DNA of 37,992 bases. Origin: Limnohabitans sp. GTDB lineage: Bacteria > Pseudomonadota > Gammaproteobacteria > Burkholderiales > Burkholderiaceae_C. The stretch lies in NCBI GenBank assembly GCA_009693305.1, contig SHXN01000002.1, forward strand, positions 1 through 37,992, read 5' to 3'. The translations under genes were made by a program, and so were the position numbers. The number at the start of each line of letters is the position of its first letter. Within the stretch, counting starts at the first letter, position 1. The notes beneath the pieces are model-generated. The model had not been told where the DNA came from. It saw only the letters and a program-made list of their open reading frames with translations, and made no database searches. This document shows, piece after piece, positions 1 through 37,992 of the stretch.

Positions 1-32
1 AAAATTACACGGCTCAACACATCGAAAGCTTC

Positions 33-554
33 ATGAATCAGTACGAAAAACACATTTCGCACGTACTTGTAGCGCATACAAAATTACGTACCTACAACAA
101 ATCAAGGCATCAAATTCAGGCTATGGCTGAGCAGGCAAAAAAGTACTGCAGATATGCGCTCAACAGCTTTTACAAACTACTTTATCCAAATTCAACAAAT
201 AAGCCAGTTCGCAATCCTTGGTTGTTTAAACCACTTACTTTAGTAACTATTGAAGGCGCGAAAGAAACTACAGACAAGGCACAAACAATTCACTTCAACA
301 TATCACTAGGCAAATTACCCGAAGCTCTGACTACAACTGACATAGAAACCCTCTTCAAACACGCATGGCACGAAAAGGCTGGACAAAGTCAAGATGTAAA
401 GGCATACGACTACACCAAGGCTCAAGGACAACAGGGTTGGATAGGCTACACACTAAAAGAGGCACAACAGGCTAAAACAAAGGCATGGGCGACTGACGGA
501 ATCTGGGACGTACAAAACTGCTGGATTCCCTTCGCCGCACTTAACGCAGACTGA
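33..554 (+). CDS. hypothetical protein; possible C-terminal part of a replication-initiator-like protein (GWIGYTLKE segment)
   Basis: Open 173-aa ORF; the 'GWIGYTLKEA' segment only loosely resembles the YxxK region of rolling-circle Rep proteins; no firm family call. Confidence 0.4.
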   Translation: MNQYEKHISHVLVAHTKLRTYNKSRHQIQAMAEQAKKYCRYALNSFYKLLYPNSTNKPVRNPWLFKPLTLVTIEGAKETTDKAQTIHFNISLGKLPEALTTTDIETLFKHAWHEKAGQSQDVKAYDYTKAQGQQGWIGYTLKEAQQAKTKAWATDGIWDVQNCWIPFAALNAD

Positions 555-705
555 AGTTACGTTAAGTTCTACATTACTGTGATTCTGGAAACGGGTTCAT
601 AGTTCTTGAGCGTGTCTGTCTGATTCGTAACAATAACAATTAGAAGAAATTAAGGAAATAATCTAAACTGACACAATACAGATAGCAATGATTTGAAGGT
701 ACTAA

Positions 706-975
706 ATGAATGAGATTCTTCATCATGAAGTCAGAGAAAACAATCAGGAACTAACTCCTGGACACTGGTTCTTTCATACAGGGCAATGGTGTATATGCGC
801 TCAAGCATAAAAAAAAGAAAATGGACTTTGGACTGCTAAGATTCAATTGCCGGTTAAAGGGAAAGACTTCGGCAATGGAGAGTTCAAAACACTCAGCGAA
901 TTAAAACAACATCTTTCTAAATATTACGCAACAAAGATTATTAGAGGCAAGTTACCAAGAGTACTTGACCTCTAA
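706..975 (+). pseudogene. small hypothetical protein interrupted by an in-frame TAA (808-810)
   Basis: Same frame on both sides of the stop: MNEILHHEVRENNQELTPGHWFFHTGQWCICAQA*KKENGLWTAKIQLPVKGKDFGNGEFKTLSELKQHLSKYYATKIIRGKLPRVLDL*. Confidence 0.5.
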
Positions 976-996
976 TTTACTTTTTACACACTCACT

Positions 997-1493
997 ATGA
1001 CTAAGAAAATCAATAATAAAAATGCAAGAGCCAGTTCTGCTCAATTCTTCGTTGCTGGAGAGCTTTGCAGACGTGATTTGGTTGCTGTAGTAACAATGGG
1101 AAATTCACCGAACACTGACGTACTTTGTAGCAATGCAGTAGGAACCAAGTTTGTTCACATACAAGTTAAAACTTATGAGCCCGGACACAAAAAGGTAGCT
1201 GTTGGGAAGAAGGCTGAGATTGACTACGGCAAAAACTTTATTTGGGTACTAGCAGGAATTCCAACTACAAAAAAACTGATGCGTTTGAGTACTACGTAAT
1301 CCCATCAAGCATTGTTGCTAGGAATGTAAAGAAAGATTACGACAAGTGGCTAAAAACTCCGGGAAAGAAAAGTCAACAGCACAATCCGACAGACATGCGG
1401 ATTATTGACTTGCCTCCCAAAGCCTCTATTTCTGGCTGGCGTGTGGATGAGTACAAGAATCGCTGGGACATCATTGAAAAGCTACTAAGTTAA
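997..1493 (+). pseudogene. hypothetical protein, PD-(D/E)XK-nuclease-like (TDVL...IQVKT), split by a -1 frameshift at an A7 run
   Basis: ORFs 997-1299 and 1242-1493 join as ...WVLAGIPTTKK/TDAFEYYVIPSS... if a -1 shift occurs at ACA AAA AAA CTG. The nuclease-like call rests on a D...QVK motif only. Confidence 0.5.
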
Positions 1494-2152
1494 CCCATCT
1501 CGGGATCTAAATTATTAGCGCCAGCCGTAGGAAAAAACTTTTGGATAAAGTTCATTGCTTCGGTTATGCCGTCTTCAGCATCCAAATAGTCTGAGGAGTC
1601 TTCATCACCATCCCATTCGTGGAATAGAAAATAATTTGAATCTCCCAGCTTTGCTAGAGACTCTAAAAATTCATCAACGAATACAGCGTAATCTAACTTG
1701 GTGAATTCTTTGAAATATTCTTTATCAACATCATTCATCAAACTTGAATAACCGCCCATATCTTCGTGGTCTACAGCGTCATACACAAAGATACGATTTT
1801 TTCTGCCAAGTCCAGCACACAATATTTTTTGTGTAGCTAGATTAAAAAATAAGAAATCAGGTTGATGAACAGTGCTATCTGCTATCCAATTCATTTTGGG
1901 ATAAATCTTGGCTAATCTTGATGCCGTATCAATTTCATAGTTATCACTCAAGTGAATTATCAGCAAGTGATTAATGCAGTCGGTTCCAAGTGCCTTGTCC
2001 TTGGCTTGCACAAACTCTAATTGAGTACACCCTTCCCAGTCATTGTCTTGACTCTTCAGAAAATCATGTGAGTACGCATCTACTAGATAACCAGCCTTGC
2101 GTAGGTCGTTGAATAGCTGGGTGACTTCTTCAGTACCGCTATGAATTTCCAT
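1490..2152 (-). CDS. hypothetical acidic protein
   Basis: Open 220-aa ORF, convergent with the upstream gene with a 4-bp overlap; no recognised family. Confidence 0.5.
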   Translation of the reverse strand: MEIHSGTEEVTQLFNDLRKAGYLVDAYSHDFLKSQDNDWEGCTQLEFVQAKDKALGTDCINHLLIIHLSDNYEIDTASRLAKIYPKMNWIADSTVHQPDFLFFNLATQKILCAGLGRKNRIFVYDAVDHEDMGGYSSLMNDVDKEYFKEFTKLDYAVFVDEFLESLAKLGDSNYFLFHEWDGDEDSSDYLDAEDGITEAMNFIQKFFPTAGANNLDPEMG

Positions 2153-2306
2153 TTTTTCACCTATTGCAGTTAGCCTAAATTATGACAAATTTTCAACAAT
2201 TGGTACACTAGTAACAGTTGGAAAACTGCTATCTCCTTGAGATTCTTAGAGATTCCAGCCTAGCGAAAAGTCCATTTTTAATTAAAAACGAGTTCATGAA
2301 GAGAAA

Positions 2307-2379
2307 GAGCCTGAGCTGGCTCGACTCTTTTGGCTTAACTCCTTAGAGTCCCGACCGACATGAAAAACATGTCTTTTTT
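2307..2379 (+). promoter_or_regulatory. structured leader: hairpin GAGCC/GGCTC followed by terminator-like hairpin GACATG-AAAAA-CATGTC-TTTTTT
   Basis: Inverted repeats at 2307-2311/2318-2322 and 2357-2362/2368-2373, with T6 at 2374-2379, just upstream of the RBS of the 2399 ORF. Confidence 0.4.
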
Positions 2380-2398
2380 AACTTTAAAGGAGATTCAA

Positions 2399-2767
2399 AT
2401 GAGTTCACAAGTTTATGTAAAAGGTTCAGATATTTACGATGCCGCAGTAGCAGGTGCTAAACGTGGTTACAACAGGAGTACGGATGATTCGTCAGCATAC
2501 GCAGATGCCTTAAACAAGTGTTTGCAGAAACTGCTTTCATCTTGTTCCCGAGAACAACGTCGTCGCGTTCTAAAGGGCACAGGGGGCACATGGAAAACTG
2601 CGGTTTTACCTTTGTCCTTAGCAATGATTCATAAGCATATTGGAGGTATTCCTTGTGAAGAACACGCTCGTGTTTATCTTTCTACTGACCCATTTAATGT
2701 GTTCGATATACCCATTGTTCACTGGGATCGTTTTGTAGAAAAAAACAAGTACCTCAAAGTAGCTTAA
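2399..2767 (+). CDS. hypothetical protein (122 aa)
   Basis: Start ATG preceded by AAAGGAGA; MSSQVYVKGSDIYDAAVAGAKRGYN... The annotated 2360 start is less likely. Confidence 0.6.
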   Translation: MSSQVYVKGSDIYDAAVAGAKRGYNRSTDDSSAYADALNKCLQKLLSSCSREQRRRVLKGTGGTWKTAVLPLSLAMIHKHIGGIPCEEHARVYLSTDPFNVFDIPIVHWDRFVEKNKYLKVA

Positions 2768-3432
2768 TTAGATAAGCTCAACAGCACTACGCTTCATGTC
2801 ATCATTTGCATCTATGTATGACTGCGTAGTGCTGATGTTTCTATGTCCAGCCAAACTCATCAACACACGGACTGAAATTCCTTTTGCGGCTAAGTTTGTG
2901 ATAAATGTTCTACGAGGCGAGTGGCTACTGGCACCATCAATACCAGCCCTCTTAAAAAGGTAATGAAAATGCTGTGTCAACGTGTTTGCAGTAAATCCAT
3001 CACTAGTTATTTTTTGGCTGTAAATTAGTTTGTCATTGGGTTTAACGTTACTCAATTTACGAACGTAAATATCTAATTCTTTTTCAGTCTTTCACTAACA
3101 AAAACAGTACGTGCATGTCCGCCTTTTGTTTGGCTGGGTTTTAACTGGATTTCTTTTTTAACATTTCCATCCCGCCCTACTACATCGGCTATTCGCAAAC
3201 TAGCGGCCTCACCCACACGCAAGCCAGCGTAATTCATGAGAAGTAGGCATGCTCTGTTACGAGCGGCATGTTTGCGTGTTGCCACGTAATCCAGCACCCT
3301 GCGTAGTTCTGTAGCTGTTAGTGTTTTAGCTTGTTTGGACACTGCAATCTCCTTCAAAGTAATGTTTGCTGTGTCAACAGTATGTTTTCTTTTGTTGGAA
3401 ATTCCTACCGAAATTGATTCTTTTCTAGTCAC
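2768..3432 (-). pseudogene. tyrosine recombinase/integrase, frameshifted
   Basis: N-terminal ORF 3073-3432 (NYAGLRVGEAASLRIADV, Arg I region) and C-terminal ORF 2768-3055 (SHSPRRTFITNLA...LAGHRNISTTQSYI) are in different frames; joining at CTG AAA AAG gives ...LKKELDIYVRKLSNVKPN.... Confidence 0.7.
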
Positions 3433-3671
3433 TAAATTTTCCTCTTCAATATCATGAGGTTACGCGGTGTATACGCATGAAAAGCGCACAAACAAAACTT
3501 TCTCGCATTTCCTTACATTTGTATTTATGCCGAATTCCGTCGTGAATTAGCCACGAAATTAGCTGAGCTTGTTTAAATGCCCTATATGCTTATTTAGTAA
3601 TAGCCCGCTACCCAAGCAAGTAGATAGAAAAATAACTGCTCAAACGAGCGAATTGAAGCTGAAATCCCAAT

Positions 3672-3865
3672 TTAATCTTCCTCCTCATTGTTAACCTTGT
3701 CGTATTCCTCCATGAGTGCATTGTGAAGTTCCTCGGAGAAGTAGTGAGGGTGAAGCATTATTTGTTGCATTGAAATGATTTTCCTCATTTCCTCTACTTC
3801 AACCTGAAAGACAGAGGCAATTTCCTCAACAGTTAGACGAACTGGAATGCCAGTGAATAGATGTG
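3672..3865 (-). pseudogene. 3' fragment of a hypothetical CDS truncated by the IS256 element
   Basis: Minus-strand open frame without its own start: ...FTGIPVRLTVEEIASVFQVEVEEMRKIISMQQIMLHPHYFSEELHNALMEEYDKVNNEEED*. It runs into the presumed IS left end. Confidence 0.5.
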
Positions 3866-4988
3866 AGGGGGTGTACTGAATTTTGTGTAAACGGTCTAAT
3901 GGCGGGTAACCGTCGAATTTCCAGGAGTGGATATGACCGTCAATTCAAAGAAAGCAGTACCCAAAGATCTCATCGACATTTTGCTGGCTGATTACAAAAA
4001 GCCAGAAGATTTGATTGGTGAGAATGGGCTTTTAAAGCAGTTACTTGTCGAGCGTGCCCTAGATGCCGAGATGTCCGAGCACCTTGGGCATGATAAGAAC
4101 GCACCTGTCACCAACCCCGATGGCAACGCTCGCAATGGCAAAAGCAAGAAGACGCTCAAGGGTGAGTTTGGTGAGTTGCCCACCGAGGTTCCAAGGGACC
4201 AGCAAGGCAGCTTTGTGCCGCAATTGGTCCCCAAACACCAGACGCGTTGGGCGGGCTTTGACGACAAGATTTTGTCACTCTATGCACGCGGCATGACGGT
4301 GCGAGAGATCCAGGGCCACCTGGAAGAAATGTATGGCACAGAGGTCTCGCCCACATTGATCTCGTCTGTCACAGACGCCGTTGTGGAGGAAGTTAAAGCT
4401 TGGCAGTCCCGCCCCCTTGATGCCGTGTACCCCATTGTTTATCTGGACTGCATTCACGTCAAAGTACGTGACTCTGGCGTGGTTAAAGCCAAGGCGGTGT
4501 ACCTTGCCATTGGCATCGACATGACCGGCAACAAAGAAGTGCTGGGCTTGTGGATTGCACAAAACGAGGGAGCCAAATTCTGGCTGCAAGTGGTCACAGA
4601 ACTGAAGAATCGTGGCGTGCAAGACATCCTGATTGCCTGCGTGGACGGCTTAAAGGGCTTTCCTGAAGCGATAGAGACGGTGTACCCGTTGGCTAAGGTG
4701 CAACTTTGCATCGTGCACATGGTGCGCCACAGTTTGAACTATGTGTCGTGGAAGACGCGCAAGGAAGTGGCCGCGGCTCTCAAATCGATCTACGCCTGCG
4801 CCACGGTGGAGCAAGCGTCACAAGCCTTGGATGAGTTTGAATCGGTGTGGGGCAAAGACTACCCACCCATCGTACAAAGCTGGCGGCGTAACTGGCAACG
4901 CATCATTCCGTTCTTTGACTATCCACCTGAGATTCGCAAGGTGATTTATACGACCAATGCCATCGAGTCTGTGAACATGAGCCTGCGC
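3866..4988 (+). mobile_element. IS256-family insertion sequence, 3'-truncated
   Basis: Putative left end near GGGGGTGTACTGAATTTTGTGTAAACGG, transposase ORF from 3927; sequence ends at the 120-bp element with no right end seen. Confidence 0.7.
3927..4988 (+). pseudogene. IS256-family (mutator-type) transposase, C-terminally truncated
   Basis: MSEHLGHDKN..., YLDCIHVKVR, CVDGLKGFPEAIETVYP, YTTNAIESVNMSLR are typical of IS256-family transposases; the C-terminus after MSLR is lost and replaced by element-encoded residues. Confidence 0.9.
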
Positions 4989-5108
4989 GGTTCTGTCGCA
5001 ATAAGGAATTTTGAAGAATCTTACCTACTACCAGTAGCGTATTTTTCCTATGCCAAACACTACCTATAGCGTTCCTGAAAAACTGGGAATCCTTATTGCG
5101 ACAGAACC
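4989..5108 (-). mobile_element. 120-bp MITE-like element, copy 1
   Basis: Perfect 19-bp TIRs GGTTCTGTCGCAATAAGGA; reverse complement identical to the copies at 28693 and 29347. Flanks GCCTGCGC and GTTTAATG do not match. Confidence 0.9.
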
Positions 5109-5488
5109 GTTTAATGGCGGGTGAAAAAATTGATATCCATTTGGAGCCTGAAGAAGCCTTTGGCGATTACAACGAAATGTTGGTGTTTTTAGAACCCAAA
5201 AATCTTTTCCCGCCCGAATTGGAAGAAGACATGACGATTGAAGGTCACGCACTTCCTGCGCAATGCAACCCCGATGCACCTCATGACGTTATTTATACCG
5301 TTACAGAAATTTATCCAGAACACGTGGTGTTAGACGGCAATCATCCATTGGCTGGCATTGCCTTGCGTCTGCATCTCACCGTCGTGAGTGTTCGCGAAGC
5401 ATCATCAGAGGAAATTGAAAAGGGAACGGTGGGCGTTGGATTTTTTAATGTGCAACCCGAAGCACTAGGAAGTCCGCACTTGCACTGA
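5109..5488 (+). pseudogene. SlyD-like FKBP-type peptidyl-prolyl isomerase, 5'-truncated
   Basis: MAGEKIDIHLEPEEAFGDYNEMLVFLEP...IAGIALRLHLTV-type content (GNHPLAGIALRLHLTVVSV) matches the C-terminal part of SlyD-type FKBPs; the N-terminal FKBP portion is missing at the element. Confidence 0.8.
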
Positions 5489-5489
5489 A

Positions 5490-5939
5490 TTAGGCTTTAC
5501 CAGTTGACCCATATCCGCCCTCACCACGCTCGCTCGCTTGTGAAAATTCATTCACCACATTGAATTGCGCTTGCACGACGGGCACAATCACCAACTGTGC
5601 AATTCTTTCCATGGGCTCTATGGTGAAAGCCACGTCACTTCGATTCCAAGCACTCACCATAAGTTGGCCTTGGTAATCGCTGTCTATCAATCCCACCAAA
5701 TTGCCCAAAACAATGCCATGTTTGTGTCCCAATCCTGAGCGAGGAAGAATCAAGGCCGCGTAATGGGGATCGTTGAGATGAATCGCGATGCCTGTCGGTA
5801 TCAACTGCCACGCATTGGCTTGTAAGGTGAGCGGTGCGTCCAAACAAGCGCGCAAATCAAGTCCTGCGCTACCCCGGGTTGCGTATTGTGGCAATTGATT
5901 GGCCATGCGTGCATCGATGATTTTGGCGTCTAGTTTCAT
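5490..5939 (-). CDS. dut: deoxyuridine 5'-triphosphate nucleotidohydrolase
   Basis: [46 protein letters not shown] motifs. Confidence 0.97.
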
Positions 5940-5945
5940 AAAAAA

Positions 5946-7163
5946 TTAAAAGGATGGGAGTCGTTGTGAAATTTGTTCAACCAATTGATGTGCAAGTTTG
6001 ATTTTGCTGGCACGAGGGAGTTCTAGCGTACCTTTGGCATCAATCAGCAAGAGCGTGTTATCGTCTTTTCCAAATGTTTCGGGTCCGATATTGCCCACCA
6101 ACAATGGAACTTTCTTTCGCTCGCGTTTGGCCTGTGCATTTTTTAGTAAATCGTGGCTCTCTGCCGCAAAACCAACGCAATACAGTTTGCCTTTTTGTGC
6201 ACGATCTGACTGAGAAACATCGGCCAAGATGTCTGGATTTTCAATAAAAGAAAGTGTGGGTGTTTGTCCCGATCCGTCTTTTTTTATTTTTTGATCGGAA
6301 GATTGCGCAGGACGCCAATCTGCAACCGCGGCCGTGGCAATAAAAATATCAGACTCTTGTACCTCGGCCATGACAGCGCAATGCATCTCGACGGCAGACT
6401 TCACAAAAACAGTTTGAACGCCACGCAACACTGAAAGACTCACGGGCCCCGCAATTAAAGTGACATCAGCACCAGCCTGCCAAGCCGCTTTTGCGATTGC
6501 AAAACCCATTTTTCCGCTCGACAAGTTGGTAATGCCGCGAACAGGATCGATTGCTTCAAAAGTTGGGCCCGCTGTGATCAACACTTTTTTTCCAAGCAGC
6601 GTTTTGGGCTGAAAATACGCCAATACATCATCCAAAATCTCATCGGGCTCCAGCATGCGCCCATCGCCTATTTCGCCACAGGCTTGATTACCCTCGCCCA
6701 CATCGAGCACATGCGCGCCATCGGCTTTGAGTTGTTGAATATTGCGCTGTGTTGCAGGGTGCGCCCACATTTCACGATTCATCGCAGGCGCTAATAACAA
6801 ACCCACTTCTCCGAGAGGACGCGCCAAGCACATCAAGCTCAATAAATCATCGGCTCGGCCGTGAATGAGTTTGGCCATGAAGTCTGCAGAGGCAGGCGCG
6901 ACCAAAATCAAATCGGCCTCTCGACTCAAATTGATGTGGGCCATGTTGTTAGGCTCTCGGGCATCCCATTGAGAGACATAAACAGGTCGATTAGACAAGG
7001 CCTGCAGGGTCACGGGCGTTATGAATTGCGCTGCGGACTCAGTCATTACCGCCTGCACGGTGGCACCTGCCTTGACGAGCGCACGGCATAACTCGGCGGA
7101 CTTGTAGCAGGCGATTCCGCCGCTCAAGCCCAAAACAATGTGTTTATGAGATAAATCAGACAT
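5946..7163 (-). CDS. coaBC: bifunctional phosphopantothenoylcysteine decarboxylase/phosphopantothenate-cysteine ligase
   Basis: [56 protein letters not shown]. Confidence 0.97.
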
Positions 7164-7194
7164 GACCCGCAATGTAGCAGAGGAGAGCCTATAA

Positions 7195-9758
<2,564 letters not shown>

Positions 9759-9782
9759 ATCCCGATTTTTTATTTTGTATGA

Positions 9783-11078
<1,296 letters not shown>

Positions 11079-11087
11079 CCTATAGGG

Positions 11088-11363
11088 ATGTTGACCCGCC
11101 CCGTTCCACTCATTTTGCTGGCCTTGCTTTTGATTTTGCAAGGCCAGTTGTGGCTGGGCCGGGGCAGCGTCACCAAGGTATGGCAACTGCAAGAACAGTT
11201 GCAAGAACAAAAAAAACAAAACGCTCAAGCTGAACTCGGCATTGAACGCTCACGCGCTGAGTTGCGTGATTTGCGCGAAGGCCTCGAGATGGTCGAAGAA
11301 CGCGCGCGTCGTGAAATCGGAATGGTCAAACCCAATGAAATATTTGTACAAATCGCCAAATAA
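11088..11363 (+). CDS. ftsB: cell division protein FtsB
   Basis: Short N-terminal TM protein with coiled coil, directly after eno; ...RARREIGMVKPNEIFVQI. Confidence 0.9.
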   Translation: MLTRPVPLILLALLLILQGQLWLGRGSVTKVWQLQEQLQEQKKQNAQAELGIERSRAELRDLREGLEMVEERARREIGMVKPNEIFVQIAK

Positions 11364-11366
11364 TTT

Positions 11367-12356
11367 TTATTGAATCGCGTCAGTACTTGGCGGTTGCAAA
11401 CCAGCAGGTATAGAAAAAATTTGTGCTACGTCAATGCGATCAAAGCGATATTGAAGACTGCAAAAATCGCAACCCACCTCAATATTTTTTCGTTCTTGCA
11501 AAATACTTTGCGCCTCGTCCTGCCCCAATCCTCGAATCATTTGACTCACGCGCTCTCGACTGCACGAGCAAGAAAATCGGGGCGCGGTGTCACCCACTTG
11601 GGGCTCAAAACGACGCACATCTTCTTGCCAAAACAAACGATGCAAAAGGGCGTTGGCGTCTAAGGTCAAGAGCTCTTCACGCGTTAGGCTCGAAGCCAAA
11701 ATCGCAATGCGTCGATAGTCTTCATTTTTTCCAATCGCATCTTCGTCACGCATCACGTGTTGCGCAGATAAATTATTTTGACCTTGCATGGGCATGCGTT
11801 GTATCAACAAACCCGCCGCCATTTCATCGTTTGCCGCCAAGATCAATGTGGTGTCGAGTTGATCACTTTGCAACATGTAATGTTCAATCACTTTTTGAAA
11901 TTGCTCAATGGGTTGCTTGTAATCATCAAACAAGGGAACAACGCCTTGATAGGGTTGTTGACCTGGATGTTTTTTGAGTGGATCCAAGGTGATAGCGCAT
12001 TTGCCTTGATTGTTTTGATTGACCATACGGCTTAATGACGCCGGTTCATCGAGCGCGCCAACCACTTTAGCCGTGGCGCGCCAACTCAAATCGTTTTGCA
12101 CCTCGACCACCGCCAACTTCAGCGGTCCATCGCCAAAGATTTGTAAGACCAAGGCGCCTTCAAGCCTGATGTTGGCTTGCATCAAAACTGCGCCTGCCGT
12201 CATCTCACCCAACATTTGTCGAACCGCCTCAGGATAAGCGCCCGTTTCTGCGTTTTGGGCACGGCGTTGCAAGGTTTCTTTCCATGCATTGGTTAAGCGA
12301 AGCAAAATTCCGCGAACGGGCAATCCTTCAAATAAAAATTTGTGCAGTTCAGACAT
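11367..12356 (-). CDS. hslO: Hsp33 redox chaperone
   Basis: CSCSRERV ... VGCDFCSLQYRFD cysteine motifs. Confidence 0.96.
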   Translation of the reverse strand: MSELHKFLFEGLPVRGILLRLTNAWKETLQRRAQNAETGAYPEAVRQMLGEMTAGAVLMQANIRLEGALVLQIFGDGPLKLAVVEVQNDLSWRATAKVVGALDEPASLSRMVNQNNQGKCAITLDPLKKHPGQQPYQGVVPLFDDYKQPIEQFQKVIEHYMLQSDQLDTTLILAANDEMAAGLLIQRMPMQGQNNLSAQHVMRDEDAIGKNEDYRRIAILASSLTREELLTLDANALLHRLFWQEDVRRFEPQVGDTAPRFSCSCSRERVSQMIRGLGQDEAQSILQERKNIEVGCDFCSLQYRFDRIDVAQIFSIPAGLQPPSTDAIQ

Positions 12357-12880
12357 CAGCTGATTTTTTTGAATGAGTTTTTAAATGACTGCGCATTTTT
12401 GACATACCCATCCGTAATGAATCGAATGTAATTGATCTCTTCGGTTGTTAATTGCCTGACCACTTTGGCAGGCGTGCCCATGATCATGGATCCATCGGGA
12501 AATTCTTTGCCCTCCGTTACCAACGAACGTGCGCCCACAATGCAATTTTTTCCTATTTTGGCTTCGTTCAAAATAACGGTGCCGATTCCGATGAGACAAC
12601 CATCGTCAACCGAACATCCATGCAACATCACCATATGGCCCACGGTGACGTGTTTGCCAATGTAGAGTGGTTTACCCACATCCGAGTGCAACACACTGCC
12701 ATCTTGAATATTGCTGCCTTCTCCAACGTGTATGTTGTCGTTATCGCCACGCACAATGACACCAAACCAAATACTGGAGTGGGCGGCCAATGTCACATTG
12801 CCCATCACTTGCGCACTATCGGCCACATAAGCAGTCTCGTGCATGTCGGGTTTGATCCCTTCAATTTCATATACAGCCAT
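12356..12880 (-). CDS. gamma-class carbonic anhydrase family protein
   Basis: Left-handed beta-helix hexapeptides: NIQDGSVLHSD, VGHMVMLHGCSVDDGCLIGIG. Confidence 0.92.
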   Translation of the reverse strand: MAVYEIEGIKPDMHETAYVADSAQVMGNVTLAAHSSIWFGVIVRGDNDNIHVGEGSNIQDGSVLHSDVGKPLYIGKHVTVGHMVMLHGCSVDDGCLIGIGTVILNEAKIGKNCIVGARSLVTEGKEFPDGSMIMGTPAKVVRQLTTEEINYIRFITDGYVKNAQSFKNSFKKIS

Positions 12881-12919
12881 AACAATCCTTGTTTTTTTGA
12901 ACTCCCTACAATTGTAAGG

Positions 12920-13717
12920 ATGGAATCGCGTCAATCCGCCTTGGAGGCTTTATGCATCGCTGACCCCAGTGCCAAAGTATCGGCTGTGGGTCAACTGTGG
13001 CATACGCACGCCCAAATTGGATGGGATCTTCAAAAAAAATGGGACCAACCCCAGTCGCCTTTTCCTGGCAGGCCATCCAAGCCCACCTTAAAGCCACCAA
13101 AAGACGTTCCACTGCGGTCGACTCACACACATCAAGGTATGACCGCTTTGATCCATGCGGTGTGTCATATCGAGTTCAATGCCATCAATTTGGCCTTAGA
13201 TGCTGTTTGGCGTTTTGCTAACATGCCCCAAAATTTTTATACCGATTGGTTGCGCGTGGCCTATGAAGAGTCCACTCATTTTGAAATGCTCAACCAATTA
13301 CTTATTGAAATGGACTGCCGATATGGCGACTTTGATGCGCACGATGGCTTATGGTCGATGTGTGAAAAAACATCACACGATATATTGGCTCGCATGGCTT
13401 TGGTTCCACGCACTTTAGAGGCCCGCGGTTTGGACGCTACACCGCTGATTCAAGCCAAATTAAAAAAATCCAACTCGCCTTTTGCACAAAGAGCCATCGA
13501 AATTTTAGACGTCATCTTGGAAGAAGAGGTGGGCCATGTCGCCATTGGCAACCATTGGTATGCCCATCTATGCGCGCAACAAAGTCAAGATCCGCATCAA
13601 CTGTATGACGAGTTGGTCAAAACCTATGAGGCCCCCAAACTCAAACCACCCTTCAATCAAGGCGCACGAAAACGCGCGGGTTTCAGTGACAAAGAATTGC
13701 TGTGGTTGGAGTCTTAA
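12920..13717 (+). CDS. DUF455 family ferritin-like protein
   Basis: HIEFNAINLALDA, EEVGHVAIGNHWY; start at MESRQSALEAL. Confidence 0.88.
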   Translation: MESRQSALEALCIADPSAKVSAVGQLWHTHAQIGWDLQKKWDQPQSPFPGRPSKPTLKPPKDVPLRSTHTHQGMTALIHAVCHIEFNAINLALDAVWRFANMPQNFYTDWLRVAYEESTHFEMLNQLLIEMDCRYGDFDAHDGLWSMCEKTSHDILARMALVPRTLEARGLDATPLIQAKLKKSNSPFAQRAIEILDVILEEEVGHVAIGNHWYAHLCAQQSQDPHQLYDELVKTYEAPKLKPPFNQGARKRAGFSDKELLWLES

Positions 13718-13720
13718 ACA

Positions 13721-14668
13721 TCATCCCCTGGGATGGTGTTGTGAATGCAAAGACTTGAGTCTTTCGCGCGCCACATGCGTATAAATTGTGGTGGTTGAAA
13801 TATCGGCGTGACCCAATAGCATTTGCACCGCACGCAAATCTGCACCGTGATTGAGTAAATGCGTTGCAAACGCGTGACGCAATGTGTGAGGTGAAACATG
13901 AGAAGTGATTCCAGCCATCAATGCATACCGATGAACCACCTTCCAAAACATCATGCGTGACATCGCTTTGCCGTGATGCGTCACAAACAAATCTTCTGAA
14001 ATTTTTTGATTGAGTAGTTGAGCCCTGGCTGTGTCTAAATATTTTTTAAGCCAATCACCCGCCACCTGACCAAAGGGCACCAATCTTTCTTTATTGCCTT
14101 TGCCAATCACCCGCAACACGTTATCTCTCAAACTGACTTCAAAACTTTTGAGATGAATTAATTCACTCACTCTTAAACCGCTTGCATAGAGCAACTCCAG
14201 CATCGCGCGATCTCGTAATCCAATCAAAGTTTGTGTATCAGGAGCCTCGAGCATGGCCTCCACTTGCGATTCGGTCAGTGTTTTGGGTACTCGCAAAGGT
14301 GTTTTGGCATGAATCAATTTGAGAGTGGGATCGTGTTGCGTGAATCCTTCTCGGTATGCCCAACGGTAATAGCGCCTTAAAACAGTGAGGCGCCGATTGG
14401 CACTGGTTGCGCGTGTTTGTGAATGGCGTTGCGCAAAATAAGATTGAAGATGCGGTTCTTGCGCTGAATAAAGTGTGAGGGCTTGAGGGATCAGCCATAA
14501 AGAGAGATAGGTCAGGTCTCGACGATAAGCAGCCAAAGTATTGGCAGACAACCCATCCTCCAACCATATCGCATCAATAAAAATATCGATGCTTGGATCA
14601 GGCTGATGGGGTTTGTCTGATACCGACTCAACCCCAGTAGATTTATTCGAGCTTGAGTTTTTGCTCAT
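13721..14668 (-). CDS. xerD: site-specific tyrosine recombinase XerD
   Basis: YASGLRVSELIHL, HVSPHTLRHAFATHLLNHGADLRAVQMLLGHADISTTTIYTHV. Confidence 0.93.
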   Translation of the reverse strand: MSKNSSSNKSTGVESVSDKPHQPDPSIDIFIDAIWLEDGLSANTLAAYRRDLTYLSLWLIPQALTLYSAQEPHLQSYFAQRHSQTRATSANRRLTVLRRYYRWAYREGFTQHDPTLKLIHAKTPLRVPKTLTESQVEAMLEAPDTQTLIGLRDRAMLELLYASGLRVSELIHLKSFEVSLRDNVLRVIGKGNKERLVPFGQVAGDWLKKYLDTARAQLLNQKISEDLFVTHHGKAMSRMMFWKVVHRYALMAGITSHVSPHTLRHAFATHLLNHGADLRAVQMLLGHADISTTTIYTHVARERLKSLHSQHHPRG

Positions 14669-15638
14669 TCACCACCTTTTTATACACATCAAGCTCTACT
14701 TTGATTTGTGCGGCAAACTGCTCAGGCGTGTTGCCAATGATCATAGAACCCGTGTCTTCGATACGCTTGCGAACAGCAGGATCTTTGAGTGCCTCTCTGA
14801 CACCATAGTTGATTTTGTCAACGATGTCACGCGGCAAACCTTTGGGTCCATAAATACCCTAGAAGGCCATACGATTAACGGCCTCTAATCCCACCTCTTT
14901 GAATGTGGGAACCATTGGAAGAGCAGCCAACCGTTGTGGTGCAGCAACCACAATGGGGATCAAGCGATTGTCTTTGATGAAGGGCAAGGCAGAAGGCAGG
15001 TTGTCAAAAATCATGGGAACTTGACCTGCAACAGTGTCATTGAGGGCAGGACCCGCTCCACGATAAGGGATATGCGTGATGTAAGAGCCCGACAATGTTT
15101 TGAACAACTCCATTTGTAAGTGTCCAATGCCGCCAGTGCCTGATGAAGAAAAAGAATACTTACCCGGATTGCGTTTAACAACATCAAGAAATGACTTGTA
15201 ATCTTTGGCCGACATGGAAGGATGAAACGCAATCACATTGGGTGTTGCCGCAATGTTGATGATAGGTGTGAAATCGGTGAGTGAGTTGTAAGGAATTTTG
15301 GGATTGATCGCGGGATTGGCCGCCGTTGTTGAAACCGTTGCAACACCTAAGCTATAACCATCAGCGGGGGAATTGGCAGTTTCGAGAGCACCCACAACAC
15401 CACCGCCACCCGATTTGTTTTCAACAACCACCGTTTGACCCAAGGCTTTGCCTAAAGGCTCAGCAATGACTCGAGCAATAATGTCGGTGGTGCCGCCAGG
15501 TGCAAATGGCACTTGCAACTTAATGACCTTGTTGGGATATGCTTGTGCAAAAACTGTGGCACTACAAAAAAAGAGTGTGCAGATAAAAAGTTGGCGACGA
15601 ATCATTGGGTTACTCCGAGAGTTCGGTTGAAATGGCAA
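14643..15638 (-). pseudogene. Bug/TctC-family tripartite tricarboxylate transporter receptor with in-frame amber TAG (14859-14861)
   Basis: Both halves in one frame: ...[51 protein letters not shown]...; signal peptide and [13 protein letters not shown] motif. Confidence 0.92.
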
Positions 15639-15753
15639 ATGAACTGATACTCTAGATCTTGCCGGTTAACCCATAAGCATAAACGATTTACAGCAATAAT
15701 ACAAAAAAATTTAAACGTAACTTCTCAATCTGAGATGTTGTATCCTCTAACCT

Positions 15754-16656
15754 GTGAATTACGCTCAACTTCTTTTCCCAGACTTCTCTCTCATTCTTTG
15801 CGGTTATTTGTTGTGTCGTTACACAGGACTGGATCGAACCGTATGGTCGCAAGTCGAGAGTTTGGTTTATTATTTTTTATTTCCCGTGTTGTTGTTTCAC
15901 TCCATTGTTAAATCGCCACTCGATCTCAATGCCAGCAGTTTTATCATCTCTGGCATTACATTGGGTTTATCAGGCATTGTTTTGAGTTATGCATTACCCT
16001 ATGTTCCTTTGATCAAAAACAACATCGACCTTCACGATCATGCCTGTAGTGCGCAAATCGGATTTCGCTTCAATTCATTTATTGCTTTGGCTTTGGTTGA
16101 TCGATTGCTGGGCGCACCCGGCTTATTGCTACTGGCTTTGTTAATTGGATTTTGCGTTCCGATGTTTAACATTGCCGCGGTCTGGCCCATGGCGAAACAC
16201 GGACAGAGTCATTTTTTTTCGGAATTACTTAAAAATCCTTTGGTCGTCGGAACCGTACTTGGTCTATCAGCCAATTTAGCAGGGCTTCAAATGCCCCAGT
16301 TTTTAGAACCTACTTTGAGTCGCATTGGAAGCTCATCCATTGCATTAGGTTTGATGGCCGCAGGTGCAGGTTTGGAATTAAAAATTCTCAATCATCAAAA
16401 AACATTGGGCGTGAGTGTGCTGACGATCAGACATTTGATACTTCCTTTTTTAGCCTGGGAACTGGCTCAATGGTTTTCTTTGGATGCGACGCAAACAACG
16501 GTGCTTCTGACTTTCTCTGCATTACCCACGGCATCGACTTGCTATGTACTGGCTGTCAGAATGGGCTACAACGGCCCTTATGTTGCTGGGCTCGTCACCC
16601 TATCTACTCTTTGTGGAATTGCCAGCCTCACACTGGCTTTGGGTTTGTTGCAATAA
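15754..16656 (+). CDS. AEC (auxin efflux carrier) family transporter
   Basis: Multi-TM protein with AEC-type sequence, e.g. SALPTASTCYVLAVRMGYNG. Confidence 0.88.
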   Translation: MNYAQLLFPDFSLILCGYLLCRYTGLDRTVWSQVESLVYYFLFPVLLFHSIVKSPLDLNASSFIISGITLGLSGIVLSYALPYVPLIKNNIDLHDHACSAQIGFRFNSFIALALVDRLLGAPGLLLLALLIGFCVPMFNIAAVWPMAKHGQSHFFSELLKNPLVVGTVLGLSANLAGLQMPQFLEPTLSRIGSSSIALGLMAAGAGLELKILNHQKTLGVSVLTIRHLILPFLAWELAQWFSLDATQTTVLLTFSALPTASTCYVLAVRMGYNGPYVAGLVTLSTLCGIASLTLALGLLQ

Positions 16657-16659
16657 AAA

Positions 16660-17715
16660 TTAAACAACAACGGGTTCTGGTTCAAGAAGAATACCGAAAC
16701 GCTCATAAACACTGGTTTGAATCGCTTTAGCAAGGGTCATCACTTCACCACCCGTGCATGGTTCTTTGATGCCGCCTTTGTTAATCAAGACCAAGGCTTG
16801 CCTGTCATACACCGCCGCATTGCCAACTGATTTTCCCCTCCAACCACAGGCTTCAATTAACCAAGCGGCGGCTAATTTGTAGGAGCCATCGACCATGACG
16901 TAATGAACCAACTTGGGTTCACGCGCAATGATGTCGGCGCATTGATCGGGGGTTACGGTTGGATTTTTAAAAAAACTACCCGCGTTGCCAACTTGGGTAG
17001 GGTCGGGAAGTTTGTTGCGTCGAATTGAGCAGACCCAATCAAATATTTGTTGAGCACCTGGATTTTTTATTTTTGTTTCATTCACTTTTTTTTGTAGATC
17101 GGTATAGCTGATTTCTGGACGCCATTGCTTGGATAAGCGAAATCTCACGCGGGTAATCAACACTCGTCCTGCGAGGCCCAAATTTTTTGAAGAAGGTCCA
17201 GGCGCGTGTTTAAAAACAGAGTCACGGTAACCAAAACCACATTGCGCCGCTTCGAGCGTCATGGATTGCCCTGTTTGCAAGTCAATCGCGTCCAAAGAAT
17301 CAAATCGATCTTGCAATTCAACGCCATAAGCACCGATGTTTTGAACGGGACAGGCGCCGACACAACCGGGAATCATGGCCAAGTTTTCAAGGCCTGTGTA
17401 GCCTTGTGAAAGCGTCCATTGGACAAAATCATGCCAATTTCCACCTGCACTCGCTTCAATCAACCAGGATTTTCTGTCCTCATCGACCAACCGTTTGCCC
17501 ATCAACTCAACCTTTAGCACCAATTGTTTGACATCGGCGGTTAAAACAATATTGCTACCTCCGCCCAAAATAAATTTGGGAAGATCCCGCAAGGCGGGCT
17601 GATCAAGCAATTGTTCGAGATCGGTGGTTTGGCGGATGCGCACCAACTGCAAGGCCTTGGCGGAAATACCAAAGGTGTTATGGGGTTGGAGGGGTACATT
17701 GGTTTCGACATTCAT
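16660..17715 (-). CDS. murB: UDP-N-acetylmuramate dehydrogenase
   Basis: [44 protein letters not shown]. Confidence 0.97.
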
Positions 17716-17754
17716 GGGAGAATTGTCGCATCGTCAACCCACCCTGCCAAATCC

Positions 17755-18240
17755 ATGCCTTCTTTTGACACAATTTGCGAAGCCAACCTGGTTGAAGTTA
17801 AAAATGCGGTCGATAACACCGCCAAAGAAATCGCCACCCGTTTTGACTTTAAAGGCACCAGTGCCGCCATCGATATCAAAGAACACGAGATCACCCTAAC
17901 AGGCGACAGTGATTTTCAATTGAGCCAAATCGACGACATCTTGCGCAACAAACTCACCAAGCGCACTGTTGATGTCCGTTTTTTAGAAAAAGGAACGGTT
18001 CAAAAAATAGGCGGCGATAAAGTCAAACAAGTCGTTAAAGTGAAAACCGGTATTTCGACCGAAGATGGAAAAAAAATACAACGCCTAATCAAAGACAGCA
18101 AAATGAAAGTGCAAGCGTCGATTCAAGGCGATGCAGTGCGCGTCACAGGCGTAAAACGCGACGATTTGCAAGCGACCATGGCTTTGATTAAAAAAGATTT
18201 GCCCGATTTGCCTTTGAGCTTTGATAATTTCAGAGATTAA
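17755..18240 (+). CDS. yajQ: YajQ family cyclic di-GMP/nucleotide-binding protein
   Basis: [34 protein letters not shown]; start reassigned from 17611 to 17755. Confidence 0.95.
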
Positions 18241-18244
18241 AAAA

Positions 18245-18895
18245 TCAATCTGATTTTTTGGAAGCGATTTTTGATTCCTCACCTGCCAAAAGTCGAACAG
18301 TATTTTCTTTGTGACGAATCACCAACAAAATACACATGATGACCAACGACAAAGCGATCATGTTTTCGGCATACCAAGCCTCACGATGGCCCATCAAATA
18401 ATAAATGGGCGCAAACACCGCACTGGCCAGTGCGGCCAGCGATGAATATCTAAAAAAGTAAGCCACGATGATCCATGTAGCCATGGTTGCCAAACCCAAT
18501 ATGGGGTCGACACCAAACAAAACACCCGCGGCCGTTGCAACGCCTTTTCCACCTTTGAATCGAAAAAACACAGGCCACAAGTGCCCCAAAAAAGCGGCCA
18601 AAGTAACGCCTGCAACCGTGACAGGGCCCAATCCGTGTGCAGGCCCCAAGAGTTGCACCAAATAAACTGGCAACCATCCTTTGACGCCATCCAAAAGCAA
18701 AGTGAGGATGGCGGCTAACTTGTTTCCCGATCTCAACACATTGGTTGCACCGGGATTTTTACTGCCATAGGTGCGTGGATCGTTAAGACCCATCACCCGA
18801 CTGATCACGACAGCAAATGAAAGCGACCCGATCAAATAACTCAAAACAATCGCCATGAATGCATACAAAAATAACATGAACTCAAACTCCAACAA
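18245..18895 (-). CDS. plsY: glycerol-3-phosphate acyltransferase
   Basis: YLIGSLSFAVVISR, YGSKNPGATNVLRSG, FKGGKGVATAAGV. Confidence 0.96.
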   Translation of the reverse strand: MLEFEFMLFLYAFMAIVLSYLIGSLSFAVVISRVMGLNDPRTYGSKNPGATNVLRSGNKLAAILTLLLDGVKGWLPVYLVQLLGPAHGLGPVTVAGVTLAAFLGHLWPVFFRFKGGKGVATAAGVLFGVDPILGLATMATWIIVAYFFRYSSLAALASAVFAPIYYLMGHREAWYAENMIALSLVIMCILLVIRHKENTVRLLAGEESKIASKKSD

Positions 18896-18904
18896 GGTGA
18901 CACA

Positions 18905-19966
18905 TCAAACAGCAGAGTCTCGAATTTCCCATCGAATCGCATCAATGGCTTTTAAAACATCCTCTGATAAATACATGCCCCAAATTTTGATATTTTCATC
19001 CAATTGCGCCATGCTGGTGACACCGATGATGGTGCTGGCGACGCGCCATTGGTTGTAACAAAACGCCAAGGCTATTTGGACTGGCGTGAGTCCGTGATCT
19101 CTTGCCAATTGGTTGTAACGTCGTGCGGCAGTGAGTGACTCTGCGCGACCCCATCTTTGTTTTTGTGCCGACTCGTAACGACCAATACGTCCATCTTTGG
19201 GTGCGTCAACTCCAGTGAATCCGCTTTTGTCGTATTTACCTGTGAGCGAACCAAATCCAAGTGGTAAATAAGCCAGCAATGAAATATTTAAACGATGCAA
19301 AGATTCATCTAATGCATTTTCTACCGTGCGATTGATCAAACAATAAACATTTTGTACCGATGCAATGCGTGGCAGGCCATGCTGTTCGGCCAATCGAATA
19401 AACTCGTGCACACCGTATGGCGTTTCATTAGATAAACCGATGTATCTCACCTTGCCTGCCTTCACAAAACCCACCAAGGTTTCCAGTTGATCGTGAATGC
19501 TGGTGACGGATATTTCGTTTTTAGGGTTGTAATACATGTTGCCAAATGCGGGCACATGATGTTCAGGCCAATGAATTTGATACAAGTCAATAACATCGGT
19601 TTGCAATCGACGCAAACTGGCTTCCAAAGAATTTTTCATGTCTTGCGTTGACATGCCGTGGTTTGTTCTGACCAATGGCGTTGCACGTGAAGGCCCTGTC
19701 ACCTTAGTCGCCAAAATAATTTTTTGACGCATGCTCGGGTTTTTTTTAAGCCACTGACCGATGTATGTTTCGGTTGTTGTAAACGTATCCGCCTTGGTGG
19801 GCACGGGATACATTTCTGCGGTATCCACAAAGTTAATCCCACGCTCAACAGCATGACTGAGAATTTGTTGAGTCGTGGCTTCATCAACTTGTTCACCAAA
19901 CGTCATGGTGCCTAAACAAATAGGCGTGACCATCAGGTCGTTTTTTCCGAGCTGGACAGATTTCAT
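18905..19966 (-). CDS. aldo/keto reductase
   Basis: LGTMTFGEQ, FVDTAEMYPVP, DVIDLYQIHWPE. Confidence 0.94.
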   Translation of the reverse strand: MKSVQLGKNDLMVTPICLGTMTFGEQVDEATTQQILSHAVERGINFVDTAEMYPVPTKADTFTTTETYIGQWLKKNPSMRQKIILATKVTGPSRATPLVRTNHGMSTQDMKNSLEASLRRLQTDVIDLYQIHWPEHHVPAFGNMYYNPKNEISVTSIHDQLETLVGFVKAGKVRYIGLSNETPYGVHEFIRLAEQHGLPRIASVQNVYCLINRTVENALDESLHRLNISLLAYLPLGFGSLTGKYDKSGFTGVDAPKDGRIGRYESAQKQRWGRAESLTAARRYNQLARDHGLTPVQIALAFCYNQWRVASTIIGVTSMAQLDENIKIWGMYLSEDVLKAIDAIRWEIRDSAV

Positions 19967-20013
19967 TTTTTTCTTTCAATCATCAAATAACAAATATGAC
20001 GCAAGACGAGAGT

Positions 20014-21738
20014 TCACTTTTCTCTGGCACGTTCTTCTTCTTGCTTCCTTAAAATATGACGCTGGACCTTGCCCGTGGTGGTCATGGGCAGTGCATCGAT
20101 GAATTCAATTTCTTTGGGATATTCATAGGGCGCTAGCAATTGACGCACATGCGCTTGAAGGTCAGCAATCAGCTCGTTGCTGGCTTGGTATCCTGCGGCT
20201 AAAACAATATAGGCTTTGACAAGCGCACCTCGATCAGCATCCGGCTTGGGAACAACCGCTGAGTTAGCAACCGCAGGATGTTTGACCAAACAGTTTTCAA
20301 TTTCGCTCGGACCAATGCGATAACCCGCCGATTTAAATACATCGTCTGCTCGGCCTTGGTACCACAAATAGCCGTCTGAATCTTGAATGGCAATATCGCC
20401 TGTTCTACACCAGTCTCCCGTGAATTTGGATTGCGTAGCCTTTTGATTTTTCCAATAACCCAAAAAGAAAATCGGATCGGGATTGCCGTGCACATCACGT
20501 TTATGAAGGGCCACTTCGCCTGCAACACCTGATCCACATTCGTTTCCTAGTTCGTCAATCACGGCCACGCGATGCCCTGGGTATGCGCGCCCCATGCTTC
20601 CAGCTTTAGCAGGCCAACCCACGCCTTGATCTATTTTTCCGTTCATGGCGCAATTGCCCACGATGTAATTGATCTCTGTTTGACCAAACATTTCATTGAC
20701 CGTGACATTCAATTGATCTTTGCAATAAGCAAAGACCGCATCGCCCACAGCCTCACCTGCGCTCATGATGGTTCTCAAATTCAGTTGAAAGTGATCGGAT
20801 GGTTTTGGATAAGCCTTCATCATGGCTTTGAGCGCTGTTGGAAAAATAAAACTGTGCGTGACGCGATGTTGTTGCATCAGCGCAAATGCAAGCTCTGGCG
20901 AAAAACGCCCATTGAAAGCAACAATGGGCAAACCAAAATAAAGCATGGGCAACAAAGCATCCATTAATCCACCTGTCCAAGCCCAATCGGCTGGCGACCA
21001 AAAAACAGATGGGTTGTGCGGGCGAATATTGTCTGTGGACTTTTGATTTTTGTTAAGTGGAAAACCCAACCAATTTTGACTGCAAACAAAACCCGTTAAG
21101 TTGCCTATCAATGCACGATGCGGTATCAGTGCACCTTTGGGTGGTCCTGTGGTTCCACTGGTATAAATAAGCACAGCCGCTTCTTGTGCTTTGGTTGAAA
21201 CCGCATCAAAAGTTTGTAAGTAAGATCCCATCACATGCGCGTAATCTAAATCGCAACGATGCCCCGCGTCGTCCAATCCAATCACGCACCTCAAAAGCGG
21301 GCATTGATCTCTGATACCCAACACGGCATCAACGGTTGAATCATCAACGATGGCCACAACGGCTTCGCTGTCTAGCAATCGATAAGACAAAGCATCGGGG
21401 CCAAACAATTGCGACAAAGGCATGGCCACCGCGCCCATTTGCATCACGGCCATGTAGGCCACTGCGGTTTCAAACCGTTGTGGCAACACAATCGCGACAC
21501 GATCGGCACGCTTAACACCTTGTGCTTTTAGAACATGACTCAGGGCATCGGCTACAGCTTGCAATTGTGCAAAAGAATACTGAGGACCTGACCCATCGAC
21601 TTGATGTTCGATAATCGCAGTTCGATTACGTGCATGATCATTTTTAGACCAGCGACGTGCACACACGTCGGCCATGTTAAAAACAGTTGGAACATGCCAA
21701 TGATATTCTTGCTGCATTTGGACGTAGTTGTCTTGCAT
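20014..21738 (-). CDS. AMP-dependent acyl-CoA/acetyl-CoA synthetase
   Basis: AVLIYTSGTTGPPKGALIPHRAL, MFGQTEINYIVGN, TGKVQRHILR. Confidence 0.94.
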   Translation of the reverse strand: MQDNYVQMQQEYHWHVPTVFNMADVCARRWSKNDHARNRTAIIEHQVDGSGPQYSFAQLQAVADALSHVLKAQGVKRADRVAIVLPQRFETAVAYMAVMQMGAVAMPLSQLFGPDALSYRLLDSEAVVAIVDDSTVDAVLGIRDQCPLLRCVIGLDDAGHRCDLDYAHVMGSYLQTFDAVSTKAQEAAVLIYTSGTTGPPKGALIPHRALIGNLTGFVCSQNWLGFPLNKNQKSTDNIRPHNPSVFWSPADWAWTGGLMDALLPMLYFGLPIVAFNGRFSPELAFALMQQHRVTHSFIFPTALKAMMKAYPKPSDHFQLNLRTIMSAGEAVGDAVFAYCKDQLNVTVNEMFGQTEINYIVGNCAMNGKIDQGVGWPAKAGSMGRAYPGHRVAVIDELGNECGSGVAGEVALHKRDVHGNPDPIFFLGYWKNQKATQSKFTGDWCRTGDIAIQDSDGYLWYQGRADDVFKSAGYRIGPSEIENCLVKHPAVANSAVVPKPDADRGALVKAYIVLAAGYQASNELIADLQAHVRQLLAPYEYPKEIEFIDALPMTTTGKVQRHILRKQEEERAREK

Positions 21739-21766
21739 CTAACCCATTTCTATCTCATCAATCCTT

Positions 21767-22690
21767 ATGATCTCAACAATGTACCAAGTCAAACGCCCTT
21801 TTAGTTGCGAGTTTGTCCCTATTCGAAAACTTAAGTACCATGTTAGGCAATGGGGAACACCTAAAAAAGATCAACCCAGCCTACTGATGGTGCACGGATG
21901 GATGGATGTGGGTGGCTCTTTTCAGTTTGTGGTGGACGCGCTCAAGCAAGATCGACACGTGATCGCGCCTGATTGGCGCGGCTTTGGACTCACCGATTCT
22001 GGGGGCGTCGATCAGTTTTGGTTTCCAGATTATTTGGCCGATCTCGATGGACTCATCGACCACTTTCATGCACACGCACCCATTGATTTAGTAGGTCACA
22101 GCATGGGAGGCAATGTGGTCATGATGTACGCGGGTATTCGTCCCCAACGCGTGCGTCGTCTCATTAATTTGGAAGGATTTGGTTTAGCGCAATCAAAACC
22201 AGCGCAAGCGCCCAAGCGATACGCCGATTGGATGGATCAAATTAAAAAGCTTCAAAGTGGTGAGTTCAATTTAAAAACCTATCCAAACGTTGAAGCAGTG
22301 GCTCAACGCCTCATCAAAACCAATCCACGATTGACCTTGGATAAAGCGCAGTGGCTCGCGCAACATTGGGCCGAAGTTGATGACAAAGGTCAATGGCGCA
22401 TATTGGGACAAGCCGCGCATAAAGTCACCAGCGCCAACATCTATCGACTCGAAGAAGTGCTCGCTTGCTTTGAGCGCATCACAGCACCAACACTCAGTGT
22501 TCATGCAAGTGACGACAGTCTGTCCAAATGGTGGGGTGGCAGTTATTCATTGCAAGAATATTTACAACGCATTAAACGTGTACCCAACATATCAACCCAT
22601 CAACTGAAAGATTGCGGTCATATGTTGCACCACGACCAACCGATTGCATTGGCTCAATTAATTGAAGATTTTTTATCGTCCACGCAATGA
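21767..22690 (+). CDS. alpha/beta hydrolase
   Basis: LMVHGWMDVGGSF, DLVGHSMGGNVVMMYAG nucleophile elbow, GHMLHHDQP. Confidence 0.92.
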   Translation: MISTMYQVKRPFSCEFVPIRKLKYHVRQWGTPKKDQPSLLMVHGWMDVGGSFQFVVDALKQDRHVIAPDWRGFGLTDSGGVDQFWFPDYLADLDGLIDHFHAHAPIDLVGHSMGGNVVMMYAGIRPQRVRRLINLEGFGLAQSKPAQAPKRYADWMDQIKKLQSGEFNLKTYPNVEAVAQRLIKTNPRLTLDKAQWLAQHWAEVDDKGQWRILGQAAHKVTSANIYRLEEVLACFERITAPTLSVHASDDSLSKWWGGSYSLQEYLQRIKRVPNISTHQLKDCGHMLHHDQPIALAQLIEDFLSSTQ

Positions 22691-23931
22691 AATCCTACGA
22701 TGCATTGATTGTGGGCGCGGGTGCTGCAGGCCTCTTCTGTGCAGGCGTAGCGGCGCAATTAGGCCTTCATATTTTGATCATCGATCACTCGAGCAAAGTC
22801 GCAAAAAAAATTCGCATCTCGGGTGGGGGTAGAAGCAACTTCACCAATCGCGACATGGATGTGCGTGCACCGCACAAGCATTTTTTGGGTGACAACCCCC
22901 AGTTTTGTCGAAGTGCTTTATCTAAATACACACCCGCTGATTTCATTGAGTTGGTCCAACGATACGGCATCGCATTTCATGAAAAACACAAAGGGCAATT
23001 ATTTTGTGACGGTTCATCCGATGAATTGATTCAAATGCTTTTGCATGAATGCGACAACACTAGTTCAGGCGGTCGTGTCGATCGTTGGCAACCATGTCAA
23101 TTAAAAAATTTGCGATTCCATGGCGGCGATTCCAATTTTTATGAAGCCGACACCGATCAAGGCGTTGTAAAGGCCAGTTTTGTAGTGATTGCAACGGGTG
23201 GCTTATCGATTCCGCAAATTGGCGCAACTGATTTGGGTTATCGACTGGCGCAACAGTTTGGTATTCGCATTGTTCCTACACGGCCTGCATTGGTTCCGTT
23301 AACTTTCGATGGTCCGCAATGGTCGATGTATGCAGAACTGGCTGGTATTGCATTGCCCGTTCAAATTGAAACAGGCCTTGGCAAATCACGCATCACATTT
23401 GATGAAGATTTGCTGTTCACACACAAAGGTTTATCGGGTCCAGCGGTTTTACAAATTTCAAGTTATTGGAAAGAAGCGACTTCGATGTCTATCAACTTAT
23501 CACCCGAATTGTATATTCAACAAGCCCTGCTAGAAGCCAAACAAAATTCAAGAAAAAAAGTGGTTAGTGAGATCTCGTCTTGGTTGCCCAGTCGCTTGGC
23601 CGCCGTATGGTGTCAAAGTGTTGCTGATTGCCAACAAAAAACAATCGATCAGGTGAGCGATAAAACATTGACGCAACTCGCTCAAGGATTGAGTCGCTGG
23701 CAATTGATTCCCACCGGAACCGAGGGCTACAAGAAGGCAGAGGTAACTGCTGGGGGTATTGATACGCGGGATTTATCTCAGCAAACCATGGAATCGCGTC
23801 AACTAGGCCTGTATTTCATTGGCGAAGTGGTCGACATCACGGGCTGGTTGGGGGGATACAACTTCCAATGGGCGTGGGCGAGTGCATTTGCTTGCGCCCA
23901 AGGGTTGGCAGCCCAACTCAAACCGTTATAA
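22687..23931 (+). CDS. HI0933/BaiN-family NAD(P)/FAD-dependent flavoprotein
   Basis: DALIVGAGAAGLFCAGVAAQLG, KKIRISGGGRSNFTN, GGYNFQWAWASAFACAQG; ATGA overlap with the upstream gene. Confidence 0.94.
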   Translation: MKSYDALIVGAGAAGLFCAGVAAQLGLHILIIDHSSKVAKKIRISGGGRSNFTNRDMDVRAPHKHFLGDNPQFCRSALSKYTPADFIELVQRYGIAFHEKHKGQLFCDGSSDELIQMLLHECDNTSSGGRVDRWQPCQLKNLRFHGGDSNFYEADTDQGVVKASFVVIATGGLSIPQIGATDLGYRLAQQFGIRIVPTRPALVPLTFDGPQWSMYAELAGIALPVQIETGLGKSRITFDEDLLFTHKGLSGPAVLQISSYWKEATSMSINLSPELYIQQALLEAKQNSRKKVVSEISSWLPSRLAAVWCQSVADCQQKTIDQVSDKTLTQLAQGLSRWQLIPTGTEGYKKAEVTAGGIDTRDLSQQTMESRQLGLYFIGEVVDITGWLGGYNFQWAWASAFACAQGLAAQLKPL

Positions 23932-23932
23932 T
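23905..23932 (+). promoter_or_regulatory. putative sigma70 promoter of rpsU (TTGGCA-16 bp-TATAAT)
   Basis: TTGGCA at 23905-23910, TATAAT at 23927-23932, overlapping the end of the flavoprotein gene. Confidence 0.55.
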
Positions 23933-24059
23933 GCTAAGCTTTGCTGGCAAAACTCCAACGGCCTTCATCCATTCAAGTTGGGGGGGAACCGCGAACACGG
24001 CTTTGAAGCCCGATCTTCTTCGAAACCTTCTGTGCGCACATTTTTGAAAAATTTCGTCA

Positions 24060-24272
24060 ATGACAACTATTCGCGTTAAAGAAAACGAGCCTTTTGATGT
24101 CGCACTTCGCCGCTTCAAACGTACCATCGAAAAATTAGGTCTTCTCACCGATTTACGTGCACGTGAGTTTTATGAAAAGCCCACTGCTGAGCGTAAGCGC
24201 AAAAAAGCCGCTGCTGTTAAACGCCACTACAAACGCGTGCGCAGTATGCAATTGCCCAAAAAGCTTTACTGA
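24060..24272 (+). CDS. rpsU: 30S ribosomal protein S21
   Basis: [29 protein letters not shown]...[14 protein letters not shown]. Confidence 0.98.
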
Positions 24273-24287
24273 TTTCAGTTTTGTTTT

Positions 24288-24330
24288 CAAAGGCTCGCTT
24301 GGGATCATCTCAGCGAGCCTTTGTTATTTG
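24288..24330 (+). terminator. intrinsic terminator-like hairpin after rpsU
   Basis: Perfect 12-bp stem CAAAGGCTCGCT/AGCGAGCCTTTG with 12-nt loop, followed by TTATTTG. Confidence 0.65.
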
Positions 24331-24368
24331 TCATTCTCAAACTTGATGAACCCTAACGGATACGCACC

Positions 24369-24815
24369 ATGAGCCTCAAAGACACCATCACCGAAGACAT
24401 GAAAAACGCCATGCGCGCCAAAGACAGCGAGCGCTTGGGCACGATTCGTTTGTTGCAAGCCGCCATCAAACAAAAAGAAGTCGATGAACGCATTACCGTA
24501 GACGATGACGCTGTAGTTGCCATCGTCGACAAACTTATCAAACAACGCAAAGATTCCATCGCCGCATACGAACAAGCACAGCGACAAGATTTGGCCGACA
24601 AAGAAAAATCAGAAATGCTTTTGTTGCAAGGCTATTTGCCTGCGCGCATGTCTGATCAAGAGATTGCCAATGAAGTCAAAGCCATCGTTACGGAATTAGG
24701 CGCCAAGGGCCCAGGCGACATGGGTAAGGTCATGGGCGCTGTCAAAACTCGTTTAGCGGGCAAGGCCGATATGGGCGCAGTGTCTGCCGCGGTTAAGGCG
24801 GCTCTAGCGGGTTAA
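24369..24815 (+). CDS. yqeY: GatB/YqeY domain-containing protein
   Basis: LGTIRLLQAAIKQKEVDERI...GPGDMGKVMGAV. Confidence 0.95.
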   Translation: MSLKDTITEDMKNAMRAKDSERLGTIRLLQAAIKQKEVDERITVDDDAVVAIVDKLIKQRKDSIAAYEQAQRQDLADKEKSEMLLLQGYLPARMSDQEIANEVKAIVTELGAKGPGDMGKVMGAVKTRLAGKADMGAVSAAVKAALAG

Positions 24816-24833
24816 TTCAATCATTGCATGCCT

Positions 24834-26213
24834 TCAACTACCCGCAAGCTTCATTCGATTGATTAAAACCGATCCAATGGTTTTGGCGCCATAGTTGTAT
24901 TCATCGGCGCCAACAGCTTGGATACCTTTGAACATATCGGCCAAATTACCAGCAATCGTTATTTCTTGAACGGGATATGCAATCTGACCGTTCTCCACCC
25001 AAAAACCACTCGCGCCTTTGGAGTAATCGCCCGTCACGGAGTTGACGCCCTGCCCCATGAGTTCAATTACAAACAAACCTTTGTTTAATTTTTGAAGCAT
25101 TTGTTGGAGATCGTCGCCCGCTTGTGTTTGTTTCGATTTAAAAAATAAATTGTACGAACCCCCTGCATTACCGGTGGTGACCATACCTAATTTGCGCGCC
25201 GAATAGGTACTTAAAAAATAACCCTCAACGCGTCCTGCTTGTACCACATTGCGCGCGCGCACCTTGACACCTTCTTCATCAAAGGGCGAGCTTCCTTTTC
25301 CACGCATAACATAAGGGTCTTCGGTGATATCGATGTGATCAGGAAAAACTTTTTTGCCTAATGAGTCGACAAGAAAAGAACTTTTTCGATAAAGCGATCC
25401 ACCACTAACGGCTTGTACGAATGAGCCCAACAAACCTGCTGCTAAGGGTGCATCAAATAAAATCGCACAAGGGCGCGTTGGAATTTTTTTGGAATTCAAG
25501 CGACTGAGTGCGCGCTCCGCCGCATAACGCCCCACCACTTCAGGTCTTGCTAAATCTGTGGCGCAACGCATAGAGCTGTACCAAGAATCACGTTGCATGT
25601 TGTCGCCCTCGCCTGCAATGGGAGCCACCGAGATGCTGTGTCGTGAACTCGCGTAACCACCTCTGAATCCTTGCGTGTGCGCGCTAAAAAAATGACTCTG
25701 TTGCGCAGACACGCCCGCGCCTTCGCTGTTAGTGATGCGACGATCGGTTGCAAACGCGGTCGCTTCACATCGCATTGCCAATTGCGCTGCCTCAGCACCA
25801 TCGATATTCCAAGGATGAAATAAATCAAGTTCTTGGTGATCATTTGCAATCTGATCCACATCAGGCAATCCAGACATTAAATCTTCTGCGGTAAATTTTG
25901 CAATATCAAAAGCGGCTTGCACGGTTCGCTCGATTGCAGCTTGAGAAAAATCAGAAGTTCCTGCGTTGCCTCTTTTTTTGCCCATATAAACCGTCACTGA
26001 CAATGATTTATCGCGATTGCGTTCGACGTTTTCGAGCTCGCCTTTGCGAACCGAAACACTGAGGCCGCATCCTTCAGAAGCCTCTGCTGCTGCGTCGCTT
26101 GCGCCTATTTTTTTGGCGTGATGCAAGGCCGCATCAACAAGCGACTCGAAATCTGCACGACTGTGGCTGAAACCTGTGAGGGGCTTTGTGGGGTGTGGAT
26201 TGGTGTTCTTCAT
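24834..26213 (-). CDS. pmbA: metalloprotease PmbA/TldE
   Basis: GYFLSTYSARKLGMVTTGNAGG, GASGFWVENGQIAYPVQEITIAGNL. Confidence 0.96.
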   Translation of the reverse strand: MKNTNPHPTKPLTGFSHSRADFESLVDAALHHAKKIGASDAAAEASEGCGLSVSVRKGELENVERNRDKSLSVTVYMGKKRGNAGTSDFSQAAIERTVQAAFDIAKFTAEDLMSGLPDVDQIANDHQELDLFHPWNIDGAEAAQLAMRCEATAFATDRRITNSEGAGVSAQQSHFFSAHTQGFRGGYASSRHSISVAPIAGEGDNMQRDSWYSSMRCATDLARPEVVGRYAAERALSRLNSKKIPTRPCAILFDAPLAAGLLGSFVQAVSGGSLYRKSSFLVDSLGKKVFPDHIDITEDPYVMRGKGSSPFDEEGVKVRARNVVQAGRVEGYFLSTYSARKLGMVTTGNAGGSYNLFFKSKQTQAGDDLQQMLQKLNKGLFVIELMGQGVNSVTGDYSKGASGFWVENGQIAYPVQEITIAGNLADMFKGIQAVGADEYNYGAKTIGSVLINRMKLAGS

Positions 26214-26251
26214 CGACCGCTATGATACTTCCCTCAGGATACTTTTTTCAT

Positions 26252-26890
26252 ATGTCACGAAAACCCAAAAAAGGCTACTTTGTAAAGGGCCAGTTTGTTG
26301 CCGAGGGTTCAGAGCTTGATTTAGAACTCAAGCGAGAACTCAAAGGCACAGATTTGTCGAGCAAAACAGACCTCAAACGCGAAAGCGCAGAGTTGCAAGA
26401 ACTCGGCGTTGACTTGCTCGCCTTAGAACATAGTCTGACCAAAGATTTAATTCAAAGCGGTCACATGCTAGAACTTTTGCATGAAGCGATTGAGGCGGCC
26501 AAACGCATCACCAACTTCGAAGGCAAACGCCGTCAAATGCAATACGTGGGAAAATTGATGCGCAAATTAGATCCCGAGCAAGTAAAAGCCATGCGTCAAG
26601 CCATCGAAGCGCAACACAAGGGGAGCGCCAGCGAAACTCTCGCACTGCATTTGGCCGAGCAATGGCGCGATCGCTTAATTGAAAAAGATGAAACCTTGGA
26701 TGATTGGATGCGTGAATTTCCAAACACCGACACACAACAATTGCGCGCACTCGCACGTCAAGCGCGTCGCGATGGCAAGCCAACGAATGCAGAAATTTCT
26801 GAAGGCCAATTGCCGCGTCATGGACGCGCCTATCGTGAATTGTTTCAAATGGTGCGCGAGCAAATTAAAAATCAAGAACCCAACGATTAA
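26252..26890 (+). CDS. yjgA: DarP/YjgA family ribosome-associated protein
   Basis: YVGKLMRKLD, RDRLIEKDETLDDWMREFPNTD, LPRHGRAYRELFQ; start reassigned to MSRKPKKGYF. Confidence 0.92.
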   Translation: MSRKPKKGYFVKGQFVAEGSELDLELKRELKGTDLSSKTDLKRESAELQELGVDLLALEHSLTKDLIQSGHMLELLHEAIEAAKRITNFEGKRRQMQYVGKLMRKLDPEQVKAMRQAIEAQHKGSASETLALHLAEQWRDRLIEKDETLDDWMREFPNTDTQQLRALARQARRDGKPTNAEISEGQLPRHGRAYRELFQMVREQIKNQEPND

Positions 26891-26892
26891 CG

Positions 26893-27510
26893 ATGGATAC
26901 AAACACTTTTCATTCAGACCCCAGTTGTGACTCCGTGCACATCGGCATTGTCTCTGTGAGTGATCGCGCCTCCAGTGGCGTGTATGAAGACAAAGGATTG
27001 CCCGCCTTGCGTGAATGGTTAACGCAGGCCTTGCGCAATCCCATTGAATGGCGTTCGCGTTTAATTCCAGACGAGCAACAGCAAATCAGTCAGGCTTTAA
27101 TTGAATTGGTCGACGAGGGTTGTTCGTTGGTACTCACCACAGGTGGCACTGGCCCTGCTTTGCGCGACGTCACGCCAGAAGCTACATTGGCCGTTGCAGA
27201 CAAAGAAATGCCAGGCTTTGGAGAACAAATGCGACAAATCAGTTTGCGTTTTGTGCCTACCGCTATTTTGTCCAGACAAGTGGCTGTGATTCGCGGACAA
27301 AGCCTCATTATGAATTTGCCAGGTCAACCCAAGTCGATACATGAAACTTTGGGTGGTATTAAAAATGAGCAAGGACACGTGGAAGTGAATGGTATTTTTG
27401 CAGCAGTGCCCTATTGCATTGATTTGATTGGCGGTCCTTACATGGAAACGAATGATGATTTTTGCAAGGCATTCAGGCCCAAGAGCGCCGTCAAGCCCGC
27501 TAAAAAATAA
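26893..27510 (+). CDS. mog: molybdopterin adenylyltransferase
   Basis: VSVSDRASSGVYEDKG, LVLTTGGTGPALRDVTPEATL, NLPGQPKSI. Confidence 0.95.
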   Translation: MDTNTFHSDPSCDSVHIGIVSVSDRASSGVYEDKGLPALREWLTQALRNPIEWRSRLIPDEQQQISQALIELVDEGCSLVLTTGGTGPALRDVTPEATLAVADKEMPGFGEQMRQISLRFVPTAILSRQVAVIRGQSLIMNLPGQPKSIHETLGGIKNEQGHVEVNGIFAAVPYCIDLIGGPYMETNDDFCKAFRPKSAVKPAKK

Positions 27511-27513
27511 AAA

Positions 27514-28287
27514 TTATTTTCCTAAAATTTGATTGAGCTTATCGGCTTCAAAATTTTGATGCACAGGCGCATCTTTTGGCATGCAATCGGATTGATTGCT
27601 TTGTTCTGCTAATTTTTGAAGTGTTTGCCACAACAAAGCAATTTTCTCTTCTTGTAATGACGCGTTATCAATCAATCCACGCATGGCTTGACTCAAGGGA
27701 TCGTCGTTTTGTGTGACGCCGTAAGCAGAAAAACCCATTTTGGAAGCCGCCTCTTCGCGTCTGGCGTCTTCTTGCGCTTCAATAATGCGCGCTGGATTGC
27801 CAACGGCTGTTGCACCTGCAGGAACAGGTTTGGTCACCACCGCGTTGCTTCCGACCTTGGCGCCGTCTCCAACAGTAAAGCCGCCCAATACTTTGGCACC
27901 CGCACCAATGACAACATCGCGACCCAATGTGGGATGACGCTTGGCGCCTTTGTATAAAGATGTTCCGCCCAAGGTAACGCCTTGATAAACCGTGCACCCA
28001 TCGCCGATGACAGCGGTTTCACCCACTACAACGCCCATTGCATGATCAAAAAAAACGCGTTCTCCAATGACCGCGGCCGGATGAATTTCTATACCTGTGA
28101 ACCAACGTGAGAGATGAGAAATAAAGCGACCCAACCAATGAAACCCCCATCCCCATAAACGATGAGCCAATCGATGCAAGATCAATGCATGCAGTCCTGG
28201 ATAACAGGTCATGACCTCCCAACTACTGCGCGCCGCAGGATCACGATCGAGAATGCATTGAATATCAGATTGAATACGAGAGAACAT
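27514..28287 (-). CDS. cysE: serine O-acetyltransferase
   Basis: [45 protein letters not shown]. Confidence 0.96.
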
Positions 28288-28684
28288 GGCTACAGTCTAG
28301 CGAAAAATCAATGACCTGTTTTGAAATGCAGTTAAGTTTTGCGTTGTGTCAAAGACATGGCCTTTGCAACACCCCTCAAAATATGCACCTCTTTGAGGGT
28401 GAGTTGGGCGCGATTGGCCAATTGATTGAGTCTGGGCATGAGTTTTTTGGGCGACTCAGGGTCTAAAAATCCGATATCCATTAAGGACTGCTCCCAATGC
28501 GACAAGAGTCCTCCAATTTGTTGCGCATCTGCAAACGTTTCGGTGGGTGTGGCTGACTGGACTTCAAAACCACCCAAGGCCATGCGCCACTCATAAGCAA
28601 TCAATTGCACTGCGGCGGCCAAGTTGAGCGAGCCATATTTGGGGTTGGTGGGAATGCTCAGTGCAACATGACACCAATACACGT

Positions 28685-28692
28685 CTTCGTTG
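28685..28692. repeat. target site duplication, left copy (CTTCGTTG)
   Basis: Identical to 29467-29474, immediately outside the composite unit. Confidence 0.9.
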
Positions 28693-28812
28693 GGTTCTGT
28701 CGCAATAAGGATTCCCAGTTTTTCAGGAACGCTATAGGTAGTGTTTGGCATAGGAAAAATACGCTACTGGTAGTAGGTAAGATTCTTCAAAATTCCTTAT
28801 TGCGACAGAACC
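28693..28812 (+). mobile_element. 120-bp MITE-like element, copy 2
   Basis: 19-bp TIRs; read as identical to copy 3 (29347-29466) and to the reverse complement of copy 1. Confidence 0.92.
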
Positions 28813-28827
28813 TTAATATTTGCTACC

Positions 28828-28854
28828 AAATAAACGGACAAAGTCCGTTTATTT
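28828..28854. terminator. perfect 12-bp inverted repeat with 3-nt loop downstream of the integrase fragment
   Basis: AAATAAACGGAC-AAA-GTCCGTTTATTT. Confidence 0.5.
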
Positions 28855-28879
28855 CTTAAGTTTGCTCATAATCTAATCC

Positions 28880-29346
28880 TTAGCTCGCCGTTGGTAAAAA
28901 ACCAGCACTCTGTGGCGGGGAAAGTGTTGGTGAGAAAAGGTGTCCTACTGCACGTGTGACAGCATTGGATGCATCAAGCAGCGCGTCTTGTGACAAATGG
29001 CTGTAGCGTTGTGTAGTTTTAATTTGTGTGTGCCCAAGCAGGAGCTGAACCTCGTATAAGGTGCGACCAGAGTTGACAAGGAACGATGCAAAGGTGTGAC
29101 GCAAATCATGTATGCGTACATCAGAGAGCCCCGCCGCTTTGCGTGCCGTGTGCCATGAGTGATAAATCGACTGATACGGCTTTAATGTCTTTGGGTTGGG
29201 AAACGCCCAATCACAGTTGTAGCGGGGCATTGATTCCAACAGAGTAATCACACCATCAGACAGGGGAACATGCCGAGGCTTGCCAAGCTTGACTGTGAGA
29301 ATAGGCGCTACACCAGTAAACTGCTTCTCGATCAGGCGCGCAAAAC
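28880..29346 (-). pseudogene. tyrosine recombinase C-terminal fragment (passenger between MITE copies)
   Basis: KPRHVPLSDGVITLLE..., VRIHDLRHTFASFLVNSG, LLGHTQIKTTQRYSHL; the N-terminal domain and first catalytic Arg region are absent. Confidence 0.88.
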
Positions 29347-29466
29347 GGTTCTGTCGCAATAAGGATTCCCAGTTTTTCAGGAACGCTATAGGTAGTGTTT
29401 GGCATAGGAAAAATACGCTACTGGTAGTAGGTAAGATTCTTCAAAATTCCTTATTGCGACAGAACC
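29347..29466 (+). mobile_element. 120-bp MITE-like element, copy 3
   Basis: Identical by reading to copy 2, direct orientation. Confidence 0.92.
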
Positions 29467-29474
29467 CTTCGTTG
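29467..29474. repeat. target site duplication, right copy (CTTCGTTG)
   Basis: Matches 28685-28692. Confidence 0.9.
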
Positions 29475-29984
29475 CGCATGCCAAAACGCTCAGAACCAAA
29501 CAAAAACGCAATACCTTCAATGGACTGCGTTTGTTGTGTCAATATTTCAAAATGTGCGCGTGGGGCCCGTGTGGGAGGACCAAAATCGCGCGGTGTCATC
29601 GCCGTTGCACATAGATGTGTAACGCCGTCTAGGGCTTCGTCCAAGGTTTCCACAATACGCGCGTTTTCAAGCACATCCAGCGCACCGCTTGATCGTTGAA
29701 TGGTTTCTTCGCGCCTTAAAACATTGAGCCAACGAGGAACCACCAACACCAAATCGTCAAAGCCCATGACTTTCATGGCGCGTGCGGTTGCACCGACATT
29801 TCCTGCGTAGCTGGTTTCAATTAAAACGAATCGGGTCTTCATGGGTCTAAAATCAGGGTTTTCTGCGTGCGCATCTTCGATCGCATTGTTTGGCTCTTCT
29901 TGCTGGAATGGCACTGCATCTTGATGCGGGGCCCCTGGCGCACAATTTATGACATCCTCTGCATCCTCATCTTCCATTCATCCC

Positions 29985-30845
29985 ATGCTCAATGTGGCCA
30001 CCAAAGCGGCGCGTGCCGCAGGTGTGATTATCAACCGAGGCGCCCTCGATGTAGAGTCAGTCCGCGTTTCACAAAAACAAGCCAATGACTTTGTCACCGA
30101 AATCGATCAAGCCTCCGAAAATGCCATCATCGATATTTTGCTCAATGCTTATCCTGATCATGGCATATTAGCCGAAGAGTCTGGATCAACGCATGGCAAC
30201 CCCAATGCAGATCATATTTGGATCATTGATCCGCTTGATGGAACCACCAACTTTATTCACGGATTTCCTTTTTATTGCGTCAGTATCGCGTTGCAAGTGC
30301 GTGGCAAATTCGAACAAGCGGTGGTCTATGACCCCAATCGCAATGATTTATTCACATCGACCAAAGGGCGCGGTGCGTTCATGAACGATCGACGTTTGCG
30401 TGTGAGCAAACGCATTCGCTTAAGCGACGCACTTATTTCAACTGGATTTCCATTCCGACCTGATGATGATTTTGCAAATTATTTACAACTCATGTCGGAA
30501 GTCATGCAACGCACAAAGGGTTTGCGCAGACCGGGTGCGGCGGCCTTGGATTTGGCTTATGTGGCCGCTGGTTTTTGTGATGGATTTTTTGAAACAGGTT
30601 TATCGCCATGGGATATGGCCGCTGGCGCCTTGTTAGTGACTGAAGCAGGTGGATTGATAGGCAACTTCACGGGTGAGTCCAATTTTTTGGAACAGCGCGA
30701 ATGCTTGGCAGGCAACCCAAAAATTTATGCGCAATTGGTCACTGTTTTACAAAAATATTCCAAGTTTGCAAGCGTTCAAGAAAAAGAACAAGCCACCAAG
30801 GCTATTTCTGAATTGCAAAAAACGCTTCGCATCAACAAACCTTAA
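29985..30845 (+). CDS. suhB: inositol monophosphatase family protein
   Basis: [48 protein letters not shown]. Confidence 0.95.
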
Positions 30846-30850
30846 TACCG

Positions 30851-33457
30851 ATGGCGTCGTCCGTTTTATCGCAACACACGCCGATGATGGCCCAATACTG
30901 GGGCATCAAGGCTGAGTTTCCAGATACCTTGGTTTTTTATCGCATGGGCGATTTTTACGAAGTGTTTTATGACGACGCACTCAAAGCCGCACGATTATTA
31001 GACATCACACTCACACAACGCGGTCAATCGGCGGGTCAACCCGTGGTGATGGCCGGCGTTCCTTTTCATTCGGTTGATAGCTATTTATCCAAACTCATTC
31101 GCTTGGGTGAATCGGTCGCCATTTGCGAACAGGTTGGAGAAGTAGGCAGCAAAGGTCCTGTTGAAAGAAAAGTGGTGAGAGTGGTGACGCCGGGCACGCT
31201 CACCGACGCAGTATTACTCACCGATAAAAGCGAAGCTTATTTGCTGAGCGTTCATGCAAGCACTCGCGCGGCCAAAGACAATGGTTGTGGACTGGCATGG
31301 CTGAGCATGACCGAAGGCATTGTGCGATTGGCTCAATGTTCTGCTGAGCAACTACCCGCTTGGATTCATCGCATCGCACCCAATGAATTGATACACAGTC
31401 AAGATTTTCCTGATCATTTAAAAAAAATGATTCAAGGCCATCACGCCATCAGCATTCGACCCGTATGGGAATTTGATAGCGACTTGGGTCAACGCAAATT
31501 ACTTGAACAATTACACGCGGCCAGTTTATCCACCTGGCAAGCCGAAGATTTACATCAAGCGCAAGCGGCGGCGGCGGCCTTACTCACTTATGCCGAACAC
31601 ACACAGGGCAGAACCCTCACCCATGTTCAAAATTTACAAGTGGCGCGCGACGATCGCTTGATTGATTTACCAGCAACAACACGCAGAAATTTAGAGCTCA
31701 CTCAAACGCTTAAGGGCGAAGACTCGCCCACTTTGTTTTCATTAATGGACACCTGCATGACGAGCATGGGTTCGCGCGAACTCAAACGTTGGATGCTGGA
31801 GTTGCCTCGCAATCGCACCTTGCCTCAACAGCGTTTAGAGGCCATTGGCGCTTTGATCGGTGAACACGGACACGGATCATGGAAAAACATTCGCGAATCG
31901 CTCAAAGGATTTGCAGACGTGCAACGCATTGCTGCACGCATCGCTTTGCGTCAAGTCAGACCGCGTGAATTGATTGCACTGTCTTTGGCCTTGGTCAAAG
32001 CGTCTCAACTGCCGCAACACATACCCACTACTCCTTGGTTAGGCCAGATTGCACACGATTTAAAAATGCCACCCGACTGCGCACAACTGATTGCTCGCGC
32101 CATTTTGCCTGAGCCTTCCGCTTTGGTTCGCGATGGTGGTGTGATCAACCACGGTTATGACGCCGATTTAGATGAGTTGCGTGCGATACAAACCAATTGC
32201 GATGATTTTTTACTGGACCTTGAAACCCGTGAACGCGCTCGCACAGGCATTCACAACTTGCGCGTTCAATTCAATAAAGTGCATGGTTTTTATATTGAAG
32301 TCACGCACGGTCAGACCGATCGTGTGCCCGACGATTATCGACGTCGACAAACACTTAAAAATGCCGAGCGATACATCACCCCCGAGCTCAAAGCTTTTGA
32401 AGACAAGGCCTTGTCTGCGCAAGAGCGCGCATTGAATCGCGAAAAATTTTTGTTTGAACAACAGCTTGATCAATTGCAGATTTTTGTCGCTCCATTGGGT
32501 CAAGTAGCGCGTGCAGTAGCAACACTTGACACCCTATGCACGTTGGCCGAACGCGCACTGCATTTGGATTGGCATGCGCCACAATTTATAAAAACACCTT
32601 GCATTGATATCGAACAGGGACGACATCCTGTGGTCCAAGCGAGATTGGCCGAAAGTGGTGTTACATTTATTGCAAACGACACGTTGTTAGGGCATCCGCA
32701 TCGCATGCAAATCATCACAGGACCCAATATGGGTGGTAAATCCACTTACATGCGACAAGTGGCCTTGATTGTGTTGCTGGCGAGCATGGGCAGTTATGTG
32801 CCCGCCAATGCTTGCAAACTCGGGCAAATCGATGCGATTCACACGCGCATTGGCGCGGCCGATGATTTGGCCAATGCACAATCAACTTTCATGATGGAGA
32901 TGAGCGAAGGCGCGCAAATTTTGCATGCGGCAACGCCATTGAGTTTGGTGTTGATGGACGAAATCGGAAGAGGAACATCCACCTATGATGGGCTTGCTTT
33001 AGCCAGTGGTATAGCTACTTATTTACACGACAAAACACAGGCCTTTGCTTTGTTTGCAACGCATTATTTTGAATTAACCCAATTTCCTGCCCAACACAAA
33101 GGCGCAGTCAATATGCATGTGAGTGCGACTGAAAGTGGCGCAGATGTGGTGTTTTTACACAATCTGCAAGCAGGGCCTGCGAGCAAAAGTTATGGCGTTG
33201 CGGTTGCGCGTTTGGCAGGCATGCCATCAACAGTTTTGAATCACGCCAAACATGTGCTCGGCGCGCTCGAGTCGCAAGCGCAAGCCGCGCATTCGCAAGT
33301 CGATTTATTTGCGCCACCGCCTGCCGCCATTGATCAAGGCCCCAGCGCTATTGAAGCGCATCTCTCGTCGATTGATCCCGACGCATTAAGCCCCAGAGAA
33401 GCATTAGATGCGTTATACGCACTTAAAAAAATTCAAAACCAATCGAACAAAAATTAG
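30851..33457 (+). CDS. mutS: DNA mismatch repair protein MutS (TAG stop)
   Basis: [53 protein letters not shown]. Confidence 0.98.
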
Positions 33458-34305
33458 GCCGACCAAACCACCCAGCCCTGCCAGTGCGTGATTAAAACAA
33501 CCAAGCCAAACACAATGCGATACCAAGCAAAGGGTACAAAACTTTGAGTGGCAATGTATTTGAGCAACCAACGCACGCACAACCATGCGCTTGCAAATGA
33601 AAACAGCAACCCCACTGCAAACAACGGCAAGTCCATGATGCTAAAGAGGGCACGTTCTTTGTACAAACTATAAGCACCCGCGCCAATCAGCGTTGGAATA
33701 GCTAAATAAAAAGAAAAGTCTGTCGCAGCTTTTCTACTCAAACCCAAGAGCATGCCGCCAATAATGGTTGCACCACTGCGACTGGTGCCAGGAATCATCG
33801 CCAAACACTGAACCAATCCCACCTTTAATGCGTCGAGTGGTGACATGGATTCGACATTGAGAATGCGTGCGTGATCGTCGGGATGCTCGCCTTGTGCGGA
33901 TGTTTTGCCCCACCCTTCGACCCACAAAATCACCAATCCACCTAATATAAAAGTGCTGGCCACCACCGTGGATGTAAACAAGTGGGCTTTGATCATCTTG
34001 CCAAACAACAGCCCCAAAATCACCGCAGGAATAAAAGCAATCAACACATTGATTGCAAAACGACGCGCCAATCGTTGCGTGGGCAACTCGACAACCGTGT
34101 GATAAATTTTTTGCCAATACACGATGATAACGCCCAAGATTGCACCCGTTTGAATGGCGATATCGAAGACTTTGGCTTTTTCATCTTCAAACTCAAGCAG
34201 TGCGCCAGCCAAAATCAAATGTCCCGTTGAAGAGATCGGCAAGAACTCCGTCAGTCCTTCCACAATACCCATGACGGCCGCTTTTAATAACAAAATCCAA
34301 TCCAC
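33454..34305 (-). CDS. uppP: undecaprenyl-diphosphate phosphatase
   Basis: [41 protein letters not shown]. Confidence 0.97.
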
Positions 34306-34387
34306 AAAATCTCCTTTTAATCACAACATTATCCATCGGACTCCAAGAAGACTGCAAAAGTTGTAAGATAGGCCCTAAAATAGCCGG

Positions 34388-36187
34388 ATGAGCTCACCTT
34401 ACGATGAAAACAAAGAAAGCGCCAAGCCCAGTCATTTTTTGCGTCAAGTCATTGAAAACGATCTGACTCAAAAAACCTACGCAACCCGAAAATGGGGCGG
34501 CTCTCCTGGTAACGCCGAGCACCACCAACAAGGTTCGGTTGACGTCGCAAAAATTCGCACGCGTTTTCCGCCAGAGCCTAACGGCTATTTACACATCGGC
34601 CACGCAAAAAGTATTTGTATCAATTTTGGATTGGCGCGCGACTATGGTGGCGTTTGTCATTTACGACTCGATGACACCAATCCTGAAAAAGAAGACACCG
34701 AATATGTGAATGCCATTATTGATGCGGTGCATTGGATGGGTTTTGAGTGGCAATCCAACTTTAATAACCAAGCCACCGAACATCTCTATCACGCCAGCGA
34801 TTATTTTGATTTTATGTATGAGGCTGCCGAATATCTGATTGAAGCGGGACACGCTTATGTGGATGAACAAAGCGCCGATGAAATGCGAATCAATCGCGGC
34901 GACTTCAGTACACCCGGAAAAAACAGTCTGTTTAGAAACAAAACGCCAACTGAACATTTGGCGCGCTTTCGTGAAATGCGCGACGGAAAATTAGTCGAAG
35001 GCTCTGCAGTTTTGCGTGCCAAGATCGACATGGGCTCGCCAAATATCAATTTGCGTGACCCTGCGATTTATCGCATTCGATTTGCTACACACCACAACAC
35101 AGGTGACAAATGGTGCATCTACCCGATGTATACATTCGCTCATCCCATCGAAGACGCACTCGAACAAATCACGCACAGTATTTGCACGCTTGAATTTGAA
35201 GATCAACGACCCTTTTATGATTGGTTGCTGCAACGTTTGATCGAAGGAAAACTTCTGAGCGCACCACCACCGCGTCAGTATGAATTTTCGCGACTCAATC
35301 TCACTTATGTCATCACCAGCAAAAGAAAATTAGCCCAGCTGGTAACAGAAAAAAAAGTCGGTGGATGGGACGACCCCCGAATGCCAACCATTGTGGGACT
35401 GCGGCGGCGTGGCTATACCCCACAAAGCTTGCAATTGTTTGCCGAACGCATTGGTGTCACCAAAAGCGATAGTTGGATCGACTACAGCACACTAGAGACA
35501 TGTTTGCGAGAAGACTTAGATCCTAAGGCTGCTCGCGCCATGGTGGTTTTGGACCCCGTCAAGTTGGTCATCACCAATTGGAAAACCTTGCACGGCGTCG
35601 ATGCATTGGATGCGTGCCAAGCACCTATTCATCCACACATTCCAGAATTGGGCAAGCGACAATTTCATTTTGGAAAAACTTTGTGGATTGAACGATCAGA
35701 TTACGAAGAGACGCCACAAAAAGGATTTTTTAGATTGTTTCCGGGCAATCGCGTGCGTCTCAAATACGGTCACGTGATTGAATGCAAAGGCGCCAGATAC
35801 GACGCCAAAGAACAACTGCAAGAAGTTCATGCCGAACTCATCGCCGATACCAAAAGCGGCACACCTGGATCGGACAGCGTCAAAGTCAAAGGCGTGATTA
35901 CATGGGTGAGCACACACGATGCAGTGGCTTGCGAAGTGCGCTTGTACGATCGCTTATTTCAAGATGCGCAACCCGATGCGGGCGGTAAAGATTTTTTAAG
36001 CTGTTTAAACCCCAATAGCTTGCAAGTGGCTCAAGCATGGATGGAACCTTCTTTGGCCAAGACTCAAACAGGTCAACATTTTCAATTTGAAAGACACGGC
36101 TATTTTGTTGCCGATGCACACGATCACACATCCACTAAAGCCGTATTTAATAAAGCAGTAGGGCTCAAAGACAGTTGGAGCAAGTAA
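34388..36187 (+). CDS. glnS: glutaminyl-tRNA synthetase
   Basis: TRFPPEPNGYLHIGHAKSICINFGLA, LRLDDTNPEKE, GWDDPRMPTIVGLRRRGYTP. Confidence 0.98.
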   Translation: MSSPYDENKESAKPSHFLRQVIENDLTQKTYATRKWGGSPGNAEHHQQGSVDVAKIRTRFPPEPNGYLHIGHAKSICINFGLARDYGGVCHLRLDDTNPEKEDTEYVNAIIDAVHWMGFEWQSNFNNQATEHLYHASDYFDFMYEAAEYLIEAGHAYVDEQSADEMRINRGDFSTPGKNSLFRNKTPTEHLARFREMRDGKLVEGSAVLRAKIDMGSPNINLRDPAIYRIRFATHHNTGDKWCIYPMYTFAHPIEDALEQITHSICTLEFEDQRPFYDWLLQRLIEGKLLSAPPPRQYEFSRLNLTYVITSKRKLAQLVTEKKVGGWDDPRMPTIVGLRRRGYTPQSLQLFAERIGVTKSDSWIDYSTLETCLREDLDPKAARAMVVLDPVKLVITNWKTLHGVDALDACQAPIHPHIPELGKRQFHFGKTLWIERSDYEETPQKGFFRLFPGNRVRLKYGHVIECKGARYDAKEQLQEVHAELIADTKSGTPGSDSVKVKGVITWVSTHDAVACEVRLYDRLFQDAQPDAGGKDFLSCLNPNSLQVAQAWMEPSLAKTQTGQHFQFERHGYFVADAHDHTSTKAVFNKAVGLKDSWSK

Positions 36188-36228
36188 GTCTCTCTCTCTT
36201 TTATTTTTAAACCAACCACGGAGGTTCT

Positions 36229-36375
36229 ATGGCCAAAGGTGAACAACGCAGTAACAAAATGACGAAGAAGCCCAAAAAGGATATGTCCGCTCCAAAAACA
36301 TCGACATCGGATCGTCCCATGCCTCCCATGACGTTTGTTGCACCACGCGGCAAACTCAAAAACAAACCCGATTAA
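36229..36375 (+). CDS. small basic hypothetical protein (48 aa)
   Basis: MAKGEQRSNKMTKKPKKDMSAPKTSTSDRPMPPMTFVAPRGKLKNKPD* with a GGAGG-type RBS; absent from the supplied ORF track. Confidence 0.7.
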   Translation: MAKGEQRSNKMTKKPKKDMSAPKTSTSDRPMPPMTFVAPRGKLKNKPD

Positions 36376-36386
36376 ATTCAACGCAA

Positions 36387-37226
36387 GTGTGGCCTATGCC
36401 CCAAGAAATTTTTAACGGCCAAATTTGCGAACGCATTGCCTTGTCAGCAAACGATCAAGTATTGGTTTGCCAACAAGGCGTGCATGTCGTGTCTTGGATT
36501 GCAAATGGTCAAGAAAGATTGTTTTTAAGCTCGCGCAATCATTGGGACGGTCATTCGACCATTCGTGGCGGCATACCCATTTGCTTTCCCCAATTCAATA
36601 TGCGTGGTCCTTTGGTCAAACACGGCTTTGCACGAAATTTGCCTTGGCAGTTGGGCGCAAGTGTTCCAACGGCAGATGCGATTGAACAAACATTTGTTCT
36701 TCAAAATTCAGATGAATCCCAAACGAATTGGAATCAATTGTTTGAAGCAAACCTCACGATTGAATTAAAACAAGGTCAACTCAATATTCAGTTGTCAGTG
36801 ATCAATTCAGATTTCAAGCCTTTGTTGTTTACTGGCGCTATGCATACTTACTTTAAAGTTGCAAACATCGATCAAACACAACTGACTGGTCTCAAAGATC
36901 AATCTGAATGGGACTCACTCACCGACGTCACATCCAAGGCCAATGAGGTGTTGGTTTTTAAAAGCGAATTTGATCGCGTCTATCAATCCATTCAAACACC
37001 ACTGCACCTGCAAGACGGTCAACAACATTTAATGATTGAGCAAAGCAACACTTGGCAAAACACAGTGGTATGGAATCCTGGCAGCGTCAAATGCGCACAG
37101 CTTGCTGATATGCCGCCTGATGGATACAAACACATGTTGTGCGTAGAAGCCGCGCAAGTTTTTAATCCGATTGAAGTTTTGCCAGGAGATACTTGGCAAG
37201 GATGGCAACGAATAAGCGTTGCCTAA
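36387..37226 (+). CDS. yeaD: D-hexose-6-phosphate mutarotase (aldose 1-epimerase family)
   Basis: GGIPICFPQFN, KHGFARNLPW, HTYFKVANI. Confidence 0.92.
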   Translation: MWPMPQEIFNGQICERIALSANDQVLVCQQGVHVVSWIANGQERLFLSSRNHWDGHSTIRGGIPICFPQFNMRGPLVKHGFARNLPWQLGASVPTADAIEQTFVLQNSDESQTNWNQLFEANLTIELKQGQLNIQLSVINSDFKPLLFTGAMHTYFKVANIDQTQLTGLKDQSEWDSLTDVTSKANEVLVFKSEFDRVYQSIQTPLHLQDGQQHLMIEQSNTWQNTVVWNPGSVKCAQLADMPPDGYKHMLCVEAAQVFNPIEVLPGDTWQGWQRISVA

Positions 37227-37231
37227 AATAT

Positions 37232-37732
37232 TTAGTGGACCGAACCCTTCATTGTGGCGGCGGCTAAATCAAGCGGCACCACTGCAATACCTTCATCGAT
37301 CAGCTCTTGTCTTTCTTTGGCGGTAGCAATGCCGCGGATGCCACGCTCTTCGGATTCGCCGTAATGAATTTTGCGCGCTTCTTCTGCAAATTGGTGGCCC
37401 ACATCTTCTGTTGTGCTCATCACTTGCGCCATCACTTGCATCCAAGCGGCTTGCAACTGCTCAGAGTTGATACTGGCCACCGCTTGGTTTTCTTTGACCG
37501 CAACAGTGTCGACAGGTGCGGTTGTTTGGGTCTCTTGCGCAACTGCTTTAGCCTCGCCCCGAGAAGAAGTGAGATTGAGTCGTGGCGCGCTGAGTAGCTT
37601 TGTAATTTGTGAGTTGCCACAGACGGGGCAAGCAATCAAAGAGCGGCTATTTTGGCTTTGAAAATCGTCTTCCGAAGCAAACCATCCCTCAAAACTATGA
37701 AGGTGTGCGCATTGGAGATCAAGAACTTTCAT
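37232..37732 (-). CDS. DUF1178 family protein
   Basis: MKVLDLQCAHLHSFEGWFASEDDFQSQ...CPVCGNSQITKLLSAPRLN. Confidence 0.92.
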   Translation of the reverse strand: MKVLDLQCAHLHSFEGWFASEDDFQSQNSRSLIACPVCGNSQITKLLSAPRLNLTSSRGEAKAVAQETQTTAPVDTVAVKENQAVASINSEQLQAAWMQVMAQVMSTTEDVGHQFAEEARKIHYGESEERGIRGIATAKERQELIDEGIAVVPLDLAAATMKGSVH

Positions 37733-37753
37733 GGCTCTATTATGGCAAAGTGC

Positions 37754-37992
37754 TCAAGCCTGTGCAGACTGCCAATTCAAAGACCACACACCGGCTAGAT
37801 GATTTTGCAACCACATCATGCCGATGAGGATTTTGCAGTCGGTGATTTGCCCATCTCAACACCATGCCATGGCTTGATCAAAACCGACGGTCATGAAGTC
37901 CAAATGCTCGCCCTCGTCCAATTGTCGACTGCCAGCTTGCAAATCTTTAGCAAATCACATTTCAATGTATTCTGTGGAATAACTGATCACAG
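37754..37992 (-). pseudogene. NUDIX hydrolase (ADP-ribose pyrophosphatase-like) C-terminal region with two in-frame TGA codons, extends past the window edge
   Basis: Minus-strand frame: VISYSTEYIEM*FAKDLQAGSRQLDEGEHLDFMTVGFDQAMAWC*DGQITDCKILIGMMWLQNHLAGVWSLNWQSAQA*; TGA at 37955-37957 and 37856-37858. Confidence 0.65.

Follow-up and report, generated by a model that had tools for sequence, protein, structure and literature searches.

The window analysed here is a stretch of 37,992 nucleotides from a Limnohabitans sp. (contig C103 of the draft assembly). At positions 4989 to 5108, on the plus strand, an element of 120 bp lies between two truncated genes, an IS256 transposase gene of which the 5' part is left and a slyD-like gene of which the 3' part is left. 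This arrangement raises the question of how so small an element came to lie between the remains of two genes, and where the missing parts of these genes are. Miniature elements of this kind (MITEs) are mostly regarded as small inserts that spread quietly. As the 120-bp MITE of this genome spread, it seems to have broken the chromosome and put it together anew, with slyD and trmJ among the genes split. All of the evidence comes from one draft assembly (2.14 Mb, 181 contigs, 82% complete), and the genome comparisons covered the searched and fetched stretches of sequence.

The 120-bp element and the genes at its borders

Sequence comparison within the window showed that the borders of the element at 4989-5108 (hereafter copy 1) are exact. 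Two further copies, at 28693-28812 (copy 2) and 29347-29466 (copy 3), are each 100% identical to it and lie in the inverse orientation, on the minus strand. The element begins and ends with perfect 19-bp terminal inverted repeats, GGTTCTGTCGCAATAAGGA on the left (4989-5007, plus strand) and its perfect complement on the right (5090-5108, minus strand), and the predicted stem is strong (z = -6.7). It has no transposase gene, as is expected of a short IS6-type MITE. The assembly holds 32 copies, which are 95-100% identical; seven, copy 1 among them, are fully identical.

The same genome contains IS6 elements with the end GGTTCTGTCGCAGTAAGC (16 matches to PF13610, 15 of them over the cut-off). 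The first 17 bases of the MITE show one mismatch to the commonest of these IS6 ends. Because its ends match those of the IS6 elements in the same genome, the 120-bp element was assigned to the IS6-type MITEs and, as judged from its sequence, is a non-autonomous one. The first-pass annotation, which had described a third identical MITE copy between a truncated IS256 transposase and a slyD-like gene, is borne out by the exact borders, the profile matches, the inverted repeats, the copy number and the IS6 ends. No intact IS6 transposase gene was found among the copies examined in the assembly; each is partial or carries a frameshift or stop. Since the IS6 copies that were seen appear mutated, an active copy may lie within the gaps of the assembly.

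The closest genome found was that of Betaproteobacteria bacterium WB5_2A_230 (hereafter the sister genome), whose CoaBC is 95% identical. It contains an 812-bp IS6 element and lacks the MITE. The transposase of this element matched NF033587 (transpos_IS6) over the cut-off, and the 5' end of its frame looks damaged. The MITE was absent from all 36 same-genus genomes searched and was not found in the plasmids or viral contigs searched. Two IS6 copies of the present assembly (C24:1939-2693 and C14:16865-17556) and one of the sister genome (C252:1467-2278) look mutated, with a frameshift or a shortened frame.

On the left of copy 1, the IS256-family remnant occupies 3864-4988 on the plus strand and is cut by the MITE; its left edge is approximate, being the start of similarity to the copy in the sister genome. 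The transposase frame, with codons from 3927, retains codons 1-354 up to the junction and matches NF033543 with 389 bits, and the Pfam Transposase_mut alignment extends to profile position 346 of 379. A search of the assembly with the PF00872 profile returned the window copy as its sole match and no IS256 3' half. The only IS256 3' remnant that a C-terminal probe found, on contig C45, begins nearer to the C terminus and is not accompanied by a MITE. The different breakpoint and the absence of the MITE ruled it out as the exact reciprocal, so that the IS256 3' reciprocal suggested by the first-pass annotation as a check was not found in the assembly. This remnant (C45:12303-12550) adjoins 139 bp of sequence that occur again, with 94% identity, at C24:139-277. 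The 8-bp flank at the left end of copy 1, GCCTGCGC (4981-4988), has no partner at any MITE or IS6 end of the assembly.

On the right, the 3' part of the slyD/FKBP-like gene occupies 5109-5488 on the plus strand and starts with the 8-bp flank GTTTAATG (5109-5116). The same 8 bp recur on contig C61, where they end the missing 5' part of slyD at the left end of another identical MITE copy (C61:8907-9026). When the two parts were rejoined with one GTTTAATG kept, the region aligned over 1200 bp with the sister genome at 87% identity, and the junction was gap-free against the intact slyD of the sister. The best NCBIfam match of the joined protein is PRK10737 (peptidylprolyl isomerase), below the cut-off, and its FKBP_C match (19.4 bits) falls just short of the cut-off. 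By this alignment, GTTTAATG is a genuine target-site duplication (TSD) divided between two MITE copies, and the 5' half of slyD is, on the same reading, relocated to C61 and not lost.

These results bear differently on the first-pass annotation. Its view of the junction as a rearrangement breakpoint agrees with the slyD 5' half on C61 and the intact sister locus, and on C61 the 5' half of slyD runs into GTTTAATG, the arrangement that it had proposed to look for. Its statement that the flanks of copy 1 are not a TSD is correct in that GCCTGCGC and GTTTAATG differ; that GTTTAATG is one half of a TSD shared with C61 could not be seen from the window alone. The proposed deletion of the intervening sequence fails on the slyD side, where the 5' half is present on C61. 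Copy 1 also marks, as had been proposed, a boundary between accessory and housekeeping DNA: to the right, beginning with slyD, the sister genome corresponds to the window over the extent compared, and of positions 1-4988 it has just an IS256 end. Two pieces of a tyrosine-recombinase (phage integrase) gene lie on the accessory side, within 2768-3432, and a truncated one lies between copies 2 and 3, at 28880-29359.

Split duplications and empty sites

The 8 bp outside both ends were read for all 32 copies (64 ends). None of the 32 copies is flanked by its own TSD, as a simple insertion would be. Between different copies there are eight exact 8-bp matches, every one of them joining a left end with a right end; left-left or right-right matches were not found, nor were any matches in controls read at shifted positions. 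About 0.02 matches are expected by chance (1024 comparisons at 1 in 65,536), against the eight found. In five of the eight pairs, the rejoined flanks are gap-free at the junction against uninterrupted sister loci over about 580-590 aligned bp. The 8-bp TSD of an IS6 element is found here in split form, with sister sites that hold the target once and without a gap. The restored loci are slyD, trmJ, an IS6 transposase gene, a region upstream of rpsB, and an interval next to rpsO and an aminotransferase-like gene; the names rpsO, rpsB and aminotransferase come from our own reading of the sequence.

As for the other three pairs, in the sister genome the two sides of C129/C105 are not contiguous, with about 1 kb between them, and the pairs C55/C65 and C121/copy 2 have exact 8-mers and no sister match. 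A near-match pair, C36/C179 (7 of 8 bases), is non-contiguous in the sister and was taken as chance. The remaining 48 of the 64 ends have no partner among the ends in the assembly, which means that many events are visible from one side only. Four of the eight links fall among the seven identical copies (permutation p ~1e-5), and linked partners differ at 1.1 sites, against 3.0 on average (p ~0.001). The links among identical copies could arise partly because young insertions retain both halves more often. Two chains of three copies were found: copy 1 to C61 to C75, and C121 to copy 2 to copy 3.

The second chain passes through the window. The left flank of copy 2, AATATTAA, pairs with the right flank of the copy at C121:698, and its right flank, CAACGAAG, pairs with the left flank of copy 3. 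Copies 2 and 3 lie in direct orientation around a cargo-like segment of 534 bp (28813-29346, minus strand), which holds the 3' part of a tyrosine-recombinase gene, and CAACGAAG occurs only outside this unit (28693-29466), at 29467-29474 on the outer left and 28685-28692 on the outer right (both minus strand). This is the structure of a pseudo-compound transposon. Both outer repeats lie in a gene for a TrmJ-like SpoU methylase on the minus strand, of which the 5' part occupies 29467-29977 (listed ORF start 29977) and the 3' part 28332-28692; the listed frame of the latter now begins within copy 2. The sister genome has an empty site in trmJ at the position of this unit.

Proposed copy-in transposition and the rival readings

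The best explanation, to which we give a probability of about three in four, is that the MITE owes its movement to an IS6 transposase acting in trans, with the copy-in (replicative) chemistry of IS26 kept. According to two accounts of the family (PMC6807381, PMC7986276), IS6 elements can give rise to cointegrates and to intramolecular deletions or inversions, and flanking repeats need not be present. In the proposed mechanism, an IS6 transposase supplied in trans would act on the gene-less MITE, and both ends of a resident copy would attack an 8-bp target. Replication would then yield two MITE copies, with the two halves of the target duplication shared out between them. The outcome would be a cointegrate between molecules and, inside the chromosome, either an inversion or a deletion of adjacent sequence as a lost circle. 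An attack on slyD would have produced copy 1 and the C61 copy. On its IS256 side, copy 1 would have retained the flank of its earlier position, the partner of which would be lost or unassembled. The other partnerless ends are likewise assumed to result from deletions, from an assembly that is 82% complete and from contig breaks at IS6 copies. We infer the action in trans of the transposase, the replication and, for each site, whether an inversion or a cointegrate arose. Copy-in transposition predicts the lack of self-TSDs, the left-right split TSDs, the pairing of like sequences as mother and daughter copies, and the chains, and each of these was observed. In line with it, another FKBP gene is divided between MITE copies at C157:4247-4435 and C179:8460-8531; relative to the sister, 27 bp are missing between its halves, as an adjacent deletion would leave, and the flanks form no TSD pair.

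It might be considered that the MITEs first inserted simply, with TSDs of their own, and that homologous recombination between copies swapped the flanks later. The first-pass annotation had explained copy 1 by recombination between two MITE copies. Such exchange likewise predicts left-right split duplications and restored sister sites, and homologous recombination can resolve IS6 cointegrates into single copies that carry self-TSDs (PMC6807381), which could subsequently be shuffled. It would, however, require exchange at all 32 copies, none of which retains its own TSD, and 120 bp is a short substrate. Random exchange would moreover mostly link identical copies with older ones, whereas four of the eight links join identical copies (p ~1e-5). 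Recombination of this kind is possible and considerably less likely than copy-in transposition, which is favoured because of the absence of self-TSDs among the 32 copies, the IS6 ends, the 8-bp duplications and the links among identical copies.

The split pattern might also come from the assembly, if the wrong flanks of ordinary TSD-flanked insertions had been joined through the repeat. This is a draft assembly containing 32 near-identical repeats, and flanks permuted at random would presumably also yield few or no self-TSDs. On the other hand, no contig ends within the MITE, the nearest contig end being 68 bp away. The longer IS6 repeat, by contrast, interrupts several contigs, which end about 148 bp into it; two contigs have a 148-bp end in common. 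The 120-bp repeats therefore appear to have been spanned. Copies 2 and 3, in addition, return to one trmJ site on one contig, which would be rare under random mis-joining. Systematic misassembly is an unlikely source of the pattern, and we rate an artefact as quite improbable. Copy 1 itself might be imagined to have inserted simply into an IS256-slyD junction that was already there, with decay afterwards: the C45 remnant has another breakpoint, and decay of IS256 is not unusual in this genome. The flanks of copy 1 are, however, unlike each other, and GTTTAATG is duplicated exactly at the other slyD half, beside another identical copy. The C61 partner contradicts an older junction unless C61 is misjoined, and we consider this reading hardly credible.

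The further proposal that the transposition of the MITE is purely replicative, so that each event at once inverts, deletes or fuses DNA and the element is a main rearranger of this chromosome, seems to us evenly balanced. If true, the split 8-bp duplications would log the rearrangements, and ancestral gene order could be rebuilt from them.

Relation to known elements

The MITE resembles IS26 and the IS6/IS26 family in its GGnnnTG-type ends, its 8-bp duplication and its single copies without flanking repeats (PMC6807381, PMC7986276). The unit in trmJ likewise resembles the pseudo-compound transposons and translocatable units of IS26, in which direct copies bound a segment and the duplication lies outside. 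IS26 is, by the same accounts, about 800 bp long with its own transposase, whereas the present MITE has 120 bp and none, and splits housekeeping genes. IS6-family MITEs are already known: PMC6807381 names MITEBth2 and MITEHarch3, and PMC7986276 gives two of 227 and 336 bp. They share with the 120-bp element both IS ends and the lack of a transposase. The present element differs from those covered there in being about half as long or less, in its betaproteobacterial host and in its 32 copies, and the split-TSD pattern is described for none of them in the available parts of these two papers. A network of split TSDs across the whole genome, produced by an IS6 MITE of 120 bp, appears to be a new variation on these elements.

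The Tn3-derived TIMEs and TIME-COMPs (PMC13367494) are also miniature elements that bound and mobilise a segment, but they belong to another transposase family and are mainly plasmid-borne, in contrast to the IS6 ends and 8-bp duplications found here. MITECca01 of Cardinium (PMC9769881) is similar in that a single MITE has multiplied within one bacterial genome in a lineage-specific burst. It differs in being IS982-derived and about 240 bp long, with no split-TSD network described in the available part of that paper.

The present analysis suggests that a minimal IS6 element, two ends with about 80 bp between them, is sufficient for genome-wide rearrangement of the kind that IS26 drives on resistance plasmids. 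Paired duplications form a readable record of events, by which copy-in transposition and homologous recombination of IS6 elements can be tested against each other from the sequence alone, in an environmental chromosome.

Some MITE copies lie inside IS6 elements or a few dozen bases from them (C105:29165-29696, C134:5874, C22:15952-16105 and C137:5609-5757), and one copy splits an IS6 transposase gene with the 8-bp duplication GGCTGATG. Reading frames also run out of the MITE into split genes. In the window, a frame with a TTG start at 5096 (5096-5488) runs from copy 1 into the 3' part of slyD, and the frame of the trmJ 3' part (28332-28751) has its ATG within the MITE, so that a fusion protein is possible.

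Follow-up and report, generated by a model that had tools for sequence, protein, structure and literature searches.

How did a fragment of an integrase gene come to lie between two copies of a 120-bp MITE in the middle of trmJ in a Limnohabitans MAG? Within the window, by which we mean the whole stretch of 37,992 nucleotides analysed here, the two MITE copies are 100% identical, stand in direct orientation with 534 bp between them, and are bordered on the outside by the same 8-bp sequence, CTTCGTTG, and on the inside by two unlike ones, TTAATATT and CGCAAAAC [Table 1]; the layout described in the initial annotation is thus confirmed in all its parts. Its naming of trmJ as the target also holds. 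Joining both flanks with a single CTTCGTTG yields one open TrmJ frame, and the relative G034, whose TrmJ is 92% identical, carries the empty site in a 394-bp gapless alignment with one CTTCGTTG only. TrmJ matches are found in 77 of the 85 genomes of the genus, mostly at full length. Because relatives with the empty site carry a single CTTCGTTG, the 8 bp were duplicated in this genome and the duplication is not native to trmJ. The initial annotation would have counted a CTTCGTTG present on both sides in homologues, or an uninterrupted trmJ in MITE-free relatives, against its reading: the relatives have one CTTCGTTG each, and the uninterrupted gene, which is indeed seen, is the empty site expected of a recent insertion. 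A minus-strand frame (28332-28751) begins with an ATG and 20 codons of MITE sequence (MPNTTYSVPEKLGILIATEP), leaves the MITE at its left end and continues in frame into the 3' part of trmJ. From this frame, a fusion start for the 3' part at the MITE-supplied ATG is possible; a sequence search found no sigma-70-like promoter in the MITE or the passenger.

Table 1. Features of the window around the trmJ composite unit and the third MITE copy
Feature	Position	Strand	Remark
Two adjoining open frames, presumably a broken tyrosine recombinase	2768..3432	-	named by eye
Transposase remnant, presumably IS256/Mutator-like	3927..4988	+	named by eye; 3' end cut by the MITE at 4989
Third identical MITE copy	4989..5108	- (inverted relative to the trmJ pair)	rearrangement breakpoint
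GTTTAATG (= CATTAAAC)	5109..5116		duplication in common with the right flank of MITE C61:8907-9026, beside the 5' part of an fkpB/slpA-type gene
3' part of trmJ	28332..28684	-	homologue comparison
Left 8-bp target duplication CTTCGTTG in trmJ	28685..28692		single in relatives
Left MITE copy, 120 bp, IS6-type	28693..28812	+	repeat comparison
TTAATATT, inner flank of left MITE copy	28813..28820		partner is the left flank of MITE C121:698-817; contiguous in G115
Passenger, 534 bp	28813..29346		one occurrence in the genome
Inverted repeat, 12-bp stem, immediately downstream of the integrase fragment	28828..28854
ORF, C-terminal tyrosine recombinase/integrase fragment; TTG start inside the right MITE copy	28880..29359	-
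CGCAAAAC, inner flank of right MITE copy	29339..29346		without partner in the assembly
Right MITE copy, 120 bp	29347..29466	+	repeat comparison
Right copy of the trmJ target duplication CTTCGTTG	29467..29474
5' part of trmJ	29475..29977	-	homologue comparison

The MITE terminates in perfect 19-bp inverted repeats (GGTTCTGTCGCAATAAGGA). A search for the 120-bp element in this genome and in relatives, as proposed at the outset, recovered 32 copies of 95-100% identity here (the MAG is 2.14 Mb in 181 contigs and 82% complete, about 40 of the contigs being covered at most partly or through search matches) and, among 100 other genomes, copies in G055 only, a member of the same genus (93-94% identity). 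The element is also present as a single copy in a further MAG, L078, and the named records that carry it are Limnohabitans MAGs from Lake Baikal. The 32 copies, together with a single-strand fold of z = -6.8, place the MITE beyond chance. In a second composite, at G000:C105:29165-29696, two direct MITE copies enclose a 292-bp piece of an IS6 transposase gene; the outer flanks of this unit differ from each other and find their matches beside the copies on C25 and C129. On C146, the sequence to the right of the MITE recurs, from 8 bp outward, in C112 (C112:633) without a MITE, as a repeat or an alternative junction.

The assignment of the MITE to the IS6/IS26 group, made earlier on its ends and 8-bp duplications, is upheld by both. 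IS6 left ends from the same genome (GGTTCTGTCGCAGTAAGCA) equal the MITE end at 17 of 19 bases, the first 12 being common, the right ends of these elements start GGCTCTGTCGCATTAG or similarly, and matches to IS6-family transposases are many (profiles PF13610 and NF033587). With 8-bp duplications, ends like those of IS6 insertion sequences, transposase matches in the genome and duplications split between copies, the MITE qualifies by testable sequence criteria as a putative non-autonomous member of the IS6/IS26 family, probably mobilised in trans by an IS6 transposase. The initial annotation proposed to look for an autonomous element with the same ends but had not foreseen that IS6 relatives are present in this genome. 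Those seen in the assembly have truncations, frameshifts or stops, with no undamaged complete gene among them; we assume an active transposase, perhaps hidden in assembly gaps. An IS6 element of 812 bp, whose open frame spans 233 aa and whose ends start with GGTTCTGTCGCA, is present in G034, a genome free of the MITE. At C137:5609-5757 and C22:15952-16105, the MITE adjoins 29-35 bp left over from an IS6 left end, a layout such as would be produced by a MITE that hit an IS6 element close to its end or made a deletion into it. The IS6 element at G000:C14:16865-17556 has an extra outer end, right-end-like at 17467 and left-end-like at 17556, inverted. Two pairings among full-length IS6 ends were not used, one being low-complexity (TTTTTTTA) and the other joining two right ends.

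When both flanks of each MITE copy were compared, none of the 32 was found to have an 8-bp duplication of its own, which a simple (resolved or cut-and-paste) insertion would have left at each. An all-versus-all comparison revealed eight exact 8-bp matches between a left and a right flank, the outer trmJ pair included, all of them between different copies; random genomic flanks gave 0.03 such matches on average, and the wrong-orientation control, pairing left with left and right with right flanks, gave none. These matches provide a partner for 16 of the 64 MITE ends, the other 48 being without one. Copies with a common duplication differ at 1.1 positions on average, where the mean over all pairs is 3.0 (permutation p 0.001), as expected of sister copies. 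Own duplications are likewise absent from the seven copies in G055 and the one in L078, and no other short repeat family was found with which to control internally for intact duplications. The flank sequences thus suggest that replicative (copy-in) transposition without resolution left the shared duplications as its footprint.

Joining flanks at their common 8-mer restores plausible ancestral DNA; of seven joins tested, five are contiguous in relatives. In the MITE-free G034, four of six joins are contiguous at 83-91% identity (trmJ, the fkpB-type gene, C61/C75 and C105/C25), the two sides of a fifth, C129/C105, keep their order on a single contig with about 1 kb between them, and the sixth, C55/C65, has no match. 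The fkpB-type join concerns the third MITE copy of the window, which lies between an IS256-like transposase remnant and the 3' part of an fkpB/slpA-type gene: joining the 8-mer at 5109 to C61 restores what we take by eye to be an FkpB/SlpA-type isomerase, split between the window and C61 and full length in most relatives. In the C61/C75 join, rpsO presumably follows the end of an aminotransferase gene, and the C105/C25 join holds what looks to us like the start of a D-amino-acid dehydrogenase-like gene. Since such joins are contiguous in relatives, this genome has been rearranged at MITE copies, with the 8-bp target duplicated at each such breakpoint. A 4-bp extra similarity between the copies at 4989 and 29347 is due to chance, their 8-mers being different.

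The passenger encodes the integrase fragment noted in the initial annotation, a C-terminal portion of a tyrosine recombinase (Pfam PF00589, E 5.9e-19). It has no second copy in the genome, and a plasmid search returned only a distant integrase (67%). Its edge at 28813, TTAATATT, matches the 8 bp to the left of MITE C121:698-817, and G115 is contiguous over the C121/passenger join, at 89% across 597 bp of which 58 bp are on the passenger side; these two observations, both read directly from the sequences, identify C121 as the passenger's locus of origin. The frame that continues across this join, with the passenger end upstream, is one that we take to be ParB-like. Given that CGCAAAAC, the right inner flank, has no partner in the assembly, we infer the original state of the donor.

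We propose, with a probability of roughly two in three, that the trmJ unit was formed by a deletion in cis that released a circle and by copy-in of this circle, with transposase supplied in trans. The non-autonomous IS6/IS26-type MITE would spread by copy-in (replicative) transposition without resolution, related IS6 elements providing the transposase, and every event would place the MITE at both new junctions, each beside one copy of the 8-bp target. A MITE at both junctions and a split target would result in duplications common to different copies and in newly joined chromosome segments. In the case of trmJ, the MITE would at the start have resided in or beside the integrase gene of an integrative element, near the ParB-like gene, with CGCAAAAC on its left and CGAGTCCC on its right. 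It would then have attacked TTAATATT in cis, 534 bp leftward, so that the chromosome retained TTAATATT-MITE-CGAGTCCC, the very arrangement found at C121:698, and a 654-bp circle of MITE and passenger (MITE-TTAATATT...CGCAAAAC) was released, a miniature of the IS26 'translocatable unit'. In the last step, copy-in by the circle's MITE would have taken CTTCGTTG in trmJ as its target and produced the arrangement CTTCGTTG-MITE-passenger-MITE-CTTCGTTG. Every flank is explained by this model, in which we infer the circle itself, the trans-acting transposase and, at the last step, copy-in and not recombination. The initial annotation had offered two vehicles: a MITE-passenger circle is the most likely one, whereas transposition of a ready-made composite is disfavoured by the pairwise duplications and by the C121 source locus, neither of which that annotation had foreseen. 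In the part of the IS6 review that deals with intramolecular replicative transposition, events in cis remove flanking repeats and excise the DNA that separates the element from its target, as a circle that includes a single copy of the element; the circle could, as a model, then form a cointegrate (PMC7986276).

The second option of the initial annotation, recombination of a MITE-passenger circle with a resident MITE in trmJ, would give the same structure: a single MITE would first have entered trmJ with its own duplication, and the circle would later have recombined with it, either through RecA or by IS26-type targeted conservative integration, a reaction that the IS6 review, in the portion relevant here, records for IS26 (PMC7986276). 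This route requires a resident MITE that has its own duplication; such copies number 0/32 here, 0/7 in G055 and 0/1 in L078, and we consider the route unlikely. Still less probable in our view are independent insertions, each with its own duplication, whose flanks were scrambled by later homologous recombination between the 120-bp copies. Reciprocal exchange would likewise pair the left and right flanks of different copies, such that flanks alone cannot discriminate, but an exchange would be demanded for every copy, and the significant likeness of duplication-sharing copies counts against it. Inversions, moreover, would retain both ends of a pair, and the 48 unpartnered ends are better accounted for by adjacent deletions made by the transposase.

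Metagenome misassembly at a short repeat is a concern in a MAG of 181 contigs in which 12 of the 32 MITE copies lie 330 bp or less from a contig end. None of the contigs examined ends inside a MITE, however, and the overlaps between several contig ends measure exactly 149 bp, suggestive of k = 149, a value used with MEGAHIT by a freshwater metagenome group (PMC9878933). With this k, the 120-bp repeat would be spanned by k-mers, making misjoining unlikely; misjoining would also have given most ends a partner, and only 16/64 have one. We therefore regard misassembly as a very improbable source of the junctions. We note that MITE copies near contig ends are often found beside remnants of longer repeated elements.

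The cis-deletion and copy-in reading has close parallels in IS6/IS26 copy-in transposition, translocatable units and pseudo-compound transposons which, as far as the relevant parts of two sources describe them (PMC7986276, PMC4894685), share with the present case 8-bp duplications, GGTTCTGT-type ends, direct repeats around a passenger, the intramolecular loss of own duplications and a circle intermediate, here a proposed one. Unlike in those systems, the bounding element is 120 bp long and has no transposase gene, the passenger is not a resistance gene, and the Limnohabitans MITE, in a freshwater bacterium, has its effects on the scale of the chromosome. ISfinder, according to a section of PMC6807381, holds two IS6-family MITEs, MITEBth2 and MITEHarch3, whose lengths are given as 227 and 336 bp in a section of PMC7986276. 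Both have IS6-type ends and no transposase gene, as does the 120-bp MITE described here, and the portions of these two sources that cover them report no composites or rearrangements (PMC6807381, PMC7986276). In the Tn3-derived TIME-COMPs, a MITE pair also flanks a passenger and is thought to be moved replicatively by transposase in trans, but their ends are of the Tn3 family, their duplications are of 5 bp, and some have res sites (PMC13367494). With its 8-bp duplications and IS6-like ends, in place of 5- or 6-bp duplications and Tn3-type ends, the present unit does not belong to the TIME-COMPs. The Acinetobacter johnsonii blaPER-1 structure, as outlined in part of its report (PMC3934969), similarly has a MITE pair around a passenger, the MITEs being of another length (439 bp) and the passenger a different one. 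No publication on an element of this kind in Limnohabitans came up in a limited literature search.

The IS6 field has yet to settle how IS26 circles, the 'translocatable units', originate, and a section of the 2021 IS6 review lists among the formal models a deletion in cis that starts from a lone element (PMC7986276). Here, a natural donor scar, the excised segment and the new insertion match base for base, in an element without a transposase gene, and such a minimal substrate makes the circle model directly testable. If the model is true, the formation of circles and the capture of neighbouring DNA require just two ends and a transposase in trans. We are inclined, by a narrow balance, to view this 120-bp element, which has little beyond its IS6 ends, as a main driver of chromosome rearrangement in the lineage, forming IS26-like circles by cis deletion and then copying in elsewhere. 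Tiny elements of this kind, overlooked by usual annotation, may thus be able to reorder a chromosome and carry adjacent DNA with them.
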